This document shows positions 1-64,000 of a stretch of 64,000 nucleotides of DNA, one piece after another. A program made the position numbers and the translations under genes. Every line of letters begins with the position of its first letter. The stretch's first letter is position 1. The notes beneath the pieces are model-generated. The model made no database searches, had not been told where the DNA came from, and worked only from the letters and a program-made list of their open reading frames with translations. This stretch comes from Helicobacter canis. GTDB taxonomy: Bacteria > Campylobacterota > Campylobacteria > Campylobacterales > Helicobacteraceae. The DNA lies in assembly GCF_008693005.1 (NCBI RefSeq), contig NZ_VXKE01000001.1, positions 62,001 through 126,000 of the forward strand, given 5' to 3'.

Positions 1-605
1 ATCTCCAAGAAAAAATCCAAGATCTTATGAGCAAAGCTGGCTTTAGGGCAAATGGGATTTTTGTGATGGATGCAAGCAGGAGAGATGGCAGGCTTAATGC
101 ATATTTTGGCGGCTTAGGAAGTGCGAAGCGCGTGGTGCTCTTTGACACGCTTTTAGAGAAAGTAAGCTCTGAAGGCTTGCTTACAATCCTAGCACACGAG
201 CTTGGGCATTTTAAACACAAGGATATTTTGGTAAATCTTTTGCTCTCTGGCATAGTGCTCTTCGCGCTATTTTTTGTCGCTGGGAATTTGCCCGCTACAT
301 TTTTTGCCGCATTGGGCTTGCAAAACAACCACGCCACATCGCTTACGATACTGCTCCTTATCGCGCCCATTGTGTCGTTTTGGGTGATGCCACTTATTGG
401 CTATTTTAGTCGCAAGGCTGAATACCGCGCTGATGCTTATAGCGCGCAGCTCACAAGTGCGCACTGCTTGAGAGAAGCACTCGTGCGCCTTGTTAATGAG
501 AACAAAACTTTCCCCCACTCCCACCCTGTTTATGTGTTTTTCCACTATACTCACCCGCCACTTTTAGATCGGCTAAGAGCTCTTGATAAACTCAAGCAAG
601 CATAA
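1..605 (+). CDS. M48 family metalloprotease (STE24/HtpX-like), 5'-partial
   Basis: This is the C-terminal part of a membrane zinc metalloprotease; the start lies before the window. The frame is open from base 3. It carries the catalytic HELGH at 195-209, followed by two hydrophobic segments and then a conserved RKAEYRADAYS stretch whose Glu is the expected third zinc ligand. This order (HExxH, membrane hairpin, ExxxD) is that of the CAAX-protease/HtpX group, which cleaves membrane or prenylated proteins. The upstream segment with NAYFGG and RVVLFDTLL also matches the group. The stop codon overlaps the start of prmC by one base, so the two are probably co-transcribed. The bacterial substrate is unknown. 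Confidence 0.85.
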   Translation, partial: LQEKIQDLMSKAGFRANGIFVMDASRRDGRLNAYFGGLGSAKRVVLFDTLLEKVSSEGLLTILAHELGHFKHKDILVNLLLSGIVLFALFFVAGNLPATFFAALGLQNNHATSLTILLLIAPIVSFWVMPLIGYFSRKAEYRADAYSAQLTSAHCLREALVRLVNENKTFPHSHPVYVFFHYTHPPLLDRLRALDKLKQA

Positions 606-1444
606 TGGGCTTAAGCATAGACTCTGCCCTAAAGCACGCTGCGACCACGCTAGCAGGCTGCCACTTCATCACTAGGGCGCGCTTAGAAGCGGAGATTCTG
701 CTAAGCTTTGTGTTAGAAAAAGAGCGCGTATGGCTGCATACCCACGATAAGCAAAAAGTGGATTCTAGGGAGTTGGGGCGATTTTTCTCCCTTATTGAAG
801 CAAGAGCGCAGGGCTGCCCGATAGAGTATCTAACACATAGGGCAAGCTTTTTAGACTTTGAGTTATTTGTGGATTCTAGTGTGCTAATCCCACGCCCAGA
901 GAGTGAGATCCTTGTGCAAAAGGTATGCGAGATTCTAAGCCACGATCAACGCCCGCATTTAACGCTTATTGAAGTGGGAGTCGGCTCTGGTGCGCTGAGT
1001 ATAGCCATAGCGCGCGCACTCCCGCATATCTCAATCATTGCCACAGATATTAGCCCTGAAGCCCTAAAAACTGCTGCACGCAATATTGAGTATTTTGGCT
1101 TGCAAGAGCGCATTACACTCAAGCACACTACGCTTTTTGACACAAGCGACAAGGCGGATATGGTTGTCTCTAATCCGCCCTATATCGCTAGCACTTACCC
1201 CATAGATAAGCCACTCACTTATGAGCCTAGTAGCGCGCTTTTTGGCGGGATTAGGGGGAGTGAAATACTTGAGAGCCTAATCGCTAAGTGTAGTGCGCAG
1301 AAAGTCCCATACCTTGCGTGCGAAATAGGCTATGATCAAAGGCTACACCTAGCAAAAGTGCTAGAATCTAGCGGCTATAATGCACAATTTTACAAAGACT
1401 TAGCCGGGCTTGACCGAGGGTTTGTCGCTAGGCTTCAAGCCTAA
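605..1444 (+). CDS. prmC: Peptide chain release factor N5-glutamine methyltransferase PrmC
   Basis: PrmC methylates the Gln of the GGQ motif of release factors RF1 and RF2, using S-adenosylmethionine. The 279-residue product has the family marks: a helical N-terminal domain, IPRPESE near residues 95-101, a SAM-binding EVGVGSGA loop near residue 123 and the catalytic NPPY at residues 190-193. Length is normal. The ATG overlaps the stop of the upstream protease gene by one base, and no other start fits. The next gene is convergent. Confidence 0.95.
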   Translation: MGLSIDSALKHAATTLAGCHFITRARLEAEILLSFVLEKERVWLHTHDKQKVDSRELGRFFSLIEARAQGCPIEYLTHRASFLDFELFVDSSVLIPRPESEILVQKVCEILSHDQRPHLTLIEVGVGSGALSIAIARALPHISIIATDISPEALKTAARNIEYFGLQERITLKHTTLFDTSDKADMVVSNPPYIASTYPIDKPLTYEPSSALFGGIRGSEILESLIAKCSAQKVPYLACEIGYDQRLHLAKVLESSGYNAQFYKDLAGLDRGFVARLQA

Positions 1445-1460
1445 AGCCACGCGCCTACAG

Positions 1461-1910
1461 CTATGGCTCAAGGCTTAGTGAAGGCACAAGCCTAATGCGG
1501 AATCCATTATCACCCACAAGCTCTATTAGCTCATCACTACCCTGCACGATAAATCGCCCATAAAAATTCTTCGCAAAAATAGCTTCGATGTTGGATTCTA
1601 TGCTGCTGGCACACATTTTTCTACTCAAGCCTCCAGCCCCTACCACAAGCACCTTGCCCCCACCTTGCGCCTGATAGGAGGCAAAGAAGCTATTGCAGCC
1701 TACAATGCCATTTACCTGCGATCCAGCAAAGCTCAAAAACGCGTTTTCTACTTCATAAGGCACAATGATCTCATACTCGCCAAGCTGCATAGATTCCACT
1801 TCAAATCGCCCCACCTTAGCGAGTGTATATGCACTCACACCAAGCAAGCTCTCACTAGCATTTAGCACGCTACACATAAGCCCAAATAGCAGCACCCAAA
1901 GCACTCTCAT
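1461..1910 (-). CDS. META-domain (HslJ-like) exported protein
   Basis: The 149-residue product begins with a typical signal peptide (MRVLWVLLFGLMCSVLNA) and then shows the META-domain pattern: N-G-x-x-G-C-N-x-F near the middle, then GGLSRKMCA and a conserved YGRF strand. META-domain proteins such as HslJ are small beta-rich periplasmic or lipoprotein-like proteins linked to stress and antibiotic tolerance, but their biochemical role is not settled. A good ribosome site (AGGAGAG) precedes the ATG. It lies 11 bases after a membrane protein gene and htpG, so the three probably form one transcript. Confidence 0.75.
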   Translation of the reverse strand: MRVLWVLLFGLMCSVLNASESLLGVSAYTLAKVGRFEVESMQLGEYEIIVPYEVENAFLSFAGSQVNGIVGCNSFFASYQAQGGGKVLVVGAGGLSRKMCASSIESNIEAIFAKNFYGRFIVQGSDELIELVGDNGFRIRLVPSLSLEP

Positions 1911-1921
1911 ATCTCTCTCCT

Positions 1922-2548
1922 TTAATACAGCACTAAGCTCTTGCTATCATAGCTATAAATCCCAAATACCACGACATAGAGCAGCAAGGCAAAGATTAGG
2001 TTCTCACGCACTAAGCGCGGAGTCTTTATGCACTTAATGCGATAAAAAGCTACATCAAACACCGCTAGAGCAAGAAACACCCACACAATCCCCCTACTAT
2101 AAAATGCAAAAAGCAAAGCATAGTTATGGTGAGCGATCATATCTAATGCCCCCAGTATATTGGAGTAGAATCCGGGCATAAGCGAGCCATACTCCACGCT
2201 AAAATACGCACAAAGCAAATAGAGTAAATACAGCAGCGCATAATGCTGGAAAATCTTTAGCCTATCGCTAAGTATAAGCGCGAAAAACAGCACCAAAATG
2301 CCTATAAAATTCTCTATATAGAGTGCAGTAAGCCCAATAAATGGCAGAAAAATCAAGTAAAAATACTGCGACCACCTAGATTCTAGTGCGTGATCAGCAG
2401 GCAAAGTGTCATAATGGTGAATTACCTCTAGGGCACTTGGTAGCATTGCGCAAAATGCAAGCAAATAGCCAAGAAATAGCACAAACATCTTGGCATTGTA
2501 GCTACTAGAAAACGCACTAGATAGAATCTGCTTGCAAAAATTAGCCAT
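1922..2548 (-). CDS. Polytopic inner-membrane protein of unknown function
   Basis: I do not recognise this 208-residue protein. It is strongly hydrophobic, with about five predicted membrane helices, including one near residues 22-42, one near 68-83, a pair near 87-122 and the last near 185-200. There is no obvious catalytic motif. The gene starts 12 bases after htpG and ends 11 bases before the META-domain gene, on the same strand, so it is likely expressed with the chaperone. The spacing suggests an operon, but nothing here ties it functionally to HtpG. Confidence 0.7.
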   Translation of the reverse strand: MANFCKQILSSAFSSSYNAKMFVLFLGYLLAFCAMLPSALEVIHHYDTLPADHALESRWSQYFYLIFLPFIGLTALYIENFIGILVLFFALILSDRLKIFQHYALLYLLYLLCAYFSVEYGSLMPGFYSNILGALDMIAHHNYALLFAFYSRGIVWVFLALAVFDVAFYRIKCIKTPRLVRENLIFALLLYVVVFGIYSYDSKSLVLY

Positions 2549-2560
2549 TGCTATCTAAGA

Positions 2561-4429
2561 TTACTTCAAACTCTCATCAATAAGCGCGTGTAGGCGGTGG
2601 CTAAAGTCCTTAGCATTATCAAGCACACCAGATTCTAGCAGCCTAGCACTATCATAGAGCAAGTGTGCGATTTCCTTAGCCTTAGTAGAATCCACTTTTG
2701 CAAGCTTGTCAAAAATGCTGTGATTGACATTGATTTGCACGCTTTTTTTGCCCTTTGGCAGCTCCTGCCCCATCTGGCGCATAAGATTTGCCATCATCGC
2801 ATTATGTTCCTCGCCGATAAGTGCGATAGGTGAGCTTAGAGTAGCACTTAGCTCCACGCCTTTAATCTCATCGCCCAAGGCATCTTTGAACGCCTGCACA
2901 ATAGGCTCAAACTTCTTACTTGTCGCCTCATCGATATTTTCTTCACCAAGCTCTTGTAACGCCTCTTTGCTTGCAGCATCTTTTAGCGGAGTTTTATCAT
3001 ACTCACCCACACTTGGCATTACAAAGCTATCGACCTCATCGCTTAGTAGCAGCACTTCAAAGCCAAGCTTTGCATATTTCTCTAATAATGGCGATGCTTT
3101 TAGCAGCTCTTTGTTCTCGCCGATGATGTAGTAAATGCTTTTTTGCTCTTTTGGCATTGCTTGCTTATAAGCCTTGAGACTCACACTCTCTGCCTTACTA
3201 GAATCAAAGCGCAAAAGCTCTAAAATTTTCTCCTTGTTTTCATAATCACTATATAGCCCCTCTTTTAGCACTCTGCCAAACTGCTCATAGAAGCTCTTGT
3301 ATTTCTCGCTATCTTTGGAGAGCTTTTCAATCTCGCTTAAAATCTTCTTCGTAGAAGCGGATTTAATATTAGCTAGAATCTTATTTTGCTGCAAAATCTC
3401 ACGACTTACATTAAGTGGCAAATCTTCGCTATCAATCACCCCACGCACAAAGCGCAAATACTGGGGCAAAAGCTCTTTGTCATCATCGGTGATAAACACG
3501 CGCTTAACATAGAGCTTCACACCAGAGCGATAATCCACGCGGTAGAGATCAAATGGCGCGACAGAGGGGATAAAAAAGAGTGTGGTGTATTCCAAATTGC
3601 CCTCAACTTTTGTATGCACATAGCTCAAAGGCTCGCTATTATCGTGGGCAAAGCCTTTGTAAAACTCTTTATAATCCTGCTCTTTTAGCTCGTTTTTGGG
3701 GATTTTCCACAATGCTTTGGCAGTGTTTAGCTGCTCGCATTTCTGCAGCACTTCATCTTTTTTGCCCTCTTTTTTCTCTTCTTCTGTGGCGTATTTTGTC
3801 TCCTCATAATGCAGAAAAATAGGGAAGCCAATGTGATCGGAGTATTTTTTGATAATGGATTCTATCTCCCAGCGGCTTGCGAAGTGCTTCTCATCATCTT
3901 TCAAGTAGAGTGCGATTTGCGTGCCGTGCGATTCTTTCTTACATTCAGTGATCTCATACTCCCCGCTTGCATCACTCACCCAGCTAAAGGCTTGCTCTTG
4001 TGCGGCTTTTTTGGTCGTTACTACAACCTTTTGCGCCACCATAAAAGCCGAGTAGAATCCCACGCCAAACTGCCCAATAAGCGCGGAGTCTTTTTTCTTA
4101 TCTCCACTTAGGGCATTAAGGAAGCTTTTTGTGCCGGATTTTGCGATTGTGCCTAGATTTTCAATAAGCTCTTGCTCACTCATACCAATACCAGAATCCG
4201 CTATTGTTAGCACGCCCTTTTTTTCATCAAATGAAATATCAATGCGCGGCTCAAAAGCTATGCTTTTAAACTCATCATCACTAATAGTGAGATAATTTAG
4301 CTTATCGAGCGCGTCAGAAGCGTTGCTAACAAGCTCACGCAAGAAAATCTCCTTATTAGAGTAGAGTGAGTGGATCATTAGATCTAGGAGTTGTTTGATT
4401 TCTGTTTGGAAGGTCATTTTCTTTCCCAT
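2561..4429 (-). CDS. htpG: Molecular chaperone HtpG (Hsp90 family)
   Basis: HtpG is the bacterial Hsp90, an ATP-driven homodimeric chaperone of the cytosol. The 622-residue protein has the GHKL ATPase pocket: SNASDALDKL near residue 36, a DSGIGM loop near 78 and GQFGVGFYSAF near 119. The middle domain has the conserved YVKRVFI and LNVSREILQ segments, and a dimerisation domain follows. Length is typical. An AAGGA site stands before the ATG, and an extended -10 box lies upstream at 4457-4465. A strong promoter with no visible HrcA-type inverted repeat suggests housekeeping or unseen stress control. Confidence 0.97.
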   Translation of the reverse strand: MGKKMTFQTEIKQLLDLMIHSLYSNKEIFLRELVSNASDALDKLNYLTISDDEFKSIAFEPRIDISFDEKKGVLTIADSGIGMSEQELIENLGTIAKSGTKSFLNALSGDKKKDSALIGQFGVGFYSAFMVAQKVVVTTKKAAQEQAFSWVSDASGEYEITECKKESHGTQIALYLKDDEKHFASRWEIESIIKKYSDHIGFPIFLHYEETKYATEEEKKEGKKDEVLQKCEQLNTAKALWKIPKNELKEQDYKEFYKGFAHDNSEPLSYVHTKVEGNLEYTTLFFIPSVAPFDLYRVDYRSGVKLYVKRVFITDDDKELLPQYLRFVRGVIDSEDLPLNVSREILQQNKILANIKSASTKKILSEIEKLSKDSEKYKSFYEQFGRVLKEGLYSDYENKEKILELLRFDSSKAESVSLKAYKQAMPKEQKSIYYIIGENKELLKASPLLEKYAKLGFEVLLLSDEVDSFVMPSVGEYDKTPLKDAASKEALQELGEENIDEATSKKFEPIVQAFKDALGDEIKGVELSATLSSPIALIGEEHNAMMANLMRQMGQELPKGKKSVQINVNHSIFDKLAKVDSTKAKEIAHLLYDSARLLESGVLDNAKDFSHRLHALIDESLK

Positions 4430-4456
4430 TGTGTATCCTTTGTAAAAATTTTGGCA

Positions 4457-4465
4457 ATTATAGCA
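4457..4465 (-). promoter_or_regulatory. Extended -10 promoter of htpG
   Basis: On the minus strand this reads TGCTATAAT, a perfect extended -10 box, 28 bases before the htpG start. No clear -35 is seen, as is common for Helicobacter sigma-80 promoters. Confidence 0.65.
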
Positions 4466-4581
4466 GCAAATTGATAAATATAGTGAAACTTTATAGCGAT
4501 ACTATCAAGTTTAGTTAGTCTAATACACATAAATTTTGTAACAATATATACTCAACAATAACTGCTTGTAGAATCTATACC

Positions 4582-5385
4582 CTACTCCACATCGCTTCGC
4601 AAGGCTTGGATATACTCTCCATACCGCTCATCAAGGCGTGTTTTTAGCTCTTGTATAGACTCTTGCGCTTTTACCGATCCATTGTCTTGGCAATCCATAT
4701 CCGCCACACGCGCTTGCTTCTCCATAATCTCTATGCGCTCTAAAAGATACAAAAACGCCTGCCTATTTATATCAGGTAGCGGGGTGCTTGTCCCACTGCT
4801 TTGGGCAAGGCAGACAGACTCTCTAGCTTGATTAGATTCTAGCTTAGTAGATTCTAGCTTGGGTGTGAGAATGCGCGCTGGTATGCCCACTGCTGTGCAT
4901 TCTCTTGGCACATCTTTGATGACGACAGAATTCGCGCCGATTTTGGCATTTGCACCGATGGTAATATCACCTAAGATTTTTGCCCCAGCTCCTACAACTA
5001 CGCCAGATTCTAGCGTGGGGTGGCGTTTCTCCCGCGCTAGGCTTACCCCCCCTAGGCTCACACCTTGATAGATCGTTACATCATCGCCGATGATTGCAGT
5101 CTCGCCAATGACTACACCTATGCCGTGGTCGATAAACACACGCCGCCCAATTTGCGCCGCTGGGTGGATGTCGATATTTGTCATAAACTGCGCAAAGCCC
5201 ATAATAATCCGCGCTAGCACCTTAAAATCTCGCTTATATAAGCTATGTGCTAGCCGATAATGCACCAACGCCACCACACCCGGATAGTTGAAAAACAGCT
5301 CGATTTTAGATTTTAGCGCGGGGTCTTTGCGCGCTGGTGTGGAGAAATCCTCCCGCAAAAGTGCAAAAAGACTCATTGAGTGCAT
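4582..5385 (-). CDS. cysE: Serine O-acetyltransferase CysE
   Basis: CysE makes O-acetylserine from serine and acetyl-CoA, the first step of cysteine synthesis. The 267-residue protein has the short helical N-terminal domain and then a left-handed beta-helix of hexapeptide repeats, with [22 protein letters not shown] and [13 protein letters not shown]. The C-terminal third is longer than in many homologues and begins with [10 protein letters not shown], coded by two adjacent copies of the TAGAWTCTA palindrome, so this tail may have been altered by the motif. It starts 14 bases after speA with an AAGGAG site and is probably in the same transcript. Confidence 0.93.
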
Positions 5386-5399
5386 AGCTACTCCTTGGG

Positions 5400-7247
5400 C
5401 TATTGCAGATCTTTAGTAATCGTGCGCAAATAGCCATTTTCGCTAAGCATTACATACAGCATACCTAACACTTCCTTTTTGTCCTCATCGCTAATGCTAG
5501 AATCATCAATGCGCTGCTTCAAAATCCGCTCAATTTCTTTGGTGTCATAGTCCAAATCATCGAGCACATCAAGGATATTTTGCGCTTCAAGCAGGTTTTC
5601 TATCTCATAGCCTTTGTTTAAATCATCATCAAACACCACGCTAAACTCTGTGGGGTGGGTGAAGAGATTATGCCGCATACCTAGCACCTCTTGATACGCC
5701 CCCACTAAGAAAAATCCTAGGAAATACTCTTCACTCATCACATCGACATCGTGCAGATATAAGGGCTTTTTGGCATCAAAGGCGATCTCGCCATCGCTAT
5801 CACAAGTAATATCCCACAGACTCGCACTTCTAGTGGGGCGGCGGTTAAGCCTATCTAGGGGCATTACAGGGAAGTTTTGCCCAAGCCCCCAATAATCTGG
5901 CAGGCTTTGGAAAAAGCTGCAATTAAGCAAATACCGCTCTTGGACTTGCTCTTGGATTCTAATAATGTCATTGTGGTTTTTGTGCTTTAGGAGTTTTATG
6001 ACTTTTTTGATGATTAAATGCACAAGGATTTCAGTGTTTGAGCGATCGGTTAAATCAATATAGCCTAGATCAAAGAGCGTTAAGAGCGACTCCATATGAT
6101 CGAGACTATCGTGCAAATATTCAATGGCATTTTTTTCACTTAGGCTTTGGTAGAGATCGAGCATTTCGGCGATTAGCGGTGGGTTGCTCTCTTTCAAGCG
6201 CAGGGCTTTTTCATCATACTCTTGGCTAAAGAGCTCTAGCACAGGCGCGACCAAAACAGCGTGGTTTGCCGAGACAAAGCGACCGGATTCTATGAAAATA
6301 TCTGGCTCTTTTTCTTGCTTGTTTCGCACGATTTCTTTAAGCGAGAATACGACATCGCCGCTAAACTCGCTTAGTGTGTAGTTGCGATTATTTTCGCCTT
6401 CGTGTTGGGTGTATTCTACTGCTAGTCCGCCACCGATATTGACACAAGTTAGGTTTTTTGCCCCCATTTTGCGCAGCTCTGCATAGATATTGCCCACTTC
6501 TCGCAGAGCTTTTTTAAGTGGAGAAATATCGCTGATTTGACTACCTATGTGGAAGTGAATCATTGTAAATTGCGCTAGGAGCTTGGAGTCTTCAAGGCGG
6601 CGGATCGCTTCTAAAAGCTCCGTAGAAGTAAGCCCAAATTTTGCATTGATCCCGCCAGACTTGCCCCACACACCCGTGCCTGTGCTATGCAGCCTAATGC
6701 GCAAGCCGATGTTAGGATAAGGCGCGCCAAGCTCCTTTGCTACTTCAATGATAGATTCTAGCTCATTGAGCCCTTCGATGGTTAGGGTAATGTCATGCCC
6801 CATCTTTGCCGCGATAAAGCCTAGAGAAATCATCTCCCTATCTTTAAAGCCATTAACCGTTATGGGAGCGTTTTTATTCGTATAAGCCATAGCGACAATA
6901 AGCTCGGATTTGCTGCCTGCCTCTAGCCCATAGCACAGCCCTTGCACGCACTCCATAAGCGGCAGCACGAAGTTTGGCATTTGATTGACCTTAAGGGGGA
7001 AAACAGCCTTAAAAGAGCCTGTATAGTGGTATTCATCAATGGCAGTTTCAAACGCGCTAAAAAGCTGACGCACTTGCTTGTGGATTAAGTGTGGAAAGCG
7101 CACAAGCAAGGGTCCTTTATAGCCCCTCTCTCTAATGTCTTGCACAATCTCAAGCAAGGAAGGCTTATGCTGATAATTAACTTTCACTAGCCCATCTTCG
7201 ATGATAAAATCATCATTTGACCAATACTTGATCCCATAATCCACCAT
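5400..7247 (-). CDS. speA: Biosynthetic arginine decarboxylase SpeA
   Basis: SpeA is a PLP enzyme that converts arginine to agmatine, the entry to polyamine synthesis. The 615-residue sequence shows the fold type III barrel: the PLP lysine in FPLKVNQ near residue 89, HFHIGSQ near residue 235, a glycine-rich [11 protein letters not shown] near residue 271, and a C-terminal [11 protein letters not shown] segment. The start follows a GAAGGAG site. Together with nspC at 23.2 kb it points to a spermidine-type pathway. cysE follows closely on the same strand. Confidence 0.96.
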
Positions 7248-7282
7248 AGCACACTCCTTCTAGGGCTTTAAGCAAAGGTAGC

Positions 7283-7290
7283 ATTATACA
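7283..7290 (-). promoter_or_regulatory. -10 promoter box of speA
   Basis: The minus strand reads TGTATAAT, a canonical TATAAT preceded by TG, about 36 bases before the speA start. It probably drives speA and cysE. Confidence 0.55.
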
Positions 7291-7331
7291 ATGTTTTGCG
7301 CTTTATGCGTGCTGCAAGCCACTCCATCAAG

Positions 7332-8642
7332 CTAGCTCTCTAATTGCTTTAGCCAAGCACCACTTTGCCCTATGCGATAGAGCGCGAAATCATAGCGGAT
7401 AGGGTCGTGCGCGCAAAATCGTTTAAGAGCTGCACTCACTTCTAGCACAGCTTTTCTATCATAGCTTTTGCGCTGCAAGAGTGTGAGTGCGCGGCTTATG
7501 CGCAAGGTGTGGGTATCAAGCGGAAGGAGCAAATCACTAGGCGATAAAAGATCCTGCCATAGCCCTAGATCAATGTGGTCTTTACGCGTAAGCCAGCGCA
7601 GAAACATATTCCACCGCTTTAGCGGTGAGCTAGGCGAGAAGCCTACAAGGAAGCTAAAGCCTTGGGAAAACTGCTTGCTAGCCAAAAATCTAGCGCAATA
7701 ATCGTGGCTAAAAAATGGCGCGTATAAAGGGCTAGCTAGAATCCTACTTGCGTGAGAGCAAATAGCTTGGCTTATGGCACTAATGACAGCAAGCGGGGGT
7801 GCTTTGCGTGAAAAGCTAGATTCTAGTCCGCCTTGAGCGATAATGCACGCTAGGCTTGCGAAGAGTAGTTTTACATCGTCGCTAGTCTGGAAGCGGTAGT
7901 AGGGGAAGGTGGTGTGCAAAATATTTTCTAATCTTGGCAATTCAGTCTTGGGTAGGCAATGCTTAGAATCGTTGTGGCTTACGCTAGAACCTACGCTTGC
8001 GCTAAAATCTACTTCCGCCTGCGGCGTGGCTAAAACTCCTGCTTTTACCCTAGAATCCACTTTTTTATCGTCATTGCGAGCCTTGTCGCTAGGCAAGGCG
8101 AGGCAATCCATTTCTTCAATACTAGATTCTAGCTTTCGTGCATTTGTGTGGAAAGCTTGGGCGATTGTATCGCCTCGCAATGACGGGGAAAGGCTAGAAT
8201 CTAAGTTTTTGGATTCTAGCTCTGTCTGCTCGCGGCAGGATTTTTGAGCTAAAAATGGGGCTTTGCAAGGGCAGACTTGGGATTTACCTTGAGTGGTAAT
8301 GAGCGCAGACTCACCGCAGCAAAACAAGGGATACCGCTCGGCGTTAGCCGATGTTTCTTTAGAATCGCCATTTTTAGCCAAAAAGCCAACGCGCCCTTGA
8401 CTACCCAAGACCGAATCCCCACCAAGCAAGCTAAAATCTAGCTTCCGCAAAAACCCCACAATAGCCCCCACATTCCCATAAGCAAAAAGTGCGCAAACAA
8501 GCGCGATAGCAGAGAGATTTTCTCTTGTAGAGTTTTCATAGACAACAAGCAATGGGTCTAGATTGCGCTCGCTAATCGCCCCTATGCGATTATGCGCATA
8601 ATAGGCAGAATCTAGCAACTCCTGCAAGTTAGCGTGATTCAT
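7332..8642 (-). CDS. TIGR02757 family protein, interrupted by an in-frame repeat-coded insert
   Basis: The outer parts resemble the TIGR02757 (DUF2400) family: an N-terminal segment up to FLRKLDFSLL, then TTFPYYRFQTSDDVKLLFASL and a C-terminal region with KRWNMFLRWLTRKDHIDLGLW and PLDTHTLRISRALTLL. The biochemical role of the family is unknown to me; the fold suggests a helix-hairpin-helix DNA-glycosylase-like protein. About 165 residues (roughly 73-238, bases 7929-8426) are not part of the family. They are coded by dispersed repeats of families A and B and by TAGAWTCTA copies, yet the frame is kept. The start at 8642 is chosen because GGAG precedes it and it overlaps the lysE-like stop (TGATG); an upstream start at 8735 would lie inside that gene. 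Confidence 0.8.
   Translation of the reverse strand: MNHANLQELLDSAYYAHNRIGAISERNLDPLLVVYENSTRENLSAIALVCALFAYGNVGAIVGFLRKLDFSLLGGDSVLGSQGRVGFLAKNGDSKETSANAERYPLFCCGESALITTQGKSQVCPCKAPFLAQKSCREQTELESKNLDSSLSPSLRGDTIAQAFHTNARKLESSIEEMDCLALPSDKARNDDKKVDSRVKAGVLATPQAEVDFSASVGSSVSHNDSKHCLPKTELPRLENILHTTFPYYRFQTSDDVKLLFASLACIIAQGGLESSFSRKAPPLAVISAISQAICSHASRILASPLYAPFFSHDYCARFLASKQFSQGFSFLVGFSPSSPLKRWNMFLRWLTRKDHIDLGLWQDLLSPSDLLLPLDTHTLRISRALTLLQRKSYDRKAVLEVSAALKRFCAHDPIRYDFALYRIGQSGAWLKQLES
8069..8110. repeat. Family A palindromic repeat, copy A1 (inside CDS)
   Basis: Framed by CGTCATTGCGAG and GAGGCAATCCA. Its inner arms GCCTTG and CAAGGC pair around an 8-base loop. It sits in the TIGR02757-family gene and codes for part of the insert. 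Confidence 0.75.
8150..8185. repeat. Family A palindromic repeat, copy A2 (inside CDS)
   Basis: Ends in CTCGCAATGACG and has the inner pair GGCGAT / ATCGCC around TGT. It resembles copy A3 in the ABC-F gene, and both give the peptide GDTIA. Confidence 0.65.
8250..8376. repeat. Family B element, copy B1 (127 bp, inside CDS)
   Basis: Bounded by the inverted repeats TAAAAATGG and CCATTTTTA. Bases 8314-8379 are identical over 66 bp to 40245-40310 in the ABC-F gene. An inner hairpin (TTACC / GGTAA) occupies the place where copy B2 has CATAC / GTATG. The host gene reads this copy on the strand opposite to that read in B2, and both frames are open. Confidence 0.8.
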
Positions 8643-9283
8643 CACATCTCCATATATGTCGCATACAGCATAGTCCCTAGCCCATAGCATAAAGCGCACA
8701 TTATGCAGCCTGTGAAGCACTCTAGTGCCGCCCACGCCCTAGGGCTTTGAAAAAAGCTAGAAAACACCCTAGCCCCATACCCCACGCCAAAATACCACAC
8801 AAACGACACCCCAATAAGCCCTAGGAAAAACACCCCCTTCGCGCTAGAATCTAAGCTCGCACTCACCCCGCCGATGATGATAAAAGTATCAATGTAGAAG
8901 TTTGGATTTAGTAGCGTTAGGGCTAGGGTCATTGTGATAGCTTTAGCACGCGTGGTAGCGATATTTTTAGATTCTATATCTTGGTGAAGCTTATGCGCAC
9001 GCAGGAGTGTATAAGCCATCATAAACGAGCTAGCAGCATAGTAGAGCAAAAACCCTACCCCACACACCCCAAGCAGGAAAAACCACACACTCCCCTGACT
9101 AATCGCCCCACCGATACCAAAGACGCTAAAGCCCATCACCACAATATCGCACACCAGACACACGCAAATCACGCTAAGGATATGTTTGCGCGCTAGGGCT
9201 TGGCGCAGCACGAAGGCATTTTGCGCACCGATGACGACAATTAGGCTAATCCCAAGCAGCACGCCTTGCAAAAAGACATTCAT
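8642..9283 (-). CDS. LysE/ArgO family amino-acid exporter
   Basis: This protein of about 213 residues has six predicted membrane helices and the LysE-family signature near the start: GxxLGISLIVVIGAQNAFVLRQAL. A second family mark, LTLLNPNFYIDTFIIIGG, lies near the middle. LysE/ArgO proteins export basic amino acids such as lysine or arginine; the substrate here cannot be told from sequence. I chose the ATG at 9283 because the family begins close to it and a GGAT-type site precedes it; the longer frame to 9334 adds 17 atypical residues. Its stop overlaps the start of the TIGR02757-family gene, indicating translational coupling. Confidence 0.85.
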   Translation of the reverse strand: MNVFLQGVLLGISLIVVIGAQNAFVLRQALARKHILSVICVCLVCDIVVMGFSVFGIGGAISQGSVWFFLLGVCGVGFLLYYAASSFMMAYTLLRAHKLHQDIESKNIATTRAKAITMTLALTLLNPNFYIDTFIIIGGVSASLDSSAKGVFFLGLIGVSFVWYFGVGYGARVFSSFFQSPRAWAALECFTGCIMCALCYGLGTMLYATYMEM

Positions 9284-9367
9284 CAATATCCATATCCTTA
9301 GAAAGTAGTGTATGCGCAAGATTTGCAATGGCAAAAGTGGATTCTAGCCTAATTATGCAAAACATAC

Positions 9368-9373
9368 TATAAT
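9368..9373 (+). promoter_or_regulatory. -10 promoter box of pldA
   Basis: Perfect TATAAT, 34 bases before the pldA ATG; no clear -35. Confidence 0.5.
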
Positions 9374-9407
9374 CCAAGCTTTGTAGATTCTAGCTAAAGG
9401 GCAGAAA

Positions 9408-10496
9408 GTGCGTAAGGTGCTGCTAATTATATGGGCGTGGCAAGTGTGTATGCTACTTATGCAAGCAGATTCTAGCCCCACTAGCAATAGCCACGCCCAA
9501 AAAAGCTCTTCTAAAGAAACTTTCTCTAAAGAGACCCCCGCTAAAGATAATCTCCCTAAAGATAATTTGCCCACTGATACAAGCCCCACATACCAGCTCA
9601 AGCAAGATGGGCTCCCAGAATCCTTGCAAAACAACCTCTTGCTCCAAGCCCCAGCGGAGAAAAATGCCCCCATAAATCCAAAGACCAAGTATATCCAGCT
9701 AGCAAACAATCTCCCCATTTACATTCTCCCAGCTTACTACAGCTTCACACCGCCCTACTCTAGAAACGACATTCCTGTGGAGATGAAGTTCCAAGTGAGC
9801 TTTCGCGTGGTGTTTTTGGAGCAGCTTGTGTGCAAATATTGCAACTTTGACTTTGCTTACACACAAACACATTGGTTTCAAATCTACAATACAAAAGACT
9901 CCAAACCTATGCGTGATATAAACTTTAGCCCAAGCTTTATGTTTAACTACTACAAGCAGCTGCCTTTCCTAGGGGGCTATATCACGACAATGCGACTAGG
10001 CTATATTCATCTAAGCAATGGCGAGCGCAGGGATAATCTTATCGTAGGGGAAGCAGATATTCGCAACGAGGGCTTAAGCAAAGACGATCCGGGCTGGCTT
10101 CGGCGATCAAAGTCTATCGATCGCTTTATTGCTCAAATTGATTGGCAGAGGGGGCGGTTTGGGCTATCGCTTCGGGCGTGGGTGCCTATGGGCAAGCATC
10201 TCATCAGCGATAAAGGCGATAATGACAATCTCACCTCCTACATCGGCTTTGGAGATATAGCCTTCTCGTATGAATACAAGCGGCATTTATTTGAGCTCTA
10301 TGTCAATAATATTTTTAATAACTACTTTAGCAAGGACTATTGGGACTGGAAGGGGCGATTTGAGCTTGGCTATACTTATCGCTTAAGCAAGCGTGTGGGC
10401 GTGTATTTTCAGGTGATCCACGGCTTTGGCGATAGCTTGTATGAGTTTAACTACTCTCTCACGCGCGCAGGATCAGGGCTAAGGCTAAATTTTTAA
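9408..10496 (+). CDS. pldA: Outer-membrane phospholipase A
   Basis: PldA is a calcium-dependent beta-barrel enzyme that hydrolyses phospholipids in the outer leaflet. The 362-residue protein has a signal peptide (cleavage likely after residue 20), a low-complexity region, then a barrel. The active-site signature HLSNG lies near residue 204, matching HxSNG of E. coli OMPLA, and a WxRxSKSIDR segment follows as in the family. Residues 35-59 form five imperfect pentapeptide repeats of the type [SAP]-K-[ED]-[TN]-x, coded by 15-bp tandem units that could change in number. The C-terminus ends in an aromatic residue, LNF. pseG follows 19 bases later. Confidence 0.92.
   Translation: MRKVLLIIWAWQVCMLLMQADSSPTSNSHAQKSSSKETFSKETPAKDNLPKDNLPTDTSPTYQLKQDGLPESLQNNLLLQAPAEKNAPINPKTKYIQLANNLPIYILPAYYSFTPPYSRNDIPVEMKFQVSFRVVFLEQLVCKYCNFDFAYTQTHWFQIYNTKDSKPMRDINFSPSFMFNYYKQLPFLGGYITTMRLGYIHLSNGERRDNLIVGEADIRNEGLSKDDPGWLRRSKSIDRFIAQIDWQRGRFGLSLRAWVPMGKHLISDKGDNDNLTSYIGFGDIAFSYEYKRHLFELYVNNIFNNYFSKDYWDWKGRFELGYTYRLSKRVGVYFQVIHGFGDSLYEFNYSLTRAGSGLRLNF
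9510..9584 (+). repeat. Five imperfect 15-bp tandem units within pldA
   Basis: The units code for SKETF, SKETP, AKDNL, PKDNL and PTDTS between the signal peptide and the barrel. A change in unit number would keep the frame. Confidence 0.7.
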
Positions 10497-10515
10497 GCTA
10501 GATTCTAGGTGGCAA

Positions 10516-11637
10516 ATGGCAAGTAAAAGTAGCAAGCGTGGCGTTAGCGTTGAGATATTTTGCGAGAGTGGCAAGGAGATGGGCTTAGGGCATTTGTATC
10601 GCTGCATAAAGCTTGCTAGAATCTGCGCAAAAATACAGGCAATCACCACAATCACGCTCCACAATCGCGGCGACTTTGCCCCAGATCTTAGCAAGATTCT
10701 ACCCAATGACTTGCAAGATGATCTGCAAGCTAGAATCCACTATAACGCGCACGAGTGGTTCTCTAGCAGCACGCACAAAAGTAGCAAGAGCGACAATGCT
10801 CCTGTGCTTGCCATAGTTGATAGCTATCTTGCTAGTGGGGCATTGTATGCACAGATACAGCAGTGTAGCGATGCACTAATCTGCCTAGATGACACCCTGC
10901 GCGATATATACCCAGCACAAAGCTATATCCTAAACCCCACCCCAGAATCTTGCGCATATTTTGCTACAAAGCCTTACCGCCTTTGGTGCGGGGAGCAGTA
11001 TGCCATTGTGCCGCAAGTGCGCTGGGAAAAGTCTCTGCATATACGCCAAGATTCTAGCTCGCAAGCAGATTTGCAAGCAAAACATATCTTTGTAAGTTTT
11101 GGCGGAGTAGATTCTAGGAATCTCACGCAAGCATTGCTGCAAGAGCTACACACCTACCTAGAATCTAGCCCTTATGCCCTATATTTTCACATCGTGCTAG
11201 GTGGGGGCTATACACACAAGCTCTGTGCGCCACTTTTGCAAGCGCACCATAAATACCACAGACACATCTCTATCTACCGCGATCTTAGCCCAGATGAGTT
11301 TCTCTCCCTAGCACAAGCGTGTGATTATGCCATTAGCGCAGGTGGTGGGAGTATGCTAGAGCTACTTGGGCTAAAAATCCCAAGCATTATCCTAGAATCT
11401 GCTTCCAACCAGCGCAGCCAAATCGCGCATTTTGAGAAAAAAGGCGCAATCATACAGGCAAAAGACGCACAAAATGCCCTAAGCACTCTCACAAGTCTCC
11501 TAGCAAACACAAGCCAAACACAAGCCATCAAAATCGCGCTTGAGAGCCTCCAGCTAGGCAGCGCACTAGAAGCAGCTCTGCAAGATCTAGCGCAAGCGTT
11601 ACTAATTTCTACACTAAAGCCCCTTGCGCCTATGTGA
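10516..11637 (+). CDS. pseG: UDP-2,4-diacetamido-2,4,6-trideoxy-beta-L-altropyranose hydrolase PseG
   Basis: PseG releases UDP from the pseudaminic-acid precursor, a step needed to glycosylate flagellin in Helicobacter and Campylobacter. The 373-residue protein resembles GT-B glycosyltransferases: GLGHLYRC near residues 23-30 holds the catalytic-type histidine, and ISAGGGSMLELLGLKIPSI near the C-terminus is the nucleotide-binding site. Length is slightly above that of other members. It lies behind pldA with no room for a separate promoter except the CTAGATTCTAG stretch. Other pse genes are not in the window. Confidence 0.9.
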   Translation: MASKSSKRGVSVEIFCESGKEMGLGHLYRCIKLARICAKIQAITTITLHNRGDFAPDLSKILPNDLQDDLQARIHYNAHEWFSSSTHKSSKSDNAPVLAIVDSYLASGALYAQIQQCSDALICLDDTLRDIYPAQSYILNPTPESCAYFATKPYRLWCGEQYAIVPQVRWEKSLHIRQDSSSQADLQAKHIFVSFGGVDSRNLTQALLQELHTYLESSPYALYFHIVLGGGYTHKLCAPLLQAHHKYHRHISIYRDLSPDEFLSLAQACDYAISAGGGSMLELLGLKIPSIILESASNQRSQIAHFEKKGAIIQAKDAQNALSTLTSLLANTSQTQAIKIALESLQLGSALEAALQDLAQALLISTLKPLAPM

Positions 11638-11756
11638 TCTCACGCATAGCACGCACAAATCCGCCCAACACGCCCCACGCAATCCACCGCCCTACTCCGC
11701 ACGCCCCCACCAAGCTCCCCAAAGTAAAAAAATCATTTACCTAGCGCAAAAAATAA

Positions 11757-11764
11757 TGTAGAAT
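11757..11764 (+). promoter_or_regulatory. Candidate -10 promoter of gltA
   Basis: TGTAGAAT, 25 bases before the ATG, in an A/T-rich stretch. The 152 bases before gltA hold no other feature. Confidence 0.4.
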
Positions 11765-11789
11765 ATTTATACATCCGAAAGGACACACA

Positions 11790-13073
11790 ATGGGAACAAT
11801 CACTCTTACCAACAATGAGACCAATCAAAGCTGGGATTTTGACCTCATAGAATGCACAAGGGGTCCAAAAGCGGTGAATTTTTCTAAGCTTTTTGAGAGC
11901 ACAGGGATTTTCGCCTATGATCCGGGCTATGGCAGCACCGCAGGCTGTGAATCTACCATTAGCTATATCGATGGCGCAGCAGGCGAGCTACTCTACAAGG
12001 GAATGCCTATCCAAGATTTAGTTGCGCGATACAAATTTACCGATATTTGTAAGCTGCTTATTAGCGATGAGCTGCCCAAAAATGAGCAAGAATCACTAGA
12101 ATTTGACTTAGAGCTGCGCCATAGAAGCTTTTTGCACGAGCGATTGAAGGGGATTTTTAGTATTTTCCCAGACTCTGCGCACCCTATGGCGACACTCTCC
12201 GCGCTTGTCTCTGTGCTAGCGACACTCTACTATGACCACAAAGAAATGGACGATGAAGACGACTACCAAACAATGGCACGCAGAATCATCGCCAAAATCC
12301 CCACAATGATAGCCTTTTGCTATCGCAACTCCGTAGGTGCGCCATTTATCGAGCCAGATATTAGTAAAAGCTATGTAGAAAACTTCTTATATATGCTTCG
12401 CGCCTATCCACACAGCAGACTTAAGCACACACTAAAAGGCGAGCAAGAAATCACCCCACTTGAAGTAGAAGCACTGGATAAAATCCTAAGCCTCCACGCA
12501 GACCACGGGCAAAATGCCTCCACCACAACCGTGCGCAATGTCGCTTCCACAGGCGTGCATCCTTACGCAGCTATCGCTTCTGGGATCAACGCGCTATGGG
12601 GTCCAGCGCACGGCGGAGCAAATGAAGCAGTCTTGCGCCAGCTTAATGAGATTGGCGATGTGAAAAATGTCGCACAATTTGTAGAGAGGGCAAAGGATAA
12701 AAACGATCCTTTTAGGATTATGGGATTTGGACACAGGGTGTATAAAAGCTATGACCCACGCGCCAAGGCGATTAAATCGCTCAAAGATGAGCTTGATAAA
12801 AAGGGTATAAAAATGGATCACCGCCTAAGCGATATTGCAGAAAAGCTTGAAGAAGTCGCCTTGCAAGATGACTACTTCAAAGCGCGCAATCTCTATCCTA
12901 ATGTGGATTTTTACAGCGGTATTATCCTAAGCGCGCTCAAAATCCCCACACAGCTTTTCACGCCAATTTTCGTGCTAGGAAGGATGCCGGGCTGGTGCGC
13001 GCAGCTTATCGAGCATTCTAAAAACACAAGTGCTAGAATCACTCGCCCAAGGCAAGTATATCTAGGCAAATAG
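11790..13073 (+). CDS. gltA: Citrate synthase
   Basis: GltA condenses oxaloacetate and acetyl-CoA to citrate at the entry of the TCA cycle. The 427-residue protein is of the hexameric type. It has [20 protein letters not shown] and [12 protein letters not shown] around the first catalytic histidines, then [14 protein letters not shown] holding the His-Arg pair, and a catalytic Asp in YPNVDFYSG. Length and motifs are normal. A GAAAGGA site stands before the ATG. It appears to be a single-gene unit closed by a stem-loop at 13104. Confidence 0.97.
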
Positions 13074-13103
13074 TCTCAAATAGCCCCAAGTATCCTTATG
13101 CTG

Positions 13104-13127
13104 GCTAGTGGCTTTGCCGCCACTAGC
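13104..13127 (+). terminator. Stem-loop downstream of gltA
   Basis: Perfect 9-bp stem GCTAGTGGC / GCCACTAGC with a 6-base loop, 31 bases after the gltA stop. Only a weak T run follows, so the terminator call is moderate. Confidence 0.5.
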
Positions 13128-13209
13128 TATTAAAATCTTCTAACTGCTACATACAAGCTTATACAAATCCACACGATTAAAAAACCCAACAAAAGCCACC
13201 AAATAAAAA

Positions 13210-13243
13210 GATAGAAAAGATAGAAAAGATAGAAAAGATAGAA
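13210..13243. repeat. 9-bp tandem repeat (GATAGAAAA, about 3.8 units)
   Basis: Perfect head-to-tail copies in the intergenic space between the convergent gltA and ATP-grasp-like genes. Such a tract can vary in copy number between isolates. Confidence 0.85.
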
Positions 13244-13271
13244 TCTAAAGTATTCTTAAAGAAGACAAGCC

Positions 13272-13289
13272 GCTAGGACTAGTCCTAGC
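13272..13289 (-). terminator. 18-bp perfect palindrome after the ATP-grasp-like gene
   Basis: GCTAGGACTAGTCCTAGC is its own reverse complement and can fold into a 7-bp stem with a CTAG loop, 15 bases beyond the minus-strand gene stop. A T-rich but interrupted stretch follows on the minus strand. It could instead be a binding site. Confidence 0.4.
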
Positions 13290-13304
13290 AAGCAGAGCAA
13301 GAAT

Positions 13305-14375
13305 TTAAGCTTTTTTCTCGCTAACGATTTCTACGATATTATCGCCAACCATTACGGCAATTTTCTCCATAAACTCCGCTGGACTTGTGAAGCCCACACA
13401 AGAGCAGTTGATCTCGCCTAGCACATATTTATCCTTGCCATCTGCATCAGTATCTAGGATAAAGTCTGCTGTCCAAATCAATGGCAGATCATAGTTGCCA
13501 AGCTTGGTGCGGATCTCTGGTAATTGCACCAAAAACCAATCAATGAGCGTCTGCCAGTCTTTTGGCTCATCATAGCGGTATTTCGCACCACTAAAGAGTG
13601 TCGCAGAAAAAGCATCGCCCCCTTCAGCTGGCTTTTTATGCACGACATATACAGGCGTCTTATAGAGCATTAGGATTCTAATCTCGCCCTCTTTAATGCG
13701 CGGCAAGAACGACATATCTACGAGCATTCCATTATCGCCGATGATGTATTGCTCGCAAAAATCCATAAACTCCCCAAGCTTGCGTGTTTCAGTGTGATTA
13801 TCTTTAGCCTCTGTGCAGATGATTGTCGTATCTAGCGGGAGAGATTCTACCCTGCCATAATCGCTAGTGGATTCTAGGCGCACACGCCAGATCCCCTCCC
13901 CTGTGGAGCCGCGATTTTGCTTCAGCACGCGCTCGCCCTTTGCTAGGCTTTTTGGGAAAGTGCTTTTAAAAGTCGCAATATCATAGTAGGCATAAGTATC
14001 ATCAGGCACAAGATCTGTGCTAGCTAGCTTTGTAAGCGCGTCCTTTGCCCCATAGCCAATCATCGCATCTGGGTGAGACATACCCACAAGCCCATCATCA
14101 CAGAGCTTGCGTAGCACATCAAAGTAGAGCTTCTCCTCTTTCAAATTCCCCGGATTAACGCGCGATACATAGCCATCTGCGCTTGCTTTGACACGCTCAT
14201 AAATCGCATTGCGCTCGCTCTCATTGCGCAAAATATCATCGGTGAAAAACACCACTTCAGCGTTCCAGCCCTTTGCCTTTAGGGCATTGACCATTGGCAT
14301 AGTGTCTTTTCTATATCCATCAGGACCCTTGTCGCTCCCGCCTTTTGCCTCAAAAAACACAATGTTCTTTTTCAT
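13305..14375 (-). CDS. ATP-grasp-like protein of unknown function
   Basis: I recall conserved proteins of this kind in epsilonproteobacteria but no established function. The 356-residue product has features of an ATP-grasp enzyme: a first domain with FFEAKGGSDKGPDGYRKDT, a central LKQNRGSTGEGIWRV that resembles the flexible glycine-rich ATP loop, and a C-terminal WTADFILD...YVLGEINCSC in which D, E and N could bind Mg-ATP. This would fit a ligase forming an amide or peptide bond, but the substrate is unknown. The ATG at 14375 is preferred because AAGGAG stands six bases before it. Confidence 0.65.
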   Translation of the reverse strand: MKKNIVFFEAKGGSDKGPDGYRKDTMPMVNALKAKGWNAEVVFFTDDILRNESERNAIYERVKASADGYVSRVNPGNLKEEKLYFDVLRKLCDDGLVGMSHPDAMIGYGAKDALTKLASTDLVPDDTYAYYDIATFKSTFPKSLAKGERVLKQNRGSTGEGIWRVRLESTSDYGRVESLPLDTTIICTEAKDNHTETRKLGEFMDFCEQYIIGDNGMLVDMSFLPRIKEGEIRILMLYKTPVYVVHKKPAEGGDAFSATLFSGAKYRYDEPKDWQTLIDWFLVQLPEIRTKLGNYDLPLIWTADFILDTDADGKDKYVLGEINCSCVGFTSPAEFMEKIAVMVGDNIVEIVSEKKA

Positions 14376-14460
14376 TGACAACTCCTTGGTTAAAAATGGA
14401 TTCTAGGATACCACAAATACGCCAAAAGTAAAATATCCCACCAGAATCTAAACCTAGAAT

Positions 14461-15450
14461 CTAAAACACAATTTGTAGATTCTGCATATCTTTGTATTCT
14501 TTGCTTACATCGCTAAAGCGTTGGTGAAAATGCTTATAATGCCTAGCTAGCTCTGTGGCTAGCTCTTGGAATCTTGGGCGCGGAAGCTCGCTTGCTGCAT
14601 CAAGGCACACATTTGTGAAGTGTTGGTCGTCTGGGTCGTGCAACGCAGCCCTAAAACGCTCGAAATAGCGGTCTGCCAAGGCTTTTTGCTCGGCTTCTTC
14701 TCGCTCCTTCTCCTCTAACTCCTGCAGAGTTTCTTGCAGCTCTTTAATGGACATACTTAGCAATGTGCCCTTACTATATGCAGCCGTTAGAGCTAGGATA
14801 TTTTGGATAATGGAGAGTTTTTCTGGGCTATGATCATAAAAGCTCTTATAGTTGGATTCTAGCTCATCTGGCATATACTCCTGTATCATTGATAGCTTGA
14901 TATGGGCAATGTCGCCAATCTCATCGATATAGGCTTGGTCTTTGGACTTTTGATAAATATCCCTTAGCATAGGCAAATCATCTTTATGCGCTAGATAATA
15001 CTCCATAAGCGTATCGCACTCTTCTTCAGGGAGTGAGCGTAGATTGTCCTTTAACTCAAGTAGCCAGATCTCTTGGAGCTCGCGGATTTTTATGCGCACC
15101 ATCTTTTCCACCTTAGCAAGCTTGACCCCGGGCAGAGCAGAGAGCAGGACATTGGCTAGCTCGCGCACAGAGTAGAGATCAATGTAATTATCTATCTCTT
15201 CATAAATTTTAGAAATATCTTGCCCAATTAGTGCTATGGTCTCTGGCATAATCATCGTGCTCTTCTTGCGTAGATTCTCGTGCTCTTCGCTTGTCTCTAG
15301 CACATCTTGGGCTTGCAGGATAAAGTCCCTTGCAGTATCGTGGTAGAGCTTTGATATGCGCTCATCACTCATTGCCGCAAGCTCTTCTTGGGCATAGCCT
15401 TTGTTTTTAAGATATTGCAGCATTAGTGCCACATCAAACTGCGCATACAT
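14461..15450 (-). CDS. Conserved hypothetical helical protein
   Basis: I do not recognise this protein of about 329 residues. It has no signal peptide and no membrane segment. It is rich in charged helices, with a likely coiled coil near residues 235-260 (KELQETLQELEEKEREEAEQK). The middle holds a SALPGVKLAKVEKMVRIKIRELQEIWLLELK helix pair. It is probably cytosolic. The start at 15450 is preferred over a GTG at 15462 because it is an ATG with a GGTGGA site upstream. It is divergent from hemB, with about 93 bases shared upstream. Confidence 0.6.
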   Translation of the reverse strand: MYAQFDVALMLQYLKNKGYAQEELAAMSDERISKLYHDTARDFILQAQDVLETSEEHENLRKKSTMIMPETIALIGQDISKIYEEIDNYIDLYSVRELANVLLSALPGVKLAKVEKMVRIKIRELQEIWLLELKDNLRSLPEEECDTLMEYYLAHKDDLPMLRDIYQKSKDQAYIDEIGDIAHIKLSMIQEYMPDELESNYKSFYDHSPEKLSIIQNILALTAAYSKGTLLSMSIKELQETLQELEEKEREEAEQKALADRYFERFRAALHDPDDQHFTNVCLDAASELPRPRFQELATELARHYKHFHQRFSDVSKEYKDMQNLQIVF

Positions 15451-15485
15451 TCTAGCTTCCACCTTTACGATACTTTTATGAAAAA

Positions 15486-15494
15486 TGCTATATT
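15486..15494 (+). promoter_or_regulatory. Extended -10 promoter of hemB
   Basis: TGCTATATT, 49 bases before the hemB start, matching the TGnTAnaAT pattern seen across the window. Confidence 0.5.
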
Positions 15495-15543
15495 ATCACA
15501 TTCGCCTACAAAGTAGCATTGCAAGCTTATTTCAAGGATCACT

Positions 15544-16581
15544 ATGCCACAAAAACCTACTCTTCAAACACCACAAGTAGAATCTACAAAGATTCTAGAT
15601 TCTACCACCTATATCCGCCCGCGCCGCTTGCGCTATAAGCCTGCTATGCGCGCACTTGTGCGGCAACATCACCTGCACAAAAGCGACTTTCTTTTGCCCC
15701 TTTTTGTCTGCGAGGGAGAGGGGATTAAGCGCGAGATTAGCTCTATGCCGGGTGTGTATCAAATGAGTATCGATGTGCTTGTGCAAGAGTGCGAGCAAGT
15801 AGCCAAGCTTGGGATTTTGGGTGTAGTGCTCTTTGGTATCCCTAATGAAAAAGACCCGCAAGGTAGCCACGCATTGCAGCCAAGCAGCATTGTCTGCCGC
15901 GCCATTGCTGCTATCAAAAACGCCTGCCCAGAGCTGCTTGTGGTAGTGGATTTATGCTTTTGTGAATACACAAGCCACGGGCATTGCGGCATACTTGATG
16001 AAAGGCTAAATAGCGTGGATAATGACGCGACCTTGCAGATTCTAGCTAGACAAGCAGTGCTCCTAGCCCAAGCGGGCGCAGATATGATCGCACCTAGTGC
16101 TTCTATGGATATGATGGTGCGCACCTTGCGCATAGCACTAGATTCTAGTGGATTTGCGCATATCCCGATTATGAGCTACTCGACTAAGTTTGCTAGCGCG
16201 TATTATGGACCATTTCGCGATGTGGCAGAATCTGCCCCAAGCTTTGGCGATCGCAAAAGCTATCAGCAAGATATAGCCAATGGTAGAGAAGCGCTGCTTG
16301 AGAGCCTGCTAGATGCGCAAGAAGGCGCAGATATTTTGATGGTCAAGCCAGCACTTGCGTTTTTAGACATCGTGCGAGATATTGCTCAAGCGACTTTAAC
16401 CCCCCTTGCTGTCTATAATGTCAGCGGAGAATATGCGATACTAAAGCTTGCGCAAAAGGCTGGGGTCATTGACTATGAGCGTGTGCTATATGAAAACCTA
16501 CTAAGCTTCAAGCGCGCAGGGGCGGATATTATCATAAGCTACCACGCTAAAGAAGCGATCACTCTAGGCTTATGCGACTAA
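15544..16581 (+). CDS. hemB: Delta-aminolevulinic acid dehydratase (porphobilinogen synthase)
   Basis: HemB joins two 5-aminolevulinate molecules into porphobilinogen in haem synthesis. The 345-residue protein has the zinc site [14 protein letters not shown] (three cysteines), the two catalytic lysines in [15 protein letters not shown] and [10 protein letters not shown], and a C-terminal VYNVSGEYA. Cysteines rather than acidic residues show that it is the zinc-dependent type. The N-terminal 20 residues before the RPRRLR segment hold two TAGAWTCTA-type motifs. Its end overlaps the next gene by 10 bases. Confidence 0.96.
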
Positions 16582-17336
16582 ATGCCTTTATCGCGCATAA
16601 TAGCGCACGATCACGCAGAGAAGCAGACACTCTAATCGCCCAAGGGCGCGTGCGTATAAATCGCCAAGTAGCGCAGATTGGAGCGGTGCTAGGCGAAGAT
16701 GATAGAGTCTTCATCGATGGCAAGCAGCTAAAGCCCAAAAAGGCAGATGACTACACTTTCATCATCTACCATAAGCCCAAAGGCGAGCTAGTAAGCAAGA
16801 GCGATGATCGCCAAAGGCGCACGATTTATGATAGCCTAGAATCTAAATTTCGCGCATTTATCCCTGTGGGGCGGTTGGACTTTACAAGTGAAGGGCTGCT
16901 TATCTTAGGGGATTCTAAGAGCATTGTTAGCGCGCTTATGCACAGCAATGTAGAGCGAGAATATATCATCAAAATCGATAAGCCCATAACCCAAGCAATG
17001 CTAGAAGCTATGGAAAATGGCTTGCACGCTAGCAATGCCAAACGCGGCGGACATAAACATAGCGAGATTGTGGAAATGGAGTTCGCACCCTTTGTATCGT
17101 GGCAGATTATCAAAAACACGCAGCGATTCTCAAAGCTTAAGGTAGTAATCCAAGAAGGGCGCAACAGAGAGCTTCGGCGATTTTTTGGCTACTTTAAAGC
17201 AGATGTGCTAGATTTACGCCGTGTGCGCTATGGCTTTACTAGTCTTAATGCCCTGCCTGTGGGGAAATGGCGGTATTTTAGTAAAGAAGAGTATAAAAAC
17301 TTGCGCAAATTTTTGCAAGAAGCGCGCAATGGCTAG
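16572..17336 (+). CDS. Pseudouridine synthase of the RsuA/RluB/RluE family
   Basis: It converts uridine to pseudouridine in rRNA. The 254-residue protein has an N-terminal S4 RNA-binding domain ([30 protein letters not shown]) and then the catalytic domain with [14 protein letters not shown], whose Asp is the nucleophile, and [11 protein letters not shown]. The family signature supports action on ribosomal RNA, but the exact target base cannot be told. The start overlaps the hemB end by 10 bases, so translation is coupled. Confidence 0.9.
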
Positions 17337-17376
17337 TGGCAAGTGCGCGGGCTTTATGGTTTTTTTAAACTTTTGG

Positions 17377-17385
17377 TGCTAGAAT
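17377..17385 (+). promoter_or_regulatory. Extended -10 promoter of the rpmE cluster
   Basis: TGCTAGAAT, 31 bases before the rpmE ATG. It probably drives rpmE, rsmI and the genes behind them. Confidence 0.55.
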
Positions 17386-17416
17386 CTCGCCCTAATTTCC
17401 ACAAAGGATCTACACG

Positions 17417-17620
17417 ATGAAAAAAGGCATACACCCAGAATATATCCCTTGTAAAGTAACTTGCGTAACAAGCGGCAAAGAAATCGAAGTCCTTAGCACA
17501 AAGAAGGAGCTTCGCATTGATATTTCAAGCTTTTGCCACCCATTTTACACAGGAAGCGACAAAATCGCCGATGCGACAGGAAGAGTTGAGAAATTCCGCC
17601 AAAAATATAATCTAAAATAA
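17417..17620 (+). CDS. rpmE: 50S ribosomal protein L31
   Basis: L31 is a small protein of the large subunit at the central protuberance. The 67-residue product starts MKKGIHPEYIPCKVTC and holds the conserved FCHPFYTG. It keeps only some of the cysteines of the zinc-binding type: the CxC pair is broken and the first Cys of the CxxC is Ser, so it is probably the zinc-free form. An AAAGGA site precedes the ATG. The order rpmE-rsmI-methylase that follows is, as I recall, that of Campylobacter jejuni. Confidence 0.97.
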   Translation: MKKGIHPEYIPCKVTCVTSGKEIEVLSTKKELRIDISSFCHPFYTGSDKIADATGRVEKFRQKYNLK

Positions 17621-17621
17621 A

Positions 17622-18500
17622 GTGCTACTACTTGTCCCCACTCCCATAGGTAATCTTGGCGACATCACTATAAGAAGCCTGCTAGCACTTGCTAGCGCGG
17701 AAGTCGTGCTATGTGAAGATACAAGAGTAGCTAAAAGGCTTTATCATTTACTCAATGAGCGTTTTGCCCCGGTGCTTCCACTCCTAAGCGATCGCGCAGA
17801 GCTTGCACTAGATTCTACAAAAAGACGATTTATCCCCCTGCATTCTCATAATCAATCACAATTTATCGCCAGCCTTGATCCGGGGTTTTTTTGTGATGAA
17901 GTGGTATATATAAGCGATGCTGGAATGCCTAGTATCTGCGATCCGGGGGCAGAGCTTGTGCGATACTGCTTAGAGCATAGTATCTCCTATGATGTGCTGC
18001 CCGGGGCTTGCGCGCTTGTAGCGGGGTTTGCACATAGTGGGATTAGCTCACAGGAGTTTGTATTTGGCGGATTTCTCGCACATAAGAAGCAGGATAAAAA
18101 GCAGCAAATTTTGCGCCTACTAGAATCTAGCGCGCCAATCATCTTCTATGAGAGCCCACATAGAGTGCTAGAATCTGTGCGGGATATTGCAGAGCTTGTG
18201 CCTAGTGCGTTTATGGTCGCCATTAAGGAGATAAGCAAGCTCCACCAATCACGCATACAAGGCACACCACAAGAAGTGCTACAAGCCTTAGAGCACGCCA
18301 ATATACAAGGCGAGTGGATTCTAGTCCTGCACGCTAAAGCTCTACCTAAAATCTCCCTTTATGAAAGCGATGTCTTTTCCCTGCCACTAGCCCCAAAACA
18401 TAAAGCCAAGCTACTATCGCGCCTAAATGGCATAGACACTAAAACGCTCTATGAGCAAATCATACGCGATCAAGGCAGATGTGATGAAGGTGGGCTATGA
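17622..18500 (+). CDS. rsmI: 16S rRNA (cytidine-1402-2'-O)-methyltransferase RsmI
   Basis: RsmI methylates the ribose of C1402 in 16S rRNA, close to the decoding centre. The 292-residue protein has the tetrapyrrole-methylase fold: VPTPIGNLGDIT at the N-terminus, CEDTRVAKRLY, ISDAGMPSICDPGAELVR and FYESPHRV. The start is GTG, one base after the rpmE stop; no ATG is near and the family begins exactly here. Its stop overlaps the next gene by four bases (ATGA). Confidence 0.94.
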   Translation: MLLLVPTPIGNLGDITIRSLLALASAEVVLCEDTRVAKRLYHLLNERFAPVLPLLSDRAELALDSTKRRFIPLHSHNQSQFIASLDPGFFCDEVVYISDAGMPSICDPGAELVRYCLEHSISYDVLPGACALVAGFAHSGISSQEFVFGGFLAHKKQDKKQQILRLLESSAPIIFYESPHRVLESVRDIAELVPSAFMVAIKEISKLHQSRIQGTPQEVLQALEHANIQGEWILVLHAKALPKISLYESDVFSLPLAPKHKAKLLSRLNGIDTKTLYEQIIRDQGRCDEGGL

Positions 18501-19186
18501 TTATCTACGGCAAGCAAATTGTGCTTTACGCGCTAGAACATCATAGCCATAGAATCTGTGAGCTGTATCTCGCCAAAGATATAGAGCCAAAGCTCTTTAC
18601 TAAGATAAAATCCTGCCACAAGCCCATATTGCGCCTAGATAGCAAAAAAGCCCAAGCCCTAGCTCGTGGCGGCAATCATCAAGGCATATTAGCGCGTATC
18701 ACTCCACTAGAATCTACACCGCTTACTTCTATCAAGCACTACCGCAAAATTCTTGTGCTATGTGGGATTAGCGATATGGGCAATATTGGCGGGATTTTCC
18801 GCAGTGCCTATGCTTTAGGAGCTCAAGCGATCATCATCACACAAATCAAATCCCCCAAAATCGAGCAAATCCTGCGCGCTTCTTCTGGCGCGGCGTTTGC
18901 CCTGCCATTTTGCGTGGTGGCAAATACGCTTGATTGTATCAATGAGCTAAAAATGGCTGGATTCTCTCTGTATGGAGCGGATATGTGCGGAGAGAATGTC
19001 GCTCACTTTACCCCTGCGCAAAAGTGGGCATTGTTCCTAGGCGATGAATCGCAAGGATTGTATGATAAAATTGCCAAAAAACTCGATAAAATGCTATCCA
19101 TACAAATGCATAATGGCTTTGACTCACTTAATGTAAGCGTGGCTGCTGGCATTATGATGGCATATTTAGATTCTAATAAAGGCTAG
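18497..19186 (+). CDS. TrmH/SpoU family RNA 2'-O-methyltransferase (RlmB-like)
   Basis: This SPOUT-type enzyme methylates a ribose in rRNA or tRNA. The 229 residues show a short substrate-binding N-terminus and the trefoil-knot motifs NIGGIFRSAYALGA, FLGDESQGL and LNVSVAAGIMMAY. Similarity to RlmB (Gm2251 of 23S rRNA) is likely, but the target is not proven. It overlaps rsmI by four bases. Confidence 0.88.
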   Translation: MIIYGKQIVLYALEHHSHRICELYLAKDIEPKLFTKIKSCHKPILRLDSKKAQALARGGNHQGILARITPLESTPLTSIKHYRKILVLCGISDMGNIGGIFRSAYALGAQAIIITQIKSPKIEQILRASSGAAFALPFCVVANTLDCINELKMAGFSLYGADMCGENVAHFTPAQKWALFLGDESQGLYDKIAKKLDKMLSIQMHNGFDSLNVSVAAGIMMAYLDSNKG

Positions 19187-19189
19187 AAT

Positions 19190-20140
19190 ATGGAAGAAAA
19201 CTTAGAGAAACTTCGCAAAATAGGCGTAAAAGAAATCGCCAAGCAGACTAAAATCTCTACCTCAAGAATCCAAGGCATTCTTGACAAGCAGTTTGAGCAT
19301 ACTCAAAGAGTCCATTTGGTGGGGTTTTTGCAAATACTAGAGCGAGAGTATAAGCTTGATTTATCCGCGGTATTAAAAGCATACGATGAGTATCACAACG
19401 CCCACACTACCACTGAAGAGCCTGCGGAAAAGAGTGTGCAAGTGCAAGACCTAAGCCTAGATACGCAAAAACAACGCTACGATGCCATCGATGAGCGCAA
19501 GAAGCAAGCAAGCTCTAAGCAGAAATTCTATCTCACGCTTGTAAGCGTGGCTATTGTTATATTTGCCTATCTTATCTACCAAAATATCGCAAGCAAATAC
19601 AAAAGCCAGCCAAGCACCGCCACAGAGACAAGCACGCAAGAAAATGTGCCAGAATCCACGCAAGCTAGCGATGAACCAAGCCCAGAATCTACAGACACTC
19701 CTGTATCCCAAGAGCCATCTCAAGAAGAAGAGCACACAGAAGATCAAAGCACCCAAGATGACATATCCACACAAGAAGTCTCACCAGCCACCGCCCAGCC
19801 AGCCACACAAGAGCTAGAATCTACGCACGCACAATCCGCTCAAACCCAAAGCAACGCAATGGTGCTAAACACTGATATAGACTTGTGGTTTGATATTGTC
19901 GATCTTGATACAAACCGCCGCAAATACCAAGGAGTAACAAGCGACACCTATACTATCAAAACAGACAACCACCGCTGGCTACTTGCTTTTGGGCATAGCA
20001 ACTTCACACTTACGATGAATGGCGAGCCATTTGCTTTCACTAAGAGCAACTACCCGCTTTATTTCATCTATGAGCCAGACAATGGATTCCGCAAGATTGA
20101 TCCCCAAACCTACAAACGCCTAGCCGAACAGGTGCGATGA
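19190..20140 (+). CDS. RodZ-like membrane protein with HTH, one membrane helix and C-terminal beta domain
   Basis: The 316-residue protein has the RodZ layout: an N-terminal helix-turn-helix (residues about 1-70), a single membrane helix (about 113-133), a Ser/Thr/Glu/Pro-rich linker (about 139-225) and a C-terminal domain (about 228-316) with WFDIVDLDTNRRKYQGV. RodZ links the MreB cytoskeleton to the cell wall machinery and sets rod or helical shape. Sequence similarity to E. coli RodZ is weak, so the call rests on architecture. It sits between the rRNA methylase and a periplasmic protein, matching my memory of the Campylobacter gene order. Confidence 0.6.
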   Translation: MEENLEKLRKIGVKEIAKQTKISTSRIQGILDKQFEHTQRVHLVGFLQILEREYKLDLSAVLKAYDEYHNAHTTTEEPAEKSVQVQDLSLDTQKQRYDAIDERKKQASSKQKFYLTLVSVAIVIFAYLIYQNIASKYKSQPSTATETSTQENVPESTQASDEPSPESTDTPVSQEPSQEEEHTEDQSTQDDISTQEVSPATAQPATQELESTHAQSAQTQSNAMVLNTDIDLWFDIVDLDTNRRKYQGVTSDTYTIKTDNHRWLLAFGHSNFTLTMNGEPFAFTKSNYPLYFIYEPDNGFRKIDPQTYKRLAEQVR

Positions 20141-20967
20141 TGAGTGCTATGCGCAAGCTCATAGCTACTCTTTTGTGTCTTATTAGCTATGCCGCCACAA
20201 TATCTGCCGATACGCTTGATGACAAAATCCAAGAGCTTATTGGCACAGCGACCTACTCGCAAAACAAAAACTTCATTGATACAATATTTGCTAATAAGGC
20301 GAGATTCTACCTAGAAAATGGCGGGCTAAATATCGGTGCTATCGTTTATGAGCTCAAAAATAATGGCTTGTTAATGCTAAAATTTCCAAAGCCTATGGAG
20401 CTGCTCGTTTCCTTTGAGTCAAAGACCTCTCCCATTGCTCTAAGCTACACGCTAAATGGTCTGCTTTCTTCTATGGGATATTCGTATTTTATGGTTTCGC
20501 AAGCTAGTAGAGTGCAAGGTGTTTCAAGTGTGGCGTTTTCTTTGGTTACAGAACACGCACTTGATCCAATCATTTTATATAGAGAGTTGCAAAAGCGTGG
20601 ATTCTCCTTGCAAAACATCTCACGCAAGGAAATAAACCAATGGAGCTATACAATCCAAGCCCAAAGCGTGCAGATCTTCAACGCCAAGCCACTAAGCCCA
20701 AACACGCCGCTAACTTTGCGAGAAGTAAGCGGGCAGTATTGGCTTAGTATAGCCCAGACAGGATCATTGCAAATCACCGCCAATCCAAAATGGACCCCTA
20801 GAATCATCTGCTATGATAAAAACCTAGAAATCACGCAGGTGATCATTGATAAAAATCAACGATCCTCACTCTCAATGCGACCAGATTCTTCAACTGCGTT
20901 TATAATGATAACTGATGCACAAAATCCGGATGCAATCAAACAAATTGAAGTGAGACTAGGGACATAA
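20137..20967 (+). CDS. Conserved periplasmic protein of unknown function
   Basis: I cannot assign a function. The 276-residue product has a signal peptide (MRKLIATLLCLISYAATISA, starting at the third Met), so it is exported. The mature part is a mix of helix and beta strand, with a KNFIDTIFANKARFYLENGGLNI segment and a beta-rich C-terminus. The start overlaps the stop of the RodZ-like gene by four bases (ATGATG), so the two are translationally coupled. This pairing suggests an envelope or cell-shape role, as an inference only. Confidence 0.7.
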   Translation: MMSAMRKLIATLLCLISYAATISADTLDDKIQELIGTATYSQNKNFIDTIFANKARFYLENGGLNIGAIVYELKNNGLLMLKFPKPMELLVSFESKTSPIALSYTLNGLLSSMGYSYFMVSQASRVQGVSSVAFSLVTEHALDPIILYRELQKRGFSLQNISRKEINQWSYTIQAQSVQIFNAKPLSPNTPLTLREVSGQYWLSIAQTGSLQITANPKWTPRIICYDKNLEITQVIIDKNQRSSLSMRPDSSTAFIMITDAQNPDAIKQIEVRLGT

Positions 20968-20991
20968 TCAATCGCACTATAAGGAGAAGCT

Positions 20992-22197
20992 ATGTTCGAT
21001 GAAATAACTTTCGACAAGATTAAGCGACTACCGAAGTATGTATTTGCCGCGATCAATGAAATCAAGCTCTCTATGCGCCAAAATGGTGAAGATGTGATCG
21101 ACTTTTCTATGGGCAATCCAGATGGCGCAACCCCAGAGCATATTGTCAATAAGCTTTGTGAGGCTGCCAAGAAGCCCAAAAATCACGGCTACTCTGTAAG
21201 TAAGGGGATATTTAAGCTGCGCTTAGCGATTTGTGATTGGTATAAGCGCAAATATGGCGTAGATCTTGACCCAAACACACAAGCGTGCGTAACTATGGGA
21301 AGCAAAGAAGGCTATGTGCATCTTGTGCAGGCAATTACCAATCCGAGTGATACTGCCGTGGTCCCAGACCCAGCCTACCCTATCCATTACTATGCCTTTG
21401 TGCTAAGTGGCGCAAATGTCGCTAAATTCCCCCTAGAGTGGAATGAAAAAAGTGAGCTATGCTGTGAAGCGTTTTTTGATAGTCTTGCACGCGTTTTGAA
21501 AGAGTCGTTCCCAAAGCCGAAGTTTGTTGTTGTCAATTTTCCGCATAATCCTACCGCTGTGATTGTGTATAAAGATTTTTATGAGCGATTAGTCGCTATG
21601 GCAAAGCAGGAGCGATTTTACATTATCAGCGATATTGCCTATGCGGATTTAAGCTTTGATGGCTATAAGACTCCATCTATCTTTGAAGTTGATGGGGCCA
21701 TTGATGTAGCGGTGGAGACCTATACCCTAAGCAAGAGTTACAATATGGCTGGCTGGCGCGTAGGCTTTGTCGTGGGGAATAATAAAATGATCGATGCTTT
21801 GCAAAAAATAAAGAGCTGGCTTGATTATGGGATTTATACCCCTATGCAAGTAGCTGCAACAATCGCGCTAAACTCCTCACAAAAATGCGTCCAAGATATT
21901 ACAAACATTTACAAAAAGCGTATGGATATTCTTGTGCAGACATTTTGTGAAGCTGGCTGGGAGATACAGCCAAGTCGCGCAAGTATGTTTGTGTGGGCGC
22001 GTTTGCCTAAGCAATGCGAGCATTTGGGAAGTATGGAGTTTTCTAAAAGGCTTTTGCAAGAAGCGAAAATCGCTGTAAGTCCTGGGGTGGGCTTTGGTGA
22101 AAATGGTGAAGGATATGTGCGCATAGCCCTTATAGAAAATGAAAAAAGAATCCGTCAGGCAGCCAAGAATCTCAAGGTATTCTTGAAACAATTTTAA
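20992..22197 (+). CDS. Class I/II PLP-dependent aminotransferase
   Basis: The 401-residue protein is a fold type I aminotransferase. Marks are DFSMGNPDGATPEHI at the N-terminus, PDPAYPIHYYAFV, VVNFPHNPTA and the PLP-binding SKSYNMAGWRVGF with its lysine. It looks close to alanine/aspartate or LL-diaminopimelate-type enzymes of epsilonproteobacteria; the amino donor cannot be told. An AAGGAG site lies before the ATG, 24 bases after the periplasmic gene. The 57 bases after it hold the cheV promoter. Confidence 0.88.
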   Translation: MFDEITFDKIKRLPKYVFAAINEIKLSMRQNGEDVIDFSMGNPDGATPEHIVNKLCEAAKKPKNHGYSVSKGIFKLRLAICDWYKRKYGVDLDPNTQACVTMGSKEGYVHLVQAITNPSDTAVVPDPAYPIHYYAFVLSGANVAKFPLEWNEKSELCCEAFFDSLARVLKESFPKPKFVVVNFPHNPTAVIVYKDFYERLVAMAKQERFYIISDIAYADLSFDGYKTPSIFEVDGAIDVAVETYTLSKSYNMAGWRVGFVVGNNKMIDALQKIKSWLDYGIYTPMQVAATIALNSSQKCVQDITNIYKKRMDILVQTFCEAGWEIQPSRASMFVWARLPKQCEHLGSMEFSKRLLQEAKIAVSPGVGFGENGEGYVRIALIENEKRIRQAAKNLKVFLKQF

Positions 22198-22218
22198 TGC
22201 AATAATCAAGGGCTTTTA

Positions 22219-22227
22219 TGCTATGAT
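22219..22227 (+). promoter_or_regulatory. Extended -10 promoter of cheV
   Basis: TGCTATGAT, 27 bases before the cheV ATG. Confidence 0.55.
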
Positions 22228-22254
22228 AGCCCAAAATTTTCACAAGGGACTCGT

Positions 22255-23211
22255 ATGTCGAATCTATCTCAAGTCGATCAGGTTACCAATCTCCACAAAA
22301 ACAACGAACTTCAACTTCTGTGTTTTCGCCTTGAAAAGGGTAGGGATCTCTATGCGGTCAATGTTTTTAAAATCCGCGAAGTTGTGAAGTATCGAGGGGT
22401 GATAACAATTGTAAGCCACGAGCCAAGCTCCCTTGTAGAAGGGCTTATCACAATCCGTGAGCTTACTATCCCACTCATTGATATGCGTAAGTGGTTTTTC
22501 TACGATAGCACGAACAAGACAAAAGATCTCCGTCCTTATAAGATCCAGCAAGATGGTAGCGATGACATTGTGATGATTTGTGAATTTTCTCGCTGGACAA
22601 TTGGGGTGCGAGTATATGAAGCAGATAGAATCCTAAGCAAGAAATGGACAGAGATTGAGCAAAGCACCGGGGCAGTTGGGGGCAACCCAACTAGCAAGCT
22701 AGTGAGTCGCACTCGCTATTTTGATGGGCGTTTGGTGCAAGTTGTCGATATAGAAAAAATGCTTGTTGATGTGTTCCCTTGGATTGAGAAAGAAAAAGAA
22801 GAAGACTTGCAGAAGGTCTCTCGTATCCACACAAATAAGGAAGTACTACTTGCTGATGATAGCCCAAGCGTGCTAAAGACAATGCGCATTATCCTTGATC
22901 GTATCGGTGTAACCCACCACGATTTCTTAAATGGCAAAAGGCTTTTAGATCATCTTTTTGCCCCCACAACAAATGTCAATAACATAGGACTTATTATCAC
23001 AGACCTAGAAATGCCAGAGGCAAGTGGCTTTGAAGTCATCAAGCAAGTCAAGGCAAACTCCCAGACAGCGCATATCCCAATTGTCGTAAATTCATCAATG
23101 AGCGGTAGCAGCAATGAAGAGATGGCAATGTCTCTTAAAGCAAATGACTTCATCTCCAAGTCCAACCCCCTTGATGTAGAGCGTGTCATCAAAAACTTTA
23201 TGATTAAATAA
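22255..23211 (+). CDS. cheV: Chemotaxis coupling protein CheV (CheW-REC)
   Basis: CheV couples chemoreceptors to the CheA kinase and can itself be phosphorylated. The 318-residue protein has an N-terminal CheW domain (about 15-170, with VNVFKIREVVKYRG and GLITIRELTIPLIDM) and a C-terminal receiver domain (about 195-318) with LLADDSPSVLKTM, the phospho-acceptor Asp in LIITDLEMPEASGFE and the Lys in FISKSNP. Helicobacter usually has several CheV copies; I cannot say which this is. Its stop overlaps the nspC start by one base. Confidence 0.93.
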   Translation: MSNLSQVDQVTNLHKNNELQLLCFRLEKGRDLYAVNVFKIREVVKYRGVITIVSHEPSSLVEGLITIRELTIPLIDMRKWFFYDSTNKTKDLRPYKIQQDGSDDIVMICEFSRWTIGVRVYEADRILSKKWTEIEQSTGAVGGNPTSKLVSRTRYFDGRLVQVVDIEKMLVDVFPWIEKEKEEDLQKVSRIHTNKEVLLADDSPSVLKTMRIILDRIGVTHHDFLNGKRLLDHLFAPTTNVNNIGLIITDLEMPEASGFEVIKQVKANSQTAHIPIVVNSSMSGSSNEEMAMSLKANDFISKSNPLDVERVIKNFMIK

Positions 23212-24428
23212 TGCAACATTTCAATTATTTTTCTATCCCTTCACCCTGCTATGTCCTAGAATCTAGCAAGCTAGATTCTAATCTCGCTATACTCGAAAAA
23301 GTCCAAAAAGAAAGCGGTGCAAAGATTCTACTTGCGCTCAAGGGTTATGCCTTTTGGCGGAGATTCCACAATGTCCGCCAAACCTTAAGCGGCTGTGCTG
23401 CAAGTGGGATCTATGAAGCAAGGCTTGGATTTGAAGAGATAGGTGGTAGAGAGAGTCAAAAAGAAGTGTGTGTTTTCTCCCCCGCATTCAAGCCCAAAGA
23501 AATAGCCGCCCTACTACCCATAGCCACGCACATTATCTTTAACTCTTTTGCACAATACCTAGCATTTAAGCCAACAATCCAAGAGAAAAACAAGCAGCTC
23601 CAATCGCTGGGGCTTACGCCCATTTCAATGGGACTTCGAGTCAATCCACTTTATAGTGAGGTAACCCCACTTATCTATAATCCCTGCGCCCCCCAAAGCA
23701 GACTAGGCATCACACCAGAAGCATTTGCAAAAGGGGTAGAATCTTATGGGCTCGCTGGCATTGATGGTTTGCATTTTCACACACATTGCGAGCAAGACTC
23801 CCACGCACTAGAGCGCACACTCACACATATACAAAAGCATTTTGGCGCATATATCCCACAAATGCTCTGGATCAACTTCGGTGGCGGGCATCACATTACG
23901 CGAGCTGACTACGATACCACTCATCTCATTGCGCTCTTAAAAGACTTTCGCCAAAAGCACGATCAAATCGAGGTCTTTTTAGAGCCTGGAGAGGCTGTTG
24001 GGTGGCAGTGCGGATTCTTGCTTGCAGAAGTAGTAGATATTGTGGAAAATGATGGCTCCATTGCGATTTTAGATGTCAGTGCGTCTGCGCATATGCCTGA
24101 TTGCCTAGAGATGCCATATCGCCCGCAGTGCGCCAAAGTTAGCAAAGATAGCAGTGAGCTTGAGCAAGATTTAGGCGAAACGCAAGGCGCGTATCGTTAT
24201 CGCTTCGGTGGTCCTACTTGCCTCTCTGGCGATGTGATCGGGGGTTTTAGCTTCAACACGCCCTTATGTGTTGGTGATAGAATCCTGTTTTTTGATATGC
24301 TGCACTACACCATTGTAAAAAACACAACTTTTAACGGCGTGCCACTCCCTAGCCTTGGTGTCATAGAAAATGGAGCTTTCACGCTGCTAAAGTCCTTTAC
24401 CTATACTGACTACAAAGAACGCAACTAA
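23211..24428 (+). CDS. nspC: Carboxynorspermidine decarboxylase
   Basis: NspC decarboxylates carboxy(nor)spermidine, the last step of an alternative route to spermidine or norspermidine. The 405-residue protein is a fold type III PLP enzyme, with LLALKGYAFWRRF holding the PLP lysine, FHTHCEQDSHALERT, WINFGGGHHIT and DVSASAHMPDCLEMPYRP. The carboxyspermidine dehydrogenase partner is not in this window; here nspC lies between cheV and asd. Asd makes aspartate semialdehyde, a substrate of that dehydrogenase, which fits the grouping. Confidence 0.93.
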   Translation: MQHFNYFSIPSPCYVLESSKLDSNLAILEKVQKESGAKILLALKGYAFWRRFHNVRQTLSGCAASGIYEARLGFEEIGGRESQKEVCVFSPAFKPKEIAALLPIATHIIFNSFAQYLAFKPTIQEKNKQLQSLGLTPISMGLRVNPLYSEVTPLIYNPCAPQSRLGITPEAFAKGVESYGLAGIDGLHFHTHCEQDSHALERTLTHIQKHFGAYIPQMLWINFGGGHHITRADYDTTHLIALLKDFRQKHDQIEVFLEPGEAVGWQCGFLLAEVVDIVENDGSIAILDVSASAHMPDCLEMPYRPQCAKVSKDSSELEQDLGETQGAYRYRFGGPTCLSGDVIGGFSFNTPLCVGDRILFFDMLHYTIVKNTTFNGVPLPSLGVIENGAFTLLKSFTYTDYKERN

Positions 24429-24440
24429 TGGAGGCAAGCA

Positions 24441-25469
24441 ATGAGACTTTATAATATCGCTATTATCGGTGCAACCGGTGCAGTGGGTGAAGAAATCATC
24501 AACATACTCGAAGAAGAGCGATTCCCCGTGGCATCAATCCTGCCACTCGCTAGTGCCAATAGCCTAGGCAAAGCCGTGGAAATTTCTGGCAAGGAAGTCC
24601 CTGTGCTAGCCACTAGTGATGAAGTCTTTGCGCAGCATAAAATCGATATAGCGTTTTTCTCTGCTGGCGGAAGCGTGAGCGAGCGGTTTGCTGGTGTGGC
24701 GGCAGATTCTGGTGCGCTTGTGATTGACAATACAAGCTTCTTCCGTATGTGTGATGATGTGCCTTTAGTCGTCCCAGAAGTTAATCCTAGCGATATTGCA
24801 CACGCTCCGCGCAATATCATCGCCAACCCCAATTGCTCCACAATCCAAATGGTGCAAGTGCTAGCACCATTGCATAAAGCATTTGGCATAGAGAGAGTAG
24901 ATGTGAGCACTTATCAAGCAGCAAGCGGGGCGGGCAAGCGCGGTATGGAAGAGCTGATTGTGCAAATGCAAAAGTTTTTCTCCTTTGAGCTAGAATCTTG
25001 TGTGCCAGAAGTCTTCGCTCATCGCCTAGCTCTTAATGCAATCCCCCATATTGATGTGTTTTTAGACAACGACTACACAAAAGAAGAGATGAAAATGATT
25101 AAAGAAACGCATAAGATTATGCACGCGGACTTTCCTATTAGTGCGACTTGTGTGCGCGTGCCTGTTTTGCGTAGTCATAGCGAGTCTATCACTATAAGAT
25201 TTGCGCAAAAAGTCGATGTCAAGCAAGCAAGGGAGATTTTAGAGTCTGCGCCAAATATCGTTGTGCTAGATGATCCTAGTGCGCACTCCTACCCTATGCC
25301 CTCCATTGCCACAGATACCAACCACACTTATGTCGGCAGAATCCGCAAAGACAACTTCGATGACACTATCTTGCATTTATGGTGCGTAGCTGATCAAATC
25401 CGCGTAGGTGCTGCTACCAATGCCGTGCGTATCGCGCAAAAGTGGATTGAGCTAACGCAAAAATCTTAA
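24441..25469 (+). CDS. asd: Aspartate-semialdehyde dehydrogenase
   Basis: Asd reduces aspartyl phosphate to aspartate semialdehyde for lysine, DAP, threonine and methionine synthesis. The 342-residue protein has the NADP loop GATGAVGEE, the active-site Cys in NPNCSTIQMV and YQAASGAGKRGMEEL. It starts 12 bases after nspC with a GGAGG site. It also feeds the carboxyspermidine pathway used by NspC. No terminator is seen before tmRNA, which has its own promoter. Confidence 0.96.
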   Translation: MRLYNIAIIGATGAVGEEIINILEEERFPVASILPLASANSLGKAVEISGKEVPVLATSDEVFAQHKIDIAFFSAGGSVSERFAGVAADSGALVIDNTSFFRMCDDVPLVVPEVNPSDIAHAPRNIIANPNCSTIQMVQVLAPLHKAFGIERVDVSTYQAASGAGKRGMEELIVQMQKFFSFELESCVPEVFAHRLALNAIPHIDVFLDNDYTKEEMKMIKETHKIMHADFPISATCVRVPVLRSHSESITIRFAQKVDVKQAREILESAPNIVVLDDPSAHSYPMPSIATDTNHTYVGRIRKDNFDDTILHLWCVADQIRVGAATNAVRIAQKWIELTQKS

Positions 25470-25489
25470 GTCAAGTATTAGAATCTACT

Positions 25490-25498
25490 TGCTACAAT
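25490..25498 (+). promoter_or_regulatory. Extended -10 promoter of tmRNA
   Basis: TGCTACAAT ends nine bases before the mature 5' end of tmRNA, a good fit for transcription beginning at or very near that end. Confidence 0.65.
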
Positions 25499-25507
25499 CG
25501 CGTCTAT

Positions 25508-25868
25508 GGGGTCGATTTGGCTTCGACAAGATTCGTATCCCTTGAGTGCATGTCGGCTCGGTAAGCCGTAAAACTGCCATACAAATAAACGCAAACAATG
25601 CAAACTTCGCTCCAGCTTACGCAAAAGCAGCATAAGCCTAACTAATTTCGGAGCCGATTACTTAGTGAGACTAGCGCGCTTGTGTGATCGTTACTTATGC
25701 TAGTTGCCCCTAGATTCTGCTCGATCTCTAGGGAAAGATGAGAGCTTTTTGCGCAAGTAAAGTTTAAGGTCTTTTTGCGCGAGAATCTAAAACCTTAGCC
25801 CTTAAGCATGTCGAGTCTCTTGCGGTCGCGGATTTTGGACTGGGGTTCAACTCCCCACGACTCCACCA
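25508..25868 (+). ncRNA. ssrA: tmRNA (SsrA)
   Basis: tmRNA rescues stalled ribosomes and tags the product for proteolysis. The 5' end GGGGTCG pairs with CGACTCC near the 3' end, which closes with CCA. The 3' part has the T-arm GGTTCAACTCC. The tag frame runs from about 25591 to the TAA at 25633-25635 and reads A-NNANFAPAYAKAA, close in its last eight residues to the H. pylori tag as I remember it. The tag ends in AA, as needed for ClpXP recognition. A TAGATTCT and an AGAATCTA lie inside the RNA body at about 25712-25719 and 25782-25789, where they could pair or disturb pseudoknots. Confidence 0.97.
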
Positions 25869-25954
25869 TTTTCTCCACAAATATCCATACCCACTTTTAG
25901 AATCTAGCTGATACTTGTTGCGCTACAACAAAAAGATTTTTGCTTGATTACTTG

Positions 25955-25975
25955 TTTTTTTTTTTTTTTTTTTTT
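25955..25975 (+). repeat. Poly-T tract (T21) upstream of an outer-membrane protein gene
   Basis: Twenty-one T residues, ending 111 bases before the ATG at 26087. A possible -10 (TACACT, 25979-25984) lies just behind it, so tract length could tune transcription. No stronger -10 is seen nearer the gene. Confidence 0.8.
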
Positions 25976-26086
25976 GATTACACTACGCAAAGTTTGGCAG
26001 TAGCACAAGAGCTAGCGTGGCAGCTAGAAGCAGAGCTACAAAGACAAAGCCAAGCAAACAACCAAACCAAGCAATAAGGAGAGATA

Positions 26087-26833
26087 ATGAAAAAGCTTCT
26101 AACAACACTAGCTCTTACAGGAGCTTTGGCAAGCAGTATGCTAGCAGAGATAGAATCTAGTGTAGATTCTAGTAAAGAGTCAAAGGGATTTTGCCAAGGC
26201 AAGCATAGTAATACAGGCTGCTTTGTGGGGGTGAGTGTGGGGTTTGCTCCTGCTACTTCAAGGCTTGATTTTCAAACTAATGGTGAAACTTTTATCAAAC
26301 AGCCCAAAAAAGAGAGCTTTAGCTTCCCCATAGCTTTTGATCTAGGGTATCAGTGGTATTTCGCGCAAAATTCTGGATTTCGCTTTAAAGGCTATATTGG
26401 CTATGAAAATTATAGTGCTAAGGATATGGAAGTTGTAGCATCGGGTGGGGCTGATCGATTAGAGACAGAGCTTGCCTCCCACGCTCTGCAATATGGACTA
26501 GAAGCACGCTATCTTTATGACTTTATCTATGGTGGAGCGCATACATTTGGTGCAAGCATTGGTGTAGGGTTTGAAGGCTCAAGTTTTTTTAATACCGCTA
26601 CAATGCTCTTTGGTGGAGGCGAAGCGAGTAGATCAAATGCCTACACCAGAGCTACTTGGACAAGTGGTGTGGGCTTGCACTACTTCTACCACTCTCATCA
26701 TCAAATCCTACTATCCTATCTATATAGAGGCTATACAGATGAGCTAAAAACTATAACAACCGAAGACCCATTTCTCAAAGTCTCTGCCTTTGCCAACCAC
26801 ACAATCCAGCTCTCCTACGCCTATAAATTCTAA
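26087..26833 (+). CDS. Outer-membrane beta-barrel protein
   Basis: The 248-residue protein has a clear signal peptide (MKKLLTTLALTGALASSMLA) and a mature part rich in alternating aromatic strands, ending in IQLSYAYKF, a good outer-membrane beta-signal. It resembles small Helicobacter outer-membrane proteins but I cannot assign it to a named family. Two cysteines near residues 46 and 54 could form a disulphide near the N-terminus of the mature protein. An AAGGAG site precedes the ATG. The T21 tract upstream suggests variable expression. Confidence 0.82.
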   Translation: MKKLLTTLALTGALASSMLAEIESSVDSSKESKGFCQGKHSNTGCFVGVSVGFAPATSRLDFQTNGETFIKQPKKESFSFPIAFDLGYQWYFAQNSGFRFKGYIGYENYSAKDMEVVASGGADRLETELASHALQYGLEARYLYDFIYGGAHTFGASIGVGFEGSSFFNTATMLFGGGEASRSNAYTRATWTSGVGLHYFYHSHHQILLSYLYRGYTDELKTITTEDPFLKVSAFANHTIQLSYAYKF

Positions 26834-26884
26834 GTCCTATCCCACCAGCTATGCTGGGGATAGCTACAATATTTCAGTATTTTG

Positions 26885-26893
26885 TGCTACAAT
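26885..26893 (+). promoter_or_regulatory. Extended -10 promoter of the zeta-toxin-like gene
   Basis: TGCTACAAT, 52 bases before the ATG at 26946. Its position makes the earlier ATG at 26898 too close to the expected transcription start to be used with a leader. Confidence 0.55.
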
Positions 26894-26945
26894 CAATATG
26901 AAAAATGATTTGCAAGAAGCAAATACAATATATGGACAAAATAAA

Positions 26946-27515
26946 ATGATTGCTCATAAAACAGCCTATATTTTTGCGGGTGTCAATGGCGCAGGAAAAA
27001 GCACGCTTTATTGGAATGAAGTTGAAAAAGGCGCAAGACTTGGGCAGAGAATCAATATTGATGAGATTGTCAGTAGCTTTGGTGATTGGCGTGATAGTAA
27101 AGATCAAGCACGAGCTGCACGCATTGCTTTAAAACTACAAAAAAGCTATATTGAGAATGGCGAGTCTTTTAATCAAGAAACTACACTTTGTGGCAAAGGT
27201 ATTTTGCGACTTTTTGATCGATTAAAGAATCAAGGCTTTAGAATCTGTCTTTATTATGTGGGTGTGGATAGCGTGGAGATTGCAAAAGCGCGTGTGAAAA
27301 TGCGCGTAGCAAAAGGAGGGCATAATATTGATGAAGTTCTTATTGAGCGACGATATAATGTTTCGCTTAAAAACTTAGCGCAAGTTCTACTATTTTGTGA
27401 TGAAGTGTTTTTGTATGATAATTCAATAGAATTAAGAGAAATTGGACACATTATAAATGGCAAGGCGAGTTTCAAGCAAGTCAAGTGGCTAGAATCCTTA
27501 AGCTTGCAGGGATAA
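26946..27515 (+). CDS. Zeta-toxin-like P-loop ATPase/kinase
   Basis: The 189-residue protein starts with YIFAGVNGAGKSTLYWNE, a Walker A loop of the zeta-toxin type, followed by NIDEIV, a conserved FNQETTL, RVKMRVAKGGHNIDEVLIERRY and a C-terminal FCDEVFLYDNS. Zeta toxins phosphorylate UDP-activated sugars and block wall synthesis; shorter stand-alone relatives have unknown roles. No antitoxin gene is next to it: the upstream gene is an outer-membrane protein and the 200 bases after it hold no gene. The start at 26946 is favoured by a GGA site and by the promoter at 26885. Confidence 0.7.
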   Translation: MIAHKTAYIFAGVNGAGKSTLYWNEVEKGARLGQRINIDEIVSSFGDWRDSKDQARAARIALKLQKSYIENGESFNQETTLCGKGILRLFDRLKNQGFRICLYYVGVDSVEIAKARVKMRVAKGGHNIDEVLIERRYNVSLKNLAQVLLFCDEVFLYDNSIELREIGHIINGKASFKQVKWLESLSLQG

Positions 27516-27715
27516 AGCAAAAATACCAGACAAATATACACATTTAAAGACAAATATCTCTTTCCTTAATTCTCCAAATAAACATCACTTAGAATCCACA
27601 TCTTGCTACAATCTACCGCTTAATCACTCCTGCACGCGCAAGCCGATAAATAACCTTACGAGAAACCATCAATAATAAAGACGAAAAGTAGAATCTAAGC
27701 AGAAATAGCTAGAAT

Positions 27716-28369
27716 CTAGCTGCCGGGCATATTGATACGATAGACTTTGTTGCGGATTTTGCTAAGTAGCCCCACTTCCATAAGCTGGTGGAATGTCTTT
27801 ACAATCGTGGGCTTGCTTACATTAAGCTGCTCGATAATATCCTCATAAGAGCCATAAAACATATTATCCTTATCGCAATGCGTGAAAAGAAATTGGATAA
27901 TCTCGATCTTTTTGCCACCTACAAATGTCGCAATCGCCCCAAGCAAGAGATTTTTATCGTGGATTTCTTGCGCTTGCAAGCGAGGCAAGATCGCTTTGTG
28001 CAGTGTAGAGAGCAGCTCTTTTACATCAATGGGCTTTAAGATATAGCCATCTACTTGCAAGCTTATGGCATCAAGCAAATAGCTCACTTCTGTATGAGCG
28101 GTAGCGATGATGATAGGACACTTCGCATTGTGCGAGCCTTGTCGCACGAGTCTTGCAAACTCTATGCCGCTCATTTTTGGCATAAGAATATCAGTCAAAA
28201 TAATGTCAATATTGTGGGTGTTAAATATCTCTAAAGCTTGTGCGCCATTTTTAGCAAGCAGCACCCTACCCATATAGTCTTCTAGCACCATTGCAGTTAC
28301 ACGAGAGACATCTTCATTATCTTCGACATACAAAATGCTTAAGCCCTTTAGCTCTGCGAATTCTTGCAT
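27716..28369 (-). CDS. Response regulator with C-terminal winged-helix domain
   Basis: The 217-residue protein has an N-terminal receiver domain (about 10-125), with VEDNED, phospho-acceptor Asp at about residue 60 in LTDILMPKMSG and Lys in ILKPID. The C-terminal part (about 140-215, YEDIIEQLNVSKPTIVKTFHQLMEVGLLSK) is a winged helix-turn-helix that looks like MarR- or RepL-type DNA-binding domains rather than the OmpR or NarL type. It overlaps the kinase gene by one base. It is probably a transcription factor activated by that kinase. Confidence 0.85.
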   Translation of the reverse strand: MQEFAELKGLSILYVEDNEDVSRVTAMVLEDYMGRVLLAKNGAQALEIFNTHNIDIILTDILMPKMSGIEFARLVRQGSHNAKCPIIIATAHTEVSYLLDAISLQVDGYILKPIDVKELLSTLHKAILPRLQAQEIHDKNLLLGAIATFVGGKKIEIIQFLFTHCDKDNMFYGSYEDIIEQLNVSKPTIVKTFHQLMEVGLLSKIRNKVYRINMPGS

Positions 28370-29880
28370 TAGTTATCCTGCTGAAAATGTAAAGGAAATC
28401 TTATCATAAAAATCGCGCCATAAAATTCCTGTGCTTTGGGCTCACACCACCACACACCATTGCGCACTTCTATGCTTCCGCCCATTTGTTTCTCCACAAT
28501 TTGTCTAACCATATATAGCCCTATGCCTGTGCCGATGGATTTATGCTTAGTGGTGAAATATGGCTCAAAGATTTTATCAATATCTTTGAGCTTAATCCCA
28601 CCGCCATTATCCATAATCTCAAGCAGCACAAAAGGCGTAGAATCACAATCTTGCTCCAGCTGCTTTAAAGTGATCTGCACCACGCCTTTTGGCGCATCTT
28701 CTGGGGCATCTTCTTTAGTGAAAATATCTTGGGAGTTTTTGATGATATTTAGCACCACTTGAGCAAACGCATTTTCATAGGCAAACATCTCTAAATCCTG
28801 CGTATAGGTAAAGAAAACTTCAATGTGATTTTGCTCCAAAGTTGGCTTAATCAAGCGGATAGAATCTTGTATGCTTTGTGTGAGTGAAAATCTCTCTCGG
28901 GTAAGATTTGGGCGGAAAAAGTTGCGGAAATTCTCAATCGTATCAGACATATTTTTGGCAATTTTTAGGGCAAACTCTGTCTCCTTTGCCACAAAGTCAT
29001 CGGTAAGCTTTTGCTGCTCGTATTTAAGCTTAAAGCTTTGAAAGAGAATAATGAGTGAGTTAAGCGGCTGCCGCCACTGATGCGCGATATTTTGGATCAT
29101 CTCACCCATTGAAGCAAGGCGCGCTTGCTGATACATAATTTGGTCTTTTTTGCGCGATTGCTCGATTTCATAGGCAATGGTTTTTTGCAAGTTTTCATTA
29201 GTTTGTTTAAGTGCGCTTGTTTGGGCATCAATAGTTTGCTGAAGCTTATGGTTGATCCCCCGCACAAAGCCCAGCACAAGCGAAGCGAAATACAGCGTCC
29301 CAAAGCTTACCAAAAATGCAAACACAAAAAGCAGCCACAATGTCGCATTATAAAGCGAGTCCGCGATCTTTGTAGCAAGAAGAGCGATAGTAATATCTGT
29401 CCGCACAAGCCCATCTAGCGTGGCGATAATTTGCGCAATATCACTTAGAAGCTCTGGCTCTTTGGGCTTTGGGCTTTTGCGCGCTTGATCATAAATCCTA
29501 GAATCTAGCTCTTTAATGAACTCTAGCTGCCTTTGGCGCAAGCTAGCGACCTGCTCGACTTCTTGGCGCAAAAATACTTGCTGGTAAAACTGCTTCAATG
29601 TAGCGATGATCGTGCGCTCATTTGGCTCACTTTTATACGCCTCCCAATTAGCTAGCACAATATTGTAGTCCAAAGTTTTGCTTGGGGTCGTAGCTAGCTC
29701 GTGGTAAAATGCTTGGATTTTCTGCAGGGAATAAGACTTTTGCAAGTGATTTGCTAGGCTTCTATCATACTCATCTTTTAGCCCAAAAAGAGCCAAAAAC
29801 GCAATGACACACACGAGAAAAAACCCAAATGCAATGAAGAGCAGAAGGATTTTTGCTTGGGATTCAAAGCTTTTATGCAT
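28369..29880 (-). CDS. Sensor histidine kinase
   Basis: The 503-residue protein has two membrane helices (about 11-34 and 180-205) enclosing a periplasmic helical sensor region, a coiled coil (about 210-250), then the H-box NIAHQWRQPLNSL with the phosphorylated His at about 267. The ATPase part has NIIKNSQD (N-box), MDNGGGI and GTGIGLYM (G-boxes). The stimulus is not known. The HQWRQPL box is common in epsilonproteobacterial kinases. It lies between its response regulator and a coiled-coil protein, overlapping both. Confidence 0.92.
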   Translation of the reverse strand: MHKSFESQAKILLLFIAFGFFLVCVIAFLALFGLKDEYDRSLANHLQKSYSLQKIQAFYHELATTPSKTLDYNIVLANWEAYKSEPNERTIIATLKQFYQQVFLRQEVEQVASLRQRQLEFIKELDSRIYDQARKSPKPKEPELLSDIAQIIATLDGLVRTDITIALLATKIADSLYNATLWLLFVFAFLVSFGTLYFASLVLGFVRGINHKLQQTIDAQTSALKQTNENLQKTIAYEIEQSRKKDQIMYQQARLASMGEMIQNIAHQWRQPLNSLIILFQSFKLKYEQQKLTDDFVAKETEFALKIAKNMSDTIENFRNFFRPNLTRERFSLTQSIQDSIRLIKPTLEQNHIEVFFTYTQDLEMFAYENAFAQVVLNIIKNSQDIFTKEDAPEDAPKGVVQITLKQLEQDCDSTPFVLLEIMDNGGGIKLKDIDKIFEPYFTTKHKSIGTGIGLYMVRQIVEKQMGGSIEVRNGVWWCEPKAQEFYGAIFMIRFPLHFQQDN

Positions 29881-31330
29881 AATTATCTAATTCTGTAATG
29901 AGTGTTTGGATACATAGCTTTAGAGCGTGCAAGAGATTGGCAAAGCGGTGGATGCTGTGCTTGTTTTCTCTAGTGATAATAGCAATCTCTGCTTGGGCGT
30001 TTTTTTGCGTATTTTGCATTGCGTATTTTTCTTCTTGCAAGGTGGTGTTTTTGCTCTTTAGTATGGCGATAGAATCTAGTGTTTGGATCTTTTTTTGCAG
30101 GAGAGAGTTTATGATTTTTGTCATAGCATTGCGCGTTTCTATATCTGCTTTTTCATAGGCTTGACTTTGAAGCTTTTTGTCTTCATATTCTTGGCTTAAG
30201 GTGTGGATTTGCTCTTGCTTTTCTTGGATTGCTTCGTTATTTATGCGAGTTTCTTGCTCGATTGCAATAAGGCGTTTTTGCGCATCGGCGATGTTTTGTC
30301 GGTGCTTTTGTATAGCTTGGTTAATGTCTCTCTCAGAGTGTAGAATAAACTCAATATCACTAAGCCCCCAGATCTTAGAATCCACATCTTCTATCACAGG
30401 CACATAAAATGCTCTACCATTAAAGATCTTCTTACTCCCATCAAAAAACCCCACAAACTCGCGCGCCTTAGTATCCCCAGAATCTAAGCTGTGCAGCACT
30501 TCGTGTGCTATTTCTTCATAAATATGCTCGCGATTATCGCGGTAGGATTCTGCGCAATAGCAATTTAAAATGCGTGCGCTAAAACTCGTGCCCATAATGC
30601 CTTCAAGCTGCTTGGCAAGACTTTGGATATATAAGAAAGAAAACGCCCCTAAAAAATCCATAGGATTCATACTCATAAGCTTGCTAGTAATCAGCTCTTG
30701 TGTGATCTGCTTACAAAGTAGCTCCATATTGGTATCTTTGAGTGCTTGATTGATCCTTAGCTTTGTGGCTTCATCAAGGAGCGATTCTTTATGGGTGGAT
30801 TTTTTCATCTCGCGGATTTGAGCATTATTTTGCACAAGCTCAAAGTTAAAATTCTTTACCAGCGGCTCCACATCGTGGAAAAATAATCCATCTCTATCAC
30901 TAAGCCCTAGCACCTTTTTTAGCGCGCCTCGCACAATGTCTTTGGTGAAAGCATCATTAGGGGGCTTTATATCTTGCAGGGAGAGAAAAATCTCTTTTAA
31001 GCAGCTATTATCGCCACTTTTAAGCCGCTCTACATAATGCTGCTCATCAAGGAAGCGCACAAGGAAATCAATATAGGCATTTTTCTCGCGATTGATAATG
31101 CTGCATTTAATCGTAATCCCATTTACCCCAAAGAGCACAAGTGCTTTCATACCTCTTTGCGCCATAAAGTCCATAATCGCCTTGCGGATCGTATCTTTCT
31201 CCACTTCATTGCGCTTCAAAAGCTCTGCAAAAGCTGGCTGCAAACTTGCGATAAAATCATCAAAATTTTTCTGCGCTAAAAACTCTTTAGTCATAATATT
31301 GATAGATTCTAAGTAGAGTCCTTGGTTCAT
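29873..31330 (-). CDS. Unknown protein with C-terminal coiled coil
   Basis: I do not recognise this protein of about 485 residues. The N-terminal 300 residues are globular, without signal peptide or membrane helix. A segment near residues 315-340 (SKKIFNGRAFYVPVIEDVDSKIWGLSDIEFILHSERD) may be a PAS-like or regulatory fold. Residues 340-465 form a long coiled coil. The start at 31330 has AAGGAG four to five bases upstream. It lies 10 bases behind the AddA-like gene and overlaps the kinase gene by eight bases, so it could act with the two-component system. That is inference from order only. Confidence 0.6.
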   Translation of the reverse strand: MNQGLYLESINIMTKEFLAQKNFDDFIASLQPAFAELLKRNEVEKDTIRKAIMDFMAQRGMKALVLFGVNGITIKCSIINREKNAYIDFLVRFLDEQHYVERLKSGDNSCLKEIFLSLQDIKPPNDAFTKDIVRGALKKVLGLSDRDGLFFHDVEPLVKNFNFELVQNNAQIREMKKSTHKESLLDEATKLRINQALKDTNMELLCKQITQELITSKLMSMNPMDFLGAFSFLYIQSLAKQLEGIMGTSFSARILNCYCAESYRDNREHIYEEIAHEVLHSLDSGDTKAREFVGFFDGSKKIFNGRAFYVPVIEDVDSKIWGLSDIEFILHSERDINQAIQKHRQNIADAQKRLIAIEQETRINNEAIQEKQEQIHTLSQEYEDKKLQSQAYEKADIETRNAMTKIINSLLQKKIQTLDSIAILKSKNTTLQEEKYAMQNTQKNAQAEIAIITRENKHSIHRFANLLHALKLCIQTLITELDNYA

Positions 31331-31339
31331 CAATCTCCT

Positions 31340-34300
31340 TTACTCGCCCTTGTGCGCCACCCAGCTTATAGAGTCGCGGACATAGGCGACATAGCCTTCA
31401 TACTCCGCACTTGAGCCATACACACTGCGCAGGGCTTGTAGATAGCCTTGCACCTGCTCTAAGTGCTGCTCCTTTGGCTGACCGCTTTTATAGTCGATGA
31501 CTACAAATGCTTCTTTATCACCCTTTTCACTTGCGCAAATCCCCAGCACATCAAGCCGCTTTAGCGCAGAATCTGTAAAAAGCGGCACTTCTGTGAAAAG
31601 CCGCACCACGCCATCTTTGCGCGCGCGCTGCTGTAAATCCAAAAGCCTTGAGTCGCACTCTAATGCAGCAAGGCGCGAGGTGATCTCCCCTAGCGCGCTA
31701 GATTCTAGCCCAAAATGGTAGCGTAAAATCTCTACTATACGCTCGCGCTCCACCCCAAAGCCCAGTCGATACTCTAGGGCTAAGTGCAGTGCCGAGCCAA
31801 AGCGCATACTAGCAACATCTAGGGCGAGACTCTCTTGCGCGCTTGTAGTGGGGAAATCTTGCTTGCCAAAATGCTCTTGGGTTAGCACTATGGGGCAGTG
31901 GGCGGGCTTTGGCTCTTTGTGCAAGCTTGGTAGCACTGCGCCTGAATCAAGCAAAACTTCCACGCTATAAGTGCCATTGCTAGAGCTAGGCGCGCTAGAT
32001 TCTAGCTTATTAGATTCTAGCTTGGATTCTGCCAGATTAGATTCTAGCGAGCTAGAATCCATAGTAGATGTCTGACTAGATTCTAGGCTAGATTTTTGCG
32101 CACTAGCATTAGCTGGGAGATGGCGCAAGATCACATTAAATGCCGAAGAGTCATCATTAGTGGCTTTTGCCACGATGACAAGCCCCTTTTGCGCGCGAGT
32201 GCAAGCTACATATAAGACATTGTTCTCTTCTATGGTAGCTTGCACTTCGCGTAGCTCTCTAGCACGCTTATAGTTTTCATCAAGCTCTTTGCGCCTTTTA
32301 TCCCGCCCTTCTAATCGCAGCAAAATCTCTTTATCTTGTGTGTGTAAAATCTGCGCAGAATCTGGCTTTTTCTTACTAAAGCGATCAAGCACCACCACAT
32401 AGGGAAACTCCAAGCCCTTAGACTTATGGATCGTTAGGATTTGCAAGCCTTGCTGATTGTCATTTGGCGCATCAGGCGTGCTAACTTCTAGCATTGTAAA
32501 AAGCTCTTCAATACTAGAAGCCTCTATACTATACTCAAGCAGAAGCTGCGCGGCTTTATCCCAAGTGGCAAACTTATGCATAAATGCTAGCAGATAGGGG
32601 CTAGGCGCGCTCTCGTGCGCACAGGAGCTAAACGCTTCTATAAACCCCTGCGCTATGCCCTGCACCTCTTCTGTAGTGAAAGCCATCTCCCCCAAAAGCT
32701 TTGCTAGCTCATAGAGGTAGAATCTAGCTCCACTATCTGCAAGCAGCGCGCTAGAATCTAGCTTAGATTCTAGCTCTGCTACGCGGATATAAGCTACTAG
32801 CCTAAGCGCGCAGAGTAGGATTTTGACACTTATTTCATCAGTGATTTTTGCGCGCGCATTAAGCACGATATTTAGCTCCGGGAAGCGCGATTTAATCGCA
32901 TTGCGCAGTGTTGCTGCTTCATCATTTTTAAAGCACAAAAACGCAATATCTTCAGCACTCACAGAAGATTCTAGTAGCTCTTCTAGCGTGCGCAGAGCAT
33001 AGTCCAGCATCGCTGGCTCTATATCTTGCTTGCTTGTGGCTAGCTTGCCTGTTTTGGGGTTTGGGATTTGCAGGAGACTGGCACGCACAAAGCCGCCAAG
33101 TTTATCGCTCTGCTCAGGGAGCTGCTGGGGGATATAGTCGCTAAAGACTTCTGCAAACACCGCATTTACAAAGTTTATAATCTCGCTATATGAGCGGTAG
33201 TTATAAGGGAGATTTTGCACATTTAGCCCAAGCTCGCCCGCCACCTTGTCAAAAAACCCGCTCTCACTCCCACGGAATCCATAAATACTCTGCTTGCTAT
33301 CCCCCACGATAAAAAAGCTCCTATGCTCCTTGCCGCGCACGCCAAAGCCCGCGCATATCTCATCAATGAGTGGCTGTAAGATTCTGTATTGTATAGGGCT
33401 TGTGTCTTGGAACTCATCAATTAAAATATGCGTGATTGTGGTATCTAAGCGGAAGTAGAAAAATGATGAGCCAATCACTGCGCCTTGACTATGCTCCCCT
33501 TGACTTTTGGTGTCGTTGTTGGATTCTAGGCTAGATTCTTGCACGCCTTGCACAAGCAGCCCATAAAGCTCTAGCATACAATCACTAAAGCTTAGCATAT
33601 TGCTCTTGCATAGCGCGCTTTTACGCGCCCCTGCATAGCGTGTGATCATACGCGCGATATGCGAGAGTGTGGCGCGCTCTTGTAGGGTAAAAATCTCGCA
33701 CACACACTGCTTTAGCTCGCTCACTCTCTCGCAGATTTGGGCATCTGCTGTGGCGTCTTTTTTAAGAATTGAGCCAAAGTATCTATACTCCCTTGGCTCA
33801 TCTTTAGTGAGCCAAGTAATATCTCTTGTAAGAAAATCTTCAAAGCTGGCAAAACTTAGCGCATTGTAGCCATTAGGGGCTAAAGGCTTATCTATACGCT
33901 CCCCAGCATCAACTAGAATCTGGCGCATTTCTTGCAGCAAGCTCATCACGCGCTCTTGCTTGGCTTTTGCGCGCTCTAGCAAGGTGGCAGGATCTAGCTT
34001 CCTATATCGCGCAAGTAGAGCTTGTGAAAAGTGGATTCTATCTTCAAAGCACTGCTGCATAAAGCCAAGCAAGCTTGCAAACTCCAGCCCAAGCTGCATA
34101 CAAACGCTCGCTAAAGATTCTAGGCTATCAAAGCGCGCACTAGATTCTAGGAAAAGCTCTTTAATCGTATCTTGCACGCTTTGCCCATCATTGATCATCG
34201 TAAAGTCCGCGCGCAGCCCCGCAAAATACGAAAACTTCTTCAACATCATTGTAAAAAGCGCATCAATAGTAAGGATACGCGCTCTATCGTGCAAAAATGC

Positions 34301-34609
34301 TTGATAGATTCTAGGGGCATTGCGCGCGATCTCTTGCGCGCTAAATCCCTGTGTGAGCAAGCTTTGGTAGATCGCTCCTTGCTTGCTGTGAGCTAGGTCA
34401 TAGAGCGCGTTTTGGATACGCTCTTGCATTTCTTTGGTGGCTTTTTTGGTAAAGGTGATCGCTAGAATCTCGTGCGCCCTAGCCCCTTGAAAAAGCAAGA
34501 TGATATAGCGCATAGCCAGCGCGAAAGTCTTGCCGCTCCCTGCGCTTGCTTTAAGAGCTAGCAGGGGAGCTTTAAGCGATGGGGCTTGATCTTTGGCGTT
34601 TGCGCTCAT
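31340..34609 (-). CDS. AddA/RecB-like UvrD-family helicase-nuclease
   Basis: The 1089-residue protein processes double-strand DNA ends for recombination. It has Walker A ASAGSGKTFAL (21-31), helicase motif II LIDEFQDTSPIQ, FFIVGDSKQSIYGFRG, LQILTIHKSKGLEFPYVVV and LYVACTRAQKGLV. The C-terminal nuclease motif is VIDYKSGQPKEQHLEQVQGYL. This matches the AddA subunit known in Helicobacter and Campylobacter. Between helicase and nuclease parts (bases about 31980-32095) a low-complexity stretch is built of LES/LDS tripeptides from several TAGAWTCTA copies. addB is not nearby. Confidence 0.9.
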   Translation of the reverse strand: MSANAKDQAPSLKAPLLALKASAGSGKTFALAMRYIILLFQGARAHEILAITFTKKATKEMQERIQNALYDLAHSKQGAIYQSLLTQGFSAQEIARNAPRIYQAFLHDRARILTIDALFTMMLKKFSYFAGLRADFTMINDGQSVQDTIKELFLESSARFDSLESLASVCMQLGLEFASLLGFMQQCFEDRIHFSQALLARYRKLDPATLLERAKAKQERVMSLLQEMRQILVDAGERIDKPLAPNGYNALSFASFEDFLTRDITWLTKDEPREYRYFGSILKKDATADAQICERVSELKQCVCEIFTLQERATLSHIARMITRYAGARKSALCKSNMLSFSDCMLELYGLLVQGVQESSLESNNDTKSQGEHSQGAVIGSSFFYFRLDTTITHILIDEFQDTSPIQYRILQPLIDEICAGFGVRGKEHRSFFIVGDSKQSIYGFRGSESGFFDKVAGELGLNVQNLPYNYRSYSEIINFVNAVFAEVFSDYIPQQLPEQSDKLGGFVRASLLQIPNPKTGKLATSKQDIEPAMLDYALRTLEELLESSVSAEDIAFLCFKNDEAATLRNAIKSRFPELNIVLNARAKITDEISVKILLCALRLVAYIRVAELESKLDSSALLADSGARFYLYELAKLLGEMAFTTEEVQGIAQGFIEAFSSCAHESAPSPYLLAFMHKFATWDKAAQLLLEYSIEASSIEELFTMLEVSTPDAPNDNQQGLQILTIHKSKGLEFPYVVVLDRFSKKKPDSAQILHTQDKEILLRLEGRDKRRKELDENYKRARELREVQATIEENNVLYVACTRAQKGLVIVAKATNDDSSAFNVILRHLPANASAQKSSLESSQTSTMDSSSLESNLAESKLESNKLESSAPSSSNGTYSVEVLLDSGAVLPSLHKEPKPAHCPIVLTQEHFGKQDFPTTSAQESLALDVASMRFGSALHLALEYRLGFGVERERIVEILRYHFGLESSALGEITSRLAALECDSRLLDLQQRARKDGVVRLFTEVPLFTDSALKRLDVLGICASEKGDKEAFVVIDYKSGQPKEQHLEQVQGYLQALRSVYGSSAEYEGYVAYVRDSISWVAHKGE
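31980..32095. repeat. Cluster of TAGAWTCTA palindromes within the AddA-like gene
   Basis: At least five full or near copies of CTAGATTCTAG and variants lie within about 110 bp. They code for a Leu-Glu-Ser-rich linker between the helicase and nuclease domains. Confidence 0.8.
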
Positions 34610-34693
34610 TATTTTCCTTAAGACAAGTATTAAAAGTGGAAGCTAAGCTTAGCTATGTCTTAATGTGTTAATTACTTATTATTATTGCCGATT

Positions 34694-34702
34694 TGGTATC
34701 AT
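34694..34702 (+). promoter_or_regulatory. Extended -10 promoter of the outer-membrane protein gene
   Basis: TGGTATCAT, 33 bases before the ATG at 34736. Confidence 0.5.
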
Positions 34703-34735
34703 AGCAAATTTAGAGTAATCACAAAAGGAGTAACA

Positions 34736-35581
34736 ATGCTTACCACTACGACAACAACCACAGCCAAATCCCTAGCCGCTCGCGCACTTTGTGTCGCACT
34801 TGGCGCAAGCCTTGTGTGCAGCCTAGCCTTTGGCGCGAAAGATCCAAACAAAGCCTACAAATCCCTAAAAAGCTCGCAAAGCTCTTTTACTAAGAATTTT
34901 GCAAGCGGCTCTATCGTCTCTGGCTCTACCTATGGCAGCACTAGTAAAAACGCCGCACGCCGCTGGTATATCTTCAACGAAGCAAGTGTGGGTGGCTCCT
35001 ACACAACTTTGGGGCAGGCAAACTATGTCGCTGTCGATGTTGGCTACCACGCGTATTTGCGCACGATAGAATCCACTATCCTAGGGCTAAACTTCCTTAT
35101 CGGTGCGGAGCTAAACTTCCCCATCTACTTGCAGGCACAAGGTAGCTCAAACATCATAGCCAACAAGCCTTTAGAGACCAAAGAGACTGCCCAAGCTGTG
35201 CAAGGCTGGGGGGTAGAGCTTCCAGCGATGATTGGCTTTGAGAAAAATGGATTCTACCTTGTGGGGCTTGTGGGCTATGCGTGGCAGTTTATGACAGATA
35301 CTTACACACGAGTAAATGGCAGAGGCGAGCACCCAACCATTAAAACCAACTACGATGGGCTAATTTATGGTGCAGGAGTGGGCTACAAAGTGCGCAATGT
35401 GATCAACCTAGGCTTCCGCTGGACTATGGGCAATATGACAAACCGCAAAGCAGGCACGGAGTTTTCTCAAGGGGCGATCACTGATGGACTTGATCAAAGT
35501 GCGATTACCACGCAAACTGGGCGCGATATTTACAATATCGACTATATGAAGTTTATGGGCTTTGTATCAGTCGTATTCTAG
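34736..35581 (+). CDS. Helicobacter-type outer-membrane protein
   Basis: The protein of about 281 residues has an unusual threonine run (MLTTTTTTT) before a signal peptide core (LCVALGASLVCSLAFGA). The mature part is a beta-barrel with an N-terminal NEASVGGSYTTLGQANYVAVDVGYH and glycine-rich strands GAGVGYKVRNVINLGFRW, ending in MGFVSVVF, a beta-signal. Function is unknown; it may be an adhesin or porin. The start at 34736 is chosen because AAAGGAG stands before it; the earlier ATG at 34685 lies upstream of the likely promoter box. Confidence 0.8.
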   Translation: MLTTTTTTTAKSLAARALCVALGASLVCSLAFGAKDPNKAYKSLKSSQSSFTKNFASGSIVSGSTYGSTSKNAARRWYIFNEASVGGSYTTLGQANYVAVDVGYHAYLRTIESTILGLNFLIGAELNFPIYLQAQGSSNIIANKPLETKETAQAVQGWGVELPAMIGFEKNGFYLVGLVGYAWQFMTDTYTRVNGRGEHPTIKTNYDGLIYGAGVGYKVRNVINLGFRWTMGNMTNRKAGTEFSQGAITDGLDQSAITTQTGRDIYNIDYMKFMGFVSVVF

Positions 35582-35610
35582 CTATGCTATCATTCTAAGA
35601 TTTCTTACTA

Positions 35611-35619
35611 GGGGGGGGG
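35611..35619 (+). repeat. Poly-G tract (G9) upstream of the FadL-type gene
   Basis: Nine G residues, 35 bases before the ATG at 35655, in the 5' leader or promoter region. Slippage here could change expression. Confidence 0.8.
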
Positions 35620-35654
35620 CTTAGAGATAGGAGGGGGATAGGATTAAAAGGTCT

Positions 35655-37391
35655 ATGATACAACTCCCTAGACTACTTGCTCGTGTATGTCTCCTAGCTA
35701 CTCTCTCTCTAGCAAACATCTATGCCAATGGCTTTAAAATCCAAGAGCAAAGCTTAAATGCCACCGCCCTTAGCTCTGCATATATCGCAGGCGCACGCGG
35801 AGCAGATGCGAGCTACTACAATCCTGCAAATATGGGCTTTAGCAACGACTGGGGGGAAAACAAAAGTGAGTTTGAGCTAGCTACCTCGCTCATCAATATC
35901 CCGGGCTTTAACTTCGATGTCGCCACGACAAATCAAGGGCTGTATTCGAAGACGACTTTGCAATTTAACAAAGGAGGTATGGTAGAACAAATAACAGATC
36001 CTAATAATATTATGGGCAAGGTAGTTATGGGGATTTTACCAGAGCTTGCGGATTTGAAAAAGCCCATTATCCTAGAGCACTCCACCCCAGATTCTCAAAT
36101 TGTAACCGGTGGCACTGGCGATACTGCCCTAGCTGTGCCAAAGATGTTTTATAAATCCCGCACGATGCATGGCATCACCTTTGGCGGTAGCTTTGTGGCT
36201 AGCTCTGGGCTAGCTATGCAGTGGGCAGGGAAGGGCGGAGAGTTTCTCCAAGATGTGTTTATTATGATGGTAGAGGCGAGCCCTAGCGTGTCCTGGACAA
36301 TCAATGATCGCCTATCCTTTGGCTTTGGCTACCGCGTGATGTATGCAATGGGCAGCTTTAATAATGTCGTGTATGTCCCGCTAGATGAAGCAGGCACAGG
36401 GATCCAGCTTGATAAAGAGCAGATCAAAGATCTCTCCAAGCACCCAGAAGCCCTACAAGCACTAATCCCAGAATCCATCAAAAAAGGCAATATAGGAAAG
36501 TTACTTAGCGATCCGGTTATATCAGCGATCGCAAAAGTATTTGGCGTAGATCTCAAAGTAGAAAACTGCAATACAGGTGGTATAGAATGCGTAAATTGGG
36601 GCGCACTAATGGGCGATGTGGTGAGCGAGAAAACAAACCTTTTTGGCACTTCTAAAGTCTATCAAAAATCTGAGGGCAAGGATCTCTCCACAGGATTCCG
36701 CCTAGCCGCTTCACTGCGCGTGTTTGATAATGGTATGGCAAGTGTGGTGTATAACTCTCCGGTCAAGTTTGATATGAAAGGCAAGGTTGAAGCGACCACC
36801 TATGTCGGCGGGGCGATGGGCAATGTGCTTACCATAGCAGATCTCAATATCGCTGTGCAAATGCCAGAGATTTTGACCCTAGCCTATGCGCACGAGTTTT
36901 TCAATAGACGATTGCGCTTAGAGGGCGTGTATGAGCGGACATTTTGGAGTCGGGGGTTTAAGTTTAATGTCTCACCAGATTTTGCTAATGCCAAGTATCA
37001 AGGCTTAAGCGGGCTTGTCGCGCTGCCTGATGTCTTTAATAGCGAAACGCTTAAAAATATGGTAGGCATAGCGAACTTTGGCGTGGTGAGCAATATGGGG
37101 GCTGGCTGGCGCGATACCAACACTTTCCGCATAGGCGCGACTTATAAGACGCCCTTTATCCGCCTTATGGCGTCGGCTGCCTATGATGCAGCACCTAGTG
37201 CGCAGGATAAAATTGGAATCCCGGATTCTGATGGCTTTATGGTGGGCTGTGGGGCGAAAGTCAATCTAAGGGGCTTTGATCTAGGGCTAGCTGGAAGCTG
37301 GACTTATAAGCAGTCTATGAGCTCGCTCTATCATAGTGGGGGACTTGGGGGGCTCTTTATCTACACGGCATCACTAGGCTATCGCTGGTAA
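35655..37391 (+). CDS. FadL/OmpP1/TodX family outer-membrane transporter
   Basis: FadL-type 14-strand barrels carry long-chain fatty acids or other hydrophobic molecules across the outer membrane. The 578-residue protein has a signal peptide (MIQLPRLLARVCLLATLSLANIYA), then the family N-terminal hatch GFKIQEQSLNATALSSAYIAGARGADASYYNPANM, which includes the conserved NPA. It ends in TASLGYRW. It is larger than E. coli FadL because of long loops, one with two cysteines near residue 300. The substrate is not known. Leader tract G9 lies just upstream. Confidence 0.9.
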   Translation: MIQLPRLLARVCLLATLSLANIYANGFKIQEQSLNATALSSAYIAGARGADASYYNPANMGFSNDWGENKSEFELATSLINIPGFNFDVATTNQGLYSKTTLQFNKGGMVEQITDPNNIMGKVVMGILPELADLKKPIILEHSTPDSQIVTGGTGDTALAVPKMFYKSRTMHGITFGGSFVASSGLAMQWAGKGGEFLQDVFIMMVEASPSVSWTINDRLSFGFGYRVMYAMGSFNNVVYVPLDEAGTGIQLDKEQIKDLSKHPEALQALIPESIKKGNIGKLLSDPVISAIAKVFGVDLKVENCNTGGIECVNWGALMGDVVSEKTNLFGTSKVYQKSEGKDLSTGFRLAASLRVFDNGMASVVYNSPVKFDMKGKVEATTYVGGAMGNVLTIADLNIAVQMPEILTLAYAHEFFNRRLRLEGVYERTFWSRGFKFNVSPDFANAKYQGLSGLVALPDVFNSETLKNMVGIANFGVVSNMGAGWRDTNTFRIGATYKTPFIRLMASAAYDAAPSAQDKIGIPDSDGFMVGCGAKVNLRGFDLGLAGSWTYKQSMSSLYHSGGLGGLFIYTASLGYRW

Positions 37392-37433
37392 GGTTAGCAC
37401 ATCGCCCTAGAATCTACTTTCAAAGGATTCAGC

Positions 37434-37533
37434 TTGCGGGCTAGAATCGTGGATTGCTTCATCTCACTGCGTCGATAGACCTCTAGTCTTATCTCCTTGC
37501 TCGCCTTGCAAAACCACAATTCTAGCCGCGCAA
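37434..37533. repeat. Family C MITE-like element, copy C1 (100 bp, intergenic)
   Basis: Terminal inverted repeats of 19-20 bp: TTGCGGGCTAGAATCGTGG at 37434-37452 and CCACAATTCTAGCCGCGCAA at 37514-37533. The core (GATAGACCTCTAGTCTTATC, reverse orientation) is shared with copies C3 and C4. It fills most of the 304-base gap between the FadL-type gene and the next gene; no gene is seen there. Confidence 0.8.
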
Positions 37534-37648
37534 TCTTAGAATCCCAAAGCGGTGATGAAACAAGCCTAAACACCCACAACCCCGCCGCAATTCTTAGAAT
37601 CGTTTTACTCTAAAACTAACTTCAATCCTAGAATCCACATTTATGATA

Positions 37649-37657
37649 TGCTACACT
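37649..37657 (+). promoter_or_regulatory. Extended -10 promoter of the small exported protein gene
   Basis: TGCTACACT, 38 bases before the ATG at 37696. The rest of the gap 37392-37695 is repeat sequence. Confidence 0.45.
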
Positions 37658-37695
37658 ACTCTCTTGCATATCCTAGAAATCACATGGGAGGCATA

Positions 37696-38100
37696 ATGAA
37701 AGCCTATAAACAATACTTGCTTCAAGCCCTACTTCTAGGGTTTTGTGTCAATAGCGCGTTTGGCGCGTGGGAGATGTTTAGCGATGGGAAAGACACCTAT
37801 CTCTACAACACCCAAAGCGGCGATGTCTATATCCGCTACAATCGCGGCGGCAAGAACTATGAAGACATTTTTGTCAAAATGCCAGCAGGAACACTCCCTA
37901 GCCAACTCTCACCCACTCAAGCCCCCTCTACCAAGCGCACAAACCCTAGCACCACACCACAGATACTCTCCCCCACTGCCCCCCAAGCCCCGAGCAAAAA
38001 TGACGAGAGCGCAAAGCTTTTAGAGCAGCAGCAGCAAGCTTTGCAAAAGTCCCAAGAGCTCCTGCGCAATAGTATTGATACAAGCGGAGTGCTGGAGTAA
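37696..38100 (+). CDS. Small exported protein of unknown function
   Basis: The 134-residue product has a signal peptide (MKAYKQYLLQALLLGFCVNSAFG), a short beta-rich part (WEMFSDGKDTYLYNTQSGDVYIRYN), a Pro/Ser/Thr-rich linker and a glutamine-rich helix at the end. I know no function. The ATG at 37696 is chosen because GGGAGG stands before it; a longer frame begins at 37648, inside the promoter. Its stop overlaps the ABC-F gene start by one base (TAATG), so the two are coupled. Confidence 0.65.
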   Translation: MKAYKQYLLQALLLGFCVNSAFGAWEMFSDGKDTYLYNTQSGDVYIRYNRGGKNYEDIFVKMPAGTLPSQLSPTQAPSTKRTNPSTTPQILSPTAPQAPSKNDESAKLLEQQQQALQKSQELLRNSIDTSGVLE

Positions 38101-40562
38101 TGGCTCTGCTTTCTTTACACAATGCCTACAAAAGCTTTGGCGCGCGCAAAGTGCTAGAAAATGCCAGCCTAAGCCTTGATGATGGCGAGCGAGTGGCGAT
38201 CATTGGCAAAAATGGCGCAGGCAAAAGCACCTTACTAAAAATCCTATGCGAGCAAATGCCGCTAGATTCTGGCACACTAGCAAAGCGCCCCAATCTAGTA
38301 GCGCGCATCCTCCCCCAAGACCCACATTTTAGAGTGGATCTAAGCGTTAGGGAAGTGTGTGAAGCAAGCTTGCAGGAGCTAGTAGCGATCCATAAGAGAG
38401 TAGATGAGATTAACGCACTTTTGCAAGCAGATTCTAGGGAGCTTACCCAAAACACAGAGCTTCTAAACGAGCTAGGCACTCTCACCACACAGCTAGACTC
38501 CATTGATGGCTGGGATTTGGAGAAGCGGATTACAGAGCTTATAGAGAACTTCCACCTAAAAGACCTGCAAGATCGCGCCATAGGCACACTAAGTGGCGGG
38601 GAGCTTAAGCGACTAGCACTTGCTACAATCCTTATGCAGCCAGCAGATCTCTATATCTTAGATGAGCCTACAAACCACCTTGATGTCGAAGTTGTAGAAT
38701 TTTTAGAATCTAAGCTTAACGCGCTTAAAGCCTGCGTGCTTTTCATTAGCCACGATCGCTACTTCATCGATAATTGCGCTAGGCGGATTATCGAAGTGGA
38801 TTCTAGTAAGCTTACAAACTTCCGCGGCGGCTATGGCGCGTATCTTTCCCAAAAAGCCGCGATGCTAGAGAGCCTTGCCAAAGAGCACTCCCGCACGCTA
38901 AAGCTTCTAAAAGCAGAAGAAGAGTGGCTGCATAAAGGCGTGCAAGCAAGAAGGAAGCGCAATGTCTTGCGCAAAGAGCGAGTCGAGCTTCTGCGCGCTA
39001 AGGCAAAGCAGAATCCAAGCCTAATGCGCCAAATGCGCCTAGAGCTAGAGCGCGAGAGCAAGCACCATAATCGCACCCACTCACACAACGCACAGAAAAT
39101 GATCATAGAGTGTGAGAATCTATGCGTAAGTATGGGCGGGAAGCCTTTGATCAAAGATTGCAGTCTGCGGATTCTACAAGGGGATAAAATCGCCATAGTC
39201 GGGCGCAATGGTGCTGGCAAGTCAAGCTTGCTTAAAGTCTTTTTAGGAGAGATCGCGCCACAAAGCGGGGCAATCAAGCGCGGAGAGCTAAAGATAGGCT
39301 ACTTCGCTCAAACACGCAAGGAGCTTGATGATAGTAAGAGTCTCATTGAGACCTTTTGCCCAAATGGTGGGGATCATATTGAGGTAAAGGGCAAGAGTAT
39401 GCATATTTATGGGTATTTGAAGAGCTTTCTCTTCCCCAAAGATTTGCTCACACAAAAAATCGGCGCACTAAGTGGCGGGGAAAAAACGCGCGTAAGCTTG
39501 GCACTACTTTTTACCAAGCAGTATGACTGCTTGCTTTTAGATGAGCCTACAAATGACCTAGACATCGCTACAATCAATATCCTAGAAGAGTATTTACTCT
39601 CTTTTTCTGGGGCACTGCTACTTGTGAGCCACGATCGCTACTTCATCGACAAGCTCGCGCAAAAGCTGCTTATCTTGCACAATCCTTTGCAGCTAGATTC
39701 TAGCGCGCGTGGCTCTAGGGGAGAATCTAGCGTAGAAGAGAGCTTGCAGAGCTTTAGTGAGTATCTTGAGCTATCCAAAGAGATAGCCTACTATAAACAG
39801 CTAGAATCTAGCCTTACCAACAGAGATTCGGCTTTGGGTGAGCAATGCGGCAGTGTTGCAAAAATTGTGAAAGGCACGACCACCAAGGTCGCTAACCTTC
39901 CCCAATTTTTGCAAAGCTCCCACAGCCCCACCGCAATTCCTAGAATCTTAGAAGAAAATCAATCGTCATTGCAAGGCGATACAATCGCCGAAGCAATCCA
40001 CACAAATGCACAAAAGCTAGATTCTAGTATTGAAGAAATGGATTGCCACGCCGATAAATCGGCTCGCAATGACGATGAAAACGCGCAAATTCCCAACAAG
40101 TTAGCAAAGGATTCTAGGATTAACAAAAACGCTCAAAATGTGTTTTCTCCAAACGCAGATAGGCGGCAGGATTTGGGTGATAAAAATGGGGCTTTGCAAG
40201 AGCAGACTTGGGCGCATACTAGAGCGTATGTAACCGCCGACTCGCCGCAGCAAAACAAGGGATACCGCTCGGCGTTAGCCGATGTTTCTTTAGAATCGCC
40301 ATTTTTAGCCCCAAAGCCAACGCCCAAAAATAAAAAGCTTAGCTACAATGAACAGCGCGAGCTAGCCACCCTACCAGAGCGCATACAATCCCTAGAAGCA
40401 CAAAAGCAGCTCATCGAGCAGCGACTTAGCGATGAGATAAGCCTAGCACGCTATGGTGTAGTAGCACTAGCAAGCGAGCTAGAATCTATCGCTAAAGAGC
40501 TAGATTCTAGCTATGAGCGATACTTTTTCCTAGAAGAAAAGCAAGAATCTCTAAAGCGTTAA
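38100..40562 (+). CDS. ABC-F family ATPase (Uup-like) with repeat-coded insert
   Basis: ABC-F proteins bind the ribosome and act in translation, not in transport. Two ATPase domains are seen: GKNGAGKSTLLKIL, LSGGELKRLALA and ILDEPTNHLD in the first; GRNGAGKSSLLKV, LSGGEKTRVSLALL and LLDEPTNDLD in the second. A C-terminal coiled coil (KKLSYNEQRELATLPERIQ to the end) is of the Uup type. At 820 residues it is about 170 longer than usual. The excess, bases about 39820-40335, is made of family A and B repeats in frame between the second ATPase domain and the coiled coil. Confidence 0.9.
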   Translation: MALLSLHNAYKSFGARKVLENASLSLDDGERVAIIGKNGAGKSTLLKILCEQMPLDSGTLAKRPNLVARILPQDPHFRVDLSVREVCEASLQELVAIHKRVDEINALLQADSRELTQNTELLNELGTLTTQLDSIDGWDLEKRITELIENFHLKDLQDRAIGTLSGGELKRLALATILMQPADLYILDEPTNHLDVEVVEFLESKLNALKACVLFISHDRYFIDNCARRIIEVDSSKLTNFRGGYGAYLSQKAAMLESLAKEHSRTLKLLKAEEEWLHKGVQARRKRNVLRKERVELLRAKAKQNPSLMRQMRLELERESKHHNRTHSHNAQKMIIECENLCVSMGGKPLIKDCSLRILQGDKIAIVGRNGAGKSSLLKVFLGEIAPQSGAIKRGELKIGYFAQTRKELDDSKSLIETFCPNGGDHIEVKGKSMHIYGYLKSFLFPKDLLTQKIGALSGGEKTRVSLALLFTKQYDCLLLDEPTNDLDIATINILEEYLLSFSGALLLVSHDRYFIDKLAQKLLILHNPLQLDSSARGSRGESSVEESLQSFSEYLELSKEIAYYKQLESSLTNRDSALGEQCGSVAKIVKGTTTKVANLPQFLQSSHSPTAIPRILEENQSSLQGDTIAEAIHTNAQKLDSSIEEMDCHADKSARNDDENAQIPNKLAKDSRINKNAQNVFSPNADRRQDLGDKNGALQEQTWAHTRAYVTADSPQQNKGYRSALADVSLESPFLAPKPTPKNKKLSYNEQRELATLPERIQSLEAQKQLIEQRLSDEISLARYGVVALASELESIAKELDSSYERYFFLEEKQESLKR
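39964..40000. repeat. Family A palindromic repeat, copy A3 (inside CDS)
   Basis: CGTCATTGC...GAAGCAATCCA with inner arms GGCGAT / ATCGCC. It codes for the same GDTIA-type peptide as A2 in the TIGR02757-family gene. Confidence 0.7.
40040..40074. repeat. Family A palindromic repeat, copy A4 (inside CDS)
   Basis: GGATTGCCACG...GGCTCGCAATGACG with the stem CCGAT / ATCGG around AA. Read as DCHADKSARNDD. Confidence 0.75.
40181..40307. repeat. Family B element, copy B2 (127 bp, inside CDS)
   Basis: Same length and same bounding inverted repeats (TAAAAATGG / CCATTTTTA) as B1. Bases 40245-40310 are identical to 8314-8379. The inner stem is CATAC / GTATG. Here the coding strand is the reverse of that in B1. 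Confidence 0.8.
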
Positions 40563-40585
40563 GCACGCACGCAAAAGCCAAAATC

Positions 40586-40594
40586 TGCTAAAAT
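40586..40594 (+). promoter_or_regulatory. Extended -10 promoter of aspC
   Basis: TGCTAAAAT, 37 bases before the aspC ATG. Confidence 0.55.
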
Positions 40595-40631
40595 AGCGCA
40601 CTGCAATCATCTCTTAAGTCAAGGAGCATTT

Positions 40632-41804
40632 ATGACCTACTCTAGTCGCATCACCAATCTCCAAGAGTCCGCCACCATTGCTATCTCCACCCTTGCCACT
40701 ACGCTCAAAGCCCAAGGGCGCGATATTTTAAGCTTTTCTGCTGGGGAGCCAGACTTTGACACACCAGAGCCTATTAAGCTTGCCGCAAAAGCAGCACTTG
40801 ATCAAGGATTTACCAAATACACACAAGTAGCAGGAATCCCGGAGCTAAAGCAGGCAATCGCCAATAAGCTAGAGCGAGAAAATGGCTTGCACTATGAGCC
40901 AAAGCAGATTCTCGTAAGCAATGGCGCGAAGCAGTCGCTTTTCAATGTGTTTCAAGCCTTAATTGATACAGGCGATGAAGTCATAATCCCTGCGCCTTAT
41001 TGGGTAACTTACCCCGAGCTTGTAACTTATAGCGGTGGGAGCAATGTTTTCATAGAGACAAATGAGCAAGATGGCTTTAAAATCACTGCTGAATCCTTGC
41101 GCCAAGCAATCACAAGCAAAACAAAAGCCCTAGTGCTTACCACGCCATCAAACCCCACAGGTATGGTCTATACCAAGCAGGAGCTAGAATCTATCGCACA
41201 AGTGCTGCAAGGCACTAATATCGCAGTAATTGCTGATGAGATGTATGAAAAGCTGCTTTATGATGGGGAGTTTGTCTCTGTGGGGAGCATTAGCCAAGAT
41301 ATGTTTGAGCGCACTATCACAATCAATGGGCTTAGCAAATCTGTGGCGATGACAGGCTGGCGTATGGGCTATTGCGCGTGCGCAGATACCACGCTTATCA
41401 AGCTTATGACCAATCTCCAATCCCAATGCACTTCTAATATCAACTCAATCACGCAAAAGGCTTCAATCATCGCACTAGAAGGTGGCGTGGATACGCAGAT
41501 AGAATCTATGCGCCAAGCATTTTTAGCGCGTAGAGATCTAGCGGTAGCAGGCATTAACCAAATCAAAGGCTTGCGCACACTCTCCCCGCAAGGAGCGTTC
41601 TACCTTTTCATCTCCATAGGGAATGCTTGCGGTGGAGATTCTATGGAGTTTTGTAAGCAGCTCTTAGAGCAAGAGGGCGTAGCCCTAGTGCCCGGCAGTG
41701 CCTTTGGAATGGACAGCTTTGTGCGCCTAAGCTTTGCTTGTAGCACTGAGCAGCTTAGCCAAGGGATCGTGCGCATAGCACACTTTATGCAAAAGCTTGG
41801 CTAA
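40632..41804 (+). CDS. aspC: Aspartate aminotransferase
   Basis: This 390-residue class I aminotransferase interconverts aspartate and oxaloacetate. It has FSAGEPDFDTPEPIKLAA, SNGAKQSLFN, PAPYWVTYPE, TPSNPTGMVY and the PLP lysine in NGLSKSVAMTGWRMGY, with the substrate-binding Arg in FVRLSFA. This is the Ib subgroup, common in Helicobacter. It is preceded by AAGGAG and followed after three bases by mnmG. The gene name is a best guess among aspB/aspC. Confidence 0.9.
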   Translation: MTYSSRITNLQESATIAISTLATTLKAQGRDILSFSAGEPDFDTPEPIKLAAKAALDQGFTKYTQVAGIPELKQAIANKLERENGLHYEPKQILVSNGAKQSLFNVFQALIDTGDEVIIPAPYWVTYPELVTYSGGSNVFIETNEQDGFKITAESLRQAITSKTKALVLTTPSNPTGMVYTKQELESIAQVLQGTNIAVIADEMYEKLLYDGEFVSVGSISQDMFERTITINGLSKSVAMTGWRMGYCACADTTLIKLMTNLQSQCTSNINSITQKASIIALEGGVDTQIESMRQAFLARRDLAVAGINQIKGLRTLSPQGAFYLFISIGNACGGDSMEFCKQLLEQEGVALVPGSAFGMDSFVRLSFACSTEQLSQGIVRIAHFMQKLG

Positions 41805-41807
41805 GTT

Positions 41808-43814
41808 ATGGTCTATGATATTCTTGTCGTAGGTGGGGGGCACGCAGGCTTAGAAGCGGCTTGTATCGCTGCTAGAATGGGCGTGCGCGTGCATTTACTC
41901 ACCATCTTAGTGGAAAACATCGCCCTAGCCAGCTGCAACCCAGCCATAGGTGGCTTAGGCAAGGGGCATTTGGTCAAAGAAGTCGATGCGCTAGGTGGCG
42001 TTATGGGGAAGATCACTGATAAATGCGGGATACAATACCGCATACTCAATGCCTCAAAAGGTCCTGCTGTGCGTGGCACAAGGGCGCAAATCGATATGGA
42101 TCTCTATAGAATCTATGCACGCAATCTCGCCCTAAATACCCCCAACCTCACCATCTCACAAGCAACGGTGAGCGAGATTCTACTCGATGAAGTGCGCCAA
42201 AAAGCCATAGGCGTGCGCACCAACATTGGCAAAGACTACTACGCACATAAGCTCATCATCACCACAGGGACATTTTTGCAAGGGCTTGTGCATATTGGAG
42301 AAAATCGCTTAGAAAATGGACGCTTTGGCGAGAGTGCTAGCAATGATCTAAGCAACTCTCTACGCGCACTAGGGCTCACACTTGGGCGACTAAAGACAGG
42401 GACTTGCCCTAGGATTCTAGGCTCTAGTATTGATTTTACGCATTTGGAGCAGCACTTTGGCGATGAGACTCCCCCACACTTTAGCTACACAACAAGCGAA
42501 TTTGCCCCCACCCAGCTGCCCTGCTACATCACTTATACAACCAAGCGCACACACGAGCTAATCCGCGAGAACTTCCACCGCGCCCCGCTCTTCACCGGGC
42601 AAATCAATGGCGTAGGTCCGCGCTACTGCCCAAGTATTGAGGATAAAATCTCACGCTTTGCGGATAAAGATCGCCACCAGCTCTTCTTAGAGCCTCAAAC
42701 CAAGCACGCCACAGAATACTATGTCAATGGGCTCTCCACTTCTCTCCCCTATGATGTGCAAGAGCAAGTGATCGCTTCAATCCCGGGGCTTGAAAATGCC
42801 ATAATCACACGCTATGGCTATGCCATAGAATACGACTATGTCCTACCCACCCAGCTCCACCACACCCTAGAATCTAAAGCTATAGACTCTCTCTATCTAG
42901 CAGGGCAAATCAATGGCACCACAGGCTATGAAGAAGCCGCAGCCCTAGGACTACTAGCAGGGATCAACGCCACGCTTGCCTTGCAAAAAACCGCGCCCAA
43001 ACGCTTTAGCTTTGCGCTTGAATCCCTTATCTTAAAGCGCGATGAGAGCTATATAGGTGTGATGATTGATGATCTTGTAACCAAAGGCACAAACGAGCCC
43101 TACCGCGTCTTTACCTCTCGCGCAGAGTATCGCCTATTGCTACGCGAAGATAATGCGATCTACCGCTTGCTTGAGTATGCCAAAAGCATTGGCACTATCA
43201 GCGAGCAATACGCTAGGCAGTTTATGCAAGATAAGCAGCATATAGCACAAGGTCTAGAGTTTTTAAGCAAGCAATATATCACGCCAAATAAGCGCGCACA
43301 AAGCTTCCTTGCCTCCCTAAATCTCCCCCCAATCAACCAAAAAACCGCGCTTATTTATATCGTAGGCAGAGATGAGTTTAGAGACTTTGACGCGCTAGAA
43401 GCATTTTTGCGCAGTGAGCAGAAGAGACAAAACGCGGATTCTAGCGAGCCAATCCCGGCATTTTCACACTTTAGCCAAGCAGCAAAAGAGCAAATCCACA
43501 TACAAGCAAAATACCACGACTATATCCAAAAGCAGCTTGCAAGCATTGCAAATATGCATACCCAGCTCCAAGCTACTATCCCTGAAGACTTCTGCTATGA
43601 GGGTATTTCTGGGCTATCGCTTGAAGTGGTGGAGAAGCTATCAAGCGCGCGCCCTAAAACACTCTTTGATGCAGCTAAAATTAGTGGCATAACGCCTGCT
43701 AGCCTTGATGTGCTGCATTTGCACTTGCACCTGCAAGCCAAAAGGGCAAAGGCAGATTCTAGTAGCAATGCATCTTCAAGCAAGCAGTGCAGTAGCCTAG
43801 AGTCATTATCCTAG
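41808..43814 (+). CDS. mnmG: tRNA uridine-5-carboxymethylaminomethyl modification enzyme MnmG (GidA)
   Basis: With MnmE, MnmG makes cmnm5U34 in certain tRNAs. The 668-residue FAD protein starts with [21 protein letters not shown] and has [64 protein letters not shown] and the C-terminal [20 protein letters not shown] region. It is longer than most by a Ser-rich tail ([16 protein letters not shown]), partly from a TAGAWTCT-type motif. It follows aspC closely. Confidence 0.96.
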
Positions 43815-43885
43815 AATCTACTTTCAGTGCAAGCACAATCTTTGCGCACAGGACAAATCACTAGCAAAGAAACAAAGGAGACATA

Positions 43886-45073
43886 ATGCAAGCGCAAGAA
43901 TGCGTAAAATTCCTAGCCACCCTGCTCACCTACCCCACAATCACACCCCAAGAGTGCGGCATTTATGAGCCTATTAAATCCCTGCTTACACAAGCTGGCT
44001 TTGAGTGCTTACATATTGATAAGGATAACACGCGCAATCTCTTTGCCCATATCACACTAGGGGATACTTCTAGCGCGAGAGTGGGGGAGCATTTTTGCTT
44101 TATGGGGCATATTGATGTCGTGCCTGCAGGCGAGGGCTGGAGTGTGGAGCCATTTGGCGCAGTGGTGGAAAATGGCTATATCTATGGGCGTGGGGCGCAG
44201 GATATGAAAGCAGGAGTAGCTGCTTTCACCTATGCATTACTAGATTTTGCCAAAGCTGCCCAAAGTCTCACAGCCCCACTTATGCTCTCACTTTTGCTCA
44301 CAAGCGATGAAGAAGGAGAAGGCACTTATGGCACAGCCTATGCGCTAAAAGAGCTAGCCAAGCGCGATCTGCTGCCCACACACGCCATAGTCGCCGAGCC
44401 TACTTGCTCTACCGCGCTAGGTGATACCATCAAAAACGGGCGCAGGGGGAGTATCAATGGCGTGCTAGAGATTGTTGGCAAGCAAGGGCACGCGGCATAC
44501 CCTAGCAAGTGCATAAACCCCATAGAAGCCCTAGGGGCACATCTAGGCAAGCTAGCTGGAGTAGAGCTAGATTCTGGGGATAGAGACTTCGCCCCTACAA
44601 AGCTTGTCATCACCGATATTCGCGGTGGCTTGGAAGTGGTAAATGTAACACCTAGTGCGCTAAAGATTATGTTTAATGTGCGTAATTCTCCTAGCACTTC
44701 TAAAGAAAGCGTGCAAAAGTATGTAGAATCTATTATGCAAGCAGTGTGTGCAGAAAATGCTGGCATTTCCTACACACTTAGCCTAAAGCAAAGTGCCAAG
44801 CCCTTTGTCTGCAAGCGAGATTCTAGGCTGATACACAAGCTTAGTGCTAGCATTCAAAAAGTGTGTGGTATCACCCCAGAGTGCAGCACAAGTGGCGGGA
44901 CAAGCGATGCGAGATTTTGCCAAGAGTTTGGCATAGAGGCGATAGAGTTTGGCGTGTGCAATGATAGAATCCACAGCATAGATGAGCGCGTGAAAATCAC
45001 AGAAGTAGAGCAGCTTTACCGCGTGTTTCGCGCATTTTTGGAGCGATTTGCAAGCCACTGCCACAACACATAA
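43886..45073 (+). CDS. dapE: Succinyl-diaminopimelate desuccinylase
   Basis: DapE removes succinate from N-succinyl-LL-DAP in lysine and peptidoglycan synthesis. The 395-residue M20-type di-zinc enzyme has MGHIDVVPAGEGW, GRGAQDMKAGVAAF, TSDEEGEGTYGT, AEPTC and a C-terminal STSGGTSDARF and EFGVCNDRIHSIDE with the last metal His. Length is normal. An AAAGGAG site precedes the ATG. It works in the same pathway as asd at 24.4 kb. Confidence 0.95.
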   Translation: MQAQECVKFLATLLTYPTITPQECGIYEPIKSLLTQAGFECLHIDKDNTRNLFAHITLGDTSSARVGEHFCFMGHIDVVPAGEGWSVEPFGAVVENGYIYGRGAQDMKAGVAAFTYALLDFAKAAQSLTAPLMLSLLLTSDEEGEGTYGTAYALKELAKRDLLPTHAIVAEPTCSTALGDTIKNGRRGSINGVLEIVGKQGHAAYPSKCINPIEALGAHLGKLAGVELDSGDRDFAPTKLVITDIRGGLEVVNVTPSALKIMFNVRNSPSTSKESVQKYVESIMQAVCAENAGISYTLSLKQSAKPFVCKRDSRLIHKLSASIQKVCGITPECSTSGGTSDARFCQEFGIEAIEFGVCNDRIHSIDERVKITEVEQLYRVFRAFLERFASHCHNT

Positions 45074-45219
45074 GCCCCACGCCAAACGCATAATGTTTTC
45101 AATCTCGCCCACACCATTCCTAAATCTCTCATTATTTAACCTAAAAGCAAGATTTAGCGTTATATACTTGCTCCCAGACACAACCACAACAATCGCATTT
45201 TATCGTTTAAGGAAGACCT

Positions 45220-45969
45220 ATGCAGACACAAGACACACCTAGAAAAGTGTATTTCTTCTCCACTTGTATCGGCGCGGCGGCGTGCGCGGATACTTGTATC
45301 AACGCCATTAAGCTACTACAAAAAGAAGGGGTAGAAGTCATCGTCAAAAAGGACCAAACCTGCTGCGGACAGCCCAGCTACAACTCTGGCTACTATGATG
45401 AGACAAGGCAAGTAGCCTTGCATACTATGCGACTTTTTCGCCACGACTATCCTATCGTGCTAATTAGCGGCTCTTGCACGGGAATGTTTCGCATTGATTA
45501 TGAAGAGCTTTTTAAAGACACGGAGCATTATGAAGAAGCCAAAGCCTTTAGCGCGCGCGTGTATGAGCTTAGTGAATATCTTAGCGAAGTGCTACAAGTG
45601 CGCTATGAAGATGTAGGCGAGCCCGTGCGTATCACTTGGCATAGCAACTGCCACGCTTTGCGCGCGGCGAAGTGTATCCCAGCAGCAAAATCTCTGCTAA
45701 AGAGTCTAAAAAATGTCGAGCTAGTAGAGCTAGAGAGAGAAGAAGAGTGCTGTGGCTTTGGCGGGACATTTAGCGTCAAAGAGCCAGAAGTCTCTGCTGC
45801 TATGGTTAGGCAAAAGATCGCTGACATACAAGCGCGCCAAGTGGATTACCTAGTCGCTGGCGATGCGGGCTGCGCGCTTAATATCACAGGTGCTATGCAA
45901 AAGCAAGGGGTCAATATCGCCTATATGCATTTATATGACTTTTTAGCCCATCGCATTGGCATAGCTTGA
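45220..45969 (+). CDS. lutA: Lactate utilization protein LutA-like Fe-S oxidoreductase
   Basis: LutA is the CCG-domain subunit of the LutABC L-lactate dehydrogenase. The 249-residue protein starts with VYFFSTCIGAAACAD and has two CCG motifs, CCGQPSYNSGY and CCGFGGTFS, that bind Fe-S clusters. It heads a three-gene operon with lutB (23 bases later) and lutC, an arrangement shared with other Helicobacter and Campylobacter. An AAGGA site precedes the ATG. Confidence 0.92.
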   Translation: MQTQDTPRKVYFFSTCIGAAACADTCINAIKLLQKEGVEVIVKKDQTCCGQPSYNSGYYDETRQVALHTMRLFRHDYPIVLISGSCTGMFRIDYEELFKDTEHYEEAKAFSARVYELSEYLSEVLQVRYEDVGEPVRITWHSNCHALRAAKCIPAAKSLLKSLKNVELVELEREEECCGFGGTFSVKEPEVSAAMVRQKIADIQARQVDYLVAGDAGCALNITGAMQKQGVNIAYMHLYDFLAHRIGIA

Positions 45970-45992
45970 TACATTCTTAGTAAGGATAGAAA

Positions 45993-47444
45993 ATGAGCCA
46001 ACACAACACCACTACCATTAAAGCCCAATTCCACACCGCTATCAATGAAGGACTAGAAAATAAGCAGCTGCGCACCAATTTGCTCTCTGCTATGGATACA
46101 CTGCGAGCTAATCGCAAAAAGCTGCTTACCACGCGCTTTATCCACTGGGAGAGCTTGCGCGAAAAGGGCAAGGGGCTAAAGCAAAACACGCTAGCAAAAC
46201 TGGATTCTACCCTAGAGGAGTTTGAGAGAAACGCCACGCGCAATGGTATGCAAGTGCATTGGGCGCGCGATGGGCAAGAGGCAAATGAAATTATCTACAA
46301 TCTTATGCAAGAAAAGGGTGTGAAAAAGATCCTTAAAGGCAAGTCTATGGCAAGCGAAGAGATACATCTCAATCACTTCCTAGAATCCAAAGGCTTGCAG
46401 GCGATTGAGACGGATTTAGGCGAAGTGATTTTGCAGCTCCTTGGTGAGAGTCCTGTGCATATCGTAGTCCCAGCAATCCACAAAAACCGCTATGAAATCG
46501 GCGAGCTTTTTCACAAAAAGCTCAACGCCCCGCTAGAGAGCGAGCCAGAGAAGCTAAATGGCATTGCTAGAAGCTATATGCGCAATGAGTTTGAGACTTT
46601 TACAATGGGGCTTAGTGGGGTGAATTTCGCCATCGCTGAAGAAGGCGCGATTTGGCTTATAGAAAATGAAGGCAATGGCAGGATGAGCACCACCGCGCCA
46701 GAAATCCATATCGCCATTTGTGGAATCGAAAAGGTCGTCCAAAGCTTTGAAGAAGCAGCGATCCTTGATACTATGCTAGCACCTTCTGCGGTAGGAAGTG
46801 TGATCACCTGCTACAACAACATCATCACCTCGCCGCGCAAAGAGGGGGAAAAAGATGGACCAAAAGAAGTGCATATTATCCTGCTAGATAATAATCGCTC
46901 CGCTATGCTAAAAGACCCCCACTACTACCGTGCGATGAGCTGTATCCGCTGCGGCAGCTGCCTAAACCACTGCCCAGTGTATGACAAAATCGGCGGACAC
47001 GCCTACCTAAGCACCTATCCCGGACCCATTGGCGAAGTCATCACACCTCAACTCTTTGGGCTAAACACCTGCTCGCCTATGCTTGATCTCTGCTCGCTCT
47101 GTGGGCGTTGCACAGAAGTGTGCCCTGTGCAGATTCCACTAGCGGAGCTTATACGAGATTTGCGTAGTGAGCGCGTGGGACAGGGGCGCAAACATATCGC
47201 TGGCAATGATGGCAGCACGCAAAGTCGCGCAGAGCAGTCCCAAATGCGCACATTTGCTAGCCTTGCGACCAATCCTAGCAGGTGGCGGCTTGCTATGTCG
47301 ATGACGAAGTTTGCCCCACTGCTTGCACCCTTTGCTAGATTTTTGCCATTACTAAAGCATTGGACAAAATACCGCAGCTTCCCTACAATCAACGCAGGCT
47401 TCCACAAAAAAGTCGCAAACTTGCAAGGAGTGATTTATGAGTAG
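45993..47444 (+). CDS. lutB: Lactate utilization protein LutB, iron-sulfur
   Basis: LutB is the large iron-sulfur subunit of the lactate-oxidising complex. The 483-residue protein has an LUD domain (with GKSMASEEIHLNHFLESKG and ISVVEADFAI-like GVNFAIAEEGAIWL), then two 4Fe-4S sites, CIRCGSCLNHCPVY and CSLCGRCTEVCPVQIP. It overlaps lutC by eight bases. It accepts electrons from lactate and passes them on to the respiratory chain. Confidence 0.93.
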   Translation: MSQHNTTTIKAQFHTAINEGLENKQLRTNLLSAMDTLRANRKKLLTTRFIHWESLREKGKGLKQNTLAKLDSTLEEFERNATRNGMQVHWARDGQEANEIIYNLMQEKGVKKILKGKSMASEEIHLNHFLESKGLQAIETDLGEVILQLLGESPVHIVVPAIHKNRYEIGELFHKKLNAPLESEPEKLNGIARSYMRNEFETFTMGLSGVNFAIAEEGAIWLIENEGNGRMSTTAPEIHIAICGIEKVVQSFEEAAILDTMLAPSAVGSVITCYNNIITSPRKEGEKDGPKEVHIILLDNNRSAMLKDPHYYRAMSCIRCGSCLNHCPVYDKIGGHAYLSTYPGPIGEVITPQLFGLNTCSPMLDLCSLCGRCTEVCPVQIPLAELIRDLRSERVGQGRKHIAGNDGSTQSRAEQSQMRTFASLATNPSRWRLAMSMTKFAPLLAPFARFLPLLKHWTKYRSFPTINAGFHKKVANLQGVIYE

Positions 47445-48150
47445 TGCAAAAGAAGCGATTCTAGCTAGAGTGCGAGAATCTCTAGCATATAATCAAACTA
47501 TCCCAGCCTTTAGTGCGCATTTTGGTAACGCGCTAAAGCTTGACCAGGCAAGTGAGCTAGAATCCAAAAAAGTGGATTCTAGCAACAATCTTGTAGAAAA
47601 CTTCATCGCCAACCACACCAACAACAAAGCCATTGTCGTGCAGGCTACAAAAGCCACGCTCCCAAATGCCCTACAAGATATTTTGCAGCAAGAAATCAAT
47701 GAAGGCGCGATCGCACAAGGTGAGAAGCTACTCTATAATCCAGACATCGAGCTTGAAGCAAGCAAGCTCCAACACATCACGCCAATAGCCTATACACAAA
47801 GTGTCGATACTATGCGCACAGAGCTTTTTCGTATCCCTATTTCTATCGTGCAAGCGCGTTGTGGGGTGGCGGATCTTGGGATTTTGGGACTAAGCTCCAA
47901 TGAAAATGCCCCACGATTATCATCGCTTATTACCAATATTTGCATCTATCTTTTGCCAAAGGCTCATATCGTGCGCAATATTTTTAATGGCATAGAATTT
48001 ATTAAAGATTATGAGCGATCGCGCTCTGGCTCTAGTATTCTGCCAAGCAATATTATCTTTGTCGCAGGACCATCTAGGACAGCAGATATTGAGCTGCAAA
48101 CGGTTTTTGGTGTGCATGGACCTAGGAAAACTTATGCCGTGCTCTACTAG
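47437..48150 (+). CDS. lutC: Lactate utilization protein LutC
   Basis: LutC is the third subunit of the LutABC complex. The 237-residue protein is an LUD-domain protein, with ARCGVADLGILGLSSNENAPRLSSLI, HIVRNIFNGIEF and the C-terminal FVAGPSRTADIELQTVFGVHGPR. It begins inside the end of lutB, with AAGGAG before the ATG. Its N-terminal third, with LESKKVDSS, contains TAGAWTCT-type motifs. Confidence 0.92.
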   Translation: MSSAKEAILARVRESLAYNQTIPAFSAHFGNALKLDQASELESKKVDSSNNLVENFIANHTNNKAIVVQATKATLPNALQDILQQEINEGAIAQGEKLLYNPDIELEASKLQHITPIAYTQSVDTMRTELFRIPISIVQARCGVADLGILGLSSNENAPRLSSLITNICIYLLPKAHIVRNIFNGIEFIKDYERSRSGSSILPSNIIFVAGPSRTADIELQTVFGVHGPRKTYAVLY

Positions 48151-48189
48151 TCATTAAGCGGCTCACTCACTAATCTTGCAAGGATTATT

Positions 48190-49350
48190 ATGGAAGATAC
48201 CCCAGAATTTGCCCAGATGAATGGACTTTTGTTTCCATTTCTTGGCTCGCTGCTCTTTGTGGCTATCCACATTATCATCTATTTTTTGCTCGTGCGCCAT
48301 ATCTCTAGCCGACAATATGTGCGCAGATTGTATAGCGCGATTTTGTGGATCAATCTTGGCTGGAGTGTGGCGTATATGTTTATGCGCTATACCGACACGC
48401 CTAAATGGCTCTTTATGCTAGCTTCTATCTCGGTGGGCGTGGCGTTTTCGTTTTTGATAGCAGCTCTTATTGCAGGTGCGATCAATGGCGCGCTAATCCT
48501 TATCCGTCATCATCACCTAGCCCCTAGGGTTAAGCGATATATCTTAGCACTATGCTGTGTATATAGTCTCTATGCTGTGTATCACGGACTAGCAGATCCA
48601 AAAGTAGAAAAGCTCTCTATGGAGCTAGACAGGCTCTCTGCTCCACTAAAAATCGTGCAGCTAAGTGATGTGCATATCGGTGGGCTTATGGACGAAGAGC
48701 GCGTGGCTAAAATCGTGTTTTTGGTCAATCAAACCAAGCCTGATATTATCGCTATCACGGGCGATTTAGTCGATACAAGCCTAGCAAATGCGCAATCCGC
48801 CCTAGCACTGCTTAGCGCACTGCGCGCAAAGTATGGTGTGTATTATGTCTTGGGGAATCACGAGTATATCCACGATGTGCAAGATATGCTAGAGTATTTG
48901 CCCTCCCTTGGTATCCGCGTCTTGCTTAATGAGAATCTAACCATTGGCACACCAGAGCTCATCAACCTTGCTGGCAGTGCGGATCTTATGGGCGATCGCT
49001 TAGGCTTCTTGCGCCCAGATTTTGAGAAAACCCTAGCCAATCTCAATCCCACCCTTCCTACCATTCTCCTAACCCACCAGCCAAAGGTCATCAATATCCT
49101 GCCAGAATCTTTGCTCGCTAAAGCCGACTTGCTACTCACAGGGCACACGCACGGCGGGCAGATTTTCCCCATCTCACTTGCTGTGCTCTTGCAGCAGCCC
49201 TATCTAAAAGGACTCCACAAAACAAAAACCGATGGCTACATTTATGTAAGCGAGGGGACGGGATTCTGGGGACCGCCTATGCGCGCACTAAGCGATGCTG
49301 AAATCACACTTTTTGAGCTTTTGCCACCTAGAGCCAAGCCAACCAACTAG
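48190..49350 (+). CDS. Membrane-bound calcineurin-like metallophosphoesterase
   Basis: The 386-residue protein has about four membrane helices in the first 135 residues and then a metallophosphoesterase domain with LSDVHIGG, GDLVDTS, GNHEY, LTHQPKV and GHTHGGQ, the full set of metal ligands. Such membrane phosphoesterases, like the YkuE/YaeI group, may act on lipid or lipid A precursors; the substrate is not known. It begins 39 bases after lutC and ends with a stem-loop at 49364. Confidence 0.85.
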   Translation: MEDTPEFAQMNGLLFPFLGSLLFVAIHIIIYFLLVRHISSRQYVRRLYSAILWINLGWSVAYMFMRYTDTPKWLFMLASISVGVAFSFLIAALIAGAINGALILIRHHHLAPRVKRYILALCCVYSLYAVYHGLADPKVEKLSMELDRLSAPLKIVQLSDVHIGGLMDEERVAKIVFLVNQTKPDIIAITGDLVDTSLANAQSALALLSALRAKYGVYYVLGNHEYIHDVQDMLEYLPSLGIRVLLNENLTIGTPELINLAGSADLMGDRLGFLRPDFEKTLANLNPTLPTILLTHQPKVINILPESLLAKADLLLTGHTHGGQIFPISLAVLLQQPYLKGLHKTKTDGYIYVSEGTGFWGPPMRALSDAEITLFELLPPRAKPTN

Positions 49351-49363
49351 AATCCAAAGTTAG

Positions 49364-49393
49364 CCCTAAGGCTTGCTTGTCGCCCTAGGGTTT
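49364..49393 (+). terminator. Stem-loop after the phosphoesterase gene
   Basis: CCCTAAGGC and GCCCTAGGG form a nine-position stem with one mismatch and a nine-base loop, followed by TTTC. Weak U run. Confidence 0.5.
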
Positions 49394-49455
49394 CAAGAAG
49401 AGTCTTAAATGCCGATTGAGTGCGGATTTTAAACCAAAGGCACTTTATATTTAGC

Positions 49456-49461
49456 TATAAT
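49456..49461 (+). promoter_or_regulatory. -10 promoter box of bamA
   Basis: Perfect TATAAT (within TAGCTATAATAC), 28 bases before the TTG start. Confidence 0.55.
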
Positions 49462-49489
49462 ACGCGTTTATTTTATACAAGGGATTTTT

Positions 49490-51949
49490 TTGTTACAGCG
49501 ATTATTAGCAAGCGTGCTTATCTGCGGACTTATCGTAACAAGTGCCTTTAGTGCCAAAATCACAACCATACAATACCAAGGCTTGCAATCGCTCTCCACT
49601 ATGCTTGCTGCTGAAATCGCCAAAGTCAAAGTAGGCGATGAGCTAGAATCTAAAGCTATAGATTCTGCAGTGCTGGCATTTTACAATCAAGGGTATTTCA
49701 AAGATGTGTATGCAAGCTTTGACAAAGGCGCGCTAACTTTCCATTTCGTAGAAAAGCCACGCGTAGCAAGCGTAGAGATCAAAGGCTATGGCAGTGAGCA
49801 GGAGAAGCAAACACTCACCACACAAATGGGTATCAAAAAGGGTGAGACCTTTGATGATCAAAAAATCGCGCGCGCTAAAGAAGTGCTAAAAAGCGTGCTG
49901 GAATACCAAGGCTACTATGGTTCAATCGTGCAAGAAGAACTCAAAAAGGCTGACAATGCCGATGCGTATGCGATCATCTTTAATGTCAATCGTGGTGATA
50001 ATATTCTCATTAGAAAAGCGCATTATGAAGGGCGCAAGAAGCTTAAAACCAACAAGCTAGAATCTTTAAGCGCAAACAAAGAGCGTGACTTTATGGGCTG
50101 GATGTGGGGGCTCAATGATGGCAAGCTACGACTCCAAGAGCTAGAATACGATAGCCTTAGAATCCAAGATGTCTATATGCGCAATGGATTTTTAGACGCA
50201 AGCGTATCAGCACCATTTCTTACGACAAATTTCAACAACCTATCCGCGCAGCTTTATTACAAAATCAATGAAGGCTTGCAATACCGCGTAAGCGATATAG
50301 AAATCAACCTTGATAATGATGTAATCCCCATCGACATCTTGCAAAAAGCCCTTAATGTTAAGAAAAAAGAAATATTTAACATTGAAGATTTGCGCACCGA
50401 TGCCCAAGTGCTAAAGCGTTTGATCGCTGATAAGGGCTATGCCTTTGCCCAAGTGCGCCCAGACTTGGATAAAGATGAGCAAAATGCGCTAGTGAAAGTC
50501 ATCTATCATATTGAGACAGGCTCTAAAGTGCGCATAGGCGATGTACTAATCTCCGGCAACACTCGCACAGGCGATCGCATTATACGGCGGGAGATTCTCC
50601 TAGCTCCGGGCGATGAATACAGCCTATCCAAAATCGCAGAATCCGAAAATGCCTTGCGCAGGCTGGGCTTCTTTGATAATGTCAAAATTGATGAGAAGCG
50701 CGTAAGCGAAGATTCTATGGACTTGCTTATCAGTGTAACAGAGGGGCGCACGGGGCAGCTGCAGTTTGGACTAGGCTATGGGAGCTATGGCGGACTTATG
50801 ATCAATGGCTCTGTAATGGAGCGCAATCTCTTTGGCACGGGGCAGAGCGGAAGTATCTATGCCAATATCTCCACAGGGACAGGGCAGAGCTACAACTTCA
50901 ACTACTATGGGCAAACACGCAAATACAACGGGCGGCAATTCTCTGGGAATATCACGCTATCAAACCCCAGAGTCTTTGACTCCAAATTCTCCACTTCTGG
51001 CAGTATCTATGGAAACTACTACATAAACTACATTTACATCGAGCAAAGTGGTGGATTTAGCCTAAATCTTGGGCGACTTTTGACGCCAACTTTGCGCGTA
51101 AGCCTAGGCTATGACATCAATGTCGTAAAGACCTATGACTTTACAAGTAATCTCTATGAGCAATTCTACTCATCAAAAGACCAAATTTTCACCGATAAGG
51201 TCAAAGACCCAAATTGCACCACCACAGATACTAATGATTGTATGATTGAAGTAACTAGGCGCGGCTTGTGGAACAAAGACAACCACCTCCCCATCACCTC
51301 ATCAATCACGCCGACAATCAATTTTGACAATACTGATGACTACTACTTCCCCAAAAATGGCGTGATCGCCTCTACTTACGCGCAGTTTGCTGGGCTTGGA
51401 GGCACGGTGCGCAACATTAAAGCTTATGCGAAACTTGGGCTATACTATCATTTGCGCTCGCTTCTTGGGATTGATCTAATCGCGCGCTACAAAGCACAAG
51501 GCGGCTATATCTTCCGCTTTGACAAAGAAGACTTCCTGCCATTAAATAGCACCTTTTATATGGGTGGTGTTACTACAATCCGCGGATTCCGCGCGGGCTC
51601 CATCACTCCACGCAATGCCGATGGGCTATGGGTGGGAGGCGATGGAATGTTTGCAAACTCGCTTGAGCTAAGTTATGGGATTTTAGAAGCGGCGAAAATG
51701 CGTTTGGCTCTCTTTGTGGATTATGGATTTTTGACCTTTAAGACAGCAAATGGCGTGGCAGATTTTAAGGGCTATGGGGTATTGGGATCTGGGCAGTATG
51801 GGCTAGAGTGGCGTGCTTCTGCTGGGCTAGCGATTGAGTGGATCTCGCCTATGGGTCCGCTGGTGATTGTCGTGCCAATCAAACGCTTTAACCAAAAGCC
51901 CGGTGATTATACTTCTAGCTTTGAGTTCTCTATGGGGACTAGATTCTAG
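49490..51949 (+). CDS. bamA: Outer-membrane protein assembly factor BamA (Omp85)
   Basis: BamA inserts beta-barrels into the outer membrane. The 819-residue protein has a signal peptide, POTRA domains in the N-terminal half, and a 16-strand barrel with [22 protein letters not shown] (the VRGF-type motif) and [17 protein letters not shown]. The start is TTG with a GGGA site; no nearby ATG gives the signal peptide. The end FSMGTRF and its TAG stop are coded within a TAGATTCTAG palindrome, so the beta-signal phenylalanine comes from the repeat. Confidence 0.95.
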
Positions 51950-51964
51950 TAACAAGGAGTGATA

Positions 51965-53026
51965 ATGGCACGATCTTTACAGAAGCGTTATAGCGATAAA
52001 GAAATAAAAGAGCTTTTACAAAGCGCATCGCTAAGAGAGCTCGGCGAAATGGCAAGTGCCAAAAAGCTCGAACTCCACCCAGATAAAATCACTACATTTA
52101 TCGTCGATCGCAATATCAACTACACCAATATTTGCTGGGTTGATTGTAAGTTTTGCGCCTTTAAGCGCAGGCTCGGTGAAGAAGGGCAGTATGTTTTAAG
52201 CTTTGAAGAGATTGACACAAAGATTGAAGAGCTTCTAGCTATCGGTGGCACACAGATCCTCTTCCAAGGGGGCGTGCATCCTAAGCTTAAAATCGATTAT
52301 TATGAAGAGCTTGTGCGCCACATTACCGATAAATATCCACAGATCACAATCCACGGCTTTTCTGCCATTGAGATAAACTACATTGCTAAAGTCTCTAAGC
52401 TCTCTATCCCAGAAGTATTGCAAAGACTAAAAGATGCGGGCTTAAGCTCGATCCCCGGAGCTGGAGCGGAGATTTTGAGCGATAGGGTGCGTGATGTTAT
52501 CGCGCCTAAAAAGCTAGATTCTAGCCAGTGGATAGAAGTGCATAGGCAAGCCCATAAGCTAGGCATTAAATCCACGGCTACGATGATGTTTGGCAGTGTG
52601 GATAATGACGATGACATTATCGAGCATTGGCATAGAGTGCGCGAGCTGCAAGATGAAACTGGAGGCTTCCGCGCCTTTATCCTTTGGAGCTTTCAGCCAG
52701 ATAACACGCCCTTGCAGCAGGAACTCCCAGAGCTTAAAAAGGCTAGCTCTAATCGCTATTTGCGCCTACTTGCTTGCTCTAGGCTTTACTTAGATAATAT
52801 CCCAAATATCCAAAGTAGCTGGGTAACACAAGGTAGCCACATAGGGCAGCTGGCACTGCTCTTTGGCGCAAATGATCTAGGCAGCACAATGATGGAAGAA
52901 AATGTCGTAGCCGCCGCAGGGGCGCGCAATGCGATGAACCAAGAAGAGATGATAAACCTTATCAAAGACATAGGCGAGCTACCAGCCAAACGCAACACAG
53001 CGTATGAGATTTTGGAGCGATTTTGA
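51965..53026 (+). CDS. mqnC: Cyclic dehypoxanthine futalosine synthase MqnC
   Basis: MqnC is a radical-SAM enzyme of the futalosine route to menaquinone, which Helicobacter uses instead of the Men pathway. The protein of about 353 residues has NICWVDCKFCAF (C-x3-C-x2-C) for the 4Fe-4S cluster, FQGGVHPKL, SSIPGAGAEILSDRVRDVI and SWVTQGSHIGQLALLFGANDLGSTMMEENVV. The start at 51965 has AGGAG five bases upstream; a GTG at 51959 is less likely. It follows bamA closely and overlaps the M16 gene. Confidence 0.95.
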   Translation: MARSLQKRYSDKEIKELLQSASLRELGEMASAKKLELHPDKITTFIVDRNINYTNICWVDCKFCAFKRRLGEEGQYVLSFEEIDTKIEELLAIGGTQILFQGGVHPKLKIDYYEELVRHITDKYPQITIHGFSAIEINYIAKVSKLSIPEVLQRLKDAGLSSIPGAGAEILSDRVRDVIAPKKLDSSQWIEVHRQAHKLGIKSTATMMFGSVDNDDDIIEHWHRVRELQDETGGFRAFILWSFQPDNTPLQQELPELKKASSNRYLRLLACSRLYLDNIPNIQSSWVTQGSHIGQLALLFGANDLGSTMMEENVVAAAGARNAMNQEEMINLIKDIGELPAKRNTAYEILERF

Positions 53027-54363
53027 TACGCATATACCACAAGCTTAGTGCGTGCGTAGTCATTATCTCAAGCTTATTACTAGGAGTTAGTATGGGTAAA
53101 GAAGCCACACTCACACACACCACCATACAAGGCGTGCAAATCCCTGTGATTTATGAGCACTCTGCGCTTATCCCAGCAGGCATTGTGCGCTTGGTATTTC
53201 AAGGTGGTGGGAAGATCCAAGATGGCGAGCTTTTGGGGCGAGGAGCAGTGATAGAAGAGCTACTAGAGAAAGGAAGCAAGAAGCGTGGGAATCTAGGCTT
53301 TGCTAAAGCATTGGAGCAAAGGGCTATTGCTCTTAGTGTATCAAGCGGCTTGCAGTCTCTAAGCTTTAGCCTAAACTTCTTGCAAGATGACAAAGAGCAG
53401 GCGATAGACTTGCTTGGCGAGCTGCTCTTAGACCCAAATCTAACCAACGAAGAGCTGCAAAAGGTCAAAACCGCCATCACAGCCCAAATCCTAGCCAAGC
53501 AAAATGATTATGACTACTTAGCTAGCAGGCTGCTAAAAAGCCTGCTTTTTGATAGCACCCCACTAGCTAGACCAAAGCTAGGCACGCAAGAGTCCATTGC
53601 CAAAATCCGCTTAGAAGATGTGAAAAAAGCCCTAGAATCTACCCTAACGCTACAAGGGCTTATCATCGTCCTAGGCGGGGACATAGATAGAGAATCCACT
53701 CTAGCTCTCCTAGCACCGATTTTATCCAAGCTCCCTCAAGGCACGCCCTACACAAAGCCTAGCTTTAGCGCGCGCAAAGAGCCTACCACACAGACCCAAT
53801 ACGCCCCCACACAGCAAGCCTACATCTACTTTGGCGCACCTTTGTATTTAGAAGATTTAGAGAGTGAATCCCACCTAGCAAAAGTCGCTAGCTTTATCCT
53901 AGGCTCTGGGGGCTTTGGCTCAAGGATTTTAGAAGAAGTGCGCGTGAAAAGGGGGCTAGCATATAGCGCGTCCATTAGCTATAGTATCAACCCCTACACA
54001 CCCTATATGAGCGGGCATTTGCAGACAAAGCTAGAATCTAAAGATAAAGCCATAGAAGTAGTGAAGCAAACTATCGCAGACTTTGTAGCAAAGGGCGTGA
54101 GTGAAGAAGAGCTACAAGCTGCAAAGCAGTTTATCCTAGGGAGCGAGCCCTTGCGCAATGAGAGCTTATCGCAGCGACTAGGGCGTGCTTTTAATGAGTT
54201 TTATATGGATAGAGGTATAGGCTTTAGCAAAAGAGAGCTAGAGAAAATCGCTAGCCTTGATCTTACAACGCTTAATGCCTATATCAATAAGCACACAGAG
54301 ATACAGAATCTAAGCGTGGCGATAGTAACAGCAAAAGAGAAGAAGCAACAAAGTGGATTCTAG
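53023..54363 (+). CDS. M16 family peptidase homologue lacking the zinc motif
   Basis: The 446-residue exported protein has the two-lobe M16 (pitrilysin/insulinase) layout, with the second lobe marked by GSGGFGSRILEEVRVKRGLAYSASISYSI. The catalytic HxxEH that should follow GGGKIQDGELLGRG is replaced by AVIEE (residues 75-79), so it is probably not an active protease by itself. It may serve as partner of an active subunit, as in other M16 pairs. The start is TTG overlapping the mqnC stop with GGAG upstream; a signal peptide follows. Its TAG stop is inside a GGATTCTAG motif. Confidence 0.85.
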   Translation: MIRIYHKLSACVVIISSLLLGVSMGKEATLTHTTIQGVQIPVIYEHSALIPAGIVRLVFQGGGKIQDGELLGRGAVIEELLEKGSKKRGNLGFAKALEQRAIALSVSSGLQSLSFSLNFLQDDKEQAIDLLGELLLDPNLTNEELQKVKTAITAQILAKQNDYDYLASRLLKSLLFDSTPLARPKLGTQESIAKIRLEDVKKALESTLTLQGLIIVLGGDIDRESTLALLAPILSKLPQGTPYTKPSFSARKEPTTQTQYAPTQQAYIYFGAPLYLEDLESESHLAKVASFILGSGGFGSRILEEVRVKRGLAYSASISYSINPYTPYMSGHLQTKLESKDKAIEVVKQTIADFVAKGVSEEELQAAKQFILGSEPLRNESLSQRLGRAFNEFYMDRGIGFSKRELEKIASLDLTTLNAYINKHTEIQNLSVAIVTAKEKKQQSGF

Positions 54364-54372
54364 GGAAAATGT

Positions 54373-54410
54373 GGATTGCCACGCGGTGCAAGCACCGCTC
54401 GCAATGACAG
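54373..54410. repeat. Family A palindromic repeat, copy A5 (intergenic)
   Basis: GGATTGCCACG...CTCGCAATGACAG with a perfect stem CGGTGC / GCACCG around AA. Located between the M16 gene and gatB. Confidence 0.8.
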
Positions 54411-54493
54411 AAAAAAACGCCGCAAGTAAAAAAGTGGATTCTAGGAATAACACTAAAAAATATAACCACGCCGCAGGCGGCAGGATTTTTGAT

Positions 54494-54578
54494 GAAAAAG
54501 TGGGGTTGTGCAGCCTTTTGTGCGGAGATAAGCCTAGTGGGCTATCGCACAAACAAAAGGCAAACTCCCCGCTTTTTC
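54494..54578. repeat. Family C-related palindromic element, copy C2 (intergenic)
   Basis: An 85-bp nested palindrome: outer arms GAAAAAGTGGGG / CCCCGCTTTTTC (one G-T pair), middle arms GCCTTTTGTGCG / CGCACAAACAAAAGGC, and inner AGCC / GGCT. The core GAGATAAG...CTATCGCAC is shared with C4. The ends differ from the other copies. The 252-base gap between the M16 gene and gatB is mostly this and copy A5, with no credible gene. Confidence 0.75.
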
Positions 54579-54615
54579 GCAAAAAGCCAACGCCAAAACC
54601 AAAAAAGGAGAAACA

Positions 54616-56043
54616 ATGAGTGCTTTTGAAACAATCATTGGGCTTGAAGTCCATGTCCAGCTAAACACCGCCACAAAGATTTTCTGCTCCTGTGCCACAA
54701 GCTTTGGGCAAGAGCCAAACAAAAATGTCTGCCCCACTTGCTTGGGACTGCCCGGTGCATTGCCTGTGCTTAATCGTGAAGCCGTGAAAAAGGCGATTAG
54801 CTTTGGCACAGCAATCAATGCTACAATCAACCAAAACTCCATATTTGCGCGCAAAAACTACTTCTACCCAGACTTGCCTAAAGCCTACCAAATCAGCCAG
54901 TTTGAGATCCCAATTATAGGGCGTGGGGAGATTGAGATTGAAGTAAATGGAGAGCAAAAGACTATCGGCGTTACGCGCGCTCACCTAGAAGAAGATGCGG
55001 GCAAAAATATCCACGAAAGCGACTTTTCAAAAGTGGATTTAAACCGCGCTTGCACGCCGCTTTTAGAGATTGTCAGTGAGCCAGATATGAGAAGTAGCGA
55101 TGAAGCAATAGCTTATCTTAAAAAGCTGCATTCTATCGTGCGATTTTTAGGCATTAGTGATGCCAATATGCAAGAAGGGAGCTTCCGCTGTGATGCCAAT
55201 GTCTCTATCCGCCCTAGTGGAGATTCTAGGCTTTATACACGCGTAGAGATTAAGAATCTAAACTCCTTTAAATTTATCCAAAAAGCCATAGAATACGAAG
55301 TGGAGCGGCAGATTGAAGCGTGGGAAGATGGCAAGTATGAAGAGCAAGTCGTGCAAGAAACGCGCCTTTTTGATACCGCAAAGGGCGTAACTCGCTCAAT
55401 GCGTGGCAAGGAGGAAGCGGCAGATTATCGCTACTTCCCAGACCCAGATTTACTGCCTGTGTTTATTGATGAAGAGTTAATGACACAGGGCAAGCAAATC
55501 CCAGAAATGCCCGATGAAAAAGCACAGAGATATGTCAAGGACTTTGGCATTAAGCCCTATGATGCCGGAGTGCTGACTTCAAGTTTGGAGCTAACAAAAT
55601 ACTTTGAATCTATGCTAGATTTTGGTGCAAGTGCCAAAGGCTCTCTCACTTGGCTGACAACCGAGCTTCTAGGGCGATTAAAAGGCGATAATACTCTGCA
55701 AACTTGCGGGATAGATTCTGCCACACTCGCCACACTAGTTAAACGCATAGATGAGAGCAAGATCAGCGGCAAAAGCGGCAAAGAAATCCTAGATGTGCTT
55801 GTGGAGCAAAAAGGCGGCGATGTGGATTCTCTCATAGATTCTATGGGATTAGCACAAGTCAATGACGATGGAGCAATCCTAGCTGTCATAGATTCTGTGC
55901 TAAGTGCCAACCCTGATAAAGTCGCAGAATTTAAAAGCGGCAAGGATAAGCTTCTAGGCTTTTTTGTAGGGCAGGTGATGAAAAATGCCAAAGGTGTAAA
56001 TCCCGCCAGAGTAAATGAGCTTTTAAAAGAGAGACTACAATAG
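54616..56043 (+). CDS. gatB: Asp-tRNA(Asn)/Glu-tRNA(Gln) amidotransferase subunit B
   Basis: GatB is the tRNA-binding and kinase subunit of the GatCAB complex that makes Gln-tRNA and Asn-tRNA from misacylated precursors. The 475-residue protein starts [20 protein letters not shown] with the CxC zinc site, then [42 protein letters not shown] and [14 protein letters not shown], with the YqeY-like C-terminal domain. Length is normal. An AAAGGAG site lies before the ATG. Confidence 0.97.
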
Positions 56044-56084
56044 TTGCGCACAAGCCCCCGCACAGCATAGCCCGCTAGAATCTA

Positions 56085-56093
56085 TGCTACAAT
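56085..56093 (+). promoter_or_regulatory. Extended -10 promoter of the glycosyltransferase gene
   Basis: TGCTACAAT. The ATG at 56092 lies inside this box, which rules it out as the start and favours TTG at 56125. Confidence 0.6.
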
Positions 56094-56300
56094 GCCAAAT
56101 CCACATAAGAGTAAGGACTGCAACTTGGTAGCACATAGCCAGATCATCTCTGTCGCGCTTTTGCATCATCGCTGCTCTTTAGAGAGCCTAGAGAAGCTCT
56201 ACCGCGCGCTTAAAGATCGCTTCGCATATTTTGAGATCGTGCTGCTAAACCCTGTGCTAGAGCCCAAAGCCCCAAATGAGCAAAAGCTAGATTCTAGTAT

Positions 56301-56347
56301 GGATTCTAAAGAAACATCGGCTACGCCCAAGCAGTATCCCTTGTTTT
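56301..56347. repeat. Family B fragment, copy B3 (inside CDS)
   Basis: Reverse orientation and diverged: TAAAGAAACATCGGCTACGC then GCAGTATCCCTTGTTTT, matching the core of B1 and B2. Confidence 0.65.
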
Positions 56348-56362
56348 CTAAAGAAGCTACGC

Positions 56363-56402
56363 TTTGCCACGCAAGCACTAGTGCGCTTGCTCGCAATGAC
56401 AG
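56363..56402. repeat. Family A palindromic repeat, copy A6 (inside CDS)
   Basis: TTTGCCACG...CTCGCAATGACAG with inner arms CAAGCAC / GTGCGCTTG. Read as CHASTSALARND. Confidence 0.75.
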
Positions 56403-56494
56403 AAAAGTAGATTCTAGACGAACTTGCTCGCGGTGGGATTTGGGTGATAAAAATGGGGCTTACTCTTTTATATTCTCAGCACAGGATTCTAAGA

Positions 56495-56595
56495 TTGCGG
56501 GGCTAGAATCGGGGCTTTTCAAGGCTTGCAAGGAAGATAAGACTAGTGGTCTATCGACGCCGCAAGGCGCAGAAATCCACGATTCTAGTCTGCAA
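56495..56595. repeat. Family C MITE-like element, copy C3 (101 bp, inside CDS)
   Basis: Ends TTGCGGGGCTAGAATCGGGG and CCACGATTCTAGTCTGCAA form inverted repeats. The core GATAAGACTAGTGGTCTATC is itself a hairpin (AGAC / GTCT). It codes for the end of the upstream frame, just before the C12 tract. Confidence 0.8.
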
Positions 56596-56614
56596 GCTGA
56601 ATCCCTAAATATTG

Positions 56615-56626
56615 CCCCCCCCCCCC
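56615..56626 (+). repeat. Homopolymer C12 tract, phase-variation switch
   Basis: Twelve C inside a glycosyltransferase gene. The upstream frame stops at 56634; the downstream frame continues to 57430. Loss of one C or gain of two would fuse them. Confidence 0.9.
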
Positions 56627-57429
56627 GCTACTAGCATAACCCACACTATCCCAAATTGCCGCGTGCTGCAGGTGCGCTCTATGGCTGGAGATTATAAGAA
56701 TCTAGGTGCGCTCTCTTATGAGATTTTCTTACGCCATTGCATTGGGGATTATGTGCTGTTTATGGATTTGCAGAGCGACCCGCTTGATGTAGCACTTGCA
56801 ATACTAGAATCCTGCCATAATTATGACATCACCATAGCTAGCCGCACGCGCAAGCCCTATGGCTTTGTGCAAGCATACGCATCAAGGCTCTTCTATAAAA
56901 TATTGAGAATGTTTAGCGATGGCGAGTATAGAGAAGAGCTTAGTGAGTTTTGTGTGCTCTCACGCAAGGCGATCAATGTGCTTTTACGCACGCAAGATGA
57001 TATTAAGCTTTTGCGCTTTATTGATTTTGATAGCACGCTAAAGATCTGTGAGCACCCCTACACCCCTACCAAAATACCTAGAAAATCACTGCTAGATCAT
57101 ATCAATCTAGGGCTTGATATGATCTTTGGTCGCTCCTATAAGCTACTGCGGCTAGGCACTTGCCTGTGCTTAGCGTTTGCGGTTTTTAATGGAGTCTATG
57201 GGATCTACATCGCTATCTCATTTTACTTTATGCCCCATATCACGCAAGGCTGGACTTCGACTTCTGCCTATATGGTGCTAAGTAATATTGGGCTATTTTC
57301 TATGCTCTCAATCATCGGCGAGTATATGCGCATAATCCTACTCAAGCAAAAGGGCGCAGCCTATGAGATCATTGATGAGCAAAGCTCTGTCGTCTTAGAC
57401 TACACAGAGACTAATATCAAGGACTCCTA

Positions 57430-58224
57430 ATGCAAAAGACACTTAATATCCTGCTGCCTGTGCTAAATGAGCAAGACCGCCTAGAATCTGGGGTGCGCAC
57501 GCTTGCAGCATTTATGACAGAGCACAATATCCCCTGTATCCTTACTATCATCGATAATGGCTCAACTGATGCTACGCAAGAAATCGCCCTATCGCTAGCG
57601 GATTCTAGTGGTAAAGCCCAATCGCGCATTGCCATAGAATACCTCCGCCTAAATCAAAAAGGCGTAGGCTTAGCCCTGCAAGCCGGCATAGATCACAACA
57701 ACTCTAGGCAATGCAAAAGCGCGTTTATTGGCTATATGGATATTGATCTATCTACCAACCTCTGCCATTTACTTGAAGCCTATGAGAGTCTGTGCGTGGG
57801 CTCTATGGTCGTTGTAGGCTCAAGACTGCTGCAAGGCTCTAGAGTCATAGGGCGAAGCCTAAAGCGCGAAATCATCTCAAAATCGCTTAATGCCATCATC
57901 AAAGCCGCCTTGCACACGAGCTTTAGCGATGCAATGTGCGGGTTTAAATTCTACCAAGCAGACATCGCTACACTACTGCGCCAAAAGTGCAGCGATGATC
58001 CAAGCTGGTTTTACTGCGCACAAATGCTTATACAAGCCCAAGCCCTAGGGATAGAGATTGAAGAAATCCCCGTGCAATGGGAAGATGACCCCCTAGGCTC
58101 AAAGGTGCAAATCACAAAGCTTGCTAGAATCTATCTCAAAGAGATCTACCGCTTGCGCCCCCTGCGCCAAGCAATCCTAGCACATAAACGCTCAAAGCTC
58201 TCCCAAAGCAATGCAGCCAAATAA
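57430..58224 (+). CDS. Family 2 glycosyltransferase (DPM1/ALG5-like)
   Basis: The 264-residue enzyme has a GT-A fold: NILLPVLNEQDRLESGV, TIIDNGSTDATQE, the acceptor-type LNQKGVGLALQAGI, YMDIDLSTN as the DxD-like metal site and MCGFKFYQAD with EIPVQWEDDPLGSKV. It resembles enzymes that move a sugar to a polyprenyl phosphate, but it has no membrane helix. It begins one base inside the end of the phase-variable gene, so translation may be affected by the C tract upstream. It probably serves surface glycan synthesis. Confidence 0.85.
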   Translation: MQKTLNILLPVLNEQDRLESGVRTLAAFMTEHNIPCILTIIDNGSTDATQEIALSLADSSGKAQSRIAIEYLRLNQKGVGLALQAGIDHNNSRQCKSAFIGYMDIDLSTNLCHLLEAYESLCVGSMVVVGSRLLQGSRVIGRSLKREIISKSLNAIIKAALHTSFSDAMCGFKFYQADIATLLRQKCSDDPSWFYCAQMLIQAQALGIEIEEIPVQWEDDPLGSKVQITKLARIYLKEIYRLRPLRQAILAHKRSKLSQSNAAK

Positions 58225-60865
58225 GCCTAAAGCCCTGCTTATAGGGAGTGGATACTTTGGGCAGATTCTACGCCCTTACATTGCCAAGCACTGCAAGATC
58301 CTAGCCATAGCCAACACTGCTACAAGCAACCTTAGCACCCTGCTAGTGCAAGTGGATATATGCTTTGTCATCACGCCACTAAATGCGCATTTTGAGCTAG
58401 CTAAAGCCGCCTTGCAATCGGGCTGCCACACTTTCATAGAAAAGCCAGCCACTAGCAATGCCAAGGAATACCGCGAGCTTTTATCCCTAGCCAAAGAGCG
58501 AAATCTCGTGCTTTTTACAGACTATATCTACACACTTAGCCCATCAATCCGCCACGCACTTTCACTCTGCAAGCACAAAAGCCTAGAATCTATCTATGCT
58601 AGCTTTACGCAATATGGGAAATTCTATAAGAATGAAAGCGTGCTTGAAGTGCTAGGTGTGCATTATCTAAGCGTGTTTGCTCTAATGCAAGAGCTTAGCA
58701 TTATCACAGATGTAGAAGTGCAAGAGTGCGTGTTTTTAGATTCTAGTAGGCTTAGTGCTAGACTTATACTTAGTGCTAAACAAGGGGGCAAGGCTATCCC
58801 AATCACCCTAGAGTGCTCGCTTCTTAGCTCAAGTCGCCAAAGGGTGCTGCAGCTTTTCTCTAGCAAGGAGCATTGCTTGCAAATAGATATGCTAGATTCT
58901 ACCCCGCTATCGCACAAAGCCGATAAAGCCCTAGAATCTAGCTTGCCTATCTTTGATGAGAGTGGCAACCTAGCCCATAGCCTAGCGACATTTATGAGCT
59001 TCATAGCAAGCGATAATCTCGCTAAGAATGTGCATTATGTGGCGCATACAAATGTGTGTGCAAGGACAGCCTGCTTGCTAGATTCAGCTTTGGGTAATCA
59101 TTCCGCAGATTTTGGGGATTTTCTAAAGAAACATCGCCTAGCGGCGAGCGGTATCCCTTGTTTTAGGGCAACCGCAGACCGCAAGTCTCGCTCTACCCTA
59201 AAATCCCCAAAAAACTACGAAAGCAACACCACAAAACAAGCGATAGCGGTGCAAGGCGAAGCCGCAGCAGGTTTCTTTAGAAATCTTAGAATCTTGGAAA
59301 AAGAAAACAACCAAACCGAGCTAGAATCTAGCGTGCAAGTGGATTGCCACGCAAACGCTAGCGCGCTTGCTCGCAATGACGGAAAAACCCAGAATCTAAA
59401 GTCGGCACAGGATTCTAGGAGTTTCAACAAAAACGCTAAAAATCTAACAACGCCGCAGGCGGAAGCAAAGCTAGATTCTAGCGTGGATTGCCACGCGGAC
59501 AAATCCGCTCGCAATGACGATGAAGCCACACAAACCAAAAGCCCCTGCGATTCTAAGATTTTGGAGCTAGAATCGGGGCTTTTCGAGCCGCGCGCGGAGA
59601 TAAGACTTGGCGGTCTATCGCACAAGCACGGCGATGAAATCCACGATTCTAGCCCAAAACCAGCGACAGCGGTGCAAGGCGAAGCCGCAGCAGGTTTCTT
59701 TAGAAAAGCTGAATCGCCCACGATCAAAAAAGCCACAGCACACTACGACTGCATCATCATCGGCGGCGGCTTCTTTGGCACATATATCGCAAGCACCCTG
59801 CGGCAAAAATACAGAAAGATTCTCATCGTAGAGAAGGAGCGCGATCTGCTCTTGCGCGCCAGCTTGCGCAATCAAGCGCGCGTGCATAATGGCTACCACT
59901 ACCCACGCTCCCTTAGCACAGCCCTAAGCAGTGCTAGGCATTTTACGCGCTTTTGCGATGAGTTTGCCCCAGCTATTCTTAATGCGTTTGAAAAATACTA
60001 TGCCATCGCTGCGTATGGCTCTAAGACTTCTGCCACGCAGTTTTATAGACTTTTTAAGCAGTTTTCTATCCCTATTGAGCGGGCAAGTGATGCGGTGCAG
60101 GGGCTTTTCACACGCGAGCTAGTTGAAGAAGTCTTTTGTGTGCAAGAATATGCCTTTAATGCCAATATCTTGCGCGAGATTCTGCAAGAGCGACTGCGCA
60201 CAAGTGGCATAGAAATCGCGCTCAATACACAGGCTATGCGAGTCTTTAGCGATTGGGGGGAAGTAGGGGTTAGCGTGCTAGAATCTAGTGCGCAAAGAGA
60301 GCAGACCTTGCACGCACCTCTTGTGCTAAACTGCACTTATGCAGGGATCAACGCCCTGCTAGCCCGCTCAGCTCTCCCGCCTTTGCCGCTGAAATATGAG
60401 CTTACAGAAATGGCTTTAGTCCAAGTGCCAGAGTCTCTAGCTCGCTTAGGGGTTACCATTATGGACGGGGCGTTTTTCTCACTTATGCCCTACCCTGCTA
60501 AAAACTGCTACACGCTAAGCCATGTGCGCTATACGCCACATTGTGCGTGGAGTGATAGCAGCCAAGCGTGCGACCCTTATGCCTTGCTAGATTCTCTCCT
60601 GCACCCTACAAGCAAGTCCCGAAAGCTAGAATCTAAATTCCCCCTTATGTGCCAAGATGCAGCGCGCTATCTCCCAGAGCTATCAAAGCTAGAGTATATC
60701 GACTCTTTGTATGAGATAAAGACACTTCGCACGCACAATGAAATCGATGATGGCAGACCCATAATCTTTGCCAAAGACTATGGAGTAAAGGGGTTTTGCA
60801 CGATTATGGGTGGCAAAATCGATAATATCTATGAGATTATCCACGCGCTACAAGCGCATTTCTAG
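58211..60865 (+). CDS. Fusion of Gfo/Idh/MocA-like oxidoreductase and FAD-dependent oxidoreductase joined by a repeat-coded linker
   Basis: The 884-residue protein holds two enzymes. Residues about 1-290 are a Gfo/Idh/MocA-type NAD(P) domain: LLIGSGYFGQILR, FVITPLNAHFELAKAAL, FIEKPAT. Residues about 510-884 are a DAO-type FAD domain: YDCIIIGGGFFGTYIAS, RASLRNQARVHNGYHYPRS, and an ending KIDNIYEIIHAL. Between them, bases about 59088-59735 code about 215 residues made of family A, B and C repeats and a 45-bp direct repeat. It overlaps the glycosyltransferase gene by 14 bases. The pair may act on a nucleotide or lipid-linked sugar; this is inference from the locus. Confidence 0.8.
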   Translation: MQPNKPKALLIGSGYFGQILRPYIAKHCKILAIANTATSNLSTLLVQVDICFVITPLNAHFELAKAALQSGCHTFIEKPATSNAKEYRELLSLAKERNLVLFTDYIYTLSPSIRHALSLCKHKSLESIYASFTQYGKFYKNESVLEVLGVHYLSVFALMQELSIITDVEVQECVFLDSSRLSARLILSAKQGGKAIPITLECSLLSSSRQRVLQLFSSKEHCLQIDMLDSTPLSHKADKALESSLPIFDESGNLAHSLATFMSFIASDNLAKNVHYVAHTNVCARTACLLDSALGNHSADFGDFLKKHRLAASGIPCFRATADRKSRSTLKSPKNYESNTTKQAIAVQGEAAAGFFRNLRILEKENNQTELESSVQVDCHANASALARNDGKTQNLKSAQDSRSFNKNAKNLTTPQAEAKLDSSVDCHADKSARNDDEATQTKSPCDSKILELESGLFEPRAEIRLGGLSHKHGDEIHDSSPKPATAVQGEAAAGFFRKAESPTIKKATAHYDCIIIGGGFFGTYIASTLRQKYRKILIVEKERDLLLRASLRNQARVHNGYHYPRSLSTALSSARHFTRFCDEFAPAILNAFEKYYAIAAYGSKTSATQFYRLFKQFSIPIERASDAVQGLFTRELVEEVFCVQEYAFNANILREILQERLRTSGIEIALNTQAMRVFSDWGEVGVSVLESSAQREQTLHAPLVLNCTYAGINALLARSALPPLPLKYELTEMALVQVPESLARLGVTIMDGAFFSLMPYPAKNCYTLSHVRYTPHCAWSDSSQACDPYALLDSLLHPTSKSRKLESKFPLMCQDAARYLPELSKLEYIDSLYEIKTLRTHNEIDDGRPIIFAKDYGVKGFCTIMGGKIDNIYEIIHALQAHF
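59110..59212. repeat. Family B-related element, copy B4 (103 bp, inside CDS)
   Basis: Perfect 13-bp terminal inverted repeats TTTTGGGGATTTT (59110-59122) and AAAATCCCCAAAA (59200-59212). The inside holds the TAAAGAAACATCG and GGTATCCCTTGTTTT parts of family B in reverse orientation. Confidence 0.8.
59239..59283 (+). repeat. 45-bp direct repeat, left copy
   Basis: Matches 59662-59706 except for one base (T/C at the sixth position). The two copies are 423 bp apart, exactly 141 codons, so recombination between them would delete linker sequence without a frameshift. Confidence 0.9.
59341..59381. repeat. Family A palindromic repeat, copy A7 (inside CDS)
   Basis: GGATTGCCACG...CTCGCAATGACG with inner arms CAAACGC / GCGCGCTTG. 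Read as DCHANASALARND. Confidence 0.8.
59485..59519. repeat. Family A palindromic repeat, copy A8 (inside CDS)
   Basis: GGATTGCCACG...CTCGCAATGACG with stem GCGG / CCGC. Read as DCHADKSARND. Confidence 0.8.
59559..59659. repeat. Family C MITE-like element, copy C4 (101 bp, inside CDS)
   Basis: Ends TTTTGGAGCTAGAATCGGGG and CCACGATTCTAGCCCAAAA pair as inverted repeats; the core GAGATAAGACTTGGCGGTCT folds (AGAC / GTCT). Same length as C3. It lies just before the right copy of the 45-bp direct repeat. Confidence 0.8.
59662..59706 (+). repeat. 45-bp direct repeat, right copy
   Basis: Near-identical to 59239-59283. Its peptide AVQGEAAAGFFRK appears twice in the fusion protein. Confidence 0.9.
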
Positions 60866-60901
60866 CACTTCATCATCGCTTCACATTATTCTTATAGAAT
60901 C

Positions 60902-60910
60902 TGCTACAAT
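60902..60910 (+). promoter_or_regulatory. Extended -10 promoter of the MacAB-type operon
   Basis: TGCTACAAT, 52 bases before the GTG start at 60963. Confidence 0.55.
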
Positions 60911-60962
60911 TTTTACCCCAAAATGCGTGCATTGCGCAGAAGCTAGAATCTAGGAGATATGA

Positions 60963-62207
60963 GTGAGCGTTTTAGCCAAGGATATTTACGCTAGGCTCTA
61001 CCCCAAGCCCACAAAGCGCAAGTGGCTTTTGTTTGCCGCTATTGCGCTGTGTCTAGTCATCGCACTTCTATGGTGGTGGCTCTACCCTAGCGCACCAAAA
61101 TATACCTACAAAACCACTACTCCAAAGACTGCGACTATCACGCAAATAGTCTCTGCTGCTGGCACACTCTCGCCTATTGATACCGTTGAAGTAGGTAGTC
61201 AAATCTCTGGGCGTATCCAAGAAGTATTTGTCGATATAAATGATAGCGTGCAAGAAGGGCAAGTGCTAGCCACCATAAACCCAGAAAAACTCAATCAAAC
61301 GCTAAATAAGCAAAAAGCCTCCCTAGAATCCGCGCGCGCCCAGCACGCTCTAAGTCTCATCGCGCAAGAAAAAGCCAAGTGGAACTATGACCGCTTGCAA
61401 GAGCTTTTTACCCGCACACAAGGCAAATCCCCCTCCAAGCTTGAGCTACAAACCGCCAAGCTAGAATACGAAAATGCCAAAAGCAGCGTGCAAGTCAATG
61501 CCCTTAGCATTAAAAACATAGAAGCCGATGTCAAAAGCAGTGAGATTGATATAAAAAACTCCATCATCATAAGCCCTATCAATGGTATCGTGCTAGAGCG
61601 TAGCATTGATCCGGGGCAAACCGTGGCAGCGAGCTTCCAAACGCCCACCCTTTTCAAGCTAGCTAAAAGCCTTGAAAAAATGAGCCTAGTTGTCAATGTC
61701 GCAGAAGCTGATATAGGCAAGGTGCAAATCGGGCAAGATGTGCGCTTTAGTGTTGATGCCTACCCAGATACAGATTTTAGTGCTAAAGTCGATCGCGTAA
61801 GCTATGCCGCCACGCAAGATAGCAGTAACAATATCATAAGCTATGAAACTAGAATCCTAGTCAATAACCAAGCCAAGCTTTTGCGCCCAGGTATGAGTGC
61901 TAGTGCTAATATCATTATCCAAACGCAAAAGGACACCCAGACGATCCCTGTAAGTGCGCTATTTTTCGAGCCACCTAAGCTTACTGCTAGCAAAAAGTCC
62001 TTTTCCTTCTCCACCCCACCACCGCCGCGCAGAAGCAGTGCTAAGGCGAGTAAAAAGCCTAGTAAGACCATCTATATCCTAGAAAATGGCGCGCCAAGCC
62101 CCATAGAAGTAGAAGTGGGGATCAATGATGGTATAAATGCCCAAATCCTTAGCCCAAAGCTTGCGCCAAATACCCAAATCATCACACAAGCAAGCCAAAA
62201 ACAATGA
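60963..62207 (+). CDS. MacA-like periplasmic adaptor (HlyD family)
   Basis: The 414-residue protein joins an inner-membrane ABC exporter to an outer-membrane channel. It has one N-terminal membrane helix (about 19-36), a beta-barrel/lipoyl part (GTLSPIDTVEVGSQISGRIQEVFVDIND), a long helical hairpin (about 105-195), then SPINGIVLERSIDPGQTVAASFQTPTLFKLA. The start is GTG with AGGAG upstream; the ATG at 60959 is in another frame. Its end overlaps the ATPase gene by four bases. The exported substrate is unknown. Confidence 0.88.
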   Translation: MSVLAKDIYARLYPKPTKRKWLLFAAIALCLVIALLWWWLYPSAPKYTYKTTTPKTATITQIVSAAGTLSPIDTVEVGSQISGRIQEVFVDINDSVQEGQVLATINPEKLNQTLNKQKASLESARAQHALSLIAQEKAKWNYDRLQELFTRTQGKSPSKLELQTAKLEYENAKSSVQVNALSIKNIEADVKSSEIDIKNSIIISPINGIVLERSIDPGQTVAASFQTPTLFKLAKSLEKMSLVVNVAEADIGKVQIGQDVRFSVDAYPDTDFSAKVDRVSYAATQDSSNNIISYETRILVNNQAKLLRPGMSASANIIIQTQKDTQTIPVSALFFEPPKLTASKKSFSFSTPPPPRRSSAKASKKPSKTIYILENGAPSPIEVEVGINDGINAQILSPKLAPNTQIITQASQKQ

Positions 62208-62896
62208 GCTTTATCCTCCTAGAAAATGCGCATAAAACTTACAAAGCAGGCTATCAAGCTATGCGCGGGGTCAATCTAGCCATAGAGCAAGGAGAGTTTG
62301 TCGCGCTTATGGGTCCTTCTGGCTCTGGGAAATCCACCACCGCAAATATCCTTGGCTGCTTGGATTCTCTAACAAGCGGTCGCTATCTCTTTAATGGTGT
62401 AGATGTAACTAGCCTTTCACGCAAGCAGCGCGCTTTGCTACGGCGGTTTTACATAGGCTTTATTTTTCAAGGTTTCAATCTACTCTCGCGCACTTCTGCA
62501 CTAGAGAATGTCGAGCTGCCACTTTTATATCGAGGGATACACAAGCACCAAAGAGAGCGAAAGGCTTTGCAAGCCTTAGAAATGGTGGGACTAAAGGAGT
62601 GGGCAAATCATCTAAGCAATGAGCTAAGCGGCGGACAGCAGCAGCGTGTAGCAATCGCTCGGGCAATCGCCCAAGAGCCAATGTTTCTAATCGCTGATGA
62701 GCCCACGGGCAATTTAGATTCTAAGCGCAGCGTGGAGATTATGCAGCTCCTTAGCGAGCTTAATCAAAATCTAGGCATCACAATCCTTATGGTAACGCAC
62801 GAGCACGATATGGCGCAATATGCATCAAGGGAGCTACACTTCCTTGATGGGCAAATCCAGCACGATTTGACACAAACGCCCAAAATGCCTAGCTAA
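62204..62896 (+). CDS. MacB/LolD-type ABC transporter ATPase
   Basis: The 230-residue ATPase has Walker [17 protein letters not shown]-loop FIFQGFNLL, signature [14 protein letters not shown], Walker [13 protein letters not shown] and the switch His in VTHEHD. This is the MacB/LolD group. In MacB of E. coli the ATPase and permease are one chain; here the permease is a separate gene 11 bases on. Overlap with the adaptor gene indicates one operon. Confidence 0.92.
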
Positions 62897-62906
62897 TGGA
62901 TAAGCA

Positions 62907-64000
62907 ATGTTTCTAAATGCTCTATTTCTAGCTTTTAAGCAAATCCGCCGCAATCTCTTGCGCGCATTTTTGACAATGCTAGGGGTTATCATCGGTGTCA
63001 TAAGCGTAGTTGTGATGATAGCCATAGGCAATGGCGTGAAGCAAAATATCCAAACCCAAATCAAAAACCTAGGGAGCAATATCATTATGCTAAACCCTGC
63101 GCGCGGATTTGGGAGCGGGGGTGGGAGTTTAAGGCGCAATTTTAGCAGCGCAGAAGTGGCAACATTAAAGCACAATCTAGCCTTCGCGCGCGCGGTAGCA
63201 CCTGTGGTATATAGCGAAACGCTTGTGCGCTATGGTGGGAAAAATGCCCAAGTGCAAATTAGCGGAGTTGATGAAGACTACCTGCTAGCTAGTGCGTGGG
63301 AGCTAGAATCTGGGCGCGCCATAGAAGCTAGAGAGTATGACACAGGTGCGCGCGTATGTCTAGTGGGACAAAGTGTGGTAAAAGAGCTCTTCAACCAAGA
63401 AAACCCCCTTGGAGCTAGAGTGCGTGTCCGCGATAGTATGTGCGAGATTGTGGGCGTACTAGAATCTAAAGGGCAAGGCTTCCGCGGCAATGACCAAGAT
63501 AATATTATCCTTATGCCCTTAAAGACATTTTCAAACTTTGTCTTTGGGACTAATAGCCCCTTTTTCATCTCACAGGTGCTAATCTCACTTGATGATGGGG
63601 TGGATAATGTAAGCTCTGTGGCAAAGCTACGGCAGATAATGCTCCAAATCCGCCCGCCACAAGAGGGGCAAAGAGAGCTATTTGAAATCTGGGATACAAA
63701 AGAAATGGCAAAGGCTATGGAGGAGACGACAAAGACGATGACGCTATTTCTAGGAGCGATTGCAAGTGTGAGTCTCTTTGTAGGGGGGATTGGGATTATG
63801 AACATTATGCTTGTCTCTGTAACGGAGCGCACAAGAGAGATAGGCACTAGGCTTGCCATCGGTGCGCTGGAGAGCGAAGTGCTTATGCAGTTTCTTGTAG
63901 AATCTGTGGTGATTAGCTCGCTTGGCGGGTGCATTGGGATTGTGCTTGGATTTTTTGGGGCATTGATCGCTAGCTATGTGCTGGTGCTACCATTTGTGTT
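62907..64000 (+). CDS. MacB/FtsX-type ABC transporter permease, 3'-partial
   Basis: The frame is open from ATG 62907 to the window end (about 364 codons). It starts LFLAFKQIRRNLLRAFLTMLGVIIGVISVVVMIAIGNGVKQ, the first membrane helix of MacB permeases. A periplasmic domain follows, then GGIGIMNIMLVSVTERTREIGTRLAIGA, the conserved FtsX-family segment, and a third helix near the edge. The fourth helix would lie beyond the window. With the adaptor and ATPase it makes a tripartite efflux system. Confidence 0.9.
   Translation, partial: MFLNALFLAFKQIRRNLLRAFLTMLGVIIGVISVVVMIAIGNGVKQNIQTQIKNLGSNIIMLNPARGFGSGGGSLRRNFSSAEVATLKHNLAFARAVAPVVYSETLVRYGGKNAQVQISGVDEDYLLASAWELESGRAIEAREYDTGARVCLVGQSVVKELFNQENPLGARVRVRDSMCEIVGVLESKGQGFRGNDQDNIILMPLKTFSNFVFGTNSPFFISQVLISLDDGVDNVSSVAKLRQIMLQIRPPQEGQRELFEIWDTKEMAKAMEETTKTMTLFLGAIASVSLFVGGIGIMNIMLVSVTERTREIGTRLAIGALESEVLMQFLVESVVISSLGGCIGIVLGFFGALIASYVLVLPFV

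Follow-up and report, generated by a model that had tools for sequence, protein, structure and literature searches.

Why do several genes of Helicobacter canis hold long palindromic repeats within their reading frames, and what kind of element are these repeats? The question arises from a window of 64,000 nt (G000:C1:62001-126000), a stretch of the 1.93-Mb, 26-contig genome of H. canis GCF_008693005.1 (G000), for which a sequence-only reading had described dispersed palindromic repeats built into four protein-coding genes. The inserts are present in all four named genes, with borders set by protein comparison for three of them, and they belong to a system that extends through the whole genome. 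Comparison of the window with itself revealed long blocks common to the four inserts and to intergenic places, far above chance, such as the similarity of 8232-8392 to 40163-40323 (161 nt, 86%, E 2e-47) and of 8062-8185 to 39964-40081 (127 aligned nt, 83%, E 3e-32).

The first host gene (7332..8735, minus strand) encodes a TIGR02757/DUF2400 protein of 467 aa, in which the TIGR02757 match (202.9 bits) falls into two stretches with an in-frame insert of 161 codons between them (7941..8423, minus strand). This insert consists of an element of family A with a nested 42-nt unit, followed by CGTC REPs and a linker. Element A (8231..8393, minus strand; 121 nt plus the 42-nt unit; 38.7 bits with covariance model R1) lies in the host frame and has uninterrupted copies elsewhere. 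Its nested unit (A2, CTAAAGAAAC...CCCTTGTTTT) occupies 8321..8364 on the minus strand, and a CGTC-tagged REP pair with spacer (family B; 8040..8215, minus strand) matches the published tag, stem and tail (PMC3733652). The second host gene (38100..40562, plus strand) encodes an ABC-F ATPase of 820 aa with two ABC_tran domains and ABC_tran_CTD at residues 746-813 (Pfam). Its insert of 166 codons (39822..40319, plus strand) stands ahead of the C-terminal coiled-coil domain and contains element F (39824..39948, plus strand; R1 24.6 bits), CGTC REPs, and an antisense element A with the nested 42-nt unit (40165..40324, minus strand; R1 37.5 bits), which is the 86% counterpart of 8232-8392.

The third host, a probable glycosyltransferase (56092..57430, plus strand), consists of two ORFs (56092-56634 and 56612-57430, the second with a PgfS-type match) split at a poly-C tract of 12 of phase-variable type (56615..56626, plus strand), and is therefore out of frame in this assembly. 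Its insert, from about 56262 to 56611, precedes the tract and includes a 42-nt unit (A2; 56304..56347, plus strand) and an element C adjoining the tract (56484..56604, plus strand; R1 128.4 bits). A poly-G tract of nine is also present at 35611-35619, and G or C tracts of at least 8 nt lie near elements in G000 12 times, versus 4.6 by chance. The fourth host (58211..60865, plus strand; 884 aa) is a Gfo/Idh/MocA oxidoreductase fused to a DAO-type FAD oxidoreductase (Pfam), whose junction insert of 217 codons (59081..59731, plus strand) comprises element G with a nested A2 unit, D units, CGTC REPs, and an element C whose 3' arm contains a 48-nt D unit, as recognised by filled/empty comparison (59548..59665, plus strand; R1 108.9 bits). 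The view that the copies lie in frame within their hosts stands for the DUF2400, ABC-F and Gfo/Idh-DAO genes, but not for the glycosyltransferase with its frame broken at the C12 tract. Likewise, all four hosts carry copies as described, but copies are intergenic too, namely an element C (37425..37544, minus strand; R1 124.1 bits) and an element of the A/C superfamily (54479..54594, plus strand; R1 52.5 bits).

The inserts are mosaics of several families, as had been proposed, and the proposed number of three families proved too small, since the mosaics combine A, C, F and G with CGTC REPs and with nested units of 42 and 48 nt, while A, C and F score with one model. Families A, C, F and G start with GGATTC and end with GAATCC; A, C and F are about 121-125 nt long with 29 stem pairs, and 25 of the 27 copies of C are exactly 121 nt. 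Among 18 aligned C copies, 98.7% of 522 cells are paired across the 29 stem pairs, and 14 stem pairs have changed on both sides. None of 500 shuffles of the C copies matched the observed pairing, double changes or covariation score, and the pairing collapsed when the arms were slid by one to three columns as a control. A covariance model built from C also matches the A and F copies in the window, indicating that A, C and F form one structural superfamily. As judged from the aligned sequences, the hairpin of A, C and F is shown to be conserved through paired base changes. The apical hairpins GATAAGAC...GTCTATC and GCATAC...GTATGTAACC are seen to recur in different families. An Rfam search of the window recognised no intron family, and its sole match was the tmRNA gene at 25508-25868.

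Copies of A, F and G can contain the 42-nt unit, which also occurs in tandem; A copies with and without it differ in length by exactly 42 nt, and a variant with a loop one base shorter has one extra base elsewhere. An identical 44 nt was found at many unrelated loci. The site of the unit, TT/TTTT, is compatible with a short duplication; a target-site duplication and a parent insertion sequence with matching ends would mark a MITE with a DDE parent. According to the filled/empty comparison, a second nested unit, of 48 nt, resides in C. CGTC REPs are defined by a terminal unpaired CGTC, an 8-9-bp stem beginning with AT, a short loop and a CCA tail; previously described members have a CGTC end, an ATTGC stem start and a CCA tail, often stand in facing pairs, comprise CGTC-1 to CGTC-4, include RPE-4, RPE-6 and Neisseria dRS3 (= CGTC-1), and have no dedicated transposase (PMC3733652). 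Family B likewise has the CGTC end, the ATTGC stem start, the CCA tail and often facing pairs, as in CGTCATTGCAAGG...CGAAGCAATCCA at 39962-40090 and similar copies, so that by its features it is a member of the CGTC REPs, with loops in some copies longer by eye than the defined 4-5 nt. Unlike the CGTC REPs described before, those of Helicobacter share a single insert with hairpins that are larger and of other kinds, and A, C, F and G, with their GGATTC and GAATCC ends, lack the CGTC tag.

Within G000, at least 58 matches were found to the query 8227-8400, at least 39 to 56462-56611 and at least 40 to 8040-8215. The sampled stretches contained 129 clusters in 237 kb of G000 around matches, 96 in 400 kb of the sister species G004, and 37, mostly of the short CGTC type, in 1.2 Mb of G003 from the same genus, and the window itself has nine; since the sampling is partial and centred on matches, these densities are biased upward and the copy counts are lower bounds. 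The element superfamily model matches 36 of 121 genomes of the family in seven of 13 genera, with no g7 genome among the matches listed, and a search of plasmids with element C gave no match. Outside Helicobacter, the 42-nt unit pattern has a single match in a Puniceicoccaceae contig (L122 3368-3404), in which the element model found none. The count of genic copies that had been recommended gave 70 out of 95 clusters in one set and 32 out of 47 in another within ORFs no shorter than 200 aa, compared with 76-77% of random stretches; the elements are not kept out of genes.

Alignment with orthologues mapped the insert borders and disclosed empty sites in relatives at DUF2400, prolyl-tRNA synthetase (ProRS) and MutS2. 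The same inserts in distant relatives, named by the sequence-only reading as counter-evidence, were looked for, and distant relatives are without inserts. In the DUF2400 gene, the gap between the conserved motifs is 66 nt in G002 and G003, and 552, 513 and 849 nt in G000, G001 and G004, respectively, with differences that are multiples of three; at this same place stand element A in G000 and element F in G001 and G004. The ProRS site contains A in G000 and F in G004; G001 lacks a full element there, G002 and G003 have no element at all, and in nearly every other genome the two flanking matches meet directly. MutS2 and further genes display the same pattern of filled and empty sites with different elements, and one insert of G004 is absent from G000. 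Differences between sister species at one site would fit insertion and exchange alike. These comparisons also bear on the idea that the hosts are decaying pseudogenes or the inserts assembly errors, for which the split glycosyltransferase of this assembly could be cited. The independent genomes G000, G001 and G004 are filled at the same sites with different content, the single-copy ProRS host has intact flanks, and the inserts keep frame, which renders this idea barely credible.

How the inserts are read was analysed across a wider set of hosts. Partial samples yielded 43 element-bearing ORFs of at least 200 aa in G000 and 20 in G004. When G003 proteins were searched against stretches in which the elements had been masked, homologous flanks on both sides were recovered at 17 loci, of which 12 are in frame without stops; these loci were picked by similarity to the window inserts, and the 1.2 Mb of G003 supplied orthologues for part of the hosts only. 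Among the remaining five, three contain G or C tracts of 12-14 nt. Of the other two, which were set aside, the one at 219891-220379 of G004 has matches that track an antisense ORF, and the one at 5836-6250 of the G004 1260001 stretch gave discordant outcomes in two runs. In all 12 of its long-ORF hosts, element A follows the single frame in which it is open, and element G keeps to one frame in 17 of 17 long ORFs. Element C has two open frames, one used 11 times and the other 10, and these two frames may follow simply from palindromy.

Pfam hosts interrupted or flanked by elements in G000 include ProRS, MgsA/RarA, MutS2, a Mur ligase and a heptosyltransferase, and those in G004 include CarB, PurL, a MurG-like enzyme, UbiD and MutS2. 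ProRS, CarB and MurG are generally essential. A type ISP restriction enzyme of G000 was identified as a host via its G003 homologue; this restriction-modification gene (G000:C7:4676-8695), with four separate clusters, is among the most loaded hosts. The peptides that the inserts encode have a hydrophilic character, with few hydrophobic residues. In ProRS, which was found once in G000, the insert stands where residues 287-301 of the solved Pseudomonas aeruginosa enzyme lie. The AlphaFold2 model of ProRS (27 sequences), whose best PDB matches are bacterial ProRS, gives residues 291-349 a pLDDT below 50 between the well-predicted strands 277-288 and 351-361, so that the insert is predicted to be exactly the disordered part.

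As to the other counter-evidence named beforehand, host genes that are not translated through their inserts, the genes stay open through them at the ORF level. From these open frames and from ProRS, a single-copy and generally essential host, we infer that the inserts are translated within host proteins. An alternative is that the final protein is free of the insert, the hairpin being excised from the mRNA or the peptide from the protein, or the ribosome bypassing it. The strong conserved hairpins and the presence of inserts in essential enzymes would suit such removal; however, skipped inserts need neither stop-free frames nor lengths in threes, the open-frame reading of A (12/12) and G (17/17) and the predominance of in-frame loci argue against it, and no intron family was recognised. 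Removal is thus very improbable.

Matches in the phage collection were confined to H. canis prophage records (third-party annotations), and these prophages contain dense sets of A, C, F, G, B, D and the 42-nt unit. Two prophages have, within the gene for DnaG primase, a G element that a third lacks, with a net difference of 138 nt; further on in the same gene, one phage carries the 42-nt unit and another a CGTC REP. No clear target-site duplication could be read from the prophage comparisons. A group-II/Drt-like reverse transcriptase is encoded directly downstream of element clusters in H. canis prophages (L259 28690-29736; L262 29883-30935). This neighbourhood, and the resemblance of CGTC REPs to the RAYT-tied GTAG REPs (PMC3733652), would favour spread by a phage reverse transcriptase or by a Y1 (RAYT/IS200-type) transposase. 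Yet Y1_Tnp (PF01797) gave no match in G000-G004 (G000 being 99.98% complete) or in most carriers, and RVT_1 was found neither in G001 nor in the g6 and g11 carriers, making either agent improbable. Assignment to RAYT-associated REPs (REPtron) was rejected for the lack of PF01797 in G000-G004, and a reverse transcriptase was rejected as a required agent for not correlating with carriers.

With a probability of roughly 85%, we consider the repeats to be non-autonomous hairpin palindromic elements that have spread through a Helicobacter clade and its prophages and resemble the Rickettsia palindromic elements (RPEs). Previous work showed that orthologous genes of Rickettsia, DNA polymerase III and a tRNA synthetase among them, carry elements of different groups at one and the same site (PMC3767692). 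The parallel to Rickettsia drawn by the sequence-only reading is borne out, as different groups occupy the same gene site in both, also between sister species (PMC3767692), and family B has the features of CGTC REPs. Like RPEs, the Helicobacter elements are hairpins of about 100-150 nt in several families, lying in frame in many unrelated genes without breaking them; this likeness is one of description, and only family B has the CGTC end described for RPE-4/6. They differ from RPEs in that the main families lack the CGTC tag and have GGATTC/GAATCC ends and nested 42- and 48-nt units, occur on prophages and have made a gene fusion; their hosts are gut bacteria, whereas Rickettsia is obligate intracellular.

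Neisseria has intergenic mosaic elements, in which RS units lie between dRS3 repeats as short units with shared ends. The Helicobacter mosaics, in contrast, lie largely inside genes and in frame. By description, modular MITE-like repeats (pneumococcal BOX, enterobacterial RU/ERIC) are similarly non-autonomous, modular and hairpin-forming, but mainly intergenic; PMC2759123 describes enterobacterial units that carry ORFs and occur inside genes. Helicobacter has no occurrence in PMC3733652, and in the open-licence literature no description was found of Helicobacter palindromic repeats in genes or of the main families. Together with the likeness to RPEs and the absence of the CGTC tag from the main families, this points to the same kind of system in a new form. 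Work on gene-borne palindromic elements has so far centred on Rickettsia, a difficult organism to study; Helicobacter provides a second system, well populated and built from other sequences, whose hosts are gut bacteria with available sister species and phages. How the elements move, why in-frame insertion is often tolerated and whether new protein parts are seeded thereby become testable questions.

Under the proposed mechanism, a copy arriving in a gene would be retained only if it keeps the frame and lies in a loop or at a domain border that tolerates it, and would then be translated into hydrophilic, disordered peptide. At an occupied site, elements would exchange or accumulate, either through recombination at the ends they have in common or through insertion of one into another, and phages, perhaps together with natural transformation, would carry copies between cells. 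As the chief cause of changes in what a site contains, we tentatively prefer end-to-end recombination over repeated transposition through an unknown enzyme, giving it somewhat less than even odds. G000 and relatives carry a competence gene of the ComEC type.

The word AGAWTCT, often as CTAGAWTCTAG, occurs at 2.5 per kb in the window versus 0.15 expected; it is over-represented 8-16 times in the genus and dense in G003 too. It is among the most over-represented words in the window and in the G003 and G004 stretches, mostly within genes and mostly in one codon phase, and resembles a signal for DNA uptake or some other signal that acts across the genome; the open-licence literature yielded nothing on an AGAATC uptake signal. 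At empty sites (G003 linkers), it was present in nine of 12 versus 4.4 expected, an enrichment that is suggestive only. A more speculative and rather unlikely extension is that (CT)AGAWTCT(AG) is a DNA uptake or recombination signal, and that the elements are selfish amplifications with GATTC/GAATC at both ends; transformation, phage transfer and end-to-end recombination would then swap in-frame peptide cassettes and occasionally fuse genes. The abundance of the word in the genus and in the G003 linkers, and the tandem 42-nt copies, could also be taken as signs of fast-growing low-complexity linkers, produced by slippage and shuffling of such short words without mobile elements. This explanation is quite improbable given the identical 44 nt at many unrelated loci, the recurrence of 121-nt hairpins with paired changes in seven genera, and the precise filled and empty states.

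The proposed mechanism extends to intergenic copies, where the same process could delete a stop and a start and join two ORFs. The Gfo/Idh and DAO domains lie in one ORF in G000, G001 and G004, with junctions of 645, 273 and 426 nt that are largely element-derived and stop-free. In G108, G103, G034, G027, G100, G110 and G128, the Gfo/Idh stop codon precedes the start of the DAO domain, with junctions of 20-113 nt; G101 is similar, with a junction of 296 nt, and G127 is ambiguous. Since element-free relatives have two separate adjacent genes, the two-enzyme fusion ORF is, by this comparison, a product of the elements, and not the pre-existing host for which it had been taken. Internal starts in the fused ORF are possible. 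The fused oxidoreductase is a tangible example of how such repeats can create a new arrangement of genes. The DAO oxidoreductases of other genera, namely G101, whose insert (L225) gave no match to the element model, and also G104, G092 and G095, carry a different in-frame insert at another position in ORFs of 483-508 aa.
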